From Massilia oculi (GTDB lineage: Bacteria; Pseudomonadota; Gammaproteobacteria; Burkholderiales; Burkholderiaceae_D): a DNA stretch of 64,000 nt. The stretch spans positions 2,542,001 through 2,606,000 of the forward strand of contig NZ_CP029343.1 in the NCBI RefSeq assembly GCF_003143515.1, given 5' to 3'. The notes beneath the pieces were generated by a model. The model was not told where the DNA came from. It saw nothing but the letters and a program-made list of their open reading frames with translations, and did no database searches. The stretch's first letter is position 1, and each line of letters opens with the position of its first letter. Shown here piece by piece: positions 1-64,000 of this stretch. The position numbers were made by a program, and so were the translations under genes.

Positions 1-653
<653 letters not shown>

Positions 654-668
654 TCGCGCCGGACCCAT

Positions 669-698
669 GAAAAAACCGTGCCGAGGCACGGTTTTTTG
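669..698 (+). terminator. Rho-independent terminator of hemB
   Basis: A stem CCGTGCC/GGCACGG with a 2-nt loop is flanked by an A-run on the left and a T-run on the right. It lies just after the hemB stop codon. The A/T flanks on both sides let it also work for the converging minus-strand gene that ends at 719. Confidence 0.9.
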
Positions 699-718
699 TT
701 GGCGACGTTGACGCTGCC

Positions 719-1660
719 CTAGCGTGCCGGCACCGGCCTGTAATCCGGGAACATTTCCTTGTACAGGAATTCCACCAGCTGATCGGTATCCTGCGGCCTT
801 GCGCTGAGCTTCACCACACGCCCCAGGCGGTGCGAATCCCACTCGAAATCGCCCTTCTTCTCGCGCCGGATCAGCTCGATCATCTTCTTGATGACGGCGG
901 TCTCGATATCGCGCTCGCTGCCCTGCTCCACCGTCACCGCCGTCAGCCAGCGCCGCTTGAAGCTCGGGTTCCAGCCCCGGAACTTGAGGTCCATGGTATT
1001 GAAGGTCTTGTTCGACACCGAGAAGATGCCGCCCGTCTCGTTGCTGTCGTCGGTGCCGCGGCCATTGATGGCGGCGATGTTCGCCAGCGCGTTGCGGGTG
1101 CCGCGCGCGGCGTCGCTTTCCTGGGCCGGCACTTCGGCGCCGGTCGGCGCGCCGCGGCGCTCGCGCTGGGCCTTCACATAGGCCGCCATGTCCATGTCGG
1201 GCGGCACCTCGGTCGGCGGCTGCTGGCGCTGCGGTTGCGGCGGGGCCGGGGGCGCGGGACGCTCGTCCGGGACCGTGATGGTGTCCGGCAGGCGCTGGAC
1301 GATGATGCGCTCCTGTTCAACGCGCGGCACCGGCGGCGCCGGCAGGGGACGCGGCGTCGGACGCGGCGCCGATTCGACGGGCGAGGTTTCCTGCAGCGGC
1401 GCCACATAGACGACCTGGCTGTCGCCCTGGTCCTCGGAGGCCGGGCGCGCCGTGCGCTGCTCCGGTTCCTTCGGCTCGTAGAACCATAGCAGCACCAGCA
1501 ACAGGTGAACGGCGAGCGTGCCGGCCACGCCGTAGCGGCTCGGTTTCTTGCGACCGTACTTCATCCCCAGCCCGTAACGCGGCCCCGAGGGCGGCAAGGA
1601 CTGTCCGCAGTGGGAACACACTTCACTGTCCTGGTCGTAGGTGTGGGAATGGTCACGCAA
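719..1660 (-). CDS. TonB-like membrane-anchored proline-rich protein with an N-terminal CxxC motif
   Basis: 313 residues, function not recognised. The N-terminus carries CSHCGQ (residues 15-20), a possible half zinc ribbon, followed by a basic stretch and one hydrophobic segment (about residues 44-62, ending LLLVLLWFYEP). After it comes a long Pro/Arg/Glu-rich region (about 65-165) and a folded-looking C-terminal domain (about 210-313) rich in charged residues. The order (cytoplasmic head, one membrane anchor, extended proline-rich periplasmic stalk, C-terminal domain) is that of TonB/TolA-type proteins, but I see no clear TonB C-terminal motif. It converges with hemB and stands alone on the minus strand. 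Envelope protein is an inference. Confidence 0.75.
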   Translation of the reverse strand: MRDHSHTYDQDSEVCSHCGQSLPPSGPRYGLGMKYGRKKPSRYGVAGTLAVHLLLVLLWFYEPKEPEQRTARPASEDQGDSQVVYVAPLQETSPVESAPRPTPRPLPAPPVPRVEQERIIVQRLPDTITVPDERPAPPAPPQPQRQQPPTEVPPDMDMAAYVKAQRERRGAPTGAEVPAQESDAARGTRNALANIAAINGRGTDDSNETGGIFSVSNKTFNTMDLKFRGWNPSFKRRWLTAVTVEQGSERDIETAVIKKMIELIRREKKGDFEWDSHRLGRVVKLSARPQDTDQLVEFLYKEMFPDYRPVPAR

Positions 1661-1793
1661 GATGGATCGGTTTCCTGATAACTACGTCTAAAAAAACGGC
1701 AGAGAGCCGCAGTCTAACCGTTTTGCGGCGCAACCGCATCACGCTAGCCGCCCGGCCGCCCCATCCGATCCATTGATGGTTGTTACCAAATGT

Positions 1794-1844
1794 TTCCGGC
1801 CGCCAGTATCGGAACAATAATGTATCCGATACTGGCGGCCGGAA
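1794..1844. terminator. Perfect 20-bp inverted repeat downstream of the RND pump
   Basis: Two perfectly complementary 20-base arms (1794-1813 and 1825-1844) are separated by 11 bases. It lies 25 bases beyond the stop of the minus-strand RND pump gene, where a terminator is expected. No long U-tract follows on the minus strand (only a short AAACATTT), so it may act as a transcript-stabilising hairpin or protein-binding dyad rather than a classical terminator. Confidence 0.6.
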
Positions 1845-1868
1845 GCCTTTTCTGCCGTGCTGCCCGGC

Positions 1869-4800
1869 TTATACGGGATGCGCCGGGTGCGCCGACGGGG
1901 CCGGATGCGCCGCGTGCTCCTGATCCGCCTTGGCGATCTGTTCGTCGGTCATCGGGCCGGTGCCGCTGTAGCGGTCCAGGTACAGGTAGATCACCGGGGT
2001 GATGTACAGGGTGATGACTTGCGAGAAGATCAGGCCGCCGCACACCGCCAGGCCCAGCGGCTGCCGCAGCTCGGCGCCGGCGCCGATGCCCAGCGCGATC
2101 GGCAGCGCGCCCATCAGCGCCGCCAGGGTCGTCATCAGGATCGGACGGAAACGCAGGATGCAGGCCTCGCGGATCGCCTCTTGCGGGCTCATGCCCAGGT
2201 TGCGCTGGGCGTCGAGCGCGAAGTCGATCATCATGATCGCGTTCTTCTTGACGATGCCGATCAGCATCAGGATGCCGATCATCGCGATCAGGGTCAGGTC
2301 CTTGTCGAAAATCCACAAGGTGATCAGGGCGCCGACGGCCGCCGACGGCAGGCCGGCCAGGATGGTCAACGGGTGGATATAGCTCTCGTACAGCACACCC
2401 AGCAGCACATAGATGACGCCGACCGCCGTGATGATCAGGATCAGCTGGCTCGACTGCGTGTCCTGGAACACGGCGGCGTCGCCGCCATAGGTGGCGATGA
2501 CGGAGGCCGGCAGCTTCATCGCGCGGCCCATGTCGTCGATGGCGGCGGTGGCGTCGCCCAGCGATACGCCCGGCGCCAGGTTGAACGACAGGGTGATCGC
2601 CTGCAGCTGGCCCTGGTGGTTGACCTGCAGCGGGCCGACCGTGCGGCGCACGCTGGCGATGCTCGACAGCTTCACCAGTTCGCCCGACTTGGAGCGCACC
2701 GAGACCCGCGACAGCGCTTCGTCGTAGTAGCGGTCGCTCGCGGCGGCTTCCAGGATCACGTAATAGCTGGCCGCCGTCGAATAGATGGTCGACACCTGGC
2801 GCTCGCCGAAGGAGGCGTACATCACGGTCCGGATATCGTCCATTTCCACGCCCAGCAGCGCCGCCTTGTCGCGGTCGATGTCCACCGTCGCCTGCAGCGC
2901 CTTGTTCTGCGAGTCGCTGTTGACGTCGCGGAAGCGCTCGTCCTTGCGCATGCCTTCCAGGAATTGCTCGGCCCAGCCGCCGATCTCGCCGCCCGACACG
3001 CTCTGCAGCGTGTACTGGTAGCGCGCCTTGCTCTGGCGGCCGCCCAGCTGCAGGTTCTGCTGGGGCGACATGAAGACCTGCACGCCCGGCACCGCGCGGG
3101 TGGCCTTGCGCAGGTCGTCGATCACGAGGTCCATCGGCGGACGCTCGCCGCGGTCTTTCAGCACCAGGAACATGCGGCCGGTATTGCCGCCGCCGCTGAA
3201 CGAGGTCGTGTCCTTCACATAGGGATTGGCGCGGATGATGTCGACCACCTTGCCCTGCAGCTCGGCCAGCGCCATCGACGAGGTGTCTTCCGAGGCCTCG
3301 ACCATCACGCGGATCTGGCCGATGTCTTCTTCAGGGAAGAAGCCTTTCGGCATGGTCGAATACAGCACGCCGGTCAGCACGAAGGTGCCCGCCGCCAGCA
3401 TCAGGACGATGAAGCGGAAGCGCAGCGCCAGGTCGAGGGTACGGCCGTAGCCATTGCGTACCCGCGTGAAACCGGCCTCGAAGCGGCGGCCGATCCAGGA
3501 CATGTCCTTCGGATCGACGTGGCCGCCATCCTTGAGCAGGCGCGAGCACAGCATCGGCACCAGGGTCAGCGAGACCAGGGCCGACACCAGCACGGCGAGG
3601 CCGACAATCACGGCGAATTCGCGGAACAGGAGGCCGATCACGCCCGGCATGAAGAAGATCGGAATGAACACCGCCACCAGGGAAATCGAGATCGAAATGA
3701 TGGTGAAGCCCACTTCGCGCGCGCCGACGAGGGCGGCGGCCATCGGCTTCTTGCCCATCTCCATATGGCGCACGATGTTTTCCAGCACCACGATCGCGTC
3801 GTCGACCACCAGGCCGACCGCCAGCGTGATGCCGAGCAGCGAGATGTTGTCCAGGCTGTAGCCGAACCAGTACAGCAGCGACAGCGCGCCCAGCAGCGAG
3901 ATCGGCACCGTCACCGCCGGGATGAAGGTAGCCGCCGCGCGGTGCAGGAACAGGAAAATCACCAGGATCACCAGCAGCACGGTGCCGGCCAGGGTCAGGT
4001 TGACGTCGTGGATCGCCTCGCGGATCGACAGCGAGCGGTCGTTGACGAGTTCGATCTTGATCGAGGCCGGCAGTTGTCCCTCGAAGCGCGGGATCAGCGC
4101 GCGCACCGCGTCGACCACCTGGACGGTGTTCGCATTCGGCTGGCGCTGCACCATCAGCGAGATCGAGCGCTCGCCGTTCAGGCTGCCCATGGCCTTGACC
4201 GACTGGTAGCTGTCCTGCACCTCGGCGATGTCGCGCAGGCGCACCGGCAGGCCCTCGCGGGTGGCGATGATCAGGTTGGCGAAGTCGGCCGCCCGCATCA
4301 GCTGGCCGCCGCCCTGGATGGTCAGCGCCTGGGTCGGGCCGTCGAGGATGCCCAGCGGCGTGTTCGAGTTGGCCGCGCGCAGCGCCGCCGCCAGCTCGTC
4401 CATCGAGATATTACGGGCGTTCATCAGGTCGGAACGGGCGCGCACGCGCACGGCGAAACGCTTGCCGCCGTTGATCGAGACCTGCGACACGCCCTGCACG
4501 GTCGAGATCGCCGGCGAGATCAGGTTCTCGGCGTAGTCGTTCAGCTCCGACAAGTCCATCGACGGCGAGGTCAGGTGCATGAACAGGATCGGGGCGTCGG
4601 CCGGGTTGACCTTGCGGTACGACGGCATCTCGGTCATCTCGAGCGGCAGGCGGCGCTGGGCGACCAGCAGGGCGGCCTGGACGTCCACCGCCGCCTTGTC
4701 GACGTCGATCTCGTTGTCGAACTCCAGCACGATATTGGTGTCGCCCTGGGTACTGGTCGAGGTGATCAGCTTGATGCCGGCGATGGTCGAGAACTGCTTC

Positions 4801-5003
4801 TCGAGCGGCAGCGCGACCGACGACGCCATCGTCTCGGGGCTGGCCCCGGCCAGGTTGGCGTAGACGTTGATGACCGGCGTGTTATAGCTGGGCAGCGCGG
4901 CGACCGGGATCTGCATGTACGACAGGATGCCGACCAGCACCAGGCTGAGCGACAGCAGCACCACCATCACCGGACGGCGGATACACAATTCGGACAGATT
5001 CAT
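1869..5003 (-). CDS. RND multidrug efflux pump, inner-membrane subunit (MdtB/MdtC/AcrB family)
   Basis: Proton-driven inner-membrane transporter expected to form a trimer that passes substrates to the periplasmic adaptor and an outer-membrane channel. 1044 residues, normal for the HAE1 family. The N-terminus begins MNLSELCIRRPV with the first membrane helix, and the proton-relay Asp-Asp pair is present in VGLVVDDAIVVLEN near residue 405. Two large periplasmic loops and duplicated halves are evident. Its start overlaps the stop of the adaptor gene by 4 bases (ATGA), so the two are translationally coupled. No outer-membrane factor gene is adjacent, so it probably uses a TolC/OprM-like channel encoded elsewhere. 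Closest in character to MdtB/MdtC; substrate unknown. Confidence 0.95.
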   Translation of the reverse strand: MNLSELCIRRPVMVVLLSLSLVLVGILSYMQIPVAALPSYNTPVINVYANLAGASPETMASSVALPLEKQFSTIAGIKLITSTSTQGDTNIVLEFDNEIDVDKAAVDVQAALLVAQRRLPLEMTEMPSYRKVNPADAPILFMHLTSPSMDLSELNDYAENLISPAISTVQGVSQVSINGGKRFAVRVRARSDLMNARNISMDELAAALRAANSNTPLGILDGPTQALTIQGGGQLMRAADFANLIIATREGLPVRLRDIAEVQDSYQSVKAMGSLNGERSISLMVQRQPNANTVQVVDAVRALIPRFEGQLPASIKIELVNDRSLSIREAIHDVNLTLAGTVLLVILVIFLFLHRAAATFIPAVTVPISLLGALSLLYWFGYSLDNISLLGITLAVGLVVDDAIVVLENIVRHMEMGKKPMAAALVGAREVGFTIISISISLVAVFIPIFFMPGVIGLLFREFAVIVGLAVLVSALVSLTLVPMLCSRLLKDGGHVDPKDMSWIGRRFEAGFTRVRNGYGRTLDLALRFRFIVLMLAAGTFVLTGVLYSTMPKGFFPEEDIGQIRVMVEASEDTSSMALAELQGKVVDIIRANPYVKDTTSFSGGGNTGRMFLVLKDRGERPPMDLVIDDLRKATRAVPGVQVFMSPQQNLQLGGRQSKARYQYTLQSVSGGEIGGWAEQFLEGMRKDERFRDVNSDSQNKALQATVDIDRDKAALLGVEMDDIRTVMYASFGERQVSTIYSTAASYYVILEAAASDRYYDEALSRVSVRSKSGELVKLSSIASVRRTVGPLQVNHQGQLQAITLSFNLAPGVSLGDATAAIDDMGRAMKLPASVIATYGGDAAVFQDTQSSQLILIITAVGVIYVLLGVLYESYIHPLTILAGLPSAAVGALITLWIFDKDLTLIAMIGILMLIGIVKKNAIMMIDFALDAQRNLGMSPQEAIREACILRFRPILMTTLAALMGALPIALGIGAGAELRQPLGLAVCGGLIFSQVITLYITPVIYLYLDRYSGTGPMTDEQIAKADQEHAAHPAPSAHPAHPV

Positions 5004-6202
5004 GCCTGTTCGCCCTGCTTGGCTGGCGCCGGCGCGGCGGCCGGCTTGGCGCCCTGCCCGGCCAGGCGCACCTTGCCGCCCGGACGCAGGTTCTGCTTGC
5101 CTTCGGTGATGACCTTTTCGTCGCCCTTGAGGCCGGTAACGGCGGCGCGGTCGCCGAAGGCGTACACGCGCTGCACCGGGACCTGGCGCGCCGAGTTCCC
5201 CTCACCGAGCACGTAGACGAAGGTGCCGTTGGTCGACGTGATGATGGCGGTCTGCGGGATCACCACCGCATTCGCCAGGGTTTGCACCACCACGTTGGCG
5301 GTCACGTACTGGCCCGGCCACAGGGAGGTGTCGCCGTTGGCGAACTCGCCCTTCACACGGATGGTGCCGGCCTGCGGATCGACGGCGTTGTCGATGAAGC
5401 TCAGGCGGCCGACGACCGGTGCATCCTCGTCCTTGCCGCTGCCGGCGCTGTTGCCCGAGTTGACGCGCACTTCGACGTTGCCCCGCTTCTGGGCGGACAG
5501 CAGCGCGCCGAGCGTCGATTCCGGCAAGGTGAACGAGACGTTGATCGGATCGAGCTGGGTGATGGTGGTGAGCGAGGTGGTCATCTGCACCAGGGCGCCC
5601 GGGTGGACGTCGATGGCGCCGACGCGGCCGGCCATCGGTGCGCGGATCGTGGTATAGCTGGCGCTCACTTGCGTGGCGCGGGCCGCCGCCTGGTTCGACT
5701 GCACCAGCGCGCGCTGGGCTTCGACCTGGCTGAGCAGGGAATCGAGGGCGCTCTGGGCCAGGAAGTTCTGGGCCACCAGTTCCTGGCTGCGCTTGTACTG
5801 GCGCTCCAGGTCGGCAAGGGTGGCGGAATCGCGCGCCACCTGCGCTTCGGCGCGCGCGACGTTGGCCATGTCGGCGCGGTCGTCGAGCGAGAACATCAGC
5901 TGGCCTTCCTTGACGAACTGGCCTTCGCGGATATGCACCTTGCGGATCGTCGTAACGGTCTGCGGATGCAGGTTGACCGTCTTCATCGGGGTCACGCTGC
6001 CGTTGGCGAACAGTTCGACGCCGACGTCGCGCCGCTCGGGCGTCACCACATTGACGGTCACCGGCGGCGGGCCGCCGGCGCCGCCCGGCCCCTGGGCCGA
6101 TCCTGCCTCGGCCTTGGCATCATTGCTCTGGTTCAGGTACCAGCCGCCGGCAAGCACCAGCGCCGCGATTCCGGCGATGACGCCGACATTCTTCTTTTTC
6201 AT
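5000..6202 (-). CDS. RND efflux periplasmic adaptor (MdtA/AcrA-like membrane-fusion protein)
   Basis: 400 residues. I chose the ATG at 6202 (MKKKNVGVIAG), because GGGACGAG lies just upstream and it places a hydrophobic anchor right after a lysine-rich start; the longer reading adds 28 unlikely residues. Order: N-terminal anchor (about 6-23), half lipoyl domain, coiled-coil alpha hairpin (QVARDSATLADLERQYKRSQ onward), second half lipoyl domain with IRAPMAGRVGAIDVHPG, beta-barrel and membrane-proximal domains, and a flexible Ala/Pro/Lys tail. Coupled to the pump gene by a 4-base overlap and downstream of a kinase/regulator pair on the same strand. Confidence 0.94.
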   Translation of the reverse strand: MKKKNVGVIAGIAALVLAGGWYLNQSNDAKAEAGSAQGPGGAGGPPPVTVNVVTPERRDVGVELFANGSVTPMKTVNLHPQTVTTIRKVHIREGQFVKEGQLMFSLDDRADMANVARAEAQVARDSATLADLERQYKRSQELVAQNFLAQSALDSLLSQVEAQRALVQSNQAAARATQVSASYTTIRAPMAGRVGAIDVHPGALVQMTTSLTTITQLDPINVSFTLPESTLGALLSAQKRGNVEVRVNSGNSAGSGKDEDAPVVGRLSFIDNAVDPQAGTIRVKGEFANGDTSLWPGQYVTANVVVQTLANAVVIPQTAIITSTNGTFVYVLGEGNSARQVPVQRVYAFGDRAAVTGLKGDEKVITEGKQNLRPGGKVRLAGQGAKPAAAPAPAKQGEQA

Positions 6203-6329
6203 TCTCGTCCCTTGCCGCCCGTCGTCGGCGACTCCATCAATGATCGTGGTGGCCATGCCGCCCGCCCTGGAATGAGGGCGGCGCATTGTCCCACAGTGTT
6301 GTTACCGCTGCGTGTACCGAGTTGTTCGT

Positions 6330-7691
6330 TCACGATTTGTTCGGATAGTAGGCCGGCAGCATCAGGGTCACCTCCAGCCCGGCTTCCGGGTGGTTGGCAA
6401 GGGTGATGCTGCCGCCGTGCTGCTCCGTGATGTTGCGCGCGATCGTCAGCCCCAGGCCGGTGCCGCCCGATTCGCGCGAACGCGAGGTCTCGACCCGGTA
6501 GAACGGGTCGAACACCCGTCCCAGCTCGCTCCGCGGGATGCCCGGTCCGCTGTCGCGGATGCGCACCCGCGCCGTGCCGTTGATGCGGTCGACGCAAACG
6601 CGCGCATCGCGGCCGTACTTCACCGCGTTGTCGATCAGGTTGCCCAGGCAGCGGCGCAGGTCGAGCGGCCGGCCCAGCACCGCCATCGTGGCCTTGCCCT
6701 GCAGCGTGACGTCCTGGCCGGCGTCGCTGGCGTCGGCGCACACCGCCTCGAGCAGCGAATCGAGGTCCAGCATCTGCATCGCCTCGGTGGTGTCCATGCT
6801 GCGCGCCAGCACCAGGCCTTCGCGCACCATTTCCTGCATCGCCGACAGGTCGCCGATCAGGCGTTCCTGCAATTCGTTGTCCGATACTTTCTCGAGCCGC
6901 AGGCGCATGCGCGTGAGCGGCGTCTGCAGGTCGTGGGTGATCGCGGCCAGCATCTGCGTGCGCTGGAAGATGTACTGGCGGATGCGCGCCTGCATCGCGT
7001 TGAAGGCGGCGCTGGCCTGGCGGATCTCGCTGGCGCCCGTGAGGTCGAGCGGCGGACGGTTGATGTCCTGCCCCAGGTCTTGCGCGGCCTGGGCCAGCTG
7101 CTTGAACGGCCGGGTGGTCATGCGCGCCACCAGGTAGGCCAGCACGGCGATGCTGACCATGAACAGGGCCACCAGGATGCGCAGGTCGGTGTCGCCGTCC
7201 CGCGCCAGGCGCGGCGGCAGCACCGACAGGCGCAGCTCGGCGCCATCGCGCAGGTGCAGGTTGAGCGATTCGCAGGCGCCGCCATACGCCATGCTGAGCA
7301 GGCCGTACATCATCGGCAGGCGCTGCGCGGTGTCACAGGCGGCCGGGCGTGCAGTGACCGATTCGACCCGGTAGCCCTTGCCGAGGCGTGCGGCCAGCTG
7401 CTGGGCGAAGGACGTCGCCGGGGCTGCCTCAGGCTGGGTGTCGGCGACTGCGAGTTCCAGGCCGGGGCGGTTGGCGACGTCGAGATAGATCGAGCGCGCC
7501 TCGGCCGGCACGATCTCGGTGGCCATGACCAGCTGCTCGGCGCGCTCGAGCCTGTGCTGCTCGAGCTGGCGCTCCCAGTCGCGCCAGCGCTGGTAGTCGG
7601 CCGCCAGCTGGATCAGCGCGGCCGAGATCCACACGCCCAGCAGCAGCGTGAGGAACACCCGGCCCGTCATCGACCCGAAGAAATCCTTCAC
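6330..7691 (-). CDS. Sensor histidine kinase (EnvZ/BaeS-like)
   Basis: 453 residues from a GTG start at 7691 that overlaps the response-regulator stop by 4 bases (GTGA). The apparently longer frame upstream is the antiphase reading of the regulator gene. Domains: TM1 (about 10-29), periplasmic sensor domain (about 30-165) with two Cys at 119 and 140 that could pair, TM2 (about 170-189), HAMP (about 190-243), HisKA with His253 in ITHDLQTPLTRM, and a HATPase domain with N box (NLIDN, 351-355), G1 (DSGPGIP, 380-386) and G2 (GGTGLGL, 409-415). All catalytic motifs are intact. It probably phosphorylates the regulator encoded just before it; the efflux genes 127 bases downstream are a likely target. 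Confidence 0.95.
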   Translation of the reverse strand: MKDFFGSMTGRVFLTLLLGVWISAALIQLAADYQRWRDWERQLEQHRLERAEQLVMATEIVPAEARSIYLDVANRPGLELAVADTQPEAAPATSFAQQLAARLGKGYRVESVTARPAACDTAQRLPMMYGLLSMAYGGACESLNLHLRDGAELRLSVLPPRLARDGDTDLRILVALFMVSIAVLAYLVARMTTRPFKQLAQAAQDLGQDINRPPLDLTGASEIRQASAAFNAMQARIRQYIFQRTQMLAAITHDLQTPLTRMRLRLEKVSDNELQERLIGDLSAMQEMVREGLVLARSMDTTEAMQMLDLDSLLEAVCADASDAGQDVTLQGKATMAVLGRPLDLRRCLGNLIDNAVKYGRDARVCVDRINGTARVRIRDSGPGIPRSELGRVFDPFYRVETSRSRESGGTGLGLTIARNITEQHGGSITLANHPEAGLEVTLMLPAYYPNKS

Positions 7692-8416
7692 GCCGCCGGC
7701 TCCACCGTCACCTGGCCGGCCAGCACGTAGCCGCCGTTGCGGACCGTCTTGATGATCTGGGGCATGCGCGCATCCTCGCCCAGCTTCTGGCGCAGGCGGC
7801 TGATCTGGATGTCGATCGAGCGGTCGAACGGGTCGGCGTCGCGCCCTTGCGTGAGGTTGAGCAGCTGGTCGCGGTTCAGCACCCGATTCGGATGCTCGAG
7901 GAACACGCGCAGCAGGCGGAATTCGGCGCCAGAAAGCATGATCACGATGCCGTCCGGGTTCAGCAGGTGGCGCGCGGTGAGGTCGAGCGTCCAGCCCGAG
8001 AAGCGCATCTGCTGCACGTTCTCGGACGGCGTGTTGGACGGCATGGCGTGCGAGCGGCGCAGCACGCTGCGGATGCGCGCCAGCAGCTCGCGCGGCTCGA
8101 AGGGCTTGGGCAGGTAGTCGTCGGCGCCCATCTCGAGGCCGAGGATGCGGTCCAGCGGCTCGTTGCGGGCGGTCAGCATGATGACCGGCAGGGTCGAGGT
8201 GGCGCGCAGCTTGCGGCACAGGGTCAGGCCGTCGTCGCCGGGCATGTTCAGGTCGAGCACGATGAGGTCGGGCCGGGTTTCGTCGAGCGCCTTCCACATC
8301 GCCGTGCCGTCGGCGGCGGCCAGCGTCCGGTAGCCGTTCGACTCGAGGTAGTCGGCCAGCAGCGTCCGGATGTCGCGGTCATCGTCGACGATCAGAATCG
8401 TAGAGGGAGTATCCAT
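7688..8416 (-). CDS. OmpR-family response regulator
   Basis: 242 residues: receiver domain with acidic pocket (DDD, 11-13), phosphoacceptor Asp55 in VLDLNMPG, Thr82 and Lys104 in YLPKPF, then a winged-helix DNA-binding domain (about 135-235, ending VRNGGYVLAG). The first gene of a minus-strand set regulator, kinase, RND adaptor, RND pump, and divergent from a Spy-like gene. By analogy with BaeSR of E. coli, which controls mdtABC and spy, it may activate both directions; this is inference from gene order only. Confidence 0.95.
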   Translation of the reverse strand: MDTPSTILIVDDDRDIRTLLADYLESNGYRTLAAADGTAMWKALDETRPDLIVLDLNMPGDDGLTLCRKLRATSTLPVIMLTARNEPLDRILGLEMGADDYLPKPFEPRELLARIRSVLRRSHAMPSNTPSENVQQMRFSGWTLDLTARHLLNPDGIVIMLSGAEFRLLRVFLEHPNRVLNRDQLLNLTQGRDADPFDRSIDIQISRLRQKLGEDARMPQIIKTVRNGGYVLAGQVTVEPAA

Positions 8417-8612
8417 AACCGCAATTATCCGAGTTTATGACCAGCCCGGAGGAGCATTTTGTATCGCTGTGTATAAGCCAATCGGCCCGAAACATATTGA
8501 TACAATGTATGCGGCAGGGGAAACCCCGCGGTTACAGTTTGTGCGCAAGATGGGAACCGTGCAGCGAGCGTTTCGGATGCACGTCAACCAGACTCTCACA
8601 AAGGAATCAACC

Positions 8613-9146
8613 ATGAACACCCTCCGCAAGAACCTCGTGATCGCTCTTACCGCTGCCGGCCTGTTCGGCGCCACCATCGGCGCCCAGGCCCAGACCGCCG
8701 CTCCTGCCGAAGGCCGTCCGGCCTTGACGGCCGAGCAACGCCTGGCCAAGAAGGCCGAGTGGCAGGCCAAGGCCGGCGAGCGCCGCGCGAAAATGGAACA
8801 GCACCGCGCCGAACGCCAGGCCAAGCTGCGCGATGCGCTCAAGCTCAATGCGCAGCAGCAGCCGGCCTGGGACGCCTTCGTCGCCAGCATGGCGCCGCCG
8901 AAGAAGGGTGAGCGCGCCGGACGTGGCGACCGCGCCGCCTGGGCCAGCCTGAGCGCCCCACAGCGCATGGAAAAGCAGATCGCCATGCAGAAGGAGCGCA
9001 CCGCGCGCATGGAAACGCGCCTTGGGGCCCTGAACAGCTTCTATGCCCAGCTGACGCCGGAGCAGCGCAAGACCTTCGACGAGCAGGCCAAGCACCGCAA
9101 GGGCCCGCGCCATCACGGCCATCACGGCAAGCCCGCGAACGCATAA
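8613..9146 (+). CDS. Spy/CpxP-like LTxxQ periplasmic protein
   Basis: 177 residues. ATG at 8613 is preceded by AAAGGAA at a good distance. A Sec signal peptide (residues 1 to about 27, cleavage near AQAQ) precedes a very charged, helical Arg/Lys/Glu/Ala-rich mature protein. Two LTxxQ-type motifs are visible: LTAEQ near 35 and LTPEQ near 147. The C-terminus is His-rich (HHGHHGK), suggesting metal binding. Family members are periplasmic chaperones or metal/stress sensors. Divergent from a two-component regulator that leads an efflux operon, which supports an envelope-stress role. Confidence 0.85.
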   Translation: MNTLRKNLVIALTAAGLFGATIGAQAQTAAPAEGRPALTAEQRLAKKAEWQAKAGERRAKMEQHRAERQAKLRDALKLNAQQQPAWDAFVASMAPPKKGERAGRGDRAAWASLSAPQRMEKQIAMQKERTARMETRLGALNSFYAQLTPEQRKTFDEQAKHRKGPRHHGHHGKPANA

Positions 9147-9164
9147 GCTTCGCGTACATCGCAG

Positions 9165-9209
9165 CGTGGACGGCTTGTCACTTGGTCCACTGGACCAGGT
9201 GACTCCACG
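9165..9209. terminator. Hairpin between convergent Spy-like gene and dsbD
   Basis: An interrupted palindrome: outer arms CGTGGA/TCCACG, then GTCAC-TGGTCC paired with GGACCA-GTGAC around a 3-base loop. It lies between two converging genes and so could terminate both. There is no clear U-tract. Confidence 0.55.
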
Positions 9210-9228
9210 CGTCCAGCCAGCCGCCGCG

Positions 9229-11046
9229 TCAGCGCGCCAAGCGCTGCAACGAATTCAGGAACTTCTCCGCATTCTGGAAGCCGATCACCCGGCTATCCGC
9301 GATTTCCTTCCCCTGCCCGTCGAACAGGATGATGCCCGGCGGCCCGAACAGGCCGAAGCGCTTGAGCATGGCCTTGTCGTCGGCATCGTTGGCCGTCACG
9401 TCCACCTGCAGCAGCACGGTATCGGCCAGCTTTTGCTGCACGGCCGGGTCGACGAAGGTGAACTTCTCCATCTCCTTGCACGACACGCACCAGTCGGCAT
9501 AAAAATCGAGCATCACGGTCTTGCCGGCGTTGGCCGCCAGCGCGGCGTCCAGCTGGGCCACGGTCTTGATGCGGCTGAAGACGAGCCCGTGGTTCTGCGG
9601 CGCGCCACCCAGGTGCGCCAGCGGCGCCCAGGCGTCGCGCCCGCCGCTGGCCACGCCCACCAGCTGGGTCGCCCCCAGCACGGCACAGGCCGCGCCGAAC
9701 GCCATCGCCGCCCAATGGCGGGTATGGCGCAGCAGGTAGAAACCATACCCCAGCAGCAGCGCCGCCCACAGCAGCATCTGGGCCAGGCCCGGGATTACCG
9801 GCGACACCAGCCAGATCGCCATCGCCAGCATCAGCACGCCGAACAGGCGCTTCACCGATTCCATCCACGGCCCCACGCGCGGCAGCAGCGAACCGGCCGA
9901 CAGGCCCACCAGCAGCAGCGGGATGCTCATCCCCACCGCCATCGAGAACAGCGCCGCGCCGCCGATCAGGACGTCGCGCGTCTGGCTGATGTAGACCAGG
10001 GCGCCGGCCAGCGGCGCCGCCACGCAGGGACCCACGATCAGGGCCGAAATGGCGCCCATGACGAACACGCCGGCCAGCTTGCCGCCCTGCTGGCTGTTGG
10101 ATGCCTGCGTCAAACGGGTCTGCAAGGTGTTAGGCAGTTGTAACTGATAGAAACCGAACATCGACAGCGACATGGCCACGATCAGGGTCGCGAAGGCGCC
10201 CAGCACCCAGGGGTTCTGCAGCGCGGCGGCCAGGCCTTCGCCGGCCAGGCCGGCGGCGATGCCCAGCAAGGTGTAGACGATCGCCATGCCCAGCGAATAC
10301 GCCAGCGACAGCACGAAGCCGCGCGAACGGCTCACGTGCCTGCCCTCGCCCACGATGATCGAGGACAGGATCGGCACCATCGGCAGCACGCAGGGAGTGA
10401 ACGCCAGGCCCAGGCCGAGCAGGATAAAGGCCGGCACGATGGCCAGCAGGCTGCCGCCGCCGAGGATGCCGGCGATGGTCGACAGGTCCGATGCCGGCGC
10501 CACCGCGCTCGTGGCAGGCGCGCTGTCGGCCATCGGCTGCGAGGATGGCGGGGCCTGTCCCGCGCCGATCCCGATCGGCAATCCGGATGCGGGTTGGGCG
10601 CCGCCGGCGCCAAGGTTCACGCTGTGCTCCTGCGGCGGATAGCACAGGCCGGCGTCGGCGCAGCCCTGGCTGGTCGCAGTCAGGGTGAACGGGCCCGTAC
10701 CCTCGACCGGGATGCGGATGACCAGGGTGCCGGTATGGGTCTCGAGATCCTTTTCGAAGGTCGGGTCGTACTTCACCTTGCCCTGCGGAATCCGCGGCTC
10801 GCCCAGCGTGACGCCGGCGCCGCTGGCCTGGAAGGCGAAGCGCTCGCGGTACATGTAGTACGCGGGGGCGATGACGTAGGTGATCTCGGCGGTCTGCGGG
10901 TCCGCCATGCGCGCGTCAAAACGGAAGGCGACGGCGGGGTCCAGGAAGTCCTGCTGGGCGCGGGCTGGCGTAGCGGTGAACAGGAAGAAGACGGCGAACA
11001 GCGTCAGGCAGGCCTGGAGCAGGCCACGAACGTAGGATCGGTACAT
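9229..11046 (-). CDS. dsbD: Thiol:disulfide interchange protein DsbD
   Basis: Carries reducing power from cytosolic thioredoxin across the inner membrane to periplasmic DsbC, CcmG and similar partners. 605 residues from the ATG at 11046, which gives a proper signal peptide (residues 1-30, ending TPARAQ); the upstream extension lacks one. N-terminal alpha domain has Cys129 and Cys135 (QGCADAGLCYPP). The central membrane domain has two Cys in FTPCVLPMVP and GPCVAAPLAG, the helix 1 and 4 pair of the family. The C-terminal thioredoxin-like domain has WCVSC near residue 525. All three cysteine pairs are intact. It stands alone between a Spy-like gene and the ribosomal block. Confidence 0.96.
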   Translation of the reverse strand: MYRSYVRGLLQACLTLFAVFFLFTATPARAQQDFLDPAVAFRFDARMADPQTAEITYVIAPAYYMYRERFAFQASGAGVTLGEPRIPQGKVKYDPTFEKDLETHTGTLVIRIPVEGTGPFTLTATSQGCADAGLCYPPQEHSVNLGAGGAQPASGLPIGIGAGQAPPSSQPMADSAPATSAVAPASDLSTIAGILGGGSLLAIVPAFILLGLGLAFTPCVLPMVPILSSIIVGEGRHVSRSRGFVLSLAYSLGMAIVYTLLGIAAGLAGEGLAAALQNPWVLGAFATLIVAMSLSMFGFYQLQLPNTLQTRLTQASNSQQGGKLAGVFVMGAISALIVGPCVAAPLAGALVYISQTRDVLIGGAALFSMAVGMSIPLLLVGLSAGSLLPRVGPWMESVKRLFGVLMLAMAIWLVSPVIPGLAQMLLWAALLLGYGFYLLRHTRHWAAMAFGAACAVLGATQLVGVASGGRDAWAPLAHLGGAPQNHGLVFSRIKTVAQLDAALAANAGKTVMLDFYADWCVSCKEMEKFTFVDPAVQQKLADTVLLQVDVTANDADDKAMLKRFGLFGPPGIILFDGQGKEIADSRVIGFQNAEKFLNSLQRLAR

Positions 11047-11124
11047 GGTGGTCGTTGAGTTGTTACTGCACCGGCATGGTACACCCGGACCTAGTTTCAC
11101 GCCGGAACTCATTTGGAATCGACG

Positions 11125-11151
11125 AAAAAAAAACCAGGCCAAAGGCCTGGT
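11125..11151 (-). terminator. Rho-independent terminator after rplQ
   Basis: Stem ACCAGGCC/GGCCTGGT with an AAA loop is followed on the minus strand by a run of nine T. It is 23 bases after the rplQ stop and ends the whole ribosomal transcript. Confidence 0.93.
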
Positions 11152-11173
11152 CTTTCAGTCGTCGGACTACCGA

Positions 11174-11569
11174 TTACTCGGCGGTCGGTGCTTCTTCAGC
11201 CGAGGTGACTTCTGGACGGTCCAGCAGTTCGACGTAGGCCATAGGAGCATTGTCGCCAACGCGGAAACCCATCTTCAGGATACGCAGGTAGCCGCCGTTG
11301 CGGTTTGCGTAGCGAGGACCCAGCTCAGCGAACAGCTTCTGGACCATTTCGCGGTCGCGCAGGCGAGCGAAGGCCAGGCGCTTGTTGGCCAGGGTGTCGG
11401 TCTTGCCCAGGGTCAGGATCGGTTCGATGACGCGACGCAGTTCCTTGGCTTTCGGGACGGTGGTCTTGATGGCTTCGTGACGCAGCAGCGAAACAGTCAT
11501 GTTGCGCAGCATTGCCAGACGGTGGGACGAGGTACGGTTCAGTTTACGAAGGCCGTGACGGTGACGCAT
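11174..11569 (-). CDS. rplQ: 50S ribosomal protein L17
   Basis: 131 residues starting [17 protein letters not shown], the standard L17 opening, and with the usual length. Large-subunit protein near the exit tunnel. It is last in the alpha operon, separated from rpoA by 178 bases that hold two hairpins; this gap may set its level apart from RpoA. A strong terminator follows. Confidence 0.98.
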
Positions 11570-11669
11570 GGTATTTCCTTTCGGGTGTTTTCAAATCCAG
11601 TTCTTCGATCGTTCAGGCTTGCGCATGACCGCGGACCGGTTCGGTTGGTTTTTACTACGGTTTTATCAT

Positions 11670-11703
11670 CCAAAAAGGATCCGGCTCTGCCGGTCCTTTT
11701 TGG
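11670..11703. terminator. Hairpin in the rpoA-rplQ gap (proximal to rplQ)
   Basis: CCAAAAAGGA pairs with TCCTTTTTGG, enclosing CCGG-CTCTG-CCGG. A/T runs inside the stem and an ATGATAAAA continuation on the minus strand give it terminator character, which would make rplQ expression partly attenuated. It may equally be an RNA processing site. Confidence 0.55.
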
Positions 11704-11710
11704 CTGTTAC

Positions 11711-11740
11711 CACCCGAAAGTAGGGGTGTACTTTCGGGTG
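11711..11740. terminator. Hairpin directly after rpoA
   Basis: Perfect 12-bp arms CACCCGAAAGTA/TACTTTCGGGTG with a 6-base loop, starting 8 bases after the rpoA stop. No U-tract. Candidate transcript 3'-end stabiliser or weak terminator. Confidence 0.5.
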
Positions 11741-11747
11741 AATGCTA

Positions 11748-12725
11748 TTACTTTTCCAGGCCGGCTGGTGGCCAGTTCTCGAGTTTCATGCCCAGGGTCA
11801 GGCCGCGCGAAGCAAGGACTTCCTTGATTTCGTTGAGCGACTTGCGGCCCAGGTTCGGCGTCTTGAGCAGTTCGTTTTCCGAACGCTGGATCAGGTCGCC
11901 GATGTAGTAGATGTTTTCCGCTTTCAGGCAGTTGGCCGAACGGACGGTCAGTTCCAGGTCGTCGACCGGACGCAGCAGGATCGGATCGACCAGCGGTGCG
12001 CGCGATGGCGCTTCGGCGGCGGCCTCGGTGCCTTCCAGGGCGGCGAACACGTTCAGCTGGTCGACCAGCACGCGCGCCGACTGGCGGATCGCTTCTTCCG
12101 GGGTGATGACGCCGTTGGTCTCGATGTTGATGATCAGCTTGTCCAGGTCGGTACGCTGCTCGACACGGGCCGATTCCACGGCATACGACACGCGGCGCAC
12201 TGGCGAGAACGACGCGTCCAGGATGATGCGGCCGATGGTCTTGTTGGTGTCTTCCGACAGGCGGCGGACGTTGCCCGGCACGTAGCCGCGGCCTTTTTCG
12301 ACCTTGATCTGCATGTCCAGCTTGCCGCCTGCGGTCAGGTGGGCGATGACGTGGTCCGGGTTGATCAGTTCGACGTCGTGCGGCAGGTCGATGTCCGAAG
12401 CCAGGACGGCGCCTTCGCCTTCCTTCTTCAGGGTCAGGGTGACGGAATCGCGGTTGTGGACCTTGAAGACCACGCCTTTCAGGTTCAGCAGCAGGTCGAC
12501 CACGTCTTCCTGCACGCCATCCAGCGACGAGTATTCATGCACGACACCAGCGATCGTCACTTCGGTCGGCGCATAGCCCACCATCGACGACAGCAGGACG
12601 CGACGCAGTGCGTTGCCGAGGGTGTGGCCATAGCCACGCTCGAACGGCTCCATCACGACTTTCGCGTGGCCGGCGCCCAGTGCTTCGACGTCGATGATAC
12701 GTGGCTTCAACAAACTATTTTGCAT
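11748..12725 (-). CDS. rpoA: RNA polymerase alpha subunit
   Basis: 325 residues. N-terminal dimerisation domain with [20 protein letters not shown], a linker around 235-250, and the C-terminal domain that binds UP elements and activators ([21 protein letters not shown], then [14 protein letters not shown]). Length and motifs are standard. It follows rpsD after an unusual 301-base gap. Confidence 0.99.
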
Positions 12726-12908
12726 GAATGAGTCCTTTTCAATACCCTCGGCTCGTTACACCGATAAGGCTGATGGCTTTAAAGAGAACGCCTGCGTGAG
12801 CAGGCGGTAAAACGAATCCTGTGCGACGAGGGTGATGGAAACTTCGATCCGGGGATTGTCTGTTCGCTGCAAGGCCGATCCGGGATCGCTGCGCTTGCCC
12901 TACCACCA

Positions 12909-12987
12909 CGTCGTTCCCGCGAAGGCGGGAATCCAAGCTTTGCGACTCCGGATGCATGACTTGGATCCCCGCCTGCGCGGGGGCGAC
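12909..12987. repeat. REP-like / MITE-like imperfect inverted repeat
   Basis: Left arm GTCGTTCCCGCGAAGGCGGG then AATCCAAGC; right arm begins GACTTGGATCCCCGCCTGCG and ends GGGGGCGAC. Each arm also folds on itself (CCCGC..GCGGG). This TTCCCGC-GAAGG-CGGGAA pattern is a well known intergenic palindrome type in beta- and gammaproteobacteria. Only one copy is seen in this window. Confidence 0.65.
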
Positions 12988-12993
12988 TGCCCA

Positions 12994-13016
12994 AGAGCCG
13001 ACTTGCAGTCGGCTCT
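12994..13016 (-). terminator. Hairpin after rpsD
   Basis: 10-bp perfect arms AGAGCCGACT/AGTCGGCTCT with a TGC loop, 11 bases past the rpsD stop. No U-tract, so at most a weak terminator or processing stem within the operon. Confidence 0.5.
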
Positions 13017-13026
13017 GTCGCAGTCA

Positions 13027-13650
13027 TTAACGCGAGTACAGTTCGACGATCAGCGCTTCGTTGACGTCAGCAGCGATTTCGTTACGCTCTGGGAACGAAC
13101 GGAAGGTGCCTTCCAGCTTCTTCGCGTCGACCGAGACCCAGCTCGGGAAGCCGACTTGTTCAGCCAGCGACAGCGCTTCAGCGATACGCACTTGCTTCTT
13201 GGCTTTTTCACGAACAGCGATCACGTCGCCGGTCTTGACCTGGTACGAAGCGATGTTCACGACGTTGCCGTTCACGGTGAAGGCCTTGTGGCTCACCAGC
13301 TGGCGTGCTTCGGCGCGGGTCGAGCCGAAGCCCATGCGGTAAGCGACGTTGTCCAGGCGCGATTCCAGCAGCTTCAGCAGGGTTTCGCCGGTGTTGCCCT
13401 TGCGGCGGTTCGCTTCAGCGAAGTAGCGGCGGAACTGACGCTCCAGCACGCCGTAAATACGCTTGACCTTCTGCTTTTCGCGCAGCTGGTTGCCGTAGTC
13501 CGAGGTGCGGGCACCCGACTTGACGCCGTGCTGGCCTGGCTTGACGTCCAGTTTGCACTTCGAATCGAGCGAACGACGTGCGCTCTTCAGGAACAGGTCG
13601 GTGCCTTCACGGCGCGACAGTTTTGCTTTTGGTCCGATATAACGTGCCAC
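13027..13650 (-). CDS. rpsD: 30S ribosomal protein S4
   Basis: 207 residues, GTG start, opening [20 protein letters not shown]. Contains the S4 RNA-binding domain (about 97-160: [20 protein letters not shown]). Primary 16S rRNA-binding assembly protein; in E. coli S4 also represses the alpha operon. Preceded by a 260-base gap after rpsK and followed by 301 bases before rpoA, so this part of the operon is loosely packed. Confidence 0.98.
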
Positions 13651-13794
13651 GTTAGATTTCCTTTAATATTTGATCACGCCCCAGCGATGCATCGGCAAAT
13701 CCCATGCACCCAGGCGCTAGTCCGGCTCTGCATGAGGCCGGACGTGGCTTACAACATCGCCCGCCGCAAGAGCAGCAGGCGACAAGAGCCGGGC

Positions 13795-13817
13795 AGTATA
13801 ACCCATTTCTGGGCAAC
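13795..13817 (-). promoter_or_regulatory. Possible internal promoter -10 region upstream of rpsD
   Basis: Within the 260-base rpsK-rpsD gap the minus strand has a TATACT hexamer (complement at 13795-13800). A GGTGCA lies 17 bases upstream of it, a poor -35. A 7-bp hairpin (ACGGGGC/GCCCCGT, 13843-13860) sits upstream. The gap would allow separate expression of rpsD-rpoA-rplQ. Weak evidence. Confidence 0.3.
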
Positions 13818-13910
13818 TGCACCGGCGATCTCGTAAAACACAACGGGGCTTGCGCCCCGTGCGTCGATATCGATGCGCGGGAGAGCGGCGGACCGCCCTA
13901 CCCTGGCGCA

Positions 13911-14315
13911 TCAGATACGGCGACGCTTCGGCGGACGGCAGCCGTTGTGTGGAACTGGGGTGACGTCCTGGATCTCGGTGATCTTGATGCCGAGGTTGTT
14001 CAGGGCGCGCACGGCCGATTCACGGCCTGGGCCTGGGCCCTTGATGCGCACTTCCAGGTTTTTCACGCCCGATTCCTGAGCGACCTTGCCTGCAGCTTCG
14101 GCAGCGACCTGAGCCGCGAACGGGGTCGATTTGCGCGAACCCTTGAAGCCGGCGCCACCGGAGGTTGCCCACGACAGGGCGTTGCCCTGGCGGTCGGTGA
14201 TGGTGATGATCGTGTTGTTGAACGAAGCGTGCACGTGGGCGATGCCCTCGGCAACGTTCTTCTTCACTTTCTTGCGCACGCGTGCTGCTGCTGCGCTGCT
14301 TTGTTGCTTGGCCAT
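13911..14315 (-). CDS. rpsK: 30S ribosomal protein S11
   Basis: 134 residues; C-terminal [10 protein letters not shown] and the [13 protein letters not shown] segment are S11 hallmarks. Small-subunit platform protein contacting mRNA near the Shine-Dalgarno helix. Fifteen bases after rpsM. Confidence 0.98.
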
Positions 14316-14329
14316 AGTCGGTTCCTAGA

Positions 14330-14695
14330 TTATTTCTTGAGCGATTGAGCTGCCTTGCGCGGACCTTTACGGGTACGAGCATTGGTGCGGGTACGCTGAC
14401 CGCGGACCGGCAGGCCCTTACGGTGACGCATGCCGCGGTAGCAACCCAGGTCCATCAGACGCTTGATGTTCATGGACAGCTCGCGGCGCAGGTCACCTTC
14501 CACGACAAACTTGCCGACTTCGTCGCGCAGTTTCTCGAGTTCGTTATCGTCCAGGTCCTTGACCTTCTTGTTGGTCGCGATACCGGTTGCGTCGCAGATC
14601 TTCTGCGAACGCGGACGGCCAATACCGTAGATAGCCGTCAGGCCGATAACGGTGTGCTGATGATTTGGGATGTTAACCCCTGCAATACGTGCCAT
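14330..14695 (-). CDS. rpsM: 30S ribosomal protein S13
   Basis: 121 residues, [26 protein letters not shown], with the C-terminal [17 protein letters not shown] tail that reaches the decoding-site tRNA. It starts only 14 bases after rpmJ, so spc and alpha genes are read together here. Confidence 0.98.
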
Positions 14696-14709
14696 TCGTT
14701 ATTCCTCGA

Positions 14710-14823
14710 TTAACCTTGACGCTGCTTGTGACGCGGCTCGACGCAGATCACACGGACCACGCCTTTGCGCTTGATGATCTTGCAGTTGCGGCAGATCCGC
14801 TTGACTGAAGCGTTAACTTTCAT
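14710..14823 (-). CDS. rpmJ: 50S ribosomal protein L36
   Basis: 37 residues, too short for most ORF cut-offs. It reads [15 protein letters not shown], then [19 protein letters not shown], ending RQG with TAA at 14710-14712. The zinc ligands C11, C14, C27 and H32 are all present, so this is the zinc-binding C+ form. Position between infA and rpsM is the usual one. Confidence 0.96.
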
Positions 14824-14860
14824 TTTGCACTCTCTTCGGTTCGTTTACTTGATGATGTTT

Positions 14861-15079
14861 TTACTTGGTGCGGAACACGATGCGGGCCCGGGACAGGTCA
14901 TACGGAGTCAACTCCACCGTCACCTTGTCACCCGGGAGGATGCGGATATAGTTCATCCGCATTTTACCCGAGATATGCCCCAGGACCACATGGCCGTTTT
15001 CCAGCTTTACGCGGAACGTCGCGTTTGGGAGATTCTCGAGGATCTCCCCCTGCATTTGGATGACGTCGTCTTTTGCCAT
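14861..15079 (-). CDS. infA: Translation initiation factor IF-1
   Basis: 72 residues, a single S1-type OB fold ([20 protein letters not shown] ... [18 protein letters not shown]). Binds the ribosomal A site during initiation. Between secY and rpmJ, as in many betaproteobacteria. Confidence 0.98.
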
Positions 15080-15100
15080 TCGCTCTATGCACTCCCCCGC

Positions 15101-16435
15101 TTATCGCGTAGGAACTCCACCCTTGAAGTTAGCCTTACGCAGCAGGGAATCATATTGCTGCGACATGACGTAGTTCTGCACTTGTGCCATGAAGTCCATC
15201 GTCACCACCACGATGATCAGGAGCGACGTGCCACCGAAGTAGAAGGGAACCTTCCACTGTGCGGTCATGAACTCCGGCACCAGGCACACCAGGGTGATAT
15301 AGACTGCACCGGCCAGGGTCAGGCGCATCAGGATCTTGTCGATATAGCGCGCGGTCTGCTCGCCCGGACGGATGCCCGGAACAAACGCGCCGCTCTTCTT
15401 CAAGTTGTCCGCCGTTTCCTTGCTGTTGAATACCAGCGCGGTGTAGAAGAAGCAGAAGAACACGATCGCCACCGCATACAGCAACGCGTGGATTGGCTCG
15501 CCTGGCGCCATCGACGCCGCCAGATCCTTCAGGAACCCGATCACGGGGCCGGACGAATCCTTGCCGCGCGTGAACCAGTCGACGATCGTCGCCGGGAACA
15601 GAATGATCGACGATGCGAAGATCGGCGGGATCACGCCTGCCATGTTCAGCTTCAAGGGCAGGTGGCTGGTTTGGCCACCGTAGATCTTGTTGCCGACCTG
15701 ACGTTTCGCGTAATTGACCAGGATCTTGCGCTGTCCGCGTTCCACGAACACCACCGCATACGTCACCGCAGCCACCAGGACCACGATCAGGATGGCCGAG
15801 AAGCTGCCGATCGAGCCGTTCGAGACCAGGGTGAACAAGCCGCCCAGGGCCGAAGGCAGACCTGCTGCGATGCCGGCAAAGATGATGATCGAAATGCCGT
15901 TGCCAAGACCACGCTCGGTGATCTGCTCGCCCAGCCACATGAGGAACATGGTGCCGGTCAGGAGGGTAACGACGGTCACGAAGCGGAAGCCGAGGCCAGG
16001 GTCGATGACCAGGCCAGGCTGCGCCTCGAGCGCGACTGCGATGCCGAACGCCTGGAACAGAGCCAGCGCAACCGTGAAGTAACGGGTGTACTGGGTGATC
16101 TTGCGGCGGCCGGCCTCGCCCTCTTTCTTCAACGCCTCGAGTTGCGGCGAGACGATCGATGCAAGCTGCATGATGATCGAAGCCGAAATGTAAGGCATGA
16201 TGCCGAGCGCGAACACGGTAAAGCGGGACAAGGCGCCACCCGAGAACATGTTGAACATGCCCAGGATGCCGCCCTCGTTCTGCTTGAACAGCGCAGCGAG
16301 CTGCACCGGGTCAATCCCGGGAACCGGGATGTGAGCACCGATGCGGTACACGACCAATGCGCCAAGCAAAAACCACAGCCGGCCCCAGGGGAATCCGGAA
16401 GCGGCGCTTTTACCAAGTTGTGAATTAGTCGCCAA
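15101..16435 (-). CDS. secY: Protein translocase subunit SecY
   Basis: 444 residues with ten predicted membrane helices. SecY signatures are present: the second helix/plug region after [25 protein letters not shown] near 190, and the cytosolic loop arginines in [15 protein letters not shown]. Channel of the Sec translocon. Follows rplO by 28 bases in the spc operon. Confidence 0.98.
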
Positions 16436-16463
16436 TTTTTGCTCCGATCAGGCAGCGGCCGCT

Positions 16464-16895
16464 TTACGCGACCGAGCCGCCAGCTGCTTCGATCGCTGCT
16501 TTCGCGCCAGCGGTCGCTTTCAGGCCCTTGAGGTTCACCGCTTTGGTGATCTCGCCGGACAGGATGACGCGCACGTCGCGTGCCACGACCGGCAGGATGC
16601 CTGCCTGCTTGAGCACCAGGATGTCGACGTCGCCGACAGCCAGGTTGTTCAGGTCGGACAGACGAACTTCAGCCTTGAAGGTCGCGTTCAGCGATTTGAA
16701 GCCGCGCTTCGGCAGACGGCGCTGCAGAGGCATCTGACCGCCTTCGAAGCCGACTTTGTGGAAGCCGCCCGAACGCGATTTCTGACCCTTGTGACCACGG
16801 CCGGCGGTCTTGCCCAGGCCGGAGCCGATGCCGCGACCGACGCGACGCTTGGCGTGCTTGGCGCCTTCGGCTGGTTGAATGGTATTGAGTTCCAT
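16464..16895 (-). CDS. rplO: 50S ribosomal protein L15
   Basis: 143 residues from ATG at 16895 ([20 protein letters not shown]). I prefer this over a start 13 codons upstream because CGGAG sits 6-10 bases before it and the extension is atypical. Contains [20 protein letters not shown], the L15 signature. Confidence 0.97.
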
Positions 16896-16923
16896 TGATT
16901 TCTCCGTTCGCAAGCCCGAGGGC

Positions 16924-17103
16924 TTACGAAACAACTTTCACGAGGTACGCGACTTTGTTGATCATGCCACGCACGGCTGGGGTGTCTTGCAGCTCGGAGA
17001 CCGAGTTGACGCGACGCAGGCCCAGGCCACGCACGGTAGCGCGGTGGTCTTGACGGGTACCGATCAGGCCCTTGACGAGCTGAACTTTAACGGTGTTTGC
17101 CAT
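16924..17103 (-). CDS. rpmD: 50S ribosomal protein L30
   Basis: 59 residues, below the usual length cut-off. It reads [20 protein letters not shown], then [20 protein letters not shown], ending [12 protein letters not shown] at 16924-16926. Between rpsE and rplO, its normal place in the spc operon. Confidence 0.96.
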
Positions 17104-17114
17104 GTGAGTTCTCC

Positions 17115-17633
17115 TTAACCGACGATGTCTTCGACCGACTTGCCGCGCTTGGCAGCGATGTCAGCCGCGGTGCTCATCTTCGACAGGCCGTCGAGGGTTG
17201 CGCGCACCAGGTTGTAAGGATTCGACGAACCGGTCGACTTGGCGACCACGTCGGTCACGCCCATCACTTCGAAGATAGCGCGCATTGCGCCACCAGCGAT
17301 CACGCCGGTACCAGGTTTCGCTGGCATCATCATGACGCGCGAGGCGCCGTGACGACCGGACACGGTGTGATGCAGGGTACCGTTCTTGAGCGGGACCTTG
17401 ATCAGGTTGCGGCGGGCTTCTTCCATCGCTTTTTGCACGCCGACAGGAACTTCCTTCGACTTGCCCTTGCCCATGCCGATGCGGCCATCGCCGTCACCGA
17501 CAACGGTCAGCGCTGCAAAACCCATGATACGACCACCCTTGACCACTTTGGTCACGCGGTTGATCGCGATCATTTTTTCGCGCATGCCATCATCCGGCTT
17601 GTCGCTTGCCATTTTCGCTTGCATTTTTGCCAT
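17115..17633 (-). CDS. rpsE: 30S ribosomal protein S5
   Basis: 172 residues. The double-stranded RNA-binding domain ([20 protein letters not shown]) and the C-terminal domain ([20 protein letters not shown]) are normal. Needed for decoding accuracy. spc operon. Confidence 0.98.
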
Positions 17634-17645
17634 GACGATTCTTCC

Positions 17646-18008
17646 TTAGAACTTCAGACCGGCTTCACGCGCGGCTTCCGCCAGCGCCTTCACACGGCCG
17701 TGGTAACGGAAACCCGAGCGATCGAACGCAACTTCGGTGATTCCTGCTTTCAGTGCTTTTTCTGCGACGCGCTTGCCGACCAGGGCGGCTGCAGCAGCGT
17801 TGCCGCCGGCGCCGGTCTTGCCAGCCAGTTCGGCGCGCACTTCCGCTTCCAGGGTCGAAGCCGACACCAGTACTTTTGCGTCCGGGCTGATCAGGTTCGC
17901 ATAGATGTGCAGGTTGGTGCGGTGAACCGACAGACGGTTCACGCCCAGCTGGGCGATCTTGATGCGGGTTTGACGTCCACGACGCAGACGCGATTCTTTC
18001 TTGTCCAT
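17646..18008 (-). CDS. rplR: 50S ribosomal protein L18
   Basis: 120 residues, [18 protein letters not shown], ending [20 protein letters not shown]. Binds 5S rRNA with L5. spc operon. Confidence 0.98.
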
Positions 18009-18020
18009 CGTCAGCTCCGA

Positions 18021-18554
18021 TTATTTCTTCTTGGTTTCTTTAAGCTTCACCACTTCGTCCGAATAACGGACGCCCTTGCCCTTGTAAGGCTCAGGAGCGC
18101 GGTAAGCGCGAACTTCGGCGGCAACCTGGCCGACCTTCTGGCGATCGATACCCTTGATCACGATTTCGGTCGGGGTCGGGGTCACAGCGGTGACGCCTTC
18201 CGGCATCGCGTGCAGGACCGGGTGCGAGAAGCCCAGCGACAGGTTCAGGGCGTTGCCCTGCACTGCTGCCTTGTAGCCCACGCCGACCAGGTTCAGCTTC
18301 TTCTCGAAGCCCTTGGTGACGCCGACGACCATGTTGTTGACCAGGGCGCGCAGGGTGCCCGACATGGCGTTCGATTCACGCGACTCGTCGATCACGTCGA
18401 AGGTCAGCGTGCCATTGTTGTTTTCCACTTTGACCAGGCCGTTCAGGGCTTGGGTCAGGGTGCCCAGCGGGCCCTTGACGGTGATCGACGACGCGTTGAT
18501 CGCGACTTCGGCACCGGCAGGGACGGCGATTGGCATCTTAGCTACTCGAGACAT
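18021..18554 (-). CDS. rplF: 50S ribosomal protein L6
   Basis: 177 residues with the duplicated L6 fold; C-terminal signature [20 protein letters not shown]. Starts [17 protein letters not shown]. spc operon. Confidence 0.98.
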
Positions 18555-18564
18555 CGTCTACTCC

Positions 18565-18960
18565 TTAAGCCACGTAGCAAATCACTTCGCCACCGACGCC
18601 GGTAGCACGTGCTTTGCGGTCAGTCATGACGCCTTGCGGGGTCGAGACGATAGCCACGCCCAGGCCGTTCATGACGGTTGGGATCTCGTCCTTGCCCTTG
18701 TAGATGCGCAGGCCTGGACGGGAAACGCGCTCGAGGCGCTCGATGACCGGACGGCCGGTGTAATACTTCAAACCGATTTTCAGTTCCGCTTTGCCGCCTT
18801 CGGACGACACTGCGAAATCTTCAATGTAACCCTCGTCCTTCAGGACGTTGGCAATGGCAACCTTGACTTTCGACGACGGCATTGCGACCGAGGTTTTCTG
18901 AACAACTTGTGCGTTGCGAATGCGGGTCAGCATATCGGCGATAGGATCGCTCATACTCAT
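18565..18960 (-). CDS. rpsH: 30S ribosomal protein S8
   Basis: 131 residues, [18 protein letters not shown], ending [19 protein letters not shown]. In E. coli S8 represses the spc operon through a site near rplE. Normal length. Confidence 0.98.
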
Positions 18961-18974
18961 TGCTTATTCTCCTA

Positions 18975-19280
18975 TTACCAGCTAGCTTTGGTCATACCCG
19001 GAATTTCGCCCTTCATGGCGAATTCGCGGAGTTTGGTACGGGCCAGACCGAATTTACGGAAAGTGCCACGTGGACGGCCGGTCATGGCGCAGCGGTTACG
19101 CTGGCGGGTCGGGGCCGAGTTGCGCGGCAGAGCCTGCAGCTTCAGGCGCGCTTCGTAACGTTCTTCTTCCGACTTCGACTGGTCGTCGATGATTGCTTTC
19201 AGAGCGGCACGCTTCGCGGCGAATTTCTCCACCAGGTCTGCACGCTTCTGTTCGCGGTTAATCAGTGCAAGTTTTGCCAT
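18975..19280 (-). CDS. rpsN: 30S ribosomal protein S14
   Basis: 101 residues, the long zinc-free form: only one Cys remains ([18 protein letters not shown]) instead of two CxxC motifs. spc operon, 5 bases after rplE. Confidence 0.98.
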
Positions 19281-19284
19281 GCTC

Positions 19285-19824
19285 TTAGTTCCTGAACGGG
19301 AATTTGAAGGCGGCGAGCAGCGCTTTGGCTTCTTCGTCGGTCTTAGCAGTCGTGGTGATCGAGATGTTCATGCCACGCAGCGCATCGATCTTGTCGTAGT
19401 CGATCTCTGGGAAGATGATCTGCTCTTTGACACCGATGTTGTAGTTGCCACGGCCGTCGAACGATTTGCCGCTCACGCCACGGAAGTCACGCACGCGCGG
19501 CAGGGCCACGGTGATGAAACGGTCCAGGAATTCGTACATGCGGGCGCCGCGCAGGGTCACCATCGTGCCGATCGGGTAGCCTTCGCGGATCTTGAAACCT
19601 GCGATTGCCTTGCGAGCCTTGGTCACGACTGGCTTCTGGCCAGCGATCTTGGTCAGGTCGCCGGTAGCGTGCTCGATGATCTTCTTGTCGGCGACTGCTT
19701 CCGACAGACCCATGTTCAGGGTGATCTTGGTCAGGCGCGGCACTTCCATCACCGACTTGTAGCCGAATTTCTCGGTCAGTTCGGCGACGACTTTGTCTTT
19801 GTAAATTGCTTGGAGACGGGCCAT
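19285..19824 (-). CDS. rplE: 50S ribosomal protein L5
   Basis: 179 residues, [16 protein letters not shown], with [18 protein letters not shown]. Binds 5S rRNA and contacts the P-site tRNA. spc operon. Confidence 0.98.
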
Positions 19825-19830
19825 TTCTTA

Positions 19831-20145
19831 TTACCCTTTCACTACTTCGCCGTTCGACTTGAAGACGCGGACTTTCTTGCCGTCCTGGTCTTTGAAGCCA
19901 ACGCGATCTGCCTTGCCGGTCGCGGCGTTGAACAGCGCGACGTTCGACACGTGAATCGGCATAGTCTTGTCGACGATACCACCAGTAACACCGGTCATCG
20001 GGTTCGGCTTGGTCGCTTTCTTAGCGACGTTGACGCCTTCGACGATGACGTGTTCAGCGTCTACACGCTTCTGAACGACGCCACGCTTGCCCTTGTCCTT
20101 ACCGGTCAGAACGATGACTTCGTCGTTTTTACGAATCTTATCCAT
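19831..20145 (-). CDS. rplX: 50S ribosomal protein L24
   Basis: 104 residues; KOW motif in [19 protein letters not shown]. Early assembly protein of the large subunit. spc operon. Confidence 0.98.
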
Positions 20146-20156
20146 GTCGCGTATCC

Positions 20157-20525
20157 TTACAGAACTTCAGGTGCCAGGGACACGATCTTCATGAACTTCT
20201 CGGTACGCAGCTCGCGCGTCACCGGTCCGAAGATACGGGTACCGATCGGCTCCAGCTTGGCGTTCAGCAGGACGGCGGCATTGCCGTCGAACTTGACCAG
20301 GGAACCATCCTGGCGGCGCACACCCTTGGCGGTACGCACAACCACGGCATTGTAAATTTCACCTTTCTTGACGCGGCCACGTGGGGCAGCGACTTTCACG
20401 GTGACCTTGATGATGTCGCCAATGCTCGCGTAACGGCGCTTCGAGCCGCCCAACACCTTGATGCACAGAACTTCCTTGGCACCGGTGTTGTCGGCTACTT
20501 CGAGCCGGCTTTCGGTTTGAATCAT
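20157..20525 (-). CDS. rplN: 50S ribosomal protein L14
   Basis: 122 residues, [19 protein letters not shown], ending [18 protein letters not shown]. First gene of the spc part; a 238-base gap with a candidate promoter lies before it, matching the S10/spc boundary of E. coli. Confidence 0.98.
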
Positions 20526-20658
20526 AGTATTTTCTTTCCCAACTTAAGCCGTAGAAAACCCCACGGAAACCCATGGGCCTGCGGTCAGTCTTGGTCCCGC
20601 CGTGCCGCCCCTGCTGGAGCACCACGATTGGGTGATTGGACTTTCCAATAACGCATTC

Positions 20659-20687
20659 GTTACAGGCCGCACTTGCCGAGGGGACAA
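20659..20687 (-). promoter_or_regulatory. Candidate spc-operon promoter
   Basis: In the gap between rpsQ and rplN the minus strand carries TTGTCC, 17 bases, TGTAAC. Each hexamer matches the sigma-70 consensus at 4 of 6 places and the spacing is ideal. Location equals that of the E. coli spc promoter. Confidence 0.5.
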
Positions 20688-20709
20688 ACTGCGGCAACAC
20701 ATGAACGAA

Positions 20710-20737
20710 GCCCGCTAGTATCTCAGATACCAGCGGG
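20710..20737 (-). terminator. Hairpin after rpsQ (S10/spc boundary)
   Basis: GCCCGCT-x-GTATC pairs with GATAC-x-AGCGGGC, with one mismatch and a TCA loop, 27 bases after the rpsQ stop. On the minus strand it is followed only by TTCGTT, so it is probably a partial terminator upstream of the candidate spc promoter. Confidence 0.55.
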
Positions 20738-20763
20738 CCACGCAAGACAAATTTTCTAGATAC

Positions 20764-21036
20764 TTACAGTACCTGTGCGACTTGCAACACTTTGGTCACA
20801 GTCCACGCTTTCGTCTTCGAGATCGGGCGACCTTCTGCGATCTCGACGGTGTCACCGATTTTCGCTTCGTTCGCTTCGTCGTGCGCGTGATACTTGTTCG
20901 AGCGCACGATGATCTTGCCGTACAGCGGGTGCTTGACGTGACGTTCGATCAGCACGGTCACCGTCTTGTCCATTTTGTCGGACACGACTTTGCCGACCAG
21001 CGTACGCTTCAGCGCCGTTTTAGTGGTGTCGTTCAT
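20764..21036 (-). CDS. rpsQ: 30S ribosomal protein S17
   Basis: 90 residues, OB fold with [20 protein letters not shown]. Its start overlaps the rpmC stop by 4 bases. Last gene of the S10 part. Confidence 0.98.
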
Positions 21037-21224
21037 TTGGCTTCCTTCGTGTTCATCACAGTCTTCACACGCGCGATATCGCGACGTACTTTCTTGAGCT
21101 GCGCGGTGTTACCGAGCTGCTGGGTAGCGACTTGCATGCGCAGACCGAACTGGGCCTTCAGCAGCTCGTTCAGCTCCTTCTGCAGCGCTTCCTGGTCTTT
21201 GCCGCGGAGTTCCGATGCTTTCAT
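21033..21224 (-). CDS. rpmC: 50S ribosomal protein L29
   Basis: 63 residues from ATG at 21224 ([18 protein letters not shown]). A TTG two codons upstream is less likely because AGGAG lies exactly 6 bases before the ATG. Exit-tunnel protein that contacts signal recognition particle and trigger factor. Confidence 0.96.
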
Positions 21225-21236
21225 ATTCAACTCCTG

Positions 21237-21656
21237 TTATTGGCCAACTTGGCGCACCACGAAGGTGGTAGCCAGTGGCAGTTTGGCAGCGGCCAGGCGG
21301 AACGCTTCGCGCGCCAGTTCTTCAGCGACGCCGTCCATCTCGTACAGGACTTTGCCTGGCTGGATTTCAGCGACGTAGTATTCCGGATTACCCTTACCGT
21401 TACCCATACGGACTTCGGCCGGCTTGTTCGAGATCGGCTTGTCCGGGAAGATACGGATCCAGATACGACCGCCACGCTTGATGTGACGGGTCATGGCACG
21501 ACGAGCCGCTTCGATCTGGCGTGCGGTGATACGGCCGCGGGCAACTGCCTTCAGGCCGAATTCGCCGAACGACACAGCGGTGCCGCGGGTGTGCGAAATG
21601 CCGGTGTTACGGCCTTTCTGCTCTTTACGATATTTCCTGCGCGATGGCTGCAGCAT
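21237..21656 (-). CDS. rplP: 50S ribosomal protein L16
   Basis: 139 residues, [17 protein letters not shown], with [20 protein letters not shown]. Near the peptidyl-transferase A site. S10 operon. Confidence 0.98.
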
Positions 21657-21658
21657 GC

Positions 21659-22456
21659 TTATTCTCCTGCTTTCTCAGCTGCCGGCTTGGCAGCGGCGCG
21701 GCGGCCCGCTGGAGCGGCACCTGGCTTCGCGCCTGGACGTGGACGGCTGCCTGGCTTGCCGTCGTCACGACGTGGGCCGCGTGGCTTCTTCTCGTCCGGC
21801 GGGGTGTCGATCACAGGTGCTTCGCCCGTTGGGGAGCGGTCGCCCTTGTAGACCCAGACCTTGACGCCGATGATGCCGTAGGTGGTCGATGCTTCGCTGG
21901 TGCCGTAGTCGATATCGGCGCGCAGGGTGTGCAGAGGCACACGGCCTTCGCGGTACCATTCGGTACGTGCGATTTCGATGCCGTTCAGGCGGCCCGACGA
22001 CATGATCTTGATGCCGACGGCGCCCAGGCGCATTGCGTTCTGCATTGCGCGTTTCATGGCGCGGCGGAACATGATGCGCTTTTCGAGCTGCTGCGAGATC
22101 GAATCGGCGATCAGCCGCGAATCGATCTCTGGCTTGCGGATCTCTTCGATATTGACGTGCACAGGCACGCCCATGATCTTCGCCAGCGAAGTCTTCAGCA
22201 CTTCGATGTCTTCGCCTTTTTTACCGATCACGACGCCAGGACGCGACGAGTAAATGGTGAAGCGTGCGTTCTTGGCAGGACGCTCGATGACGATGCGGCC
22301 GACCGAAGCGTTCTTCAGCTTCTTTTTCAGGAAAGCGCGAGCTTCCAGGTCTTCTTTCAGCATGTCAGCGAAGTTGCCGTTACCAGCGTACCAGCGCGAT
22401 GCCCAGTTACGGGTGACCGCCAGGCGGAAGCCGGTTGGGTGGATTTTCTGACCCAT
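21659..22456 (-). CDS. rpsC: 30S ribosomal protein S3
   Basis: 265 residues, longer than the E. coli protein because of a Pro/Arg/Lys/Ala-rich C-terminal tail from about residue 215, common in betaproteobacteria. KH domain with [15 protein letters not shown]. Forms the mRNA entry helicase site with S4 and S5. Confidence 0.98.
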
Positions 22457-22467
22457 CGTGTGACTCC

Positions 22468-22797
22468 TTAGTTACCGACAGTCACGTAGATGTGACAGGA
22501 TTGTTTCGAAATGCGATCGCCGCGGCCTTTTGCACGTGCAGTAAAGCGCTTCAGGATCGGGCCCTTTTCGACGTAGATCTGGGTGACTTTCAGCTCGTCG
22601 ATGTCCGCGCCATCGTTGTGTTCCGCGTTGGCGATCGCCGACTCGAGAACCTTCTTGATGATGGTCGCGCCCTTTTTCGGGCTGAACTGCAGAATGTTGA
22701 GTGCTGCGTCAACTTTCTTGCCACGAATCAGGTCGGCGACCAGGCGGCCTTTTTGTTCCGACAGGCGCACGCCTTTGAGGATTGCTTTAGTTTCCAT
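22468..22797 (-). CDS. rplV: 50S ribosomal protein L22
   Basis: 109 residues, [19 protein letters not shown], with the exit-tunnel loop [19 protein letters not shown]. Its ATG shares one base with the rpsS stop (TAATG), so they are coupled. Confidence 0.98.
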
Positions 22798-23072
22798 TAT
22801 CGTTTCGCCTTCTTGTCAGCGGCGTGGCCCTTGAACGTACGGGTCAGCGCGAATTCGCCGAGCTTGTGGCCGACCATGTTCTCCGACACGTACACAGGCA
22901 CGTGCACCTTGCCGTTGTGGACGGCGATCGTCAGACCGATGAAGTCGGGGGTGATCGTCGAGCGGCGCGACCAGGTTTTGACTGGCTTCTTGTCTTTGCT
23001 CGCTTGCGCGGCTTCGACTTTTTTCACCAGGTGGGCGTCAATGAACGGCCCTTTTTTCAATGAACGAGTCAT
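22797..23072 (-). CDS. rpsS: 30S ribosomal protein S19
   Basis: 91 residues, [18 protein letters not shown], with [18 protein letters not shown]. Binds 16S rRNA head with S13. S10 operon. Confidence 0.98.
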
Positions 23073-23081
23073 GATTTATCC

Positions 23082-23909
23082 TTATTTCTTGCCGCGGCGC
23101 GAGACGATCATCGACGAAGTGCGCTTGTTCGAACGCGTCTTCTTGCCCTTGGTCTGCTGGCCCCATGGCGACACTGGATGACGACCAGCTGCCGTACGAC
23201 CTTCACCACCACCGTGCGGGTGATCGATCGGGTTCATGACCACACCGCGGACGGTAGGACGAACACCGCGCCAGCGCATCGCGCCAGCCTTGCCGATCTT
23301 GCGCAGGCTGTGCTCGGCGTTGCCGACTTCACCCACGGTTGCACGGCACTCGATGTGCACGCGACGGACTTCACCCGAGCGCAGGCGAACCTGGGCGTAG
23401 GTGCCTTCACGGGCCATCAGCACGACGCCGGCGCCGGCGGTACGGGCCATCTGGGCACCCTTACCTGGCAGCATTTCGACGCAGTTCATCACGGTACCGA
23501 CCGGGATGTTGCGGATTGGCAGGCAGTTACCGGCCTTGATCGGCGCTTCCGAGCCGTTCATGACGGTGTCACCGACCGACAGACCCTTGGTGGCGATGAT
23601 GTACTGACGCTCGCCGTCCGCGTAGCACAGCAGTGCGATGTGCGCGGTACGGTTCGGGTCGTATTCGATACGCTCGACCTTGGCAGGAATGCCGTCCTTC
23701 TGGCGCTTGAAGTCGACCAGACGGTAGTGCTGCTTGTGACCACCGCCTTTGTGACGGGTGGTGATGTGACCGTTGTTGTTACGGCCGGCGGTTTTCGATT
23801 TCTTTTCAACCAGGGCTGCGAGCGGACGGCCTTTGTACAGGCCTTCGGTCACAACTTTCACCATGCCGCGACGGCCTGGGGAGGTTGGCTTCATCTTAAC
23901 GAGTGCCAT
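23082..23909 (-). CDS. rplB: 50S ribosomal protein L2
   Basis: 275 residues; contains the conserved [18 protein letters not shown] loop with the histidine linked to peptidyl transfer. Starts [15 protein letters not shown]. Shares one base with the rplW stop. Confidence 0.98.
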
Positions 23910-24226
23910 TATTTAGCCTCCTCGACAAAATTGATTTCCTGGCCTGGCTTCAGGCACACGAAAGCACGCTTGGTGTGGTTGCGACGGCCGGTGAAACGAC
24001 CCGAACGCTTTTGCTTGCCTTCGCGGTTCACGGTTTGCACCGATTCCACTTCGACCTTGAACAGCAGTTCGACGGCAGCCTTGATTTCTGGCTTAGTCGC
24101 GTCAGGCAGGACCTTGAACACGATCTGCTCGTTCTTTTCCGCGACGAAGGTAGCCTTCTCGGAAATGATCGGAGCCAGCAGCACCTTCATCAGGCGCTCT
24201 TCGCTGAATTTGATTGCGGCGCTCAT
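23909..24226 (-). CDS. rplW: 50S ribosomal protein L23
   Basis: 105 residues, with [20 protein letters not shown] and [23 protein letters not shown] tunnel-exit segment (docking site of SRP and trigger factor). Overlaps rplD by 4 bases (ATGA). Confidence 0.97.
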
Positions 24227-24843
24227 GCGTACATCTCCTCGATCTTGGCCAGAGCAGCTTTCGTGACCAGGACTTTTTTGTAGAACACCAGCGACATCGG
24301 ATCAGCGTGCTTCGGCTCGACGACCAGCACGTGCGGCAGGTTGCGCGATGCCAGTTCCAGGTTCTCATCGATGGTGTCGGTGATCACCAGGACCGATTCC
24401 AGGCCCATGGTCTGCAGTTTTTGCGACAGCAGCTTGGTCTTTGGAGCTTCGATCGACAGGTTCTCGACCACGTTCAGGCGGCCTTCGCGAGCCAGTTGCG
24501 AGAAGATCGAGCAGATACCTGCACGGAACATCTTCTTGTTAACTTTGTGCGAGAAGTTCTCGTCCGGGGTGTTCGGGAAGATACGACCACCGCCGCGCCA
24601 CAGTGGCGACGACGACATACCAGCACGAGCGCGGCCGGTGCCTTTCTGGCGCCATGGCTTCTTGGTCGTGTGGTGGACTTCTTCACGGTCCTTCTGCTTG
24701 CGGTTGCCGCTACGTGCGTTGGCGGCGTAGGCGACGACGATCTGGTGGATCAGGGCTTCGTTGTATTCACGACCGAACACTTCGTCGGTTGCTGCAACGT
24801 TGGCGCCAGCTTGACCTTGCTCATTCAGGAGCTTCAGTTCCAT
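24223..24843 (-). CDS. rplD: 50S ribosomal protein L4
   Basis: 206 residues, with the tunnel loop [20 protein letters not shown]. In E. coli free L4 represses the S10 operon through a leader upstream of rpsJ; here rpsJ is about 15 kb away in a separate transcript, so any such control would act on the leader before rplC or not at all. Confidence 0.98.
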
Positions 24844-24845
24844 GC

Positions 24846-25502
24846 TTACGCTCCTTTCTTGGCTTTGGTTTTGACAGCTGGCTTGACGACCACTTGGCCG
24901 TTCTTCGCGCCAGGAACGGCACCTTTGACCAGCAGCAGCTGGCGGTCGGCGTCGATGCGAGCGATTTCCAGGTTCTGGGTGGTGACGGTAACGTCGCCCA
25001 TGTGACCGGTCATGCGCTTGCCTGGGAACACGCGGCCTGGATCCTGGGCCATACCGATCGAGCCAGGAACATTGTGCGAACGCGAGTTACCGTGGGTAGC
25101 ACGGCCCGAAGCGAAGTTGTAACGCTTGATGGTACCGGCGTAGCCCTTACCGATCGAGGTGCCTTGCACGTCGATTTTCTGGCCCACTTCGAACATCGAA
25201 GCATCAATGGTGTCGCCGGCTTTGAGTTCAGCGGCTTTGGTGGAATCGATGCGGAATTCTTTCAGCATCGTACCGGCTTCGACGCCAGCTTTGGCGTAGT
25301 GACCGGCGGCGGCCTTGGTCACGCGGGAAGCGCGACGTTGACCGAAGACGACCTGAACTGCGGTGTAGCCATCAGTTTCAGGGGTTTTGACTTGTGCGAC
25401 ACGGTTGTTCGACACGTCCAGCACGGTGACAGGGATCGAATCGCCGTCATCCGTAAAGATACGCATCATGCCAACCTTGCGACCGAGGAGGCCCAGGCTC
25501 AT
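24846..25502 (-). CDS. rplC: 50S ribosomal protein L3
   Basis: 218 residues, [19 protein letters not shown], with the [18 protein letters not shown] region reaching the peptidyl-transferase centre and the methylated-Gln site. First gene of this ribosomal block; rpsJ, normally its upstream neighbour, is absent here. Confidence 0.98.
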
Positions 25503-25558
25503 TTTTTCTCCATTCCCACCTACGATTGGGCGGGGGTAGTTGAACTACTAAAAAATAC

Positions 25559-25578
25559 GGGTCAAAAAAGACAGACCC
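25559..25578 (-). promoter_or_regulatory. Small hairpin in the rplC leader
   Basis: GGGTC...GACCC arms around TGTCTTTTTT on the minus strand, about 57 bases before rplC and just downstream of the candidate promoter. Might be an attenuator-like leader structure; the short stem makes this uncertain. Confidence 0.3.
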
Positions 25579-25593
25579 ATACCGAAGCCGGCT

Positions 25594-25622
25594 AGTATAG
25601 CGCGCAAAAGGCTTCGGCGCAA
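25594..25622 (-). promoter_or_regulatory. Candidate promoter of the rplC-led S10 block
   Basis: Minus strand TTGCGC, 17 bases, TATACT (5 of 6 for the -10). The predicted transcript starts near 25587, leaving a leader of about 85 bases before rplC. It gives the truncated S10 operon its own promoter. Confidence 0.55.
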
Positions 25623-25705
25623 CAGGAAAAATCGGAGTCGAGACCGGCCTGTTGCGCTTTTCGCATTCACTGGAGAAAGAAGAATCCGCTCTAGCCGAGC
25701 GGCAC

Positions 25706-25733
25706 AGAAAAGGCACACCGCTGCGCCTTTTCT
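25706..25733 (-). terminator. Terminator-like hairpin after the tRNA
   Basis: Arms AGAAAAGGC/GCCTTTTCT (9 bp) around a 10-base loop, 44 bases past the tRNA 3' end. The T-run lies within the 3' arm. Confidence 0.55.
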
Positions 25734-25776
25734 CTACAGGCTACGACCATTGCTGGGAGCCTGCGATCTGGAAGTC

Positions 25777-25853
25777 TGGTGGGCGGTGCAGGATTCGAAC
25801 CTGCGACCCCTTGGATGTCGACCAAGTATTCTAACCAGCTGAACTAACCGCCC
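25777..25853 (-). tRNA. tRNA-Val (anticodon GAC), CCA encoded
   Basis: 77 bases folding as a full cloverleaf: acceptor GGGCGGT/ACCGCCC, D arm GTTCAGCTGGTTAGAAT, anticodon stem CTTGG/CCAAG with loop TCGACAT, T arm GCAGG-TTCGAAT-CCTGC, A73 and a genomic CCA. The anticodon in the standard register is GAC, and A73, A35 and C36 fit valine identity. Position 33 is C, where U is almost universal. The D arm and variable loop look like tRNA-Asp. The type call is therefore good but not certain. Confidence 0.85.
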
Positions 25854-26255
25854 GGGGAGCCGAATTATAAGTGCCTGGCTTGAAGTTTTGCAATAGCTTT
25901 TTTCGCGTGCTCGTCAATTTCCTGCGGCGCCGACGACGGCCCGCGCCTGCGTTCCAACGGAATCGCCGGTTGAAGATGTCGGCTCGAAATGCTATTGTAC
26001 AAATGTATTTCGAGGGGCGGCTGCGTCGCGCGCACCTGCGCACGTGATTTCCGGCATCCATGCCGGCGCTGCCCTCCCTCCTCCGCCTGGCGGTTCCCCG
26101 ACGTGTCGATCGCGCATTCCACTACAAGAGAGCGCAGGTCCGCGTCCCGCCTTTCTCCGGCCCGCGCGCCTCCCCGGCGAGCACCGTGGGCCCAGACCTG
26201 GTCCGCCACCCAACTCATGGCTCATGGGCGGACGCATCGCTGCAAAGGATGAAGA
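25854..26255. other. Divergent intergenic region tRNA-Val / ggpPS
   Basis: 402 bases with no gene that I can support. It holds the tRNA promoter and, on the plus strand, a possible promoter TTGAAG (25970-25975), 17 bases, TATTGT (25993-25998), each hexamer matching consensus at 4 of 6 places. If used, ggpPS would have a leader of about 250 bases. The region is otherwise GC-rich without a clear stem-loop of note. Confidence 0.5.
25864..25893 (-). promoter_or_regulatory. Promoter of the tRNA-Val gene
   Basis: TTGCAA, 18 bases, TATAAT (perfect -10) on the minus strand. The start point expected 6-7 bases downstream falls a few bases before the tRNA 5' end. Confidence 0.75.
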
Positions 26256-28574
26256 ATGACTGTCATTGAAACACGCCACTGGCCGCGCCAGCTCGATCCC
26301 TCACGCCTGGTCCTGGCTACCGACCTCGACGGCACACTGCTGGCCGGCACCCACGAGGCGCGGCGCCGCATCCGCGAACTGTTTTCCGGCGCCCTGCCGG
26401 AGGCGAAACTGGTGTTCGTCACCGGCCGCGGCCTCGAAACCGTCATCCCGCTACTGTCCGACCCGACGGTGCCGCGGCCCCACTACATCATCGCCGACGT
26501 CGGCGCCACCATCGTCGACGCCGACCTGCGGCCGGTCGAACCGCTGGCGCAGGAGATCGCGGCGCGCTGGCCGGGCACGCAGGCGGTGCTGAAGGCGCTG
26601 GCCGGCTTCCCGGACCTGGTGCGCCAGTCGGTGCCGCAGGAGCGCCGCGTCTCTTTCTACGCCACCGAGGAGGCCCTGACGCCTGAGCTCCGGAATGCCG
26701 TCGACGACCTCGGCTGCGACCTGCTGTTTTCGGCCGGCCGCTACCTGGACGTGCTGCCGCGCGGCGTCGGCAAGGGCGTCGCGGTGCGCCGCCTGGCGGA
26801 AGTCGCCGGCTTCGATCCGGCCCATATCGTGGTGGCCGGCGACACCCTGAACGACCTGTCGATGTTCGAGGCGGGTTTCCGCGGCGTGGTGGTCGGCGCC
26901 GCCGAACCGGCGCTGGTGCAGGCGGTGCGCAAGATGCCGCGCGTGGTGGTGGCCGACGCCGCCGGCTGCGGCGGCATCCTGCAGGCCTTCGGCCGCCATG
27001 GCCTGCGCCTGGACGACGGAAGCGAAGCGCTCGAGGCCATCTCGTATGGCGAGGCCGAACTCGTCATGGTCTACCACCGCCTGCCCTATGACGAAGTGGT
27101 CGAAGGCGGCGTCACCCACCAGCGCCGCCCGAAAAGCCCGAACGGCATCATGCCGACCCTGCTCAGTTTTTTCGCCGGCGGGCGCAAGGGCTCGTGGGTC
27201 GCGTGGTCGCAGCAGGCCAGCCGCACGCCCAGCGGCTTCATCCCGCACGTCGCCTTCGATGCGCAGCACTACCCGCAGCTCAAGGCGGCCCGGATTCCCC
27301 TGACGGCGGACGACATCGACCAGTTCTACAAGAAGTTCTCGAAAGAGGCGTTCTGGCCGATCATCTTTTCCTTCCCCGATAAAGCCGAATTCCGCCAGGA
27401 CCACTGGGAACGCTTCCTGGAAGTGAACCGCCTGTTCGCCGAGCAGACCGCGCGCGAGGCGGCGCCCGGCGCCACCGCCTGGATCCACGACTACAACCTG
27501 TGGATGGTGCCGGCCTTCCTGCGCCCGCTGCGGCCCGACCTGACGATCGCCTTCTTCCATCACACCGCCTTCCCCTCCAGCGACGTGTTCAACATCCTTC
27601 CGTGGCGCAACGACATCATCGGCAGCCTGCTGCAGTGCGACTACGTGGGCTTCCACATCCCGCGCTACGTCGAGAACTTCGTCGATGCCGCGCGCTCCTG
27701 CGCGCCGGTCGAGGTGCTCGACGCCGTGCCGTGCGCGCCGCGCTACCTGACCTTCGGTTGCGCCCTGGGCGTGGACCGCATGCACACCGCGCTCGAGGTG
27801 GGCGGACGCCGGGTCACGCTGGGCGCCCATCCGGTGGGCACCAACGCCGGCCTGATCGAAGACCTGGTCAGGAGCGACGACGTCCAGCGCCAGATCGTCG
27901 AATGGGACGAATACCTGGATGGCCGCACCGGCATCATCTCGATCGAGCGCCTCGACTACGTGAAGGGATCGCTGGAAAAGCTGCAAGCCTACGAGCGCAT
28001 GCTCGAACAGCATCCCGAGCTGCTGGGCAAGGTCATGCTCATCAATATCATCACGCCGGCGGCATCGGGCATGGAGATCTACGACAGCCTGCGCGAGGAA
28101 CTGGACCGCACCGTGGGCCGCATCAACGGCCGCTTCTCGACCCTGGACTGGGTACCGGTGCGCTACTTCTACCGCTCGCTGCCGTTCGAGGAAGTCGTGG
28201 CCCACTACGCCGCCTGCGACGTCGCCTGGATCACGCCGCTGCGCGACGGCCTGAACCTGGTGGCGAAGGAGTACGTGGCCACCCGCCACGCCGCCGGCCG
28301 GCCGGGCACGCTGGTGCTGTCCGAATTCGCCGGCGCCGCCGTCGAGCTGCATGGCGCGCTGCTGGTGAACCCGTATGACAGGAACGCGATGAGCGCGACC
28401 CTCTACAACGCACTGACCATGGGCGCCGACGAAGTGGCCTACCGCTCCGGACGCATGGCGGCGATCGTGAACGACCGCGACGTGGCGCGCTGGGGCGACG
28501 ACTTCCTGGCCGCGCTGTCGGCCCTGCCGTCATCCGGCCCGGAGGACGGGCAGGAAGAGCGTTCCGCCGCCTGA
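26256..28574 (+). CDS. ggpPS: Glucosylglycerol-phosphate synthase/phosphatase fusion (GgpPS)
   Basis: 772 residues; AAGGA 6 bases before the ATG. The N-terminal third is a HAD phosphatase: TDLDGTLLA (Asp23, Asp25), FVTGRG, a GKGVAVRRL lysine and AGDTLNDLSMF near 195. The C-terminal two thirds are a GT20 glycosyltransferase with WIHDYNLWMVP (near 410), AFFHHTAFPSSDVFN, SIERLDYVKGS and RDGLNLVAKEYVA. HDYNLWMVP and FHHTAFP are GgpS-like rather than OtsA-like. Bifunctional phosphatase-synthase proteins of this order make the compatible solute glucosylglycerol from ADP-glucose and glycerol-3-phosphate in some salt-tolerant gamma- and plant-associated bacteria. The MscS gene next door supports osmoadaptation. 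A trehalose-phosphate synthase/phosphatase is the alternative. Confidence 0.85.
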   Translation: MTVIETRHWPRQLDPSRLVLATDLDGTLLAGTHEARRRIRELFSGALPEAKLVFVTGRGLETVIPLLSDPTVPRPHYIIADVGATIVDADLRPVEPLAQEIAARWPGTQAVLKALAGFPDLVRQSVPQERRVSFYATEEALTPELRNAVDDLGCDLLFSAGRYLDVLPRGVGKGVAVRRLAEVAGFDPAHIVVAGDTLNDLSMFEAGFRGVVVGAAEPALVQAVRKMPRVVVADAAGCGGILQAFGRHGLRLDDGSEALEAISYGEAELVMVYHRLPYDEVVEGGVTHQRRPKSPNGIMPTLLSFFAGGRKGSWVAWSQQASRTPSGFIPHVAFDAQHYPQLKAARIPLTADDIDQFYKKFSKEAFWPIIFSFPDKAEFRQDHWERFLEVNRLFAEQTAREAAPGATAWIHDYNLWMVPAFLRPLRPDLTIAFFHHTAFPSSDVFNILPWRNDIIGSLLQCDYVGFHIPRYVENFVDAARSCAPVEVLDAVPCAPRYLTFGCALGVDRMHTALEVGGRRVTLGAHPVGTNAGLIEDLVRSDDVQRQIVEWDEYLDGRTGIISIERLDYVKGSLEKLQAYERMLEQHPELLGKVMLINIITPAASGMEIYDSLREELDRTVGRINGRFSTLDWVPVRYFYRSLPFEEVVAHYAACDVAWITPLRDGLNLVAKEYVATRHAAGRPGTLVLSEFAGAAVELHGALLVNPYDRNAMSATLYNALTMGADEVAYRSGRMAAIVNDRDVARWGDDFLAALSALPSSGPEDGQEERSAA

Positions 28575-28608
28575 AGCTTCACCGTTGAAATGAAAGGGAA
28601 ATGAAACC

Positions 28609-29751
28609 GTGATGGAATACGTCATCCTCAAGAATCCGGTCGCCGACTGGCTGGTCGCGCTGGTCGTGGTCGCGGCCGTGGCGGCGGGCCTCGACGCCGT
28701 CAAATCGATCCTGGCGCGGCGCCTGGCGGCGCTGGCGTCGCGCACCGACGCCAAATGGGACGACATCGCGGTCGCCGCGCTGCGCTCGACCAAGCTGCTG
28801 GTGCTGGTCATCGTCGGCATCTACGCCGGCGCCAGCTTCCTGGCGCTGCCGGACAAGGCGCATCTGTTCATTGGCCGCATCGCCATCACGGCGGTGCTGT
28901 TCCAGGTCGCGATCTGGGGCGACCACGCGCTGCGCACCTGGCTCAAGGCCAAGCGCGCCGAGGGCACCACCGATCCGGACCGCATCACCTCGTCGGCCGC
29001 CATCACCTTCCTGGTGCGGGTGCTGCTGTGGGCGGTGGTGGCCCTGATGGTGCTGGACAACCTGGGCGTCAACATCACCACCCTGGTCGCCAGCCTGGGG
29101 ATCGGCGGTATCGCCATCGCGCTGGCGGTGCAGAGCATCCTGGGCGACCTGTTCGCCTCGCTCTCCATCGTGCTCGACAAGCCCTTCGTGGTGGGCGACT
29201 TCATCATCGTCGACAAGATGCTCGGCACCGTCGAGAAGATCGGCCTGAAGACCACCCGCGTGCGCAGCCTGTCCGGCGAGCAGATCGTGTTCTCCAATAA
29301 CGACCTGCTCAAGAGCCGCATCCAGAACCTGCGCCGCATGGAATCGCGCCGCGTCGTGTTCCAGTTCGGGGTATCGCACCTGACGCCGGCGAGCCTGCTG
29401 CGCGGCCTGCCGGAGATGGTCCAGGAGATCGTCGCGGCCCAGCCGCAGGTGCGCTTCGACCGCGCCCACCTGGCCGGCATCGCGGCGCCGGTATTCAACT
29501 ACGAGGTGGTGTACTACGTCGACAACACCGACTACACCGTCTACATGAACGTGCAGCAGGAGATCTACCTGAGCATCCTCGCCGGCCTGGAGGAGCGCGG
29601 CGTGTCGCTGGCCCTGCCGGTCCAGCTGGTGCGGCTGGCGCGCGAGCCGGCGCAGGCCGGGGCGGCCCAGGCGGAAGCGGCGCCGGCGCAGGTCGGCGTC
29701 ATGCGCGACGGCGTCATGCGCGATAGCGCTGACGCGGCCCGGGCCGCCTAG
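28609..29751 (+). CDS. MscS-family mechanosensitive ion channel
   Basis: 380 residues from GTG at 28609 (AAGGGA 10 bases upstream; an ATG one codon later is possible). Four to five hydrophobic helices in residues 1-165, the pore-lining SLGIGGIAIALAVQSILGD stretch near 160-178, then the MscS beta domain (KPFVVGDFIIVD) and cytosolic cage domain. Starts 34 bases after ggpPS on the same strand. It would release solutes such as glucosylglycerol on osmotic down-shock; that link is inference from adjacency. The C-terminal 30 residues are Ala/Glu-rich and low complexity. Confidence 0.93.
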   Translation: MMEYVILKNPVADWLVALVVVAAVAAGLDAVKSILARRLAALASRTDAKWDDIAVAALRSTKLLVLVIVGIYAGASFLALPDKAHLFIGRIAITAVLFQVAIWGDHALRTWLKAKRAEGTTDPDRITSSAAITFLVRVLLWAVVALMVLDNLGVNITTLVASLGIGGIAIALAVQSILGDLFASLSIVLDKPFVVGDFIIVDKMLGTVEKIGLKTTRVRSLSGEQIVFSNNDLLKSRIQNLRRMESRRVVFQFGVSHLTPASLLRGLPEMVQEIVAAQPQVRFDRAHLAGIAAPVFNYEVVYYVDNTDYTVYMNVQQEIYLSILAGLEERGVSLALPVQLVRLAREPAQAGAAQAEAAPAQVGVMRDGVMRDSADAARAA

Positions 29752-29786
29752 TTCCCAAGCCCGCGCAGGCGGGCTACCATGGCGGC

Positions 29787-30677
29787 ATGGACACCACGCT
29801 TCTCGATGCGGTACGCCGCTTCGCCGACGACCATGCCGATGCCGGCGGCGTGGCGCGCACGCCCATTCCCGGCCTGGTGGCGATCCGCCAGGCCGGGCGG
29901 ACGGAACTGAGCTACCAGATCCAGCGCCCCCTGGCCTGCCTGGTCCTGCAGGGAAGCAAGCATGTCGCCATCGGCGCGCAGTCATTCACCTTCGGGGCCG
30001 GCGATTCGCTGCTGGTCATGGCCGACGTGCCGACCTCCAGCCAGGTAACCCGGGCCAGCGCCGCGGCGCCCTATTACTCGCTGGTGCTGGACCTCGATCC
30101 CGCGGTGATCGCCGGACTGGCGACCGAGATGGCGACGTTGGAAGAAGCCGACGACCGGCCGGTGCGCGGCGAAGCCACCGACAACCACGTGCGCGACGCC
30201 GCCCTGCGGCTGATGCGCCTGGTCGAGCGGCCGGCCTCGATCCCGGTGCTGCAGGACGCCCTGGTCCGCGAATTCCACTACTGGCTGCTGCTGGGGCGCC
30301 ACGGCGCCGCGATCCGCCGCCTCGGCCTGCCCGACAGCCATGTGCGGCGCGTGGCGCGCGCGGTCGCCGTCCTGCGCCGCGACTATGCGCGGCGGCTGCC
30401 GGTCGAGGAACTGGCGGCCCTGGCCGGCATGAGTCCCTCGTCCTTCCACCACCACTTCCGCGCGGTGACCTCGCTGACGCCGCGCCAGTTCCAGAAGCAG
30501 CTGCGCCTGATCGAGGCGCGCCGCCTGATGCTGGCCGAGGGCGCCAGCGCCAGCCACGCCGCGCATACCGTCGGCTATGAGAGCGTGCAGCAGTTCACGC
30601 GCGAGTATGGGCGCATGTTCGGGCTGCCGCCGATGCGCGCGGTCAACGCCGCCCAGGGGCGGTTGCAGACCGCTTAA
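29787..30677 (+). CDS. AraC-family transcriptional regulator
   Basis: 296 residues: an N-terminal AraC_N-type cupin (IQRPLACLVLQGSKHVAIGA) and a C-terminal double helix-turn-helix (LPVEELAALAGMSPSSFHHH and HTVGYESVQQFTREYGRMFG). A hairpin AGCCCGC/GCGGGCT (29758-29775) lies just upstream. It converges with the SDR gene, sharing 4 bases at their stops; adjacent SDR and AraC pairs of this type are often regulator and target. Confidence 0.93.
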   Translation: MDTTLLDAVRRFADDHADAGGVARTPIPGLVAIRQAGRTELSYQIQRPLACLVLQGSKHVAIGAQSFTFGAGDSLLVMADVPTSSQVTRASAAAPYYSLVLDLDPAVIAGLATEMATLEEADDRPVRGEATDNHVRDAALRLMRLVERPASIPVLQDALVREFHYWLLLGRHGAAIRRLGLPDSHVRRVARAVAVLRRDYARRLPVEELAALAGMSPSSFHHHFRAVTSLTPRQFQKQLRLIEARRLMLAEGASASHAAHTVGYESVQQFTREYGRMFGLPPMRAVNAAQGRLQTA

Positions 30678-31429
30678 ATCACCTGGCCGCCCGACACCTC
30701 GATGCGCTGGCCATTGATCCAGCGGTTCTCTTCGCCCAGCAGGCTGGCGATCATCGGGCCGATATCGTCCGGCACGCCGACCCGCCCGAGCGCCGTCATG
30801 CCGGCGAAGACGCCGTTCAGGTCCGGCGTGTCGCGCACCGCGCCGCCCAGGAAATCGGTCTCGATCGCGCCCGGCGCCACCGTGTTGACGGCGATGCCGC
30901 GGCTGCCCAGTTCCTTCGCCAGGTAGACGCTCAATACCTCGACCGCCCCCTTCACCGCCGCATAGGCGCCGAAGCCGGGGAAGGAAACCCGGGTCAGTCC
31001 GCTCGACATGTTGACGATGCGCCCGCCGTCGGCCAGCAGCGGCAGCAGGGCCTGGGTCAGGAAGAACACGCCCTTGAAGTGGACGTCGACCAGGCGGTCG
31101 AACTGCGCCCGCGTGGTGTCGGCGATGGCCGCCATGTCGCCGTGACCGGCATTGTTGACCAGGTGGTCGAAGCTGTCGCGGCCCCAGGTGTCGCGCAGGC
31201 TTGCGCGGAGCAGGTCCGCGAAGTCCGCGAAACCGTCCATATTGCCCACGTCGAGCCGCAGCGCCAGCGCCTGGCGGCCCATGGCGCGGATCTGCCCGAC
31301 CACGGCCTCGGCTTCCTGCGCGCGGCTTTGATAAGTGATGACGACGTCGCCGCCCTTCTTCGCGATGTGCAGCGCGGTGTTGCGGCCCAGGCCGCGGCTG
31401 GCGCCGGTGACGAGTGCGATCTTGTTCAT
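30674..31429 (-). CDS. Short-chain dehydrogenase/reductase (SDR)
   Basis: 251 residues, classical SDR: NAD(P)-binding GASRGLGRN (9-17), NNAGHG, catalytic Ser in NMSSGL and Tyr/Lys in YAAVK. C-terminal NGQRIEVSGGQVI is typical of the FabG-like group. Basic residue after the first strand suggests NADPH use. Substrate unknown. Confidence 0.92.
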   Translation of the reverse strand: MNKIALVTGASRGLGRNTALHIAKKGGDVVITYQSRAQEAEAVVGQIRAMGRQALALRLDVGNMDGFADFADLLRASLRDTWGRDSFDHLVNNAGHGDMAAIADTTRAQFDRLVDVHFKGVFFLTQALLPLLADGGRIVNMSSGLTRVSFPGFGAYAAVKGAVEVLSVYLAKELGSRGIAVNTVAPGAIETDFLGGAVRDTPDLNGVFAGMTALGRVGVPDDIGPMIASLLGEENRWINGQRIEVSGGQVI

Positions 31430-31718
31430 GCTGTGCTCCTTCAGATGGGGTGGAAGAGCAACCAGTATCGGGTTGGCGCATGCTCTCCCGTTGCCGGAAG
31501 CTGGTTCGTTTTTGCCTGATCCTCCAAATTCTCAAATGTGACATTCGCGGAGCTTCCGCAGGGCGTAAGTACGTACATGCCTCTATGAAAAATGTTGAAA
31601 TCCGCGCGGCCCGGCCCCATGTACAATTAATCAATTACCGCCTATATTGGCGGATGCAATCCCGATGGCGGCAGGTATATCGCCGTCCATGTCATCCCTC
31701 AACGGAAAAGGAGTTCGC
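31430..31718. promoter_or_regulatory. Divergent control region SDR / terD
   Basis: 289 bases, AT-richer than the neighbouring genes. Contains a palindrome CCGCC-TATATT-GGCGG (31638-31653) and a GTACGTAC core near 31570 upstream of terD. TACAAT (31622-31627) or TATATT (31643-31648) could be a -10 for the ter operon, but neither has a fitting -35, so an activator or alternative sigma factor may be needed. Confidence 0.4.
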
Positions 31719-32294
31719 ATGGCAATCAGTCTGCAAAAAGGTGGCAACGTCAACCTGAGCAAGGAAGCACCGGGCCTGTCCAAGGTCATCATCGGCCTGG
31801 GCTGGGATCCCCGCTCGACCGACGGTTCCGCCTTCGACCTGGACGGCAGCGCCTTCCTGCTGAAGGCCGACGCCAAAGTCCGCGGCGACACCGACTTCAT
31901 CTTCTACAACAACCTGAAATCGAGCGACGGCTCGGTGACCCACGCCGGCGACAACACCACCGGCCAGGGCGATGGCGACGACGAAAAGCTGACGGTCGAC
32001 CTGGCGCGCGTGCCGGCCGACATCGACAAGGTCTCGTTCTGCGTCACCATCCACGATGCCGATGCGCGCCGCCAGAACTTCGGCCAGGTGGGCAAGGCCT
32101 ATATCCGCTGCCTGAACGCCGCCGGCGAAGCCGAGATCGCGCGCTACGACCTGTCCGAGGACAGCTCTACCGAAACCGCGATGATCTTCGGTGAGCTGTA
32201 CCGCGCCGGCAGCGAATGGAAGTTCCGCGCCGTCGGCCAGGGCTTCAAGGGCGGCCTCGGTCCGCTGGCACGCTCGTTCGGCGTCAACGTCTAA
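31719..32294 (+). CDS. terD: TerD-family calcium-binding stress protein
   Basis: 191 residues from ATG 31719 (AAAAGGAG 6 bases upstream), [19 protein letters not shown]. TerD signature elements are present: [18 protein letters not shown], the calcium-binding [14 protein letters not shown] and the C-terminal [19 protein letters not shown]. Family members bind calcium and act in tellurite, phage and colicin resistance. First gene of a plus-strand operon that ends with a second Ter protein. Confidence 0.95.
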
Positions 32295-32392
32295 GAGTTT
32301 CACAGGGAGCTTCCATCCCCTGAGGGTCCGCGCCGTCCGGCGTGGGCCTGCAACGCCACGCCAGTGGCCGATCATCCATCAAGAGAGCCCAC

Positions 32393-33412
32393 ATGCGCGT
32401 CTGGTACAACAGGACGTTTTCGTCCGTGAATGCGGCGATCAAGCTGATCCGCGAGGCCGATACCGAAGGCCGTTTCACCATCATCCACAGCAACGCCAAC
32501 CGCCATGCGCCAGCCGCGCGCCTGGCCCATGAATTCCACGTCGAGCCCACTGGCCTGAAGGGCGACGCCTATGTCGACTGGTGCCTCGCGTTCTGCCGCG
32601 ACCAGAAAATCGACATCTTCGTGCCGGGCCGCGAAGCCACCGTGCTGGCCGCCGAACATGCGCGCTTCGCCGACATCAAGACGCGGGTGCTCAGCGCCGC
32701 CCCGCCGGCGCAGCTCAAACGCATCCACGACAAGGCCGATTTCTATGCCGCGACGGTGCTGCCGGACGCGCCGGTGGCGGCCTTCCGCCCCTTCGAGACG
32801 CTGGAACAGTTCGACGCCGCCTATGCCGAACTGCGCCCGCGGCATGCGAAGCTGTGCGTCAAGCCGGCGCACGGTATCTATGGCCTGGGCTTCGCCATCG
32901 TCGACGAAGAGCGCAGCAGCGCCGCGCTGCTGCTTGGCGGCGTGGAGTACCACATCGGCTACCAGGACCTGCGCCGCGGGCTGGGCGAACTGGAATCCTT
33001 CAAGACCATGCTGCTGATGGAATTCCTGGACGGCCCCGAATACAGCGTCGACTGCGTGGGCGACCATGGCCGCCTGGTGGCGGCCGTGGTGCGCCGCAAG
33101 CTGCCGCAAGCCGGCAGCGGCCAGCTGATCGACATGCGCCAGGACATCCTGGACGCCACCGCGCGCCTGTGCACTGATTACCAGCTCAATGGCGTGTTCA
33201 ACGCCCAGTTTCGCGAAGGCGGCGGACGACCGCGCCTGCTCGAGATCAATCCGCGCATGTCGGGCGGGATCGGCATGGCCTGCCTGGCCGGCCCCAACCT
33301 GCCCTACATCGCGTTGCGCGGCTTCGCCGAAGGCTATGAGGGTCTCGCGATTCCCGCGCCGCGCCACGGCATGCGCGTGGCCGAAGTCAGCGTCGCGACG
33401 GAGCTGGCATGA
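32393..33412 (+). CDS. ATP-grasp enzyme of the Ter metabolite operon
   Basis: 339 residues from ATG 32393 (AAGAGAG upstream). ATP-grasp features: KPAHGIYGLGFAIVD (nucleotide-binding lysine and glycine loop, near 166), the EFLDGPEYSVDCV strand with acidic metal ligands near 218, and RLLEINPRMSGGIGM near 280. Such enzymes ligate a carboxylate to an amine with ATP. In the comparative-genomics description of Ter systems by Anantharaman, Iyer and Aravind, an ATP-grasp of this type is part of a predicted pathway to a nucleoside-like metabolite. Its stop overlaps the next start by 4 bases. Confidence 0.88.
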   Translation: MRVWYNRTFSSVNAAIKLIREADTEGRFTIIHSNANRHAPAARLAHEFHVEPTGLKGDAYVDWCLAFCRDQKIDIFVPGREATVLAAEHARFADIKTRVLSAAPPAQLKRIHDKADFYAATVLPDAPVAAFRPFETLEQFDAAYAELRPRHAKLCVKPAHGIYGLGFAIVDEERSSAALLLGGVEYHIGYQDLRRGLGELESFKTMLLMEFLDGPEYSVDCVGDHGRLVAAVVRRKLPQAGSGQLIDMRQDILDATARLCTDYQLNGVFNAQFREGGGRPRLLEINPRMSGGIGMACLAGPNLPYIALRGFAEGYEGLAIPAPRHGMRVAEVSVATELA

Positions 33413-34608
33413 ACGCCCCGCACCCGATTCCCGTTCAACGTATCGCGCTACAGCTTGAGCTACCAACGGGCACGCTCGACTTGCGCATCGACAGCGGCGC
33501 GTCCGAACTCGACGCCCTGCTCGGCTTTGCCGCGCGCGCCAACGCCAAGCGCGGCTTCCTGTTCCTCAGCAAGGTACTGGGCAAGCACTGGCCGGCGCGG
33601 CCAAGCGACATGCTGACGGTGCACGAGCGCCTGGCCGCGACCGTGCCGCAGCTCAAGGGCGCGGTGCAAGGCCCGGTGGTGTTCATCGCCATGGCGGAGA
33701 CCGCGATCGGGCTGGGCCAGGGCGTGTTCGAGGCCTGGCTGCGCGCCCATCCGCACCAAGAGGCGCTGTTCCTGCACACCACCCGCTACCGAGTCGGCGC
33801 TGGCCCGCTGATCGAATTCGAGGAAGCGCACAGCCACGCGCCGCGCCAGTTCCTGCACGCGCCGCTGGAGCCGGCGCTTCGAGATCTGCTGCTGGCCGCG
33901 CGCACCCTGGTGCTGGTCGACGACGAGGCCAGCACCGGCAATACCTTCGTCAACCTGGCCGCCGCCTGCCGCCGCCTGAATCCGGGCCTGGAGCGGGTGC
34001 ACCTGGCCACCATCACCAATTTCATGGGCCGCGCGGCGACCGGGCTGCTGGACACCCGCTTCGGCATGCCGACTACCTGCGGCGCGCTGGTCGAGGGAGA
34101 GTTCAGCTTCGCGCAAGGCCCCTTGCCGCCCGACCAGGGCGTGGCGCAGCGCTATGAAGAAGATGCCGACCGCGGCGCCAGCGCCGCCTTCGGCCGCCTC
34201 GGCGCGGGGCGGGCATTGCGGGCGCCGGAGCAACTGGCGGCGCGCCTGGCCGGCGAATTCGCGCCCGGCAGCCGGGTGCTGGTGCTGGGCACCGGCGAAT
34301 TCATGCACGTCTCGACCCTGTTCGGCGCCGCCCTGCAGCGCCATGGCGTCGACGTGGCGGTGCAGTCGACCACGCGCTCGCCGATCCTCACCTGGGGCGC
34401 GGTGGACCATGCCTTGACCTTCCCCGACAACTACGGCGAAGGCATTGCCAACTACCTGTACAACGTCGCGCCCGGCCATTACGACCACGTGCTGGTCTGC
34501 CACGAGACCGCGCCCGGCCCGGCGCTGTTCCAGCTCGCCGGCCAGCTGAACGCGCGGCTATTCCACTTCCAGTCCGAGGACCACGTTGAAGAAGTTCCTG
34601 TTCGCTGA
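33409..34608 (+). CDS. Phosphoribosyltransferase with C-terminal TRSP-type domain (Ter operon)
   Basis: 399 residues. The PRPP-binding loop is VLVDDEASTGNTF near 168-180, preceded by a flavour of type I PRTase fold (VVFIAMAETAIGLGQGV). The C-terminal part (about 265-395) contains VLVLGTGEFMHVS, TTRSPIL and NYLYNV, consistent with the TRSP domain found C-terminal to these PRTases. Predicted to handle a ribose-phosphate intermediate of the Ter metabolite. Translationally coupled at both ends (ATGA with the ATP-grasp; 23-base overlap with the HAD gene). Confidence 0.85.
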   Translation: MNAPHPIPVQRIALQLELPTGTLDLRIDSGASELDALLGFAARANAKRGFLFLSKVLGKHWPARPSDMLTVHERLAATVPQLKGAVQGPVVFIAMAETAIGLGQGVFEAWLRAHPHQEALFLHTTRYRVGAGPLIEFEEAHSHAPRQFLHAPLEPALRDLLLAARTLVLVDDEASTGNTFVNLAAACRRLNPGLERVHLATITNFMGRAATGLLDTRFGMPTTCGALVEGEFSFAQGPLPPDQGVAQRYEEDADRGASAAFGRLGAGRALRAPEQLAARLAGEFAPGSRVLVLGTGEFMHVSTLFGAALQRHGVDVAVQSTTRSPILTWGAVDHALTFPDNYGEGIANYLYNVAPGHYDHVLVCHETAPGPALFQLAGQLNARLFHFQSEDHVEEVPVR

Positions 34609-35350
34609 CCTGGACGATACGCTGTTCCAGACCTTCGGCAAATGCGGCGCGCACCGGGACAATCCGGGCGCCCTTGAGCCGGCCGCCTATTACAAGGACG
34701 GCAGCATCTGCTCGTACACGACGCCGGCCCAGCGTTCCTTCCTGGCCCTGCTGCAGGACGGGATGACGATGATCCCGACCACCGCGCGCGATCTCGACGG
34801 CCTGCGCCGCGTGTCCCTGCCGTTCGACAGCTACGCCGTCATCAACTACGGCGGCGTGGTGCTCGAGCCGGGCGGCGCGGTCGACCAGCCCTGGCTGGAC
34901 GGCATGCGCACGGCGATGCACGCCGCCCTGCCCGGCCTCTTGGCGCTGGCCGACCACATCGACGATTACGGCGTGCGCACCGGCTATGGCGGCCGCGCGC
35001 GCATGATCGAGGATTTCGCCACCCCGTTCTTCTTGGTGGTGAAGGATCCGGACAAGCAGGCCGAGCGCCTGGCGCCGCTCGAGGAAGACGTGGTACGGCC
35101 CTGGATCGCCGACGGCGACCGCGACTATTTCATCCATCGCAACGGCAACAATCTCGCCATCCTGCCGAAGGCGCTGAACAAGGCCAACGCGGTGGCCCAC
35201 ATCACCGAACGCCTGACGCGCGAATTCGGCGAGATCGTCACCTTCGGCATGGGCGACAGCCGCTCGGACGCGCGCTTCATGGCCGCCTGCGACTACGCCA
35301 TCATCCCGCGCGGCACCCAGCTCGCCGGCATCACCGTGGGGGCGCTGTGA
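34586..35350 (+). CDS. HAD-superfamily phosphatase (Ter operon)
   Basis: 254 residues from a TTG start at 34586, inside the previous gene, with GAGGA 6-10 bases upstream; this start gives MKKFLFADLDDTLFQT at once. HAD motifs: Asp8 and Asp10 in ADLDDTLF, Thr in IPTTAR (motif II), Lys in LPKALNKANA, and FGMGDSRSDARFM (motif IV). A Cof-type cap lies between. Predicted to remove phosphate from an intermediate of the same pathway. Confidence 0.88.
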   Translation: MKKFLFADLDDTLFQTFGKCGAHRDNPGALEPAAYYKDGSICSYTTPAQRSFLALLQDGMTMIPTTARDLDGLRRVSLPFDSYAVINYGGVVLEPGGAVDQPWLDGMRTAMHAALPGLLALADHIDDYGVRTGYGGRARMIEDFATPFFLVVKDPDKQAERLAPLEEDVVRPWIADGDRDYFIHRNGNNLAILPKALNKANAVAHITERLTREFGEIVTFGMGDSRSDARFMAACDYAIIPRGTQLAGITVGAL

Positions 35351-36444
35351 GCGGCTGGGAAGACTTCTCCGGCAGCTACCGCAAGGGCGAGGTCAGCTTC
35401 CTGCTGCGCCGCCTGCCGCAGGAAGGCTTCGTCGACGTGGCCGAGAAGGAAGCGCTGATCCAGAGCGGCCGGCGCCACTACAGCCAGATGCTGTCGCCCG
35501 AGTCGAAGCCGTCGGCGCGTTACATGGCATTGTTCGACGAGGCCTGCCGCGCCAACAATGCGCGCATGGCGCGCGATTGCCTGCGCCTGGCCCAATTGAT
35601 TGCCGCGCGTCCGCTGCACCGGCTGGCGCTGGTGTCGCTGGCGCGCGCCGGCACCCCGGTCGGCGTGGTGGTGGCCCGCCTGCTGCGCGAGCTGTTCGGA
35701 CGCGACGCCGTGCACTACTCGGTGTCGATCGTGCGCGACCGCGGCATCGACGCCGCCGCCCTGCGCCACATCCTGGCGCACGGACACCAGGCCGACGGCA
35801 TCGTCTTCCTCGACGGCTGGACCGGCAAGGGCGTGATCGCGCGCGAATTGGCCGGCTCGATCGAGACCTTCAACGTGCGCCACGGCACCCATATCGACGC
35901 CGGTCTGCACGTGCTGTCCGACCTGGCCGGCGCTAGCGCCTGCGCGGCCTCCTGCGACGACTACCTGATCCCGTCGAGCATCCTCAACGCCACGGTGTCG
36001 GGCCTGGTAAGCCGCACCGTGATGGGCGACGACATGCGCGCCGACGACTTCCACGGCTGCGTATTCTATGAGCAGTTCGCGGACGTGGACCGCTCGCAAG
36101 CGTTCGCCGACGAACTGGTGGCGCTGGCGCTGGCGCAATCCGGCACACTGCCGCGCGCGGAACCGATCGACGCCGCGGCGGCGCGCGAACGCTCGCAGAC
36201 CTATATCGGCGCGGCGATGCGGCGCTACGGCATCGCCGACGTCAACCTGGTCAAGCCCGGCATCGGCGAAGCCACGCGCGTGCTGCTGCGCCGCGTGCCG
36301 CGCCTGGTCGTGCTGCGCGACCCTGGCGCCACCGAAGTGGCGCACCTGGCCGTGCTGGCCGAAGAAAAACGGGTGCCGGTCGAGATCGACCCGCACCTGC
36401 CCTATCATGCAGCATCCCTGATCAGGAGTGCATCGGATGGCTAA
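35347..36444 (+). CDS. Second phosphoribosyltransferase-like protein with PELOTA-type C-terminus (Ter operon)
   Basis: 365 residues, GTG start overlapping the HAD stop (GTGA). PRTase core near 75-165 with LALVSLARAGTPVGVVVARL, SIVRDRGID and the PRPP loop VFLDGWTGKGV. The C-terminal 80 residues (from DVNLVKPGIGEATRVLL) resemble the PELOTA RNA-binding module reported fused to these enzymes. Together with the first PRTase it suggests a ribosylated product. The assignment of the C-terminal domain is less certain. Confidence 0.82.
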   Translation: MSGWEDFSGSYRKGEVSFLLRRLPQEGFVDVAEKEALIQSGRRHYSQMLSPESKPSARYMALFDEACRANNARMARDCLRLAQLIAARPLHRLALVSLARAGTPVGVVVARLLRELFGRDAVHYSVSIVRDRGIDAAALRHILAHGHQADGIVFLDGWTGKGVIARELAGSIETFNVRHGTHIDAGLHVLSDLAGASACAASCDDYLIPSSILNATVSGLVSRTVMGDDMRADDFHGCVFYEQFADVDRSQAFADELVALALAQSGTLPRAEPIDAAAARERSQTYIGAAMRRYGIADVNLVKPGIGEATRVLLRRVPRLVVLRDPGATEVAHLAVLAEEKRVPVEIDPHLPYHAASLIRSASDG

Positions 36445-37354
36445 ATCACTGGGCGCGTCGTTGTACGTGCCGGCCAATCACAAGAACCTGACCGCGATCG
36501 CCAACGGCGACCGCCTGCCGCACGCGCGCTCGCTGATCTTCTGCACCGAGGATGCGATCGCCGACCGGGAACTGTCCTGGTCGCTGTTCAACCTGTCGGT
36601 GGTGCTGGCGAACATGCGCCTGGACGTGGCGGCCGACCGCTTCGTGCGTGTGCGCAATCCCGAAGTGCTGGCGCGCGTGCTGGCCATGCCGGGCGCCGAG
36701 AAGCTGACCGGCTTCGTGCTGCCCAAGATCACGCGCCACAACTTCGACAGCTATTTCAAGCTGGTGCGCCACACCGAACACGTCCTGATGCCGACGCTGG
36801 AGACGGCCGAGGCTTTCGACGACGGCGAGATGCAGGGCCTGCGCGCCGCGCTGGAAGCGCCCGGCGTGCGCCACCGCATCCTGGCGCTGCGCATCGGCGG
36901 CAACGACCTGCTGGCCCTGCTCGGCCTGCGCCGCCCGCGCGGCATGACCCTGTACCGCACGCCGCTCGGCCCGGTGATCTCGCGCCTGGTGACGACCTTC
37001 CGTCCCTACGGCTTCATGCTGACCGCGCCGGTGTTCGAATACCTCGACCTGCCCGAACTGCTGGACCAGGAAGTGATCGAAGACCTGGCCCACGGCATGG
37101 TCGGCAAGACCGCGATCCACCCGACCCAGATCGCGCCGATCGAGCAGCACTTCAAGGTGACGCCGCAAGACCTGGCGGTGGCGCGCGCCATCCTCGACGC
37201 CTCGAGCCCGGCGGTGTTCCGCATGGACGACGCGATGCAGGAAGTCGCCACCCACCGCGCCTGGGCCGAGCGCACCCTCGAACAATCGCGCCTGTTCGGC
37301 TCGCACGCGGCCGGACTGGACCACAAACCATTCCTGGAAGGAGAACCCTCATGA
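36437..37354 (+). CDS. HpcH/HpaI (CitE-like) aldolase/lyase of the Ter operon
   Basis: 305 residues from ATG 36437, 8 bases after AGGAG; a GTG three codons upstream overlaps the RBS and is unlikely. CitE-family motifs are clear: SLIFCTEDAI, VRVRNP, GFVLPKI, LMPTLETAEAF and GKTAIHPTQI. TIM-barrel C-C lyases of this group use a metal held by the two Glu/Asp. In Ter operons it is predicted to form or cleave a carbon skeleton for the unknown metabolite. Confidence 0.88.
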   Translation: MAKSLGASLYVPANHKNLTAIANGDRLPHARSLIFCTEDAIADRELSWSLFNLSVVLANMRLDVAADRFVRVRNPEVLARVLAMPGAEKLTGFVLPKITRHNFDSYFKLVRHTEHVLMPTLETAEAFDDGEMQGLRAALEAPGVRHRILALRIGGNDLLALLGLRRPRGMTLYRTPLGPVISRLVTTFRPYGFMLTAPVFEYLDLPELLDQEVIEDLAHGMVGKTAIHPTQIAPIEQHFKVTPQDLAVARAILDASSPAVFRMDDAMQEVATHRAWAERTLEQSRLFGSHAAGLDHKPFLEGEPS

Positions 37355-38649
37355 CTACTCAGTTTGGACGCGGACAGAAGGGCAAGCTGACCGATCTCGG
37401 CGCCGGCCACGCCTTCGATGTCGACGTCGAGATCGCCGCCAACGGCGCGTCGGTCGATGTCTCCTGCTTCGGCCTGGACGCCAACGACAAGCTGTCGGAC
37501 GACCGCTACATGGTGTTCTACAACCAGCTCGCCAGCCCCGAAGGCGCGGTGCGCCTCGACCTGGGCGGGGGACGCGCGCGCTTCGCCGTCAACCTCGATC
37601 AGTTGCCGGCCTCGATCGCGAAGCTCGTGTTCGTGGCCGCGATCGACGGCGCGGCCACCATGCGCACCCTGGGCGCCAGCTCCCTGTCGCTGGGCAGCGC
37701 CGTGCGCTTCCCGTGGTCGGGCGCCGATTTCGGCGACGAGAAGGCCCTGATCGTGGCCGAACTCTACCGCCGCGACGGTCTGTGGCGCTTCGGCGCCGTC
37801 GGCCAGGGTTTCAATGGCGGCCTGTCGGCGCTGCTGGCCAACTTCGGCGGGACCGAGGCGGGTTCGCCGGCGCCGGCCGCGCCGGCACCGGCACCGGCAC
37901 CCAAGCCGGCGGTGTCGCTGTCCAAGGTCACGCTCGACAAGCGCGGCGACAAGGTCTCGCTCGACAAGCGCCCCGGCGGAGGCTACGGCCGCATCCACGT
38001 CAACCTGAACTGGAACCAGGCCGCCATCGCACCGCCGCCGGCCTCGCCGCCGCCGCCCTCCTCGGCCGCGCGCGGCGGCGGTTTCCTGGACCGCCTCACC
38101 AGCATGGCGGGCGACCTCGCGAACAAGGCCGGCGAGATGGCCAACAAGGCCGGCGCGGCGCGCAAGGGCCGCAGCGGCATCGACCTCGACCTGGGCTGCA
38201 TGTACGAGCTGGCCGACGGCCGCCGCGGCCTGGTGCAGGCGCTGGGCAACACCTTCGGCGACTACGAGCGCGAACCCTTCATCCAGCTGGATGCCGACGA
38301 CCGCACCGGCGCCGCCGCCAATGGCGAGAACCTGTTCATTAACGGCGAACGCTTCGACAAGATCAAGCGCGCCGTGATCTTCTCCTTCATCTACGAAGGC
38401 GCGGCCAACTGGGGCGTGACCAATGGCGTGGTGACGGTGACGGCGCCGGGCCAGGCGCCGGTCGAGGTGAGACTCGACGGCGGCGACCGCCAGATCATGT
38501 GCGCGATCGCGCTGATCGAGAACCGCGGCGGCAACCTCGTGATCACCAAGCTGGCCGAATACTTCCAGCAGCAGGGCATGACCAGCGCGCACGAGCTGAT
38601 GGACCGGCACTACGGCTTCGGCATGCGCTGGAAGACGGGCAGCAAATAA
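37351..38649 (+). CDS. terA: TerA-like tellurium resistance protein (two Ter domains)
   Basis: 432 residues, start overlapping the lyase stop (ATGA). An N-terminal TerD-like domain (about 1-165, ending FGAVGQGFNGGLSALL) is followed by a low-complexity Ala/Pro linker, a short repeat (SLSKVTLDKRGDKVSLDK), a second strand-rich segment with HVNLNWNQ, another Ala/Pro/helix linker, and a C-terminal TerA domain (about 270-432) with IDLDLGCMYELADG and the MRWKTGSK end. Probably forms a complex with TerD at the membrane side. Last gene of the operon; a strong hairpin follows. Confidence 0.9.
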   Translation: MTTQFGRGQKGKLTDLGAGHAFDVDVEIAANGASVDVSCFGLDANDKLSDDRYMVFYNQLASPEGAVRLDLGGGRARFAVNLDQLPASIAKLVFVAAIDGAATMRTLGASSLSLGSAVRFPWSGADFGDEKALIVAELYRRDGLWRFGAVGQGFNGGLSALLANFGGTEAGSPAPAAPAPAPAPKPAVSLSKVTLDKRGDKVSLDKRPGGGYGRIHVNLNWNQAAIAPPPASPPPPSSAARGGGFLDRLTSMAGDLANKAGEMANKAGAARKGRSGIDLDLGCMYELADGRRGLVQALGNTFGDYEREPFIQLDADDRTGAAANGENLFINGERFDKIKRAVIFSFIYEGAANWGVTNGVVTVTAPGQAPVEVRLDGGDRQIMCAIALIENRGGNLVITKLAEYFQQQGMTSAHELMDRHYGFGMRWKTGSK

Positions 38650-38660
38650 GCGCTTGCTCG

Positions 38661-38692
38661 GACCAGGGCTGCTACCATTTGCAGCCCTGGTC
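38661..38692. terminator. Bidirectional hairpin after the ter operon
   Basis: Perfect 12-bp arms GACCAGGGCTGC/GCAGCCCTGGTC with an 8-base loop, 11 bases past terA. It also covers the last codons and stop of the converging minus-strand frame (38672). No U-tract on either side. Confidence 0.7.
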
Positions 38693-39076
38693 GGTGATCG
38701 TCTCGATGGCGAGCGGGATCAACAGCAGTATGTTGGCTTCCGTGCCGCCGGCATACTTGGTCTGGCAATCGGGGCGTTTCGCCCTTTGCACCGCGCGCGA
38801 CAGGTCGCTGTCGTCGCGGGAGCGCAGCGGCGCCAGCCCGACCGGCCCATACTCGCTATCCACCTGGCGCGCGACCGCGCGCAACGACTCCATAGCGATC
38901 TTTCCCGGCTGCGCCCTCGCTGCCGGCGCCTCGGCTGCGCGAGTTTCCTCAGTGGTCAGGACCGGCACGGTGACGAGCGCCGATTCGACGGGTACCGTTG
39001 CCGCTGGACATCGTGCTGGCGAGCGTGGCGCGACGGCCGGTGGTGGTTCGGCGGCAACGGTGGCAGGCATTGGCAT
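38672..39076 (-). CDS. Hypothetical protein, possibly 5'-truncated
   Basis: 134 residues, ending ITDQGCKW. Ala/Pro-rich first half, then a helical segment (KIAMESLRAVARQVDS) and two Cys (CQTKY and GCKW). No signal peptide at the ATG, yet the frame stays open for 19 codons upstream without any usable start, and that stretch (CGPEPAPADYIELAFIAAP) looks coding and lipoprotein-like. The stop before it lies next to the end of the AT-richer gene at 39146. This suggests an envelope-type protein that has lost its N-terminus. A start at 39070 with AAGGA is the other choice. Confidence 0.5.
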   Translation of the reverse strand: MPMPATVAAEPPPAVAPRSPARCPAATVPVESALVTVPVLTTEETRAAEAPAARAQPGKIAMESLRAVARQVDSEYGPVGLAPLRSRDDSDLSRAVQRAKRPDCQTKYAGGTEANILLLIPLAIETITDQGCKW

Positions 39077-39145
39077 CCTTGGCGCCGCGATGAAGGCGAG
39101 CTCGATGTAGTCGGCCGGCGCCGGTTCGGGACCGCACGAGGAACT

Positions 39146-39907
39146 CTACTGGTCGGATTCTTCTGGCCCTAATCGTGCATATTGGATGTTAAGTGTGATC
39201 GCCTCGCTGTAGCGGAGCACAAAAGAATCGCCATCGACGTCATAGAAGCGATTTTCAACAGTAGGTGTGTCATTTGCCGGGCGCGACTTGTCGGCTTCGA
39301 TCGGTCGCCGGGCGACATTCTGGAGGACGAGACGGTCGAGCTGCCCTTCCGCATCGACATCAAACTCGTCGAGGACACCTACGTACAGTACAGCGTCCTT
39401 CCCTACCTCGACGATCGCCGATACAAAGATCAGGTCCGGTTCCTCTCCGGACTTGAAATCCGCCCCCGTAAGCAGGTAGTACCAGGGTGCCTGATGAAAT
39501 CTGAATATCGGGCTGAGAAATGCATCAGCGCGGTCGAGGCGGCAGCGCGAGATGATGAAACGAATGATCTGCGGGACAGCGAATGAGGCGACGATGAGCG
39601 TTACGAAATATGTCGCAATCCAGTTGAATTGACTGCCAACAGCTTCGCTCGCTTGGGCCTGTGGTAATGGCGCCGAAGAGAGCAGCTGCATCAGTGTTAC
39701 GGGGTCGAAGTCACGCTGGAATACGATATGCGACAGGCTCAACCAGAAGAGATGCAGAAGCGATGCCCACAGAATCCCTTCGGCAACGACTTGCCCGAAA
39801 GGTGAGAAATCCAGGGATGTGCGCTCTGCGCGCTTGAGATTGGTGCGGAAGACGAAGCCTGGGAGGAGCAGGAAAAAAACGATCAGCGCAGGCAACGCGA
39901 CGTTCAA
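39146..39907 (-). CDS. Hypothetical membrane protein
   Basis: 253 residues, family not securely recognised; the plan resembles DUF6338-type membrane proteins. Hydrophobic segments at about 4-20 (ALIVFFLLLPGFVF), 42-62 and 95-115 are followed by a soluble C-terminal domain (about 125-253) rich in acidic residues and strands (VGKDAVLYVGVLDEFDVD). Base composition is visibly AT-richer than the neighbours. Twelve bases downstream of a 63-residue gene on the same strand; the two probably form one transcript. Confidence 0.7.
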   Translation of the reverse strand: MNVALPALIVFFLLLPGFVFRTNLKRAERTSLDFSPFGQVVAEGILWASLLHLFWLSLSHIVFQRDFDPVTLMQLLSSAPLPQAQASEAVGSQFNWIATYFVTLIVASFAVPQIIRFIISRCRLDRADAFLSPIFRFHQAPWYYLLTGADFKSGEEPDLIFVSAIVEVGKDAVLYVGVLDEFDVDAEGQLDRLVLQNVARRPIEADKSRPANDTPTVENRFYDVDGDSFVLRYSEAITLNIQYARLGPEESDQ

Positions 39908-39919
39908 GAGAACGTGGCT

Positions 39920-40111
39920 TTATGCGGCCTTGGGTACGATAGTAACGCGAACTGACTGACCATCGTCACGGCGAATCTTGAACTCGCCTGCAGCAGCCTG
40001 ACGTGCCGTTTGTGGGAGGCTTCGTTTGCTGGTCATGAACTGGCGCAACTGTTCCCGAGCTTGCGGATCAGCAAGGAGTTCAGACGCGAGCTGACTTTTC
40101 AGGGCTTTCAT
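39920..40111 (-). CDS. Small basic hypothetical protein (63 aa)
   Basis: 63 residues, MKALKSQLASELLADPQARE, with an amphipathic helical first half and a strand-rich end (KIRRDDGQSVRVTIVPKAA). Function unknown. Coupled in position with the membrane protein that follows. AT-richer composition suggests both arrived together. It could be a DNA-binding or accessory protein, but I see no known motif. Confidence 0.55.
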   Translation of the reverse strand: MKALKSQLASELLADPQAREQLRQFMTSKRSLPQTARQAAAGEFKIRRDDGQSVRVTIVPKAA

Positions 40112-40170
40112 GTCTTGACTATGCCATAAGTGAAAAACGAATGCATCCGGCGATGCGTGTTCTTCGCATC

Positions 40171-40205
40171 AAAAAACAAGGCCGGTTCGCTAAGCGATAC
40201 CGGCC
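40171..40205 (-). terminator. Rho-independent terminator after rpsJ
   Basis: Minus strand GGCCGGT...ACCGGCC stem with a 12-base loop, then TTGTTTTTT. It lies 41 bases past the rpsJ stop and ends the str transcript, so rpsJ is not co-transcribed with rplC. Confidence 0.9.
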
Positions 40206-40245
40206 CCATGTCCATCGGCGGAAGACTCCGCCAGATGAAAAAATA

Positions 40246-40563
40246 TTACTGCAGCTTGATTTCGACGTCGACGCCAGCTGGCAGGTCCAGCTTCATCAGT
40301 GCGTCAACGGTCTTGTCGGTCGGGTCCACGATGTCCATCAGACGCTGGTGCGTACGGATTTCGAACTGGTCGCGCGAGGTCTTGTTCACGTGCGGGGAAC
40401 GCAGCACGTCGAAACGCTGGATGCGGGTCGGCAGCGGGACTGGGCCCTTGACGACGGCGCCGGTGCGCTTGGCGGTGTCGACGATTTCCAGTGCGGACTG
40501 GTCGATCAGCTTGTAGTCGAACGCTTTCAGGCGGATACGGATTTTCTGGTTTGGAGCGGACAT
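40246..40563 (-). CDS. rpsJ: 30S ribosomal protein S10
   Basis: 105 residues, [20 protein letters not shown], with [19 protein letters not shown]. Part of the small subunit and, as NusE, of antitermination complexes. It follows tuf and is closed by its own terminator, so it is cut off from the rest of the S10 operon. Confidence 0.98.
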
Positions 40564-40668
40564 GCTAATTCCTTTAAAAGAACGTTCCGGCTTGCTGCCG
40601 GCAATGTGGTAAAGGTACTTCGGTACTGCTCAAGAGGCGGGAGTATATCATCGTTCCCGCTCAAACAG

Positions 40669-40698
40669 ATGGGGACAGACCAAAAAGTCTGTCCCCAT
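40669..40698. repeat. Palindromic element between tuf and rpsJ
   Basis: Perfect 12-bp arms ATGGGGACAGAC/GTCTGTCCCCAT with a CAAAAA loop. This GGGGACAGAC-type palindrome is similar to dispersed repeats tied to REP-associated transposases in many proteobacteria. A second stem GACGCC-CGAA-GGCGTC follows at 40713-40728 close to the tuf end. Confidence 0.5.
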
Positions 40699-40754
40699 CG
40701 TTGTGCCGGCAAGACGCCCGAAGGCGTCCTACCTGCGATCAATGGCCTGATGAA

Positions 40755-41945
40755 TTAGGCGATGATCTTGGCAACCACGCCGGCGCCGACGGTACGGCCG
40801 CCTTCGCGGATTGCGAAGCGCAGACCTTCTTCCATCGCGATCGGAGCGATCAGCTTGACGGTGATCGAGACGTTGTCGCCTGGCATGACCATTTCTTTGT
40901 CTGCTGGCAGTTCGATCGAACCGGTCACGTCAGTCGTACGGAAGTAGAACTGAGGACGATAGTTGTTGAAGAACGGGGTGTGACGGCCGCCTTCGTCTTT
41001 CGACAGGACGTAGATCTCACCGGTGAAGTTGCTGTGCGGCTTGATCGAGCCTGGCTTCGCCAGAACTTGACCACGTTGCACGTCTTCACGCTTGGTGCCG
41101 CGCAGCAGCAGGCCGACGTTGTCGCCAGCTTGACCCTGGTCCAGCAGCTTGCGGAACATTTCCACGCCGGTGCAGGTGGTCTTGACGGTGTCGATGATGC
41201 CGACGATTTCGATTTCTTCGCCGACTTTGATCACGCCGCGCTCGACACGACCGGTCACGACGGTGCCGCGGCCCGAGATCGAGAACACGTCTTCGACTGG
41301 CATCAGGAAGGCGCCGTCAACGGCACGTTCCGGGGTTGGGATGTAGGTGTCCAGGGCTTCTGCCAGGCGGGTGATGCACTCTTCGCCCATTTCGCCTGGC
41401 TGGCCTTCCAGCGCCATACGTGCCGAACCCTTGATGATTGGCAGGTCGTCGCCTGGGAACTCGTACTTCGACAGGAGTTCGCGGACTTCCATTTCGACCA
41501 GTTCCAGCAGTTCTGCGTCGTCGACCAGGTCGCACTTGTTCAGGAACACGATGATGTATGGAACGCCAACCTGACGCGCCAGCAGGATGTGCTCGCGGGT
41601 CTGTGGCATTGGGCCGTCGGCGGCCGAGCACACCAGGATCGCGCCGTCCATCTGCGCAGCACCGGTAATCATGTTCTTGATGTAGTCGGCGTGGCCTGGG
41701 CAGTCAACGTGAGCGTAGTGACGGTTTTCGGTTTCGTACTCGACGTGCGCGGTGTTGATGGTAATGCCGCGTGCTTTTTCTTCCGGAGCCGCGTCGATCT
41801 GGTCGTAGGCCTTGGCTTCGCCGCCGAATTTCTTCGACAGGACGGTAGCGATTGCAGCCGTCAGGGTGGTTTTGCCGTGGTCAACGTGACCGATGGTGCC
41901 GACGTTGACGTGCGGCTTGGTCCGTTCGAATTTACCTTTTGCCAT
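40755..41945 (-). CDS. tuf: Elongation factor Tu
   Basis: 396 residues. GTP-binding motifs [19 protein letters not shown] and NKCDLV are intact. Delivers aminoacyl-tRNA to the ribosome. 74 bases downstream of fusA in the str operon. Many relatives have a second copy elsewhere. Confidence 0.99.
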
Positions 41946-42019
41946 TTCCTAATTCCTTTAAGAGAAACGATATATTTGTTTAACTGGAGGGATGGGACGT
42001 CCCATCCCTCCATTATCTA

Positions 42020-44125
42020 TTACTTGGACTTCGCGGTGACGATGGCGTCAATCACGTGCTTCGGAGCTTCCGAATAGTGCTTGAATTCCATCGTGTAGGT
42101 CGCGCGGCCCTGGGTCGCCGAACGCAGCGAGGTCGAGTAACCGAACATTTCCGACAGCGGAACTTCGGCCTTGATGATCTTGCCGCCGCCGCCCGGGATT
42201 TCGTCCATGCCCTGGACCATACCGCGACGCGACGACAGGTCACCCATCACCGAGCCAGCGTAGTCTTCAGGCGTTTCCACTTCCACGGCCATCATCGGCT
42301 CGAGGATGACCGGATTCGCTTTACGGCAGCCGTCCTTGAACGCCATCGAGCCCGCCATGCGGAACGCGTTTTCGTTCGAGTCGACGTCGTGGTACGAACC
42401 GAAGGTCAGGGTGACTTTGACGTCGACCACTGGGTAACCAGCCAGCACGCCGGTGGTCAGGGTTTCGCGCACACCTTTTTCGACTGCAGGGATGTATTCG
42501 CGTGGAACCACACCGCCCTTGATCGCGTCGACGAACTCGAAGCCTTTACCTGGCTCTTGCGGCTCGATCGACAGGACTGCGTGACCGTACTGACCACGAC
42601 CGCCCGACTGCTTGACGAACTTGCCTTCGACGTCGGTGACTGCCTTGCGGATGGTTTCGCGGTATGCAACCTGTGGCTTGCCGACGGTTGCTTCCACGTT
42701 GAACTCACGCTTCATGCGGTCAACGATAATTTCCAGGTGCAGCTCGCCCATACCACCGATGATGGTCTGGCCCGATTCTTCGTCGGTACGCACGCGGAAC
42801 GATGGATCTTCTTGTGCCAGGCGGTTCAGCGCCAGGCCCATTTTTTCCTGGTCGGCCTTGGTTTTCGGCTCGACTGCCTGTTGAATCACAGGCTCAGGGA
42901 AGACCATCTTTTCCAGGGTGATGACAGCCGAAGGATCGCACAGGGTTTCGCCCGTGGTCGCTTCTTTCAGGCCGACCGCAGCGGCGATGTCGCCGGCGCG
43001 CACTTCCTTGATTTCTTCGCGCTGGTTGGCGTGCATCTGCAGAATACGACCCAGGCGTTCTTTCTTGCCCTTGACCGGGTTGTAGACGGTGTCGCCCGAA
43101 TTGACCATGCCCGAGTAGACGCGGAAGAAGATCAGCTGGCCCACGAACGGGTCGGTCATGATCTTGAATGCCAGCGCCGAGAACTTCTCGTTGTCGTCAG
43201 CCTTACGGGTGACCGGCTGGTCGTCTTCATCGGTACCGGCGACTGGTGGGATGTCCACTGGCGACGGCAGGTATTCGATGACGGCGTCCAGCATTGCCTG
43301 CACACCCTTGTTCTTGAACGCGGTACCGCACATCATCGGAACGATTTCCGAAGCGATGGTGCGCTGGCGCAGGGCAGCCTTGATCTCGGCTTCCGACAGA
43401 TCGCCTTCTTCCAGGTACTTGTTCATCAGCTCTTCGCTGGCTTCAGCAGCGGTCTCGACCAGCTTCTCGCGCCATTCGTTGGCTTGATCGACCAGTTCCG
43501 CAGGGATGTCGCGGTAGTCGAACTTCATGCCTTGCGAAGCGTCGTCCCAGATGATTGCTTTCATCTTGACCAGGTCGACCACGCCCAGGAAGTTCTCTTC
43601 CGCGCCGATCGGGATCTGCAGAGGGATCGGGTTCGCCTTCAGGCGAGCGCGCATCTGCTCGTAGACCTTGAAGAAGTTCGCGCCGGTACGGTCCATCTTG
43701 TTGACGAAAGCCAGACGTGGAACTTTGTACTTGTTAGCCTGACGCCACACGGTTTCCGACTGTGGCTGCACGCCGCCGACTGCGCAGTAAACCATGCAGG
43801 CGCCGTCGAGCACGCGCATCGAGCGTTCGACTTCAATGGTGAAGTCAACGTGGCCCGGGGTGTCGATGATGTTGATGTGGTGAGGCTCGAAGTTACCGGC
43901 CATACCTTTCCAGAAGCAGGTCGTCGCTGCCGAGGTAATGGTAATGCCGCGCTCTTGCTCCTGCTCCATCCAGTCCATCGTCGCTGCGCCATCGTGCACT
44001 TCGCCGATCTTGTGGTTGACGCCCGTGTAGAACAGGACGCGTTCGGTGGTGGTGGTTTTACCAGCATCGATGTGAGCCGAAATACCGATATTGCGGTAGC
44101 GCTCGATGGGGGTCTTGCGTGCCAT
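42020..44125 (-). CDS. fusA: Elongation factor G
   Basis: 701 residues, a full five-domain translocase with [24 protein letters not shown] and [10 protein letters not shown]. Drives translocation by GTP hydrolysis. A 129-base gap with a 7-bp hairpin separates it from rpsG. Confidence 0.99.
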
Positions 44126-44220
44126 AATTTTTCCTAAATCTTTGAATGGACAAAACCGAGCAACATCTTGACGATCAAAATGAGCTCGGCCTGAACAACA
44201 GATACTGCAGCGACACTAGA

Positions 44221-44239
44221 TTGGGGCAAAAAGCCCCAA
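44221..44239 (-). terminator. Hairpin between rpsG and fusA
   Basis: TTGGGGC/GCCCCAA stem with a five-base A loop (T on the minus strand), 16 bases past the rpsG stop. Likely a processing or partial termination stem inside the str operon. Confidence 0.4.
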
Positions 44240-44254
44240 GCCAAGTCCTGATGC

Positions 44255-44725
44255 TTAGAAGCGGAAGTGCGAGAACGCCTTGTTCGCTTCTGCCATGCGG
44301 TGCACTTCGTCACGACGCTTCATCGCGCCGCCGCGGCCTTCAGCCGCTTCCATCAGTTCACCACCCAGACGTTGCGGCATGGATTTTTCGCTGCGCTTGT
44401 TTGCGGCTTCGCGCAACCAACGCATGGACAGCGCCATACGACGAACCGGACGAACTTCCACTGGCACCTGGTAGTTGGCGCCACCGACACGGCGGGATTT
44501 GACTTCCACCAGCGGCTTGGCGTTGTTGATCGCGGTCGTGAACACTTCCAGCGGGTCTTTGCCCGACTTGGATTGAATGTGTTCGAATGCACCGTAGATG
44601 ATGTTTTCTGCAACCGACTTCTTGCCGGACAGCATCAGAACGTTGACGAATTTGGCGACATCGGTGTTGCCGAATTTTGGATCCGGCAGGATTTCGCGCT
44701 TGGGTACTTCACGACGACGTGGCAT
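44255..44725 (-). CDS. rpsG: 30S ribosomal protein S7
   Basis: 156 residues, [19 protein letters not shown], with the tRNA-facing tail [10 protein letters not shown]. In E. coli S7 represses translation of the str mRNA by binding between rpsL and rpsG; a palindrome lies in that gap here too. Confidence 0.98.
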
Positions 44726-44749
44726 TTCAATTCCTTCCTGTCTTCAGTT

Positions 44750-44768
44750 GAGTGTGGTGACCACACTC
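44750..44768 (-). promoter_or_regulatory. Palindrome in the rpsL-rpsG gap (possible S7 binding region)
   Basis: GAGTGTGG-TGA-CCACACTC, perfect 8-bp arms, 25 bases before the rpsG start in a 137-base gap. The position matches the translational operator of S7 in E. coli, though the sequence itself was not compared. Confidence 0.4.
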
Positions 44769-44862
44769 GCGAAAGGCCCTCATGACCCTTCACTTACTCG
44801 GCCTCGCGGCCGGCTCAACTTATCTAATTAATGTGACGTGTCTGTGACACGCACCTCGAAGA

Positions 44863-45246
44863 TTACTTCTTCGCAGCCTTGGCACGCTTGGCGCCGTACT
44901 TCGAGCGCGCTTGCTTACGGTCTTTGACGCCCTGGGTATCCAGTGCACCGCGAACCATGTGGTAACGCACACCTGGCAAGTCTTTCACACGACCGCCGCG
45001 CAGCAGCACGACACTGTGTTCTTGCAGGTTGTGGCCTTCACCGCCGATGTACGAAATGACTTCGAAACCGTTGGTCAGACGCACTTTGGCGACTTTACGA
45101 AGTGCCGAGTTTGGCTTCTTCGGGGTGGTGGTGTACACACGGGTGCACACGCCACGTTTTTGCGGGCAGTTTTCCAGTGCCGGCGACTTGCTCTTCACAA
45201 CCGCGGCTTCACGCGGCTTGCGAATCAATTGATTGATGGTTGGCAT
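44863..45246 (-). CDS. rpsL: 30S ribosomal protein S12
   Basis: 127 residues, [20 protein letters not shown]. The streptomycin-related lysines are the sensitive wild type: Lys in [13 protein letters not shown] (E. coli K43) and in [12 protein letters not shown] (E. coli K88). First gene of the str operon. Confidence 0.98.
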
Positions 45247-45310
45247 CGTTCCTAATCCAACTAAATTGCTGCTACGTTGACGACCCGGGACGGCAAACAG
45301 GCTGGCCCGG

Positions 45311-45327
45311 GGACTAAAACCTAGTCC
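45311..45327 (-). promoter_or_regulatory. Hairpin in the str leader
   Basis: GGACTA-AAACC-TAGTCC, about 65 bases before rpsL, within the leader of the predicted str transcript. Confidence 0.35.
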
Positions 45328-45422
45328 CGTAAGAACTGACAGCGGAGGCGACGATAGCCACTCGACAAAAGGAGCGGCTGCGAATGCGTATACGATGTGC
45401 AGAATAAAAACGAGAACTCGCG

Positions 45423-45451
45423 AATATACGCTGAATGTGACGGTGGGTCAA
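45423..45451 (-). promoter_or_regulatory. str-operon promoter
   Basis: TTGACC, 17 bases, TATATT on the minus strand: 5 of 6 matches in each hexamer and ideal spacing. Gives a leader of about 170 bases before rpsL. The rest of the 307-base gap to the SDR gene at 45554 shows no further gene. Confidence 0.8.
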
Positions 45452-45553
45452 CCAGTTTGCCGCCTCGTCAAGGCCAGAAGGGCTCATGGGCCGGTAAACC
45501 GTGGTGAATGTGGCATCACCGCGACAACCAGCCGGGGCATACCCCATGTATAC

Positions 45554-46294
45554 CTACGCCGCCGCCAGTGCCTCGGCATCAAGGCCTGCCGGCATCCGCA
45601 TCGGCGTGGCCGGATCGGTCACCGCGCGCCACACGGCTTGCGCGACATCCTGGGCATGGGTGACCGGCCCCGGCACGCGCGCATTGGCCACCACGGCGTC
45701 CAGCAAGGGCGCGTAGGCGTCCGGCATCGCGCCGCCCATGCGCTCGCGTGCGTTGGCGCCGAACTGCGTTTCCGGCGAGCGCCCCGGCAGCACCAGGCGC
45801 AGGCGGATCCCGAGCGGTTCGAGCTCGAGCGCCAGCGATTCGGTGAAGGCGTTCACGGCCGCCTTGCTGGCGGTATAGACCGACAGCAGCGGCAGCGACT
45901 TGAGCGTGACCGACGAGGTGACGTTGACGATCACGCCCTCGCCCCTGGCGCGCAACGCCGGCAGCACGGCGTGCGTCAGCGCGATCGTGCCGAGCGTATT
46001 GGTCTCGAACACGCTGCGCGCGGTGGCGACCGGGATGCCTTCCAGCGGGTACAGCACGCCGATGCCGGCGTTGTTGACCAGCGCATCGATGGGACCGGCG
46101 GCGTCGAGCGCGGCCCGGATGCTGGCGTCGTCCGTGACGTCGAGCGCCAGCACGCGCAGCCGTTCGGACGGCGGCAGGACGCTGGCGCCGGGGTTGCGCA
46201 TGGTGGCCACGACGTTCCAGTCGCGCTCGAGGAAATGGCGGGCGATCTCGAGGCCGAAGCCGGACGAGCAGCCGGTGATCAGGACGGTTTTCAT
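45554..46294 (-). CDS. Short-chain dehydrogenase/reductase (SDR)
   Basis: 246 residues from ATG 46294 (AGGAG upstream). TGCSSGFG cofactor loop, NNAGIG, and YTASK catalytic pair; NVTSSV holds the serine. Longer upstream reading enters the divergent regulator gene and is not used. Likely controlled by the divergent AraC gene 99 bases away. Confidence 0.92.
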   Translation of the reverse strand: MKTVLITGCSSGFGLEIARHFLERDWNVVATMRNPGASVLPPSERLRVLALDVTDDASIRAALDAAGPIDALVNNAGIGVLYPLEGIPVATARSVFETNTLGTIALTHAVLPALRARGEGVIVNVTSSVTLKSLPLLSVYTASKAAVNAFTESLALELEPLGIRLRLVLPGRSPETQFGANARERMGGAMPDAYAPLLDAVVANARVPGPVTHAQDVAQAVWRAVTDPATPMRMPAGLDAEALAAA

Positions 46295-46393
46295 GGTGAA
46301 CTCCTGTGAATGGTTGCGGTGGCAGTACGATATGCGCGCCCGCCAGGACGCGCTACAATCGACAGTCCACAATTCATTTGCGAGAGTCCGGAG

Positions 46394-47302
46394 ATGACCG
46401 ATCCATTGGCCGAGGTGGTCGACCTGCTGCAGCCCGGCGTGCGCATGACCAAGGTGGTCGGCGGCGCCGGACGCTGGGGCGTGCGGCGCGCCGAGACCGG
46501 CCAGCCGTCGTACTGCATCGTGCTCGAAGGCCGCTGCCGGCTGGCCATCGAAGACAGCCCCGAGCTGCTGCTCGTGCCGGGCGACTTCGTGCTCATCCCC
46601 GCGACCTGGAATTTCACGATGTCGAGCATGCAGGCGCCCGATCCGCAGGCCTTCGACCGGATGCCGGTGATGCTGCGACCGGGAGAATTCCGGCTCGGCG
46701 ACCCCGATGGCCCGCCGGACGGCCGCTACATCATCGGCCACTGCGTATTCGCTTCGCCCGATGCGGCGCTGCTGGTGTCATTGTTGCCGCGCTATGTGCA
46801 CGTGCGCGGCGAGCCGCGCCTGGCCATGCTGGCGCAGCTGGTGGGCGACGAGTCGCGCGAGCAGCGCCCGGCGCGCGCGAGCGTGATGACGCGCCTGCTC
46901 GAGGTGCTGCTGATCGAGGCGCTGCGTTCGACTGGCGACAGCGCGGCCTCGACTGGACTGGTGCGCGGGATGGCGGATGCGCGCCTGGCCGCGGCGCTGC
47001 GCCGGATGCACGAATCGCCGGCGCGCGCCTGGACCATGGCCGAGCTGGCGCAGGAGGCGGCGCTGTCGCGCTCCGCCTTCTTCGAGCGCTTCAGCCGCGC
47101 GGTGGGCAAGGCGCCGATGGAATACCTGCTGGGCTGGCGCATGGCGCTGGCGAGCGACGCGCTGCGGCGCGGCACCTCCAGCATCGCCGAGGTGGCGGAA
47201 CAGGTCGGATACAGCTCGGCGAGCACCTTCAGCGTCGCTTTTGCCCGCCACGTCGGCATGCCGCCGGCCAGGTATGCGCGCGAAGCGGCGCTTGCGGCTT
47301 AG
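46394..47302 (+). CDS. AraC-family transcriptional regulator (cupin type)
   Basis: 302 residues. N-terminal cupin (YCIVLEGRCRLAIEDSPELL, LLVPGDFVLIP) of the cupin_6 kind and a C-terminal AraC helix-turn-helix pair (WTMAELAQEAALSRSAFFER, VAEQVGYSSASTFSVAFARH). Divergent from the SDR. Its stop overlaps the converging metR stop by 4 bases. Confidence 0.92.
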   Translation: MTDPLAEVVDLLQPGVRMTKVVGGAGRWGVRRAETGQPSYCIVLEGRCRLAIEDSPELLLVPGDFVLIPATWNFTMSSMQAPDPQAFDRMPVMLRPGEFRLGDPDGPPDGRYIIGHCVFASPDAALLVSLLPRYVHVRGEPRLAMLAQLVGDESREQRPARASVMTRLLEVLLIEALRSTGDSAASTGLVRGMADARLAAALRRMHESPARAWTMAELAQEAALSRSAFFERFSRAVGKAPMEYLLGWRMALASDALRRGTSSIAEVAEQVGYSSASTFSVAFARHVGMPPARYAREAALAA

Positions 47303-48180
47303 GTGTTGCGCGCGATCTCGACGAAGGCTTCCAGGTAGGCCGTTCCCGCATCGACTTCGCGCGTGCCCAGGAAGATCTGCTTGAACACGCCCTCTTCTCC
47401 CAGCCGCACCGGCGTCACCGCCATCCTCCCCGCGTATTCCTCCACCAGCCAGCGCGGCAGCGCCGCCACGCCGCGGCCGCTGGCCACCATCTGCAGCATG
47501 ATGTCGGTGGTCTCGATCGTCTTGCGCTGGCGCGGCGCGCAACCCGCCGGCAGGAAGAACTGGTTATAGATGTCGAGCCGCTCGAGGTCGACCGGATAGG
47601 TGATCAACACGTCGTCGGGCAAAGCGGCCGGCTCGGCGTGGGTACGCCCGGCCAGCGGATGGCTGCTGCCCACCACCAGCACCTGCTCGTAGTCGAACAC
47701 CGGCACGAAGCGCAGCCCCGGCTTGAACAGCGGGTCGGGCGTGACCAGCAGGTCGATCTCGTAGCCGTGCAGGGCCTTCAGGCCGCCGAACTGGAAGCGC
47801 TGCTTGACGTCGACGTCGACCTCGGGCCACGCGGCCAGGTAAGGATCCACCACTTTCAACAGCCACTGGTAGCAGGGATGGCACTCCATCCCGATGCGCA
47901 GGGTGCCGCGCTCGCCGCGCGCGTATTCATGCATCAGGCGCTCGGCATGCTCGAGCTGCGGCAGCACCCTTTCGGCGAGCGCCAATAGAGAGCGCCCGGC
48001 CTGGGTCAGGCGCAACGAGCGGCCCTCGCGCGTCCAGACCGGCGTGCCGAGCTGCTGCTCGAGCTTCTTCACCGTGTGGCTCAGGGCCGACTGCGTCAGG
48101 CACAGCACGTCGGCGGCGGCGGTCAGCGAGCCGCGCCGGTCGACCTCGCGGATCAGGGACAGGTGGATGCGTTCGATCAT
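47299..48180 (-). CDS. metR: LysR-family regulator MetR
   Basis: 293 residues: N-terminal winged helix (SLTAAADVLCLTQSALSHTVK) and an effector domain resembling MetR (MECHPCYQWLLKVVDPYL, LITYPVDLERLDIYNQFFLP). MetR activates metE with homocysteine as co-effector. It is divergent from metE, the standard arrangement, and shares a 103-base control region with it. Confidence 0.93.
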   Translation of the reverse strand: MIERIHLSLIREVDRRGSLTAAADVLCLTQSALSHTVKKLEQQLGTPVWTREGRSLRLTQAGRSLLALAERVLPQLEHAERLMHEYARGERGTLRIGMECHPCYQWLLKVVDPYLAAWPEVDVDVKQRFQFGGLKALHGYEIDLLVTPDPLFKPGLRFVPVFDYEQVLVVGSSHPLAGRTHAEPAALPDDVLITYPVDLERLDIYNQFFLPAGCAPRQRKTIETTDIMLQMVASGRGVAALPRWLVEEYAGRMAVTPVRLGEEGVFKQIFLGTREVDAGTAYLEAFVEIARNT

Positions 48181-48283
48181 GTCACATGAACAGAATTAAT
48201 GGATGGATGAAATCATACCAATTTTATTCATGGATGGAGCGGCCTATGATGAACTCATCCATTCTTATCAGGCTGACTTCATC
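48181..48283. promoter_or_regulatory. metR/metE divergent control region
   Basis: AT-rich and full of ATGGATG/CATCCAT motifs: AATGGATG (48199-48206) is mirrored by CATCCATT (48256-48263), and GATGAACTCATC (48249-48260) is a dyad. A TGAA...TTCA pair with a 15-base spacer (48208-48230) could be a MetR site. These are candidates only. metE has a weak RBS (AGG 11 bases before ATG). Confidence 0.45.
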
Positions 48284-50563
48284 ATGACGACTACCCACAC
48301 CCTCGGCTTTCCGCGCATCGGCGCGCGCCGCGAACTGAAATTCGCCCTCGAACGCTTCTGGAAGGGCGAAGCCACGGCCCAGGAGCTCGGCGCCCAGGCC
48401 GCGGGGCTGCGCCAGCGCCACTGGCAACAGCAGGCCAGGCTCGACTTCGCCCCGGTCGGCGATTTTTCACTCTATGACCAGGTGCTGGACATGAGCTTCA
48501 CCCTCGGGAACGTGCCGGAACGCGCTCATAGCCACCATGGCGATGCGCTCGATGCTTATTTCCGCGTCGCGCGCGGCCGCAGCCAGGGCGACCACGACCA
48601 TGCCTGCGGCGGCGTCCATGCCGGCGAGATGACCAAGTGGTTCGACACCAACTACCACTACATCGTCCCTGAATTCGGCGCCGACACCAGTTTCAGGCTC
48701 GACACCGCGCGCCTCGACGAACAACTGGCCCAGGCGCGCACGCTGGGGGTGAAGGCCAAGCCGGTCATCATCGGGCCGCTCACCTATCTCTGGCTGGGCA
48801 AGGCCAAGGACGGCAGCGACCGGCTCGACCTGCTGCCCCGCCTGCTGCCGGTGTATGCCGAGCTGCTGGCCTGGTTCGTCACGCAGGGCATCGAATGGGT
48901 GCAGGTCGACGAGCCGGCGCTGGTCACCGAACTCGATGCGCGCTGGCAGGCCGCCTATGCGAGCGCCTACGACACGCTGCAACACGGCGGCGTGAAACTG
49001 CTGCTGGCGACCTATTTCGGCCGCCTGGAGGACAACCTGGCGCTGGCCTGCGCGCTGCCGGTCGACGGCCTGCACCTGGATGCGATCAATGCCCGCGCCG
49101 AGATCGCGCCGGTCATCGACGCCCTGGGCCAGGACAAGGTGCTGTCGCTGGGCGTGATCGACGGCCGCAACATCTGGAAGACCGACCTGCACGCCACGTT
49201 GGAATGGCTCGAGCCGGTGCAGCGCCAGTTGGGCCAGCGCCTGTGGATCGCGCCATCGTGCTCGCTGCTGCACGTGCCGGTCGACCTGCAGAACGAGACC
49301 GCGTTTGACCCCGAGATCCGCTCCTGGCTGGCGTTCGCCGTGCAGAAGCTGGAAGAATTGCGCATCCTGGCCCATGCGCTCGACCATGGCCGCTCGCAGG
49401 TGCAGCTCGAACTGGTGGAAAACGCCGCCGCGATCGACCGCCGGCGCGCCTCGAAACGCGTGTCGAACCCGGAAGTGGCGCAGGCCCTGGCCGCGATCAC
49501 GCCCGAGCTGGGCCAGCGCGCCAGCAGCCACGCCGAACGCAGCCTGAAGCAGGCCGCCCTGCTCCAGCTGCCGAGCTTCCCGACTACCACCATCGGCTCC
49601 TTCCCGCAGACGGCGGCGATCCGCCAGGCGCGCAATGCCCATAAAAAGGGCGAACTGGATGCGGCGGCATACGAAGAAGCGATGCGCGGCGAGATCGCGC
49701 GCTGCGTGCGCGAGCAGGAAGCGCTGGGGCTGGACGTGTTCGTGCACGGCGAGGCCGAACGCAACGACATGGTCGAATACTTCGGCGAACAACTCGACGG
49801 CTATGCCTTCAGTCAGAACGGCTGGGTGCAATCCTATGGTTCGCGCTGCGTGAAGCCGCCGATCCTGTTCGGCGACGTGCGCCGGCCGCAGGCGATGACG
49901 GTCAAGTGGACCACCTATGCGCAATCGCTGACCGACAAACCGATGAAGGGCATGCTGACCGGCCCGGTGACGATCCTGAACTGGTCGTTCGTGCGCGACG
50001 ACCAGCCGAGGTCAGTGAGCTGCCGCCAGCTGGCGCTGGCCATCCGCGAGGAGGTGCTGGACCTGGAGCGCGCCGGCGTGCGCGTGATCCAGATCGACGA
50101 GGCAGCCCTGCGCGAAGGCTTGCCGCTGCGCCGTGCGGAGTGGAAGGACTATTTGGACTGGGCGGTCGAATCGTTCCGCATCACGGCCAACGGCGTGGCG
50201 GACGAGACCCAGATCCACACCCATATGTGCTATTCGGAGTTCAACGACATCATCGCCGCGATCGCCGCCATGGATGCCGACGTGATCACGATCGAGACCT
50301 CGCGCTCGGATATGGAACTGCTGGACGCCTTCGACGACTTCCAGTATCCGAACGAGATCGGGCCGGGCGTCTACGACATCCATTCGCCGAACATCCCGAG
50401 CCAGGACCACATCGTGGACCTGATGCGCAAGGCCGCCACCCGCATCCCGGCCGAGCGCCTGTGGATCAATCCGGACTGCGGCCTCAAGACCCGCAACTGG
50501 GAAGAAGTGCTGCCGGCGCTGCGCAATATGGTGGCGGCGGCGCACACCTTGCGCGCCGCCTGA
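48284..50563 (+). CDS. metE: Cobalamin-independent methionine synthase
   Basis: 759 residues from ATG 48284 ([19 protein letters not shown]); the 27 codons upstream are in the control region and rejected. Transfers a methyl group from methyl-tetrahydrofolate (polyglutamate) to homocysteine. Zinc ligands are expected in the C-terminal barrel: HMCYSEF (His, Cys near 645), a Glu in ETSRSDM, and NPDCGLKTR (Cys near 730). [13 protein letters not shown] marks the start of the C-terminal barrel. Length is normal. Confidence 0.97.
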
Positions 50564-50568
50564 CCCGC

Positions 50569-51531
50569 TTAATCGGCCTTTTTCAGGAAGTCGCCGACCG
50601 CCTTCACCAGCAGCGGCGACACCGGCAGCGACGGGTCGCTGTAGGCCGCGGCCTGCAGCGCCGGGTCGGCCCGCACGTGCTTGAAGATATGGTTCATGCC
50701 CGGGATGATTGCCAGGGTCGCATCCGGCTTGGCGCGGTACAGGGCGTTGGCCTGGGCGACTTCCACCTGGATGTCGGTATTGCCCTGGACGATCAGCACC
50801 GGCATGGTCAAGGCGGCGATGCGCTGCGCGGGCACGTACTTGAACCACGAGATCATGTAGGGCTGGACGCTCGGGCGGTAGAGGGTGTTCAGGGCCGGCG
50901 GCACGTCGTCGACGGTGGTCCCACTTTCGAGCGCCGTCAGGATGCGTTCGCTTTCCTTGTTCAATTCCGGCGGCAGCTTGCCGGCCAGCTGCTTGCGCAG
51001 GACGGTGGACGGACCATCGGCGATCCCGGCGATCGAGACGAAGGCCGCGGCGCCGCCCTGCTGCGCCGCCAGCATGCCGATCAGGGAGCCTTCGCTGTGG
51101 CCGATCACGGCCACCGAACCGAAGCGCGGGTCGGCCTTCAGCCTGGCGATCCAGGCCGCGGCGTCTTCCACATAGTTCTCGAAGCGCAGCTCGGATTCGG
51201 TCGGCCCGGCCGGCAGGCTGGCTGCCACGCCGCGCTTATCGTAGCGCAGCGAGGCGATGCCCTCCCCGGCCAGCGCCACGGCCAGCATCCTGAGGCTGTC
51301 GTTGCGGCCCGGTATCAGGGGATTGTTGCCATCGCGGTCGGTCGGGCCGGAACCGGCGATGATCAAGGCGACACGGGGCTTGCCCTCGAGGGCGGCCGGC
51401 AATTGCAGGGTGCCGGCGATGCGGCCGGTCGGCGTGTCGAGGTTGATGTGTTCTTCGCTCGTTTGTGCCGAGGCGATGCCGGCGGCCAGGAACAGCAGCA
51501 GGGTGGCAATGAAGCCGGTGGCGGACTTCAT
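50569..51531 (-). CDS. Secreted alpha/beta hydrolase
   Basis: 320 residues from ATG 51531, giving a signal peptide (1 to about 22, GIASAQ). Nucleophile elbow GHSEGSLIG near 150, Asp in QGNTDIQ and His in PGMNHIFK complete a catalytic triad. Alanine- and proline-rich segments like ASLRYDKRGVAAS put it with dienelactone-hydrolase/serine aminopeptidase-type esterases. Overlaps the upstream small gene by 4 bases. Confidence 0.88.
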   Translation of the reverse strand: MKSATGFIATLLLFLAAGIASAQTSEEHINLDTPTGRIAGTLQLPAALEGKPRVALIIAGSGPTDRDGNNPLIPGRNDSLRMLAVALAGEGIASLRYDKRGVAASLPAGPTESELRFENYVEDAAAWIARLKADPRFGSVAVIGHSEGSLIGMLAAQQGGAAAFVSIAGIADGPSTVLRKQLAGKLPPELNKESERILTALESGTTVDDVPPALNTLYRPSVQPYMISWFKYVPAQRIAALTMPVLIVQGNTDIQVEVAQANALYRAKPDATLAIIPGMNHIFKHVRADPALQAAAYSDPSLPVSPLLVKAVGDFLKKAD

Positions 51532-51758
51532 GCGCGCCCCGCGGTGATCGTCTTGGGCGACACCACCAGGACCGTCAGCCAGCCCAGGAAGGCAAAGCAG
51601 CGCTGCAAACCCATGAAACACAGGAACCAGACGGCCCACTGCGCGGCCCCGTATTCGAAGGGCGGGAGCCCGGCCGCGTGCAGCAACAGGATCGTCGACA
51701 TCACCGTGAGCATGCTCACGGGCAGGGAAAACCACCACTTCTTTTCAAGCTCGGACAT
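51528..51758 (-). CDS. Small integral membrane protein
   Basis: 76 residues with two hydrophobic stretches (about 12-29 and 40-66), MSELEKKWWFSLPVSMLT. Function unknown. ATGA overlap with the hydrolase gene indicates co-translation. Confidence 0.7.
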   Translation of the reverse strand: MSELEKKWWFSLPVSMLTVMSTILLLHAAGLPPFEYGAAQWAVWFLCFMGLQRCFAFLGWLTVLVVSPKTITAGRA

Positions 51759-51780
51759 AGCATTCCTCTTTCAATATCAT

Positions 51781-52272
51781 TCACGCCGCGACAGGCAGGC
51801 CGCGCTGCGCCAGGCAGAAGCCCTGGATCCGTTCCAGCACTGCCTCGGCTTCATGCTGGTCCAGCCCCGCCCCGAAATGGTAGCGATGGGTCGCGGTCTC
51901 GATCTCGATCCGGCCATGGCCGAAACCGAGGGCGTCCCATTTTGCCTCGGGCGTCCAGGCTTCCGGCGCCGGCAGCAGCCGCACCGCGCGGATCTCATCG
52001 GGCCGGAAGGCCAGCTCGATCGGCGGCAGCTCGCCCGCCTGGGCGATGTACAGCTCATCGCGGAACACGAAGTTGCGATACAGCGCCCAGGCGGCCACGC
52101 TGACGATGGCCAGCGCGCAGGCGGTAAACATGATCACGCCGGCAGACAGGTCGCGTCGCGCGCCGCTCGCCAGGCCATAGGCCAGCAGGCAGACGAAGCA
52201 AAAGGACATGCACGCGGCAAAGCCACGCTTCTGGGTTGGACAGACGATATGCAGGACCAGGCTGGCGCTCAT
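51781..52272 (-). CDS. Hypothetical membrane protein with a C-terminal cytosolic domain
   Basis: 163 residues: hydrophobic segments at about 20-36 and 45-65, then a strand-rich domain (LYIAQAGELPPIELAFRPDE, RIEIETATHRYHFGAGLDQH) reminiscent of PH-like YcxB/DUF-type domains. Function unknown. Same strand as the two genes downstream, gap 22 bases; a probable three-gene operon with the hydrolase. Confidence 0.65.
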   Translation of the reverse strand: MSASLVLHIVCPTQKRGFAACMSFCFVCLLAYGLASGARRDLSAGVIMFTACALAIVSVAAWALYRNFVFRDELYIAQAGELPPIELAFRPDEIRAVRLLPAPEAWTPEAKWDALGFGHGRIEIETATHRYHFGAGLDQHEAEAVLERIQGFCLAQRGLPVAA

Positions 52273-52352
52273 TCCTCTTCTTCGAAAACGCTCTTGGTTG
52301 TGAAAGATACCACTTCTCGAAGAATGGAAGATGCGCGAATTATCTCCAGCCT

Positions 52353-53402
52353 CTATATCCCTGGCTCCAGCGCACCCGTGAACCAGCCCAGTTCCCCGTC
52401 CAGCGCGGCCCGGATCGGTCCCGGCGTGAGGCCGGTCCAGCGCTTGAACGAGCGCCGGAAATTGGCGGCGTCATGAAAGCCCAGGTAGCGAGCGACTTCC
52501 TCGTTGTCGGCCCGCTCGACCTGGAACAGCCACAGCGCCACATGGGTGCGTACCCCGTCCAGCTCACCCTGGAAATGGGTGTGGTGGCGCAGCAGCTGGC
52601 GCTTGAAGGTCGCCGGGCTGACGCCGAAATCGGCCGCCGTGCGCTCCAGCGTCGGCGCCATGCGCACATTTTCCAGAAGGTAGTCGTAGAGCGCGGCCAG
52701 GATGCCCGGCGCGCGCGATTCTTCCTGCTCGGCCGCCTGCTGGGCCAGGCGCGCCGCCATCTCGCTGGCGCGCGGCCACGGCCGGTCGAGCCAGGCGGCG
52801 GGCAGCAGCATCGCGTCGAGCTGGCAACCGAAGCGCAACTCGGTGCCCAGGTGGACGTGGTGCTGTTCGACGTGGCGCGGCGCGCCGCGGTTGAAGCAGA
52901 AGCGCCACGGCAGGCGCTCGCCGCCCAACCAGCGGCACAGCGCCACCACCGCCGTCATGTGCATCTCGACCAGGGCCGGCCGGATGCCGGGCGCGCCATA
53001 GGCGTCGATCCAGTACAGCAGCGCCACGTCGCCCCAGGTCTCGAAGCGCGGCCGCAACAGCGGCGTCAGGCGCGCATGGAAACGGCACAGGGTCTGCAGC
53101 AGCGCGCGCAGGTTCGGCGCCTGCACCAGCGCGTGGCTCGCGGCGCCGTCGTGGCCGGGCAGCAGCAACTGGCCCAGCATGAAGCTGGTGTCGGCGCCGT
53201 CCAGGGTGCGCAGGGTGTTCGACAGCTGCTGCAGGTATTGCGCCGGCGCGACCAGTCCATCGGGACTCAGACCGGCCACCAGCCCCGTGTCACACAGCAG
53301 GTCGGCGTCGTCCGCATCGCGCGAGCGGCCGTATTCCAGCGCCAGCGCGGGCTGCTGCCGCGCCGGGATCGACGGTTCCCCGGCAGGTTGCCAGGCGATC
53401 AC
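52353..53402 (-). CDS. AraC-family regulator with arabinose-binding-type N-domain
   Basis: 349 residues from GTG 53402, which overlaps the stop of the GGDEF gene by 4 bases (GTGA). Residues 40-230 form a domain of the OruR/ArgR-type AraC subgroup (LRALLQTLCRFHARLTPLLR), and the C-terminus holds the double HTH (TLERTAADFGVSPATFKRQL, VARYLGFHDAANFRRSFKRW). Translational coupling to a GGDEF protein is uncommon and suggests joint function. Confidence 0.9.
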   Translation of the reverse strand: MIAWQPAGEPSIPARQQPALALEYGRSRDADDADLLCDTGLVAGLSPDGLVAPAQYLQQLSNTLRTLDGADTSFMLGQLLLPGHDGAASHALVQAPNLRALLQTLCRFHARLTPLLRPRFETWGDVALLYWIDAYGAPGIRPALVEMHMTAVVALCRWLGGERLPWRFCFNRGAPRHVEQHHVHLGTELRFGCQLDAMLLPAAWLDRPWPRASEMAARLAQQAAEQEESRAPGILAALYDYLLENVRMAPTLERTAADFGVSPATFKRQLLRHHTHFQGELDGVRTHVALWLFQVERADNEEVARYLGFHDAANFRRSFKRWTGLTPGPIRAALDGELGWFTGALEPGI

Positions 53403-54262
53403 ACGGCGTCCATCTGCCGGCACAAGGTGGCCAGCAGCGCATCCGGTGCGCCCTGGGTGGGCGCGCAGCCATGGCGCAGGGAGATCCGCACCCGTCCCTT
53501 GGGCGCATGGTGGCGCATCGAGGACACCATGCGGCACAGGTGCTGGGCGGCGTCGCGCGCGTCAGGCTCCGTCAGTCCCGGCATCAGCACCGCGAAGCGG
53601 TCGCCGGCATAGCGGCACAGCAGGTCTTCATTGCGCAGGTTCAGGAGCAGCATGTGCGCGACCGCCTGCAGCACGCGGTCGCCTTCCAGCTGGCCGTGTT
53701 CGCGGTTGATGCGGTGGAATTCGTCGATGTCGAACAGCACCAGCGCGCTGGCGCCATCGCCTTCATTACGACGGCTCTCCAGGCGCAGCTGCTCGCGCAG
53801 GTAGGCGGCGTCGGCCAGCTGGGTAATGCGGTCGAACGGGCGATGGTTGCGAAACAGCCGCTCGCGCTTGCGCATGTGATCGGACAGCGTGGCCTGCTCG
53901 AGCTTCCAGTAATACATGCCGACGGTAAGGATCAGCATCCCGAGCGGCAGGAGCGACTCCAGCGCGTTGTCCCACAGCGCCGCCTTGTCGATGTCGACCA
54001 CCTCGTCCAGGCAATCGGCCCAGGAGCCGAGCATGATGCAGGCCAGGCCGCCGGCCAGCAGCCGCGTGACCAGCCCGTCCGGCCGGCTGGACAGCACGAT
54101 CAGGCACCACAGCGCCGCCAGCAGCGAGGTGCCTCCCTCGCTCGCGATGTCGACCCAGTCCCATTCGGCCATCGGGATGGTGGTCCCGGTGCCGACGAAC
54201 AGGAAGGCGAAGGCGCCGAGCAGCGCGCCGATCAGCAAGGCATGGCGGATCACGTTGGACAT
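53399..54262 (-). CDS. Membrane GGDEF-domain protein with degenerate active site
   Basis: 287 residues from ATG 54262 (MSNVIRHALLIGALLG). Four to five hydrophobic helices in residues 7-118, a short coiled coil (KLEQATLSDHMRKRERL), then a GGDEF domain (about 145-287). The substrate-binding DIDEFHRINREHGQLEGD is normal, but the signature loop reads AGDRF instead of GGDEF/GGEEF, so the metal-binding Glu is Arg. Probably not an active diguanylate cyclase; may bind GTP or sense nucleotides. Coupled to the AraC gene downstream. Confidence 0.85.
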   Translation of the reverse strand: MSNVIRHALLIGALLGAFAFLFVGTGTTIPMAEWDWVDIASEGGTSLLAALWCLIVLSSRPDGLVTRLLAGGLACIMLGSWADCLDEVVDIDKAALWDNALESLLPLGMLILTVGMYYWKLEQATLSDHMRKRERLFRNHRPFDRITQLADAAYLREQLRLESRRNEGDGASALVLFDIDEFHRINREHGQLEGDRVLQAVAHMLLLNLRNEDLLCRYAGDRFAVLMPGLTEPDARDAAQHLCRMVSSMRHHAPKGRVRISLRHGCAPTQGAPDALLATLCRQMDAV

Positions 54263-54551
54263 ACGGGCAGGATTCAAGGGTGGATCGCCGGAACATAGCG
54301 CAGCCAGATGACCGCAGGATGACAGGATGGCAAACCGTCGCGTCGCGGCACAGGGTCCGAACGGCTCAACCGATCCGGCCACGCCCCATGCGCAGCCGTG
54401 CCCGCCGCAGGCCGCCCATGGCCGGCGCCGGGTCAATTCGGCTCATCCTGCGCCGCCAAGGGGTCCGTGACGCCTGATCGACCGGAAGTCGTCACCGTTT
54501 CGTCACATTCGGGAACCAGAATCCGCCCCACTCCAACTATTCCTTGCCCCC
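54263..54551. promoter_or_regulatory. Divergent region GGDEF gene / TonB receptor
   Basis: 289 bases without a gene I can support. Near its right end two direct repeats TCGTCAC lie 11 bases apart (54489-54495 and 54500-54506), matching the period and part of the sequence of a PhoB box, with CAGAAT (54517-54522) as a possible -10. The receptor gene has no clear Shine-Dalgarno sequence. Confidence 0.4.
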
Positions 54552-57074
54552 ATGCGCTATCTCGCCCTCCCCGCCATCACTGCCAGCCTGCTGGCCGCTG
54601 CCGGCGTCCACGCTGCCCCTGCTCCGGCGCCGGCCGTCGAATCCAGCGTGGTCGTCACCGGCCAGCGCGCCAGCCTGGCGCGCGCCATCGCCGCCCAGGA
54701 ACAGGCCGACAACATCGTCAGCGTCATCAGCAGCGACGACATCGGCCACCTGCCGGACAAGAATGCCGCCGAGGCGCTGGCGCGCGTGCCGGGGATCTCG
54801 GTCCAGCGCGACCAGGGCGAAGGCCGCTACGTGGTGGTGCGCGGCCTGGACGCCGACTACAACAGCGTGACCATCAATGGCGCCATGGTGCCCTCGCCGG
54901 AAGCGACGCGCCGCGCGGTGGCGCTGGACGTGCTGCCGGCCGGCCTGGTGCGCTCGCTGGAAGTGACCAAGTCGGCCACGCCCGACCAGGACGCCAGTTC
55001 GCTGGGCGGCACGGTCGAGGTCAAGACCCTGTCGGCCTTCGACCTGCCGGGCAAGCTGCTCAGCGTCGGCGTGGCCGCCAGCCACGACACCAATACCGAC
55101 CAGAACAGCCCGAGCGCCAGCCTGCTGTGGGCCCAGCGCTTCATGGACGGCAAGCTGGGCATCGCCGCCGGCCTGTCGGGCGAGAAGCGCAAGTTCGGCT
55201 CGGACAACGTGGAAACGGGCGGCGATTGGGACGGCGATCGCCTGAAAGGCTTCGAGCTGCGCGACTACCTGCCCACGCGCGAACGCCGCGCCGGCGCCTT
55301 CAACCTCGACTACCGCCCGGACGCGGCCACCAGCTATGCCCTGCGCGGCTTCCTCAGCCGCTTCTCGGACGAAGAGTCGCGCGACCGCATGACCGTGGGC
55401 GACTTCGAGAACGACGACGAAAGCGTGGTCGAAGGCGAACTCGCTCCCGCCACCATCGAACGCCGCCTGCGCCAGCGCAAGTACACGCAAGAGATCCGCT
55501 CGCTCACCGGTTCGATGGACCGCCGCTTCGGCGACGCCTGGAAGATGCGGCTGGAGGCCGCCACCAGCCGCGCCACCGACAAGACCCCGAACGCGATCAG
55601 CGACGCGCGCTTCACCAACGTCGAGAGCTTCGAGGGCGTCGGCTTCACCAACACCCGCGCCCCGCACCTGATCGCCCCGGCCGGCGTGGCCGACGCGGCA
55701 AACTACGAACTCGATTCGTTCGCGATCGAGCGCGCCTATGCCAAGGACACCAGCCACCAGCTGCGCCTCGACCTGCAGCGCGAATTCGATGCCGGCGACT
55801 GGAGCGGCGCGTTCAAGTTCGGCGCCAAGGCCACCCGCCGCGACAAGCGCACCGACACCGACGCCTGGGAATTCGGCAGCGACGATCCCGGCGATGGCGA
55901 CTACTGGGGCGCCGGCCCGACCTCGATGACGGCCTTCGTCAATGGCAAGCGCCTCGACTACCCGTTCGGCAACCTCGGTTACGCGATCGACCCGAACCTG
56001 GTCCGTGCCCGCCTGGCCGGCCTGAACCGCGATGGCGCCCGCGCCATCGTCGACTCGGCGCTGGACGACTTCAAGCTGCAGGAAGACATCGACGCCGCCT
56101 ACGTGCAGGCCAGCCTGCGCAGCGGCGCCTGGACGCTGCTGGCCGGCGTGCGCGCCGAGCGCACCCGCTTCAAGGCCGACGGCTCGCAGGTGACGGACGA
56201 AGAAGAGATCACGCCGCGCAACGCTTCGCGCTCCTATACCAACTGGTTGCCGGGCATGCACCTGCGCTACGACCTCGACCAGCACACCAGCCTGCGCGCG
56301 GCATGGAGCAACTCGGTGGTGCGCGCCAACTTCGCCCAGCTGGCGCCGGGCGTCAGCCTGGATGGCGACGACGAAGCCACCATCGGCAATCCGGACCTGG
56401 ATCCGCTGCGCTCGCACAACCTGGACCTCGGCATCGAGCGCACCATCGGCGGCGACGGCGTGGTGTCGGCCTATGTGTTCACCAAGGCTATCCGCGACTT
56501 CACCTACGCCACCGACCTGGCCGGCCGCGGCGACTGGGCCGACTTCTCCAGCGCGATCTCGTACAAGAACGGCGAAAAGGCCCGCGTGCGCGGCATCGAA
56601 CTGGCCTGGCAGCAGCCGCTGCGCATGCTGCCGGCGCCGTTCAACGGCCTGCTGATCGGCATCAACGGCGCCATCACCCATTCGCGCGCCGACATCGACA
56701 GCGCCGACGGCGACGGTGGGATCGGCGCGCGCGCGATCCGCATGCCGGGCCAGTCAAACCGCATCGGCAACCTGATGGTCGGCTACGAGTCCGGTCCGTT
56801 CAGCGCCCGCCTGGCGATGAACTACAAGTCGCCCTACCTGCTCGAACTGGGCGAGGACGTGCTCGACGCGCGCCAGGACCGCTACGTCGACACCCAGAAG
56901 CAGCTGGACCTCTCGATGTCGCTCAAGCTCGACAAGCGCTGGCAGCTGACCTTCGACGCCAGCAACCTGAACAACGAAAAATACTACGTCTACATGGGCG
57001 ACAAGTCCCGCAACGCGCAACATGAACAATATGGCCGCACCTTCAAGATCGGCCTGAAAGCGAGCATCTTCTAA
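54552..57074 (+). CDS. TonB-dependent outer-membrane receptor
   Basis: 840 residues. Signal peptide (1 to about 22), then VVVTGQRASL at the plug start, NAAEALARVPGISVQRDQGE and RYVVVRGLD plug motifs, and a barrel ending in a terminal Phe (KIGLKASIF). Internal NVETGGDWDGDRLKGFELR-type loops are extracellular. No obvious Shine-Dalgarno sequence. The stop shares one base with the phytase start (TAATG), so the pair is co-translated. Likely imports a phytate breakdown product or metal-phytate complex; this rests on gene pairing. Confidence 0.92.
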   Translation: MRYLALPAITASLLAAAGVHAAPAPAPAVESSVVVTGQRASLARAIAAQEQADNIVSVISSDDIGHLPDKNAAEALARVPGISVQRDQGEGRYVVVRGLDADYNSVTINGAMVPSPEATRRAVALDVLPAGLVRSLEVTKSATPDQDASSLGGTVEVKTLSAFDLPGKLLSVGVAASHDTNTDQNSPSASLLWAQRFMDGKLGIAAGLSGEKRKFGSDNVETGGDWDGDRLKGFELRDYLPTRERRAGAFNLDYRPDAATSYALRGFLSRFSDEESRDRMTVGDFENDDESVVEGELAPATIERRLRQRKYTQEIRSLTGSMDRRFGDAWKMRLEAATSRATDKTPNAISDARFTNVESFEGVGFTNTRAPHLIAPAGVADAANYELDSFAIERAYAKDTSHQLRLDLQREFDAGDWSGAFKFGAKATRRDKRTDTDAWEFGSDDPGDGDYWGAGPTSMTAFVNGKRLDYPFGNLGYAIDPNLVRARLAGLNRDGARAIVDSALDDFKLQEDIDAAYVQASLRSGAWTLLAGVRAERTRFKADGSQVTDEEEITPRNASRSYTNWLPGMHLRYDLDQHTSLRAAWSNSVVRANFAQLAPGVSLDGDDEATIGNPDLDPLRSHNLDLGIERTIGGDGVVSAYVFTKAIRDFTYATDLAGRGDWADFSSAISYKNGEKARVRGIELAWQQPLRMLPAPFNGLLIGINGAITHSRADIDSADGDGGIGARAIRMPGQSNRIGNLMVGYESGPFSARLAMNYKSPYLLELGEDVLDARQDRYVDTQKQLDLSMSLKLDKRWQLTFDASNLNNEKYYVYMGDKSRNAQHEQYGRTFKIGLKASIF

Positions 57075-58903
57075 TGAAAAAAATCGTTTCCCTGGTTCTC
57101 CTCGCCACCCTGCACGCGGCGGCCGCCGCCGCGCCGCAAGTGCCGGCTTCGCTGGCCAAGACCGAAGCCCTGGCCGCGCTGCCGGGCGGCGCCTGGCTGG
57201 CGCTCGACAAGAAGGCCCTGCGCCTGGTCGGCGCCGACGGCAGCGAACGCGCCAGCCTGGCGGTGCGCGCCGAGCAGCTCGACCTGCGCCCGGTCGAAGG
57301 CGGCGTGCTGGCGATCGTCATGGATTCCAACACCGAGCGCGTGCAGCCGGTGCGGGTCGACCTCGCGGCCGGCGCCCTGAAAGCCTTGCCGCCGATGCCG
57401 GAAGCCGGCTTCGGCCTGGAAGCGGCCTGCATGTACCGCGACGCCCAAGGCCTGGACCATGTATTCATGGTGGGACCGGACGGCCAGGCGCAGCAGTGGC
57501 TGCTGGGCGGCGAAGGGCAAGGCGGCTATCGCCTGGTGCGCCGCCTGGCGCTGCCGACCGCGGTCACCCATTGCCGCGTCGACGATGCCCACGCCACGCT
57601 GTTCGTGGCCGAGGAAGGCATGGGCCTGTGGGCCTATGGCGCCGATGCCGAAGGTCCGTCGGCGCGCGTGCCGGTGGCGCTGCGCGCGCCCTACGGCAAG
57701 CTGGCCGGCGAGATCGAGGGCCTGGCCGTGCTGCCGGGCGGCGTCGCCGCCCTGGACGACAAAGGCGACCTGCTGAGCTGGCGCCGCGCCGGCGCGGCCT
57801 GGACCGCGCTGCCGGCACGCGCGCTGGGCGGCAAGCAGCTGGTGGCGCTGGGCGGCGCCTCGCTGCTGGTGCAGACGAAAAAGGGCTGGCAGGCGCCGGC
57901 GCTGGCGTGGAAGGCCGGCACCGCACCGCCGCGCGCGCTGCCGATCGTGATGCCGCGCATGCAGACCGCGCCGGTGGCGCAACTGGGCGACGCCGCCGAC
58001 GATCCGGCGATCTGGGTCAACCCGAAGGATGCGAGCCAGTCGCGCATCCTCGGCACCAACAAGAAGCAGGGCATGCTGGTGTACGACCTGCAGGGCAAGG
58101 AAACCCAGTTCCTGCCGGCGGGCCGTCTGAACAACGTCGACGTGCGCCAGGACCTGCGCTTCGGCGGCGAGCGCTTCGACCTGGCCCTGGCCACCCAGCG
58201 CGACGAGAATGCGATGGTGCTGTTCACGATCGACGCCAGGGGCATGCTGGCGGAAGCGGCGCGCCTGCCGACCGGATTGAACGACATCTACGGCACCTGC
58301 ACCTACCGCACCGCCGAGGGCGGCCTGGATGCCTTCGTCAACGACAAGGACGGCCGCTACGAGCACTGGCAGATCACCCGCAGCGGCGGCAAGTTCGGCG
58401 CGAAGCTGGCGCGCCAGTTCAGGCTCGCCACGCAACCCGAAGGCTGCGTGGCGGACGACCGCAGCGGCCTCTTGTTCGTGGGCGAGGAAGACAAGGCGCT
58501 GTGGGTCACGTCGGCTAGGGCCGACCAGCCGGCCACGCTCAAGATGGTGATGCCGGTGGGCGAATGGCTGCACGACGACATCGAAGGCATGGGCATCTAC
58601 CACGGCAAAAAGCAGAGCTACCTGGTGGTGTCGAGCCAGGGCAACAGCAGCTACGTGGTGTTCGACGCGGCGCCGCCGTTCAAGGTGCGCGGCGCGTTCC
58701 GGATCGGCATGGATCCGGTGGCCGGCATCGACGGCGCGTCCGAGACCGACGGCCTGGAAGTGAGCTCGGCCAACTTCGGCGGCCCGTACGCGCGCGGCAT
58801 GCTGGTGGTGCACGACGGCTTCAAGCGCATGCCGGACGGTGCCCAGAACTACAAGGCGGTGGCCTGGGACGACGTCTCCAAGGCCTTGAAGCTGGAACAG
58901 TGA
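57074..58903 (+). CDS. Secreted beta-propeller phytase (tandem propeller)
   Basis: 609 residues: signal peptide (1 to about 19), an N-terminal region (about 25-285) that looks like a degenerate propeller, and a C-terminal typical phytase domain (about 290-609). Phytase calcium-site motifs are present there: DAADDPAIWVNP, GTNKKQGMLVYDL, NDIYGTCTY, GCVADD, GEEDKALW, DDIEGMGIY and GASETDGLEVSS. Releases phosphate from phytate. Tandem beta-propeller phytases of this plan are known, where the N-domain aids activity. Coupled to a TonB receptor, so uptake and hydrolysis belong together. Its last 55 bases overlap the converging MutS-like gene. Confidence 0.93.
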   Translation: MKKIVSLVLLATLHAAAAAAPQVPASLAKTEALAALPGGAWLALDKKALRLVGADGSERASLAVRAEQLDLRPVEGGVLAIVMDSNTERVQPVRVDLAAGALKALPPMPEAGFGLEAACMYRDAQGLDHVFMVGPDGQAQQWLLGGEGQGGYRLVRRLALPTAVTHCRVDDAHATLFVAEEGMGLWAYGADAEGPSARVPVALRAPYGKLAGEIEGLAVLPGGVAALDDKGDLLSWRRAGAAWTALPARALGGKQLVALGGASLLVQTKKGWQAPALAWKAGTAPPRALPIVMPRMQTAPVAQLGDAADDPAIWVNPKDASQSRILGTNKKQGMLVYDLQGKETQFLPAGRLNNVDVRQDLRFGGERFDLALATQRDENAMVLFTIDARGMLAEAARLPTGLNDIYGTCTYRTAEGGLDAFVNDKDGRYEHWQITRSGGKFGAKLARQFRLATQPEGCVADDRSGLLFVGEEDKALWVTSARADQPATLKMVMPVGEWLHDDIEGMGIYHGKKQSYLVVSSQGNSSYVVFDAAPPFKVRGAFRIGMDPVAGIDGASETDGLEVSSANFGGPYARGMLVVHDGFKRMPDGAQNYKAVAWDDVSKALKLEQ

Positions 58904-60531
58904 GACGGTTCGGGTTCCACGAGGTGGCTGCTCAACCAGCGCGCCACTTCGGCCGCCCGCTCTTCGATCTCCGATCCGAACCCCTGGCTCGCCAGCAGCG
59001 CGATGCCGTTCGGATTGCGTAGCACGCCCGGCGCCAGCACCGGCTGGCCGCTGGCGGTGTCGATGAAGAATGACGCGAACCGTTCGCGCAGCAGCGGCGC
59101 CAGCACCAGGTTGTGCGAGGACACCAGCACCAGGTCGCGCCCGGCCAGCTGTTCCAGCACGGCGCAGGCGGCCGACACCGATTCCAGGTGGTTGGTGCCG
59201 CGGAAGACTTCATCGATCAGGCAGATGCCCGGCGGCTGGCCGGCGGCATCCAGCAATTCCTTCGCCCGCCGCAGTTCCGCCATGTACAGGCTCTCGCCGC
59301 CCAGCAGGGAATCCTCGTTCTGCATGCTGGCGCGCACCGGCAGCGCCGGCAGGCAGGCCCGCGTGGCGTAGCAGAAGCCGAACGCGCGCGCCGCGATCGC
59401 GTTCAGGCCCACCATGCGCAGGAAGGTGCTCTTGCCCGAGGCGTTCTGGCCCGAGACGAAGGCGCCCTTTCCTTCCAGCGCCACCGACAGGGCGACCGGC
59501 TGCGTCATCAGGGGATGGATGCCGCCATCCAGCACCAGCGTGCGCGCATCGCCGCGCTCGGCCCAGCACCAGCGCTCCCTCGACGCCAGGTGGCGCGCCA
59601 GCGCCACGTCGCCCTCGAGGTTGGCGCAAGCGAGGTAGCACTCGCGCAGCAAGTCACGCTCGGCGTGCACGGTGCGCAGCGTCTTGAAGTAGAAGGCCAC
59701 GTTGGCCGCCGCGAACCAGTCGGCGTACTGGATCGCGCCCGGGATCATGCGCAGGCTCAGCGAGCGCGCCAGGCGCAGGTGCAGGCGCTCGGCTTTGAAG
59801 CGCATCTCCACGAAAGGCTCCAGCAGCGGCCCGCCCTGCCCACCCAGCAGGCTGGTCGCGCGCAGCAGCGCATGCAGCGCGCGGATGGTGGCGGCCCATT
59901 GCTCGAGCGGACGGTGAAGACGCATCTGCAGCGCCATCAGGGGAGCCAGCGCCGCCAGCGTCAGCATCCAGCCCAGCGGCAGGGTCGCCAGGGCGGCCAG
60001 CGACAACAGCAGCGCGAGCGGCAGCAGCCACAGCCAGCGCGGCCACCACGGGATGGCCGGGGCCGTATCCTGGAACAGCAGGCCGGCCACCTCGGCATCG
60101 GCATGGCGCAAGGTAGACAGGCTGGCGTCGATCGCATCCAGCCGCGCCGGGTCGTCCATCAGCGCCTGAAGGCGCGCGCGCTGCGCGATGCATGCCGCGT
60201 CGTCGATGCCGGCCCGCAGGCGCCGGTGCAGCACCTGGCGCGCAAAGATGCTGGCCCGGGGCGCCAATTTCTCTTCATACGATTCGAGCAGCAAGTCGCT
60301 CCAGGTCTGGTCGTCGATGCCGGCAATGCCATCGAGGCGGTACAGGCGCTCGACTTCGTCCGGGATGAAGAAATGGCGCGGCGGCGGAGCGGGTGGGGCG
60401 AGCGCGAGGCTGCGCAACAGGTCTTGCATGCGGTCGAGCAATGACAAGGCTTGTCCTGGAGGAAGAACCGGCGGCGCCGGGTGCCAGCCCAACATCGGGG
60501 CACGATTCCCCACTTGCAAGACCGAAAGCAT
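58849..60531 (-). CDS. Membrane-anchored MutS-family ATPase
   Basis: 560 residues. C-terminal MutS-V ATPase: Walker A GQNASGKST (361-369), Walker B CLIDEVFRGTNHLES (about 437-450), a signature LLGGESLYMAELRRA (about 409-423) and SSHNLVLAPLL. Two hydrophobic segments near 165-203 precede it, and no mismatch-recognition domain is present. Such MutS-related membrane proteins are not the repair protein; role unknown. The start is uncertain: 60531 has a poor RBS; a TTG at 60447 with AGGA is possible. It converges with and overlaps phytase by 55 bases. Confidence 0.85.
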   Translation of the reverse strand: MLSVLQVGNRAPMLGWHPAPPVLPPGQALSLLDRMQDLLRSLALAPPAPPPRHFFIPDEVERLYRLDGIAGIDDQTWSDLLLESYEEKLAPRASIFARQVLHRRLRAGIDDAACIAQRARLQALMDDPARLDAIDASLSTLRHADAEVAGLLFQDTAPAIPWWPRWLWLLPLALLLSLAALATLPLGWMLTLAALAPLMALQMRLHRPLEQWAATIRALHALLRATSLLGGQGGPLLEPFVEMRFKAERLHLRLARSLSLRMIPGAIQYADWFAAANVAFYFKTLRTVHAERDLLRECYLACANLEGDVALARHLASRERWCWAERGDARTLVLDGGIHPLMTQPVALSVALEGKGAFVSGQNASGKSTFLRMVGLNAIAARAFGFCYATRACLPALPVRASMQNEDSLLGGESLYMAELRRAKELLDAAGQPPGICLIDEVFRGTNHLESVSAACAVLEQLAGRDLVLVSSHNLVLAPLLRERFASFFIDTASGQPVLAPGVLRNPNGIALLASQGFGSEIEERAAEVARWLSSHLVEPEPSHCSSFKALETSSQATAL

Positions 60532-60577
60532 TTATCGGACGCAATTAAGCGTCACGCATAACGGGTCATCAATCAGA

Positions 60578-60589
60578 CAACGTACGTTG
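60578..60589. promoter_or_regulatory. 12-bp perfect palindrome between divergent genes
   Basis: CAACGTACGTTG lies in the 141-base region shared by the MutS-like gene and the sugar dehydrogenase gene. It has the size and symmetry of a dimeric repressor operator. No matching regulator is seen nearby. Confidence 0.35.
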
Positions 60590-60672
60590 CCCAACATACC
60601 GCGTTCGGAATCACTGGCAGGATCAACGGCGCAAGGCTCCCACCAACAACGACCAAGAAAGGCAAGCCCCCA

Positions 60673-62451
60673 ATGAAACGCGCATCCCTCGCAGCCGCGC
60701 TGTGCATGATATTCGGTTCGGCCACCGCCCAGCAGGGCGACGGCACCATGTTCTCCACCAGGATCAACGTCTGGAAACCCAATAAGGTAGAGGCTACCCC
60801 CGAGCGCATCGCGGCGTTGAAGGCCCCGCAAGGCTTCACCGTCAGCGCCTTTGCGACCGGACTCAAGAATGCGCGCATCATCGCAGTGGCGCCGAACGGC
60901 GACGTCTACCTCAGCCGGCGCGACCAGGGCGACGTGCTGCTGCTGCGCGACGCCGACGGCGACGGCCGCGCCGACGGCGCGCCGGTCACGGTGGCCAACC
61001 GCGCCGGCGCCCACGGCCTGGCGATCCGCGACAACAAGCTGTACCTGGTCACCGTCAAGGAGTTGTTCGTGGCCGACATCAAGCCCGACGGTCGGCTGGG
61101 CGAACTCAAGATGCTGATAGGCGACCTGCCCGATTCGGGCCAGCACCCCAACCGCACCATGGCCTTCGGCCCGGACGGCATGCTGTACCTGAGCGTCGGC
61201 AGCACCTGCAATACCTGCAACGAGAGCAATGTGGAGAACGCCACCCTGCTGCGCGTGTCCCCCGACGGCAAGAGCCGCACCATCTTCGCCAGCGGCCTGC
61301 GCAACCTGATCGGCTTCGGCTGGCATCCGGCTACGGGCGAGCTGTGGGGCTTCGACCACGGCATCGACTTTTTGGGCGACGACGTCCAGCCCGAAGAGAT
61401 CAACAAGATCGAGCTGGGCAAGCAATACGGCTGGCCGCATGTGTATGGCGCCGGCGATATCTACCCGCAAAGCACGCCGCAGGGCGAGATCACCAAGGAA
61501 CAATGGAAGGCGCGCAGCACACCGATGGTGCTGGGCTATACCGCCCATGCGGCGCCGATGCAGTGGGTATGGGGCGCCGGCAGCGCCTTCCCGGCGGAAT
61601 ACCAGGGCGACGCTTTCGTCACCATGCGCGGTTCGTGGAACCGGGTGCCGGCGTCGGGCTACGAGATCGTGCGCGTACGCTATCAAAACGGCCAGGCGAC
61701 CTCGGTCGAGCCTTTCGTCACCGGCTTCCTGACGGATGGCGGCAAGACCCATATCGCGCGCCCGGTCGGCCTCGCGCTGGCCAAGGATGGTTCGCTGCTG
61801 ATGGCGGACGACGCCAATGGCGTGATCTACCGCGTCGCCTACACCGGCGGCAAGGCAGCCGCCGCCACGCCGCCGAAGGCGCCGGCCGGCCCCATGGAGC
61901 AGCAGGTCAATAAAGGCAACAAGGTCCCGCTGGCGAACCAGCGCCCCGAGACCGAGGCAAAGGGCCAGCTGAGCGTGACCTCGTCGAGCTTTGGCGCCAA
62001 CGCCATGATGCACGAGCGCTACACCGAGTACGCGGACGGCGTTTCGCCGGCTTTGTCCTGGAAAGCCGTGGCCGGCGCGAAGTCGTACGCGGTCATCATG
62101 GAAGACCCGGACGCCAGGCCGGTCACGCCCTTCGTGCACTGGGTGATGTGGAACATCCCGGCCACCATCACCAGCGTGCCGGAAGGCGTGCAGGAGCAGC
62201 CCCGCCTGTCCGACCCGGACGGCGTGCTGCAGGGCCGCACCACGCGCGGCGCGCCCGGCTACTATGGCCCGAAGCCACCGGCCGGCGAGGCGGCGCACCG
62301 CTACCACTTCCAGGTCTATGCACTGGACACGATGCTCGACGTGCCATTCGGCGCCGACCGCGACCAGGTGCTGGCGGCGATGAAGGGGCATGTGCTGGCC
62401 AAGGGCGAGATCGTCGGCAAGTACGGGCAGAAGCAGCAGCCGCAGAAGTGA
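60673..62451 (+). CDS. PQQ-type sugar/sorbosone dehydrogenase fused to a PEBP domain
   Basis: 592 residues with a signal peptide (1 to about 19, GSATAQ). Residues about 40-395 form a six-bladed glucose/sorbosone dehydrogenase propeller (GSDH: PQGFTVSAFATGLKNARI, GQHPNRTMAFGPDGMLYLSV, GSTCNTCNESN, LRNLIGFGWHP, PEEINKIELGKQYGWPHVYG). After a Pro/Ala linker, residues about 435-590 form a YbhB/YbcL PEBP-like domain (DPDARPVTPFVHWVMWNIP, GYYGPKPPAG, YHFQVYALD). The first part likely oxidises an aldose or sorbosone with PQQ. The fusion is unusual; the PEBP part may bind a substrate or lipid headgroup. Confidence 0.9.
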   Translation: MKRASLAAALCMIFGSATAQQGDGTMFSTRINVWKPNKVEATPERIAALKAPQGFTVSAFATGLKNARIIAVAPNGDVYLSRRDQGDVLLLRDADGDGRADGAPVTVANRAGAHGLAIRDNKLYLVTVKELFVADIKPDGRLGELKMLIGDLPDSGQHPNRTMAFGPDGMLYLSVGSTCNTCNESNVENATLLRVSPDGKSRTIFASGLRNLIGFGWHPATGELWGFDHGIDFLGDDVQPEEINKIELGKQYGWPHVYGAGDIYPQSTPQGEITKEQWKARSTPMVLGYTAHAAPMQWVWGAGSAFPAEYQGDAFVTMRGSWNRVPASGYEIVRVRYQNGQATSVEPFVTGFLTDGGKTHIARPVGLALAKDGSLLMADDANGVIYRVAYTGGKAAAATPPKAPAGPMEQQVNKGNKVPLANQRPETEAKGQLSVTSSSFGANAMMHERYTEYADGVSPALSWKAVAGAKSYAVIMEDPDARPVTPFVHWVMWNIPATITSVPEGVQEQPRLSDPDGVLQGRTTRGAPGYYGPKPPAGEAAHRYHFQVYALDTMLDVPFGADRDQVLAAMKGHVLAKGEIVGKYGQKQQPQK

Positions 62452-62492
62452 ACGTTGAGCGGACAGCCGTGTCCGCGAACGACCGCCAAGGG

Positions 62493-62527
62493 CCGGACGG
62501 ACACCGCGGACAGCGGTGCCCGTCCGG
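62493..62527 (+). terminator. Long hairpin after the dehydrogenase gene
   Basis: CCGGACGG-x-CACCGC pairs with GCGGTG-x-CCGTCCGG around a 5-base loop, with one mismatch. 42 bases past the stop. No U-tract follows, so terminator is probable but not certain. Confidence 0.55.
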
Positions 62528-62540
62528 GCATCCTATTATA

Positions 62541-62553
62541 AATCAATGACTTA
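62541..62553 (+). promoter_or_regulatory. IHF binding site
   Basis: AATCAATGACTTA is a perfect match to the IHF consensus WATCAANNNNTTR. It lies about 49 bases upstream of the expected start of the sigma-54 promoter, a classical place for the bend that brings an enhancer-bound activator close. It also overlaps an inverted repeat TCAATG/CATTGA. Confidence 0.65.
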
Positions 62554-62569
62554 ACATTGAAATAAGCGC

Positions 62570-62585
62570 TGGCACGGATCGTGCA
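62570..62585 (+). promoter_or_regulatory. Sigma-54 (RpoN) promoter
   Basis: TGGCACGGATCGTGCA: TGGCACG, 4 bases, then GTGCA, against consensus TGGCACG-N4-TTGCW; the GG (-24) and GC (-12) elements are present with correct spacing. It lies 36 bases before the adaptor gene start. The adjoining 8-bp dyad GTAACGAC/GTCGTTAC (62586-62610) overlaps the expected start point. Confidence 0.7.
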
Positions 62586-62620
62586 GTAACGACAGACAAC
62601 CCGTCGTTACTGGACACAAC

Positions 62621-63889
62621 ATGATCCGCGATACATCCCAACAAGACGCCGTCGTCGCCACACCGGCGTCCCACACCTTCAAGCGCCGCGCGCTGCTGAT
62701 CGGGGGCGCCGCCGCCCTGCTGGCCGCCAGCGTCGCCGTGTTCGCCGCCTGGAGCGGCAGCGAACATTCCGTCTCCGGCAGCCGCGTGCGCATCGCCGAA
62801 GTCCAGCGCGGCACGCTGGTGCGCGACGCTGCCGTCAACGGCCGCGTGGTGGCCGCCGTCAGTCCCACCCTGTATTCCACCGCCCCCGCCACCGTCAACC
62901 TGAAGGTCGCCGCCGGCGACACGGTCAAGAAGGGCGACGTGCTGGCGGTGCTCGAGTCGCCCGACCTGACCGACGCCCTCAAGCGCGAAGTCTCGACCTA
63001 CGAACAGCTCAAGGCCGAGGTGGCGCGCCAGCAGATCCTGGCGCGCAAGCAGCAACTGCTGGCCAAACGCGAAGCCGACACCGCCGAGATCGAGCGCCTG
63101 TCGGCCCAGCGCACCGTGGAGCGCTACGACAGCGTGGGCGTGGTCGGTATCATCGCCAAGATCGACTACCAGAAGGCCCAGGACGCCCTCAACTCGGCCG
63201 GCATCCGCGCCAGGCATGCGGCGCAGGCGGCCAACCTCGAAGGCGACGACGTCCAGCTGGCGATCCGCACCAAGACCAACGAGATGGAGCGCGCGCGCCT
63301 GTCGATGGCCAATGCCCAGCGCCGCGTCGACGAACTGACCGTGCGCGCGCCGGTCGATGGCTTCATCGGCACCCTGAACGTGCAGAACCGCATGGTGGTC
63401 ATCGCCAATGCTCCCCTGATGACGCTGGTCGACCTGTCCAAGCTCGAAGTCGAGGTCGAGGTGCCCGAGACCTATGCCGGCGACCTGGGCCTGGGCATGA
63501 GCGCCGAGATCACCCTGCCCTCGGGCCGCGCCACCGGCAAGCTGTCGGCGCTGTCGCCCGAGGTGGTCAAGAACCAGGTGCTGGCGCGGGTGCGCTTCGA
63601 CGGCGAGCAGCCCAAGGGGCTGCGCCAGAGCCAGCGCGTCACGGCGCGCCTGCTGATCGAGGAAAAGCCTGGCGTGCTGATGCTGCCGCGGGGACCATTC
63701 GTCGAGAACGAAGGTGGCCGGCATGCCTATGTGATGCAGGACGGCGTCGCCGTGCGCACGCCGATCCAGCTGGGCGCGACCAGTATCTCGGCGGTGGAGA
63801 TCCTGTCCGGACTGAAACCTGGCGACCAGGTCGTCATCTCGGGCACCGACGCCTTCAAGAACGCCGCACGCGTCTCACTCAACAATTGA
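62621..63889 (+). CDS. Efflux periplasmic adaptor (MacA/HlyD-like)
   Basis: 422 residues: short cytosolic N-terminus, membrane anchor (about 25-45, LLIGGAAALLAASVAVFAAW), lipoyl half-domain (ATVNLKVAAGDTVKKGDVLA), a long coiled-coil hairpin (about 95-230), second lipoyl half (VRAPVDGFIGTLNVQNRMVV) and beta-barrel (SKLEVEVEVPETYAGDLGLG). Followed by an ABC ATPase gene 38 bases later, so it is the adaptor of a MacAB-type tripartite exporter. Driven by a sigma-54-type promoter. Substrate unknown; a lipopeptide, macrolide or exported signal are candidates. Confidence 0.92.
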   Translation: MIRDTSQQDAVVATPASHTFKRRALLIGGAAALLAASVAVFAAWSGSEHSVSGSRVRIAEVQRGTLVRDAAVNGRVVAAVSPTLYSTAPATVNLKVAAGDTVKKGDVLAVLESPDLTDALKREVSTYEQLKAEVARQQILARKQQLLAKREADTAEIERLSAQRTVERYDSVGVVGIIAKIDYQKAQDALNSAGIRARHAAQAANLEGDDVQLAIRTKTNEMERARLSMANAQRRVDELTVRAPVDGFIGTLNVQNRMVVIANAPLMTLVDLSKLEVEVEVPETYAGDLGLGMSAEITLPSGRATGKLSALSPEVVKNQVLARVRFDGEQPKGLRQSQRVTARLLIEEKPGVLMLPRGPFVENEGGRHAYVMQDGVAVRTPIQLGATSISAVEILSGLKPGDQVVISGTDAFKNAARVSLNN

Positions 63890-63927
63890 ACTACCCTCAA
63901 GCACACAAACAGAACAAGGAGCAAACC

Positions 63928-64000
63928 ATGCTGCGCATGTCCAACCTGAGCAAGGTGTACCGTACCCAGATGATCGAGACCCATGCGCTGCGCGGTTTCG
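63928..64000 (+). CDS. ABC transporter ATP-binding protein, 5' end (MacB/LolD-like)
   Basis: Only 24 residues are visible: MLRMSNLSKVYRTQMIETHA then LRGF, a typical opening of MacB/LolD/SalX-type ATPases before the Walker A motif. AAGGAG precedes the ATG. The gene runs out of the window. Partner of the upstream adaptor. Confidence 0.85.
   Translation, partial: MLRMSNLSKVYRTQMIETHALRGF

Follow-up and report, generated by a model that had tools for sequence, protein, structure and literature searches.

Seven open genes at positions 31719-38649 of a 64,000-nucleotide stretch of the Massilia chromosome (the window) form an operon that probably builds, for the Ter stress network, a molecule derived from a nucleotide. 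We favour, with moderate confidence, the reading of these genes as the biosynthetic arm of a Ter system whose response runs through a separate TerC/DUF475-TerD-AIM24 locus. In the literature passages available on this system the biosynthetic product figures as a prediction only, despite the presence of its StiP enzyme on many plasmids. The first-pass annotation of this DNA had likewise described the product as not established, and our search found no paper that identifies it. The genus offers natural presence and absence of the operon, compact enzyme genes and TerC-type genes that lie apart, so that biosynthesis could be removed or moved while TerC is left untouched.

A compact operon of seven genes

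The genes and the probable promoter element are arranged as follows (E values from Pfam).

31620..31627, plus strand: TGTACAAT, probable promoter element (-10) of the operon, unchanged across all 20 aligned upstream regions
31719..32294, plus strand: terD, 191 aa, TerD domain (PF02342, 6.6e-85)
32393..33412, plus strand: ATP-grasp ligase, 339 aa (PF15632, ATPgrasp_Ter, 9.5e-44); alternative start GTG 32342
33409..34608, plus strand: PRTase_2-TRSP, 399 aa, APRT-like phosphoribosyltransferase (PRTase_2 1.2e-62, TRSP 7.6e-22)
34586..35350, plus strand: HAD phosphatase-type enzyme, 254 aa, TTG start (weak HAD-IIB matches and motif residues)
35347..36444, plus strand: StiP-PELOTA_1, 365 aa, PRTase-fold and L7Ae-like domains (PF11202 1.4e-95, PF15608 7.2e-30)
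36428..37354, plus strand: CitE-like C-C bond lyase, 308 aa (PF15617, C-C_Bond_Lyase, 3.5e-89)
37351..38649, plus strand: terA-like gene, 432 aa, N-terminal TerD domain and divergent TerD-like C-terminal part (PF02342, 5.7e-31)

Open reading frame coordinates and Pfam domains bore out the seven plus-strand genes of the first-pass annotation. Its gene identities were upheld by Pfam, predicted folds and conserved residues, and the domain search it had proposed recovered both TRSP and PELOTA. It had also described six genes with overlaps of 4 to 23 bases; the six genes and the sizes are correct, and the overlaps number five (4, 23, 4, 17 and 4 bases, in order along the six genes that begin with ATP-grasp). 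The ATP-grasp protein most likely starts at ATG 32393 rather than GTG 32342, since its relatives in the genus mostly have 338-343 residues; with this start, 98 bases separate it from terD.

A consensus scan of the upstream region gave an alternative candidate promoter with TGTACA as the first hexamer and TATATT (31643-31648) as the second. We also considered, and rejected, TGTACAAT as an operator that the operon shares with the TerC, TelA and TerF loci of the same genome. The element occurs only once among these regions (L027, L028, L029 and L030), in L027 upstream of a neighbouring gene, and therefore looks like a plain promoter element.

Conserved residues of the enzymes and the TerD-domain proteins

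Residues were compared in homologue alignments confined to non-identical sequences within a length window, and their conservation agreed with the earlier report of intact catalytic motifs. In the ATP-grasp ligase, K114, K157, E216 and N270 are present in 31/31 homologues and E284 and N286 in 30/31. The HAD gene gave sub-threshold family matches only (Pfam Hydrolase_3, 4.3e-4; HAD-IIB and related models); its motif residues D8, D10, T12, T66, K199, D224 and D228 are unchanged in all 38 homologues. The lyase is related to a protein of solved structure, citrate lyase beta (1sgj, E 1.2e-5), and keeps R74, R76, E125, N159 and D160 in 34/34 homologues. Family match together with conserved acidic and arginine residues qualifies it, at the sequence level, as a CitE-like lyase, in which we take R74, R76, E125 and D160 to have the functional roles of their counterparts in CitE-like enzymes. 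The PRTase_2-TRSP protein combines a predicted type I PRTase fold with a PRPP loop of the form hhhhDDxxxTGxT; its predicted fold supports a resemblance to APRT, in a comparison that scarcely covers the TRSP domain.

The terA-like protein aligned with TerD (hhalign) at probability 100 in its N-terminal part and 50.6 (E 1.6e-4) in its C-terminal part. Across the genus, terD is present in 31 of 32 readable operons and the terA-like gene in 29 of 34. The former is missing in one genome and the latter in five, so the enzymes need neither. The terD counts were not drawn from the query-based absence list, since a hit to the terD query there may come from the terA-like protein.

StiP has a predicted phosphoribosyltransferase fold and an L7Ae-like tail

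The predicted model of StiP had a pLDDT of 90.2. In a VIA-align second look at the Foldseek top 1000, the fold neighbours listed at ranks 2-50 were type I PRTases or PyrR. This supports a PRTase fold resembling HPRT and PyrR, although likeness to HPRT, PyrR or APRT does not identify the substrate. PDB sequence searches with the PRTase domains of PRTase_2-TRSP and StiP returned chance-level rows only, the StiP matches being confined to the L7Ae-like part. The StiP loop reads D156-G-W-T-G-K161-G, with Gly at position 157 in 38 of the 39 aligned sequences and Ser in one; the adjacent pair of acidic residues that marks a classical PRPP loop was not found in this alignment. With the second of the pair missing, PRPP use by StiP is putative. 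The C-terminal profile is similar to L7Ae over the RNA-binding region (E 8.5e-4), and K303, E308, T310 and R311 are present in 39/39 homologues; the tail is thus a putative RNA-binding domain, whose contact residues were assigned by alignment.

Such a tail raises the alternative of RNA as substrate or trigger, in which StiP-PELOTA would dock on a structured RNA and modify or exchange a base in it, or make its product only when RNA-bound. On this view the pathway would act on RNA, modifying or guarding it, and would not synthesize a free small molecule. The invariant tail residues fit this alternative, as do the non-classical donor loop and the presence among the fold neighbours of PyrR, an RNA-binding relative of the PRTases. 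Against it, no RNA target was seen: Rfam at its gathering threshold found one tRNA and no other RNA family at 24000-46000 of the window, and the leader RNA folded no better than shuffled sequences (z -0.33). The HAD, ATP-grasp and lyase enzymes also suggest small-molecule chemistry. We regard a role for RNA as unlikely. More doubtful still is a broader version, in which Ter is an RNA-gated nucleotide-signalling response: StiP-PELOTA, placed on a structured RNA by its L7Ae-like domain, would either modify a base of this RNA or make the Ter signal only for as long as the RNA is bound, and the other four enzymes would prepare or decorate the base.

TerC-type genes lie elsewhere on the chromosome

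The favoured reading, of the operon as a biosynthetic arm, places the response at another locus. No terC was found in the roughly 7 kb that flank the operon on each side, so that the statement of the first-pass annotation that TerC is not nearby holds locally; TerC-type genes are present at about 1.99 Mb and at other sites of the chromosome. The same chromosome carries, apart from the operon, a TerC/DUF475-TerD-AIM24-TerD locus, a TelA-TerD locus, a TerF/TerC locus and a TerB-family match, and the description of the operon as a minimal version without terC, terB and terZ was therefore misleading. A search for TerY_C gave no match in this genome but also none in any control genome, which makes the negative uninformative. 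Counterparts of the TerC/DUF475-TerD-AIM24-TerD genes adjoin the enzymes in relatives: all four in Pseudoduganella (P. umbonata), a set without intact AIM24 in Polaromonas, and a set with no DUF475 in the stretch shown in Aromatoleum. Because these genes are contiguous with the enzymes in relatives, the Massilia layout is best read, from gene order, as a split Ter system.

The TerD-domain genes that flank the enzymes would also suit an operon that by itself confers tellurite resistance, a reading we hold very improbable. The operon has no TerC gene. According to the relevant passages of PMC8115787, terZABCDEF without the biosynthetic cluster makes E. coli MG1655 tellurite-resistant, and those of PMC8779313 give the minimal set as terC plus terD or terE.

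Both Pfam and NCBI name StiP a cysteine protease, by which the operon would be a protease-based stress system. C238, beside the invariant H236, is kept in 38/39 sequences of the broad alignment and in 51/51 of a closer set. The remaining broad-set homologue (L065) has Ala at this position, leaving no invariant cysteine among the 39 distinct homologues. This and the predicted fold argue against the public name, and we give the protease reading scarcely any credence. The fold evidence steers assays to nucleotide chemistry and RNA binding.

Distribution and selection in the genus

The operon, scored by StiP, occurs in 34 of 61 genus genomes, and the five enzymes are found together in 32/32 readable operons; in two genomes (G398 and G421) the ATP-grasp gene and most of the PRTase gene are absent because contigs end there. 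One genome (G424) received the five-enzyme block alone by transfer. Synonymous exceeded non-synonymous change in 34/34 gene comparisons with five relatives, with dN/dS of 0.08-0.25 against the nearest relative compared and at most 0.55 against the others, ratios that place the operon genes under purifying selection. That the operon is a decaying relic with no present function in this strain is the least credible alternative, as these ratios, the seven open frames and the intact motifs outweigh its patchy distribution, the genome in which terD alone remains at the operon site (G431) and the one whose ATP-grasp deviates at the C-terminal motif (G434, L085).

AIM24 is present in 60/61 genomes (G426 gave no match). 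The TerC/AIM24 locus also occurs in 26 operon-free genomes and must therefore have another role too. TelA (29/61) and vWA-TerF (20/61) are found only among the 34 StiP-positive genomes. When mapped on a core Ter locus tree (60/61 genomes), StiP changed 3 times, TelA 3 times and TerF 9 times, with 3 independent pairs. These are too few for co-inheritance to serve as functional proof, and the argument was dropped; shared ancestry accounts for the pattern equally well.

Proposed pathway

The gene set, the conserved residues, the predicted folds, the joint occurrence of the enzymes and the linkage to TerC-type genes in relatives are shown here; each reaction described below, the sequence of the steps, a part in signalling and any effect on phenotype are inferred. 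The constant heart of the pathway would be the two PRTase-fold enzymes, PRTase_2-TRSP and StiP-PELOTA, which may put a phosphoribosyl group onto a base or base-like acceptor, or exchange the base. The HAD enzyme would take a phosphate off, and the ATP-grasp ligase and CitE-like lyase, evolutionarily less constant, may add a side chain and cut it back. Binding or presentation of the product would fall to TerD and the terA-like protein, and the response would run via TerC/DUF475, TerD and AIM24-type proteins from the separate, nearly universal locus. Among 11 distant loci only the two PRTases are constant, and the ATP-grasp gene was found in 4 and the lyase gene in 7, so that one fixed product for all loci is unlikely. 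The StiP homologue L065 sits among four TerD-domain genes.

Comparison with known systems

Anantharaman, Iyer and Aravind reportedly predicted in 2012 a Ter cluster that makes a nucleoside-like metabolite. That cluster has the same five enzyme families, with their Pfam domains, and TerD-domain neighbours as in Massilia, where terD and the terA-like gene lie inside the operon; the Massilia TerC-type genes differ in lying at another locus, not adjacent. With four enzymes above the Pfam cut-off and the HAD enzyme recognized by motif, the operon belongs, by gene content, to this kind of cluster already predicted from genomes, as the first-pass annotation had proposed. PADLOC gave no credible defence-system match, 7 of 8 proteins having no match at all; the single weak hit of StiP (type I specificity subunit, 65 residues, E 0.0021) was taken as chance.

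StiP homologues were found on 2566 of 72,556 plasmid records. The Ter genes of Acinetobacter phage vB_AbaM_ME3 (L194) show the same PRTase, HAD, StiP order, with StiP 31.5% identical, but the annotation of the 17 kb stretch shown includes neither an ATP-grasp nor a CitE-like gene. Enterobacterial-type ter loci (L061, L062 and L064) share the Massilia order of ATP-grasp, PRTase, HAD, StiP and lyase, and differ in that the enzymes are divergently oriented from the set of TerD-family and terA-like genes; in the Klebsiella cluster, as the passages of PMC8115787 describe it, a separate terZABCDEF operon lies on the opposite strand. The ter array of Polaromonas naphthalenivorans pPNAP04 (L192) has the same order of TerD, ATP-grasp, PRTase, HAD, StiP, CitE-like and TerD-family genes as Massilia, with enzymes 60-69% identical; it differs in carrying DUF475 and more TerD genes directly before the enzymes, which are followed on the other strand by genes for TerY-C, VWA, PP2C and a kinase.

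The Ter operon and its insertion site

The source genome is a single contig of 5.84 Mb, of which the window covers positions 2542001-2606000. The features considered here are as follows (window coordinates).

24846-25502, rplC
31719-38649, plus strand, the seven-gene Ter operon
39146-39907, minus strand, 253-aa membrane-like protein, lying between the operon and rpsJ
40246-40563, rpsJ

Pfam assigned the products, in gene order, to TerD; ATPgrasp_Ter; PRTase_2 with TRSP; HAD (sub-threshold matches only); StiP with PELOTA_1; C-C_Bond_Lyase (the CitE-like lyase); and a second TerD-domain protein (terA-like). From the ATP-grasp gene onward, successive genes overlap by 4, 23, 4, 17 and 4 bases. Gene coordinates and Pfam bear out the first-pass annotation of a seven-gene plus-strand Ter operon with overlapping genes, including the TRSP and PELOTA domains that it had named for a profile search. 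StiP is 98%, 95% and 94% identical to its relatives in M. oculi, M. timonae and M. arenae, respectively. In the terA-like protein the Pfam TerD domain spans residues 1-165; comparison with TerD by hhalign gave a probability of 100 for the N-terminal part and 50.6 (E 1.6e-4) for the C-terminal part, a weak indication that the latter is a divergent TerD-like region.

rpsJ and rplC, which adjoin each other in a typical S10 operon, are separated in the window by 14.7 kb, and the Ter operon lies inside this gap. Of 26 StiP-negative genus genomes with an rpsJ match, 20 were fetched and 19 could be read; in all 19 the two genes are likewise apart, by about 1.4-11.8 kb of varying content. The gap is a genus-wide variable site. 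The 253-aa protein had no match in Pfam, NCBIfam, PADLOC or PHROG, and relatives were seen at this position in just a few genomes, some of them StiP-negative. A perfect inverted repeat, CCGCC-TATATT-GGCGG, lies at window 31638-31653 shortly after the conserved TGTACAAT. It was found in 7 of 20 aligned upstream regions, all from the window itself or close relatives, and is a possible candidate operator.

Catalytic residues and selection

Alignments of the enzymes drew on genus homologues and on those of up to 11 distant phylum loci; residues with roles known from general enzymology were compared. PRTase_2 residues D171-D172-E173, T176-G177 and T179 were kept in 38/38 sequences, as were HAD residues D8, D10, T12, T66, K199, D224 and D228 (38/38); R74, R76, E125, N159 and D160 of the lyase were kept in 34/34, and K114, K157, E216 and N270 of the ATP-grasp enzyme in 31/31. 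The catalytic motifs of these four enzymes, described earlier as intact, thus retain the expected residues. ATP-grasp E284 and N286 were kept in 30/31; the exception, from genome G434 (L085 10184-11515), differs at four C-terminal residues that are constant elsewhere and also shows a match in a second frame; this gene may be broken. Nei-Gojobori dN/dS for all seven genes was 0.08-0.25 against the G408 locus (L077) and did not exceed 0.55 against four other relatives, values that are rough owing to codon bias.

Distribution and modularity

Of 398 phylum genomes, 12 including the source genome had a StiP match above the family cut-off; within the genus, 34 of 61 did. The 34 genus operons were read from 20 and 13 fetched loci plus the window. 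All five enzymes occur together in 32/32 readable operons (in the other two, G398 and G421, contigs end inside the PRTase gene) and terD in 31 of these 32; the terA-like gene was found in 29/34 and not in G404, G402, G417, G424 or G398. All 11 distant loci have PRTase_2 and StiP, 10 have HAD and 7 the lyase, and ATP-grasp occurs in 4, always with the lyase (4/4); absences are soft for L058 and L059, which are short contigs. An economical reading is that the two PRTases and the phosphatase would form the core chemistry, with ATP-grasp and lyase as an extension.

Further Ter loci in the genome

Family searches and fetched loci showed that the same genome also contains one TerB-family match and three more Ter loci.

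784 kb, TerB-family match (27.6 bits)
About 1.51 Mb, TerF locus: TerD-vWA protein (PF10138) beside a TerC-family protein with what we take to be CBS-like regions
About 1.99 Mb, core Ter locus: TerC/DUF475-like protein, TerD, AIM24/TIGR00266-like protein, second TerD
About 2.29 Mb, TelA locus: TelA (PF05816), TerD and a presumably XpaC-like protein

AIM24 of the core locus is present in 60/61 genus genomes, compared with 34/61 for StiP; of its 60 carriers, 59 have TerC and 60 both TerD genes. TelA occurs in 29/34 StiP-positive and TerF in 20/34, and each in 0/27 StiP-negative genus genomes. On the tree built from the core locus, 33 of 34 StiP-positives and the StiP-negative G431 fall on one side of a single branch. 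Co-inheritance of TelA/TerF as a functional link to the operon was considered and set aside: the test could not DISCRIMINATE, and shared ancestry accounts for the association equally well as function, because the tree holds three StiP changes and only three independent pairs.

Apparent loss and possible transfer

Core and enzyme trees share 12 of 31 splits (34 taxa). G431 has no enzymes and a lone terD between an MscS-like gene and rpsJ (L160), apparently a remnant after enzyme loss. The core tree pairs G424 with G409, which is StiP-negative (support 100/99), but in the enzyme tree the G424 block branches as sister group of the window's clade (SH-aLRT 99). That block also lies at the rpsJ-rplC site and has neither terD nor terA (L178). 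This suggests that the five-enzyme block alone was transferred into G424; the placement of G424 is not beyond doubt, as its base composition was flagged as different from that of the alignment.

Proposed mechanism

The Ter biosynthetic cluster was reportedly predicted in a 2012 paper. From the observed gene set, its conservation and neighbourhoods, and the predicted folds we infer every reaction of the following scheme. PRTase_2 and StiP would act on a base-ribose-phosphate, either making or remodelling it, and HAD would dephosphorylate it; ATP-grasp and lyase would decorate the product. Sensing would be the task of TerD-domain proteins, and a membrane response that of TerC/AIM24-type proteins. 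In the excerpts available, PRTases and HAD are described as signal biosynthesis and found in phage ME3 (PMC7824862), the biosynthetic cluster is called putative and its TerC link unclear, with terZ-F enough for tellurite resistance in E. coli (PMC8115787), the minimal resistance set is terC plus terD or terE (PMC8779313), terC deletion has phage, Zn and Mn phenotypes (PMC12054061), and the molecular mechanism is stated to be unknown (PMC9933665). Among the matches listed from non-subscription literature, no title or abstract opening identified the Ter cluster product.

Comparison with Ter layouts in relatives

The first-pass statement that no TerC lies nearby holds around the operon; genome-wide it does not, with TerC-type genes at about 1.99 Mb and 1.51 Mb. 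In Pseudoduganella umbonata (L014), TerC-TerD-AIM24-TerD directly follows the enzymes, whereas in Massilia it forms a separate locus. Polaromonas naphthalenivorans pPNAP04 carries DUF475 and three TerD genes upstream of the enzymes, with the AIM24-like gene only a remnant; a gap in this array (L192 4865-5460) contains a frame-broken sequence like the AIM24/TIGR00266-like gene. Aromatoleum plasmid 1 has three TerD genes and a TIGR00266 gene before the enzymes, without DUF475 in the stretch examined. Identity between these enzyme-linked counterparts and the proteins of the 1.99 Mb locus is 59-78%, and the Polaromonas DUF475 is nearer the source genome's other DUF475 copy (70.6 vs 64.4%).

By eye, a prophage contig (L086 6880-12003) carries the five enzymes and an additional ORF resembling a fusion of TerD with a trypsin-like protease, after which come TerB-, TerC- and TerD-like genes. 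Two distant loci lacking ATP-grasp and lyase have, again by eye, a transporter-like protein of Na/Ca exchanger appearance at the expected TerC position (L065 12941-13918; L055 8412-9560).

Gene neighbourhoods in relatives suggest a split rather than a minimal Ter system in Massilia, in place of the minimal version first proposed. The operon is a well-formed new example of a known, as yet uncharacterised Ter cluster type.
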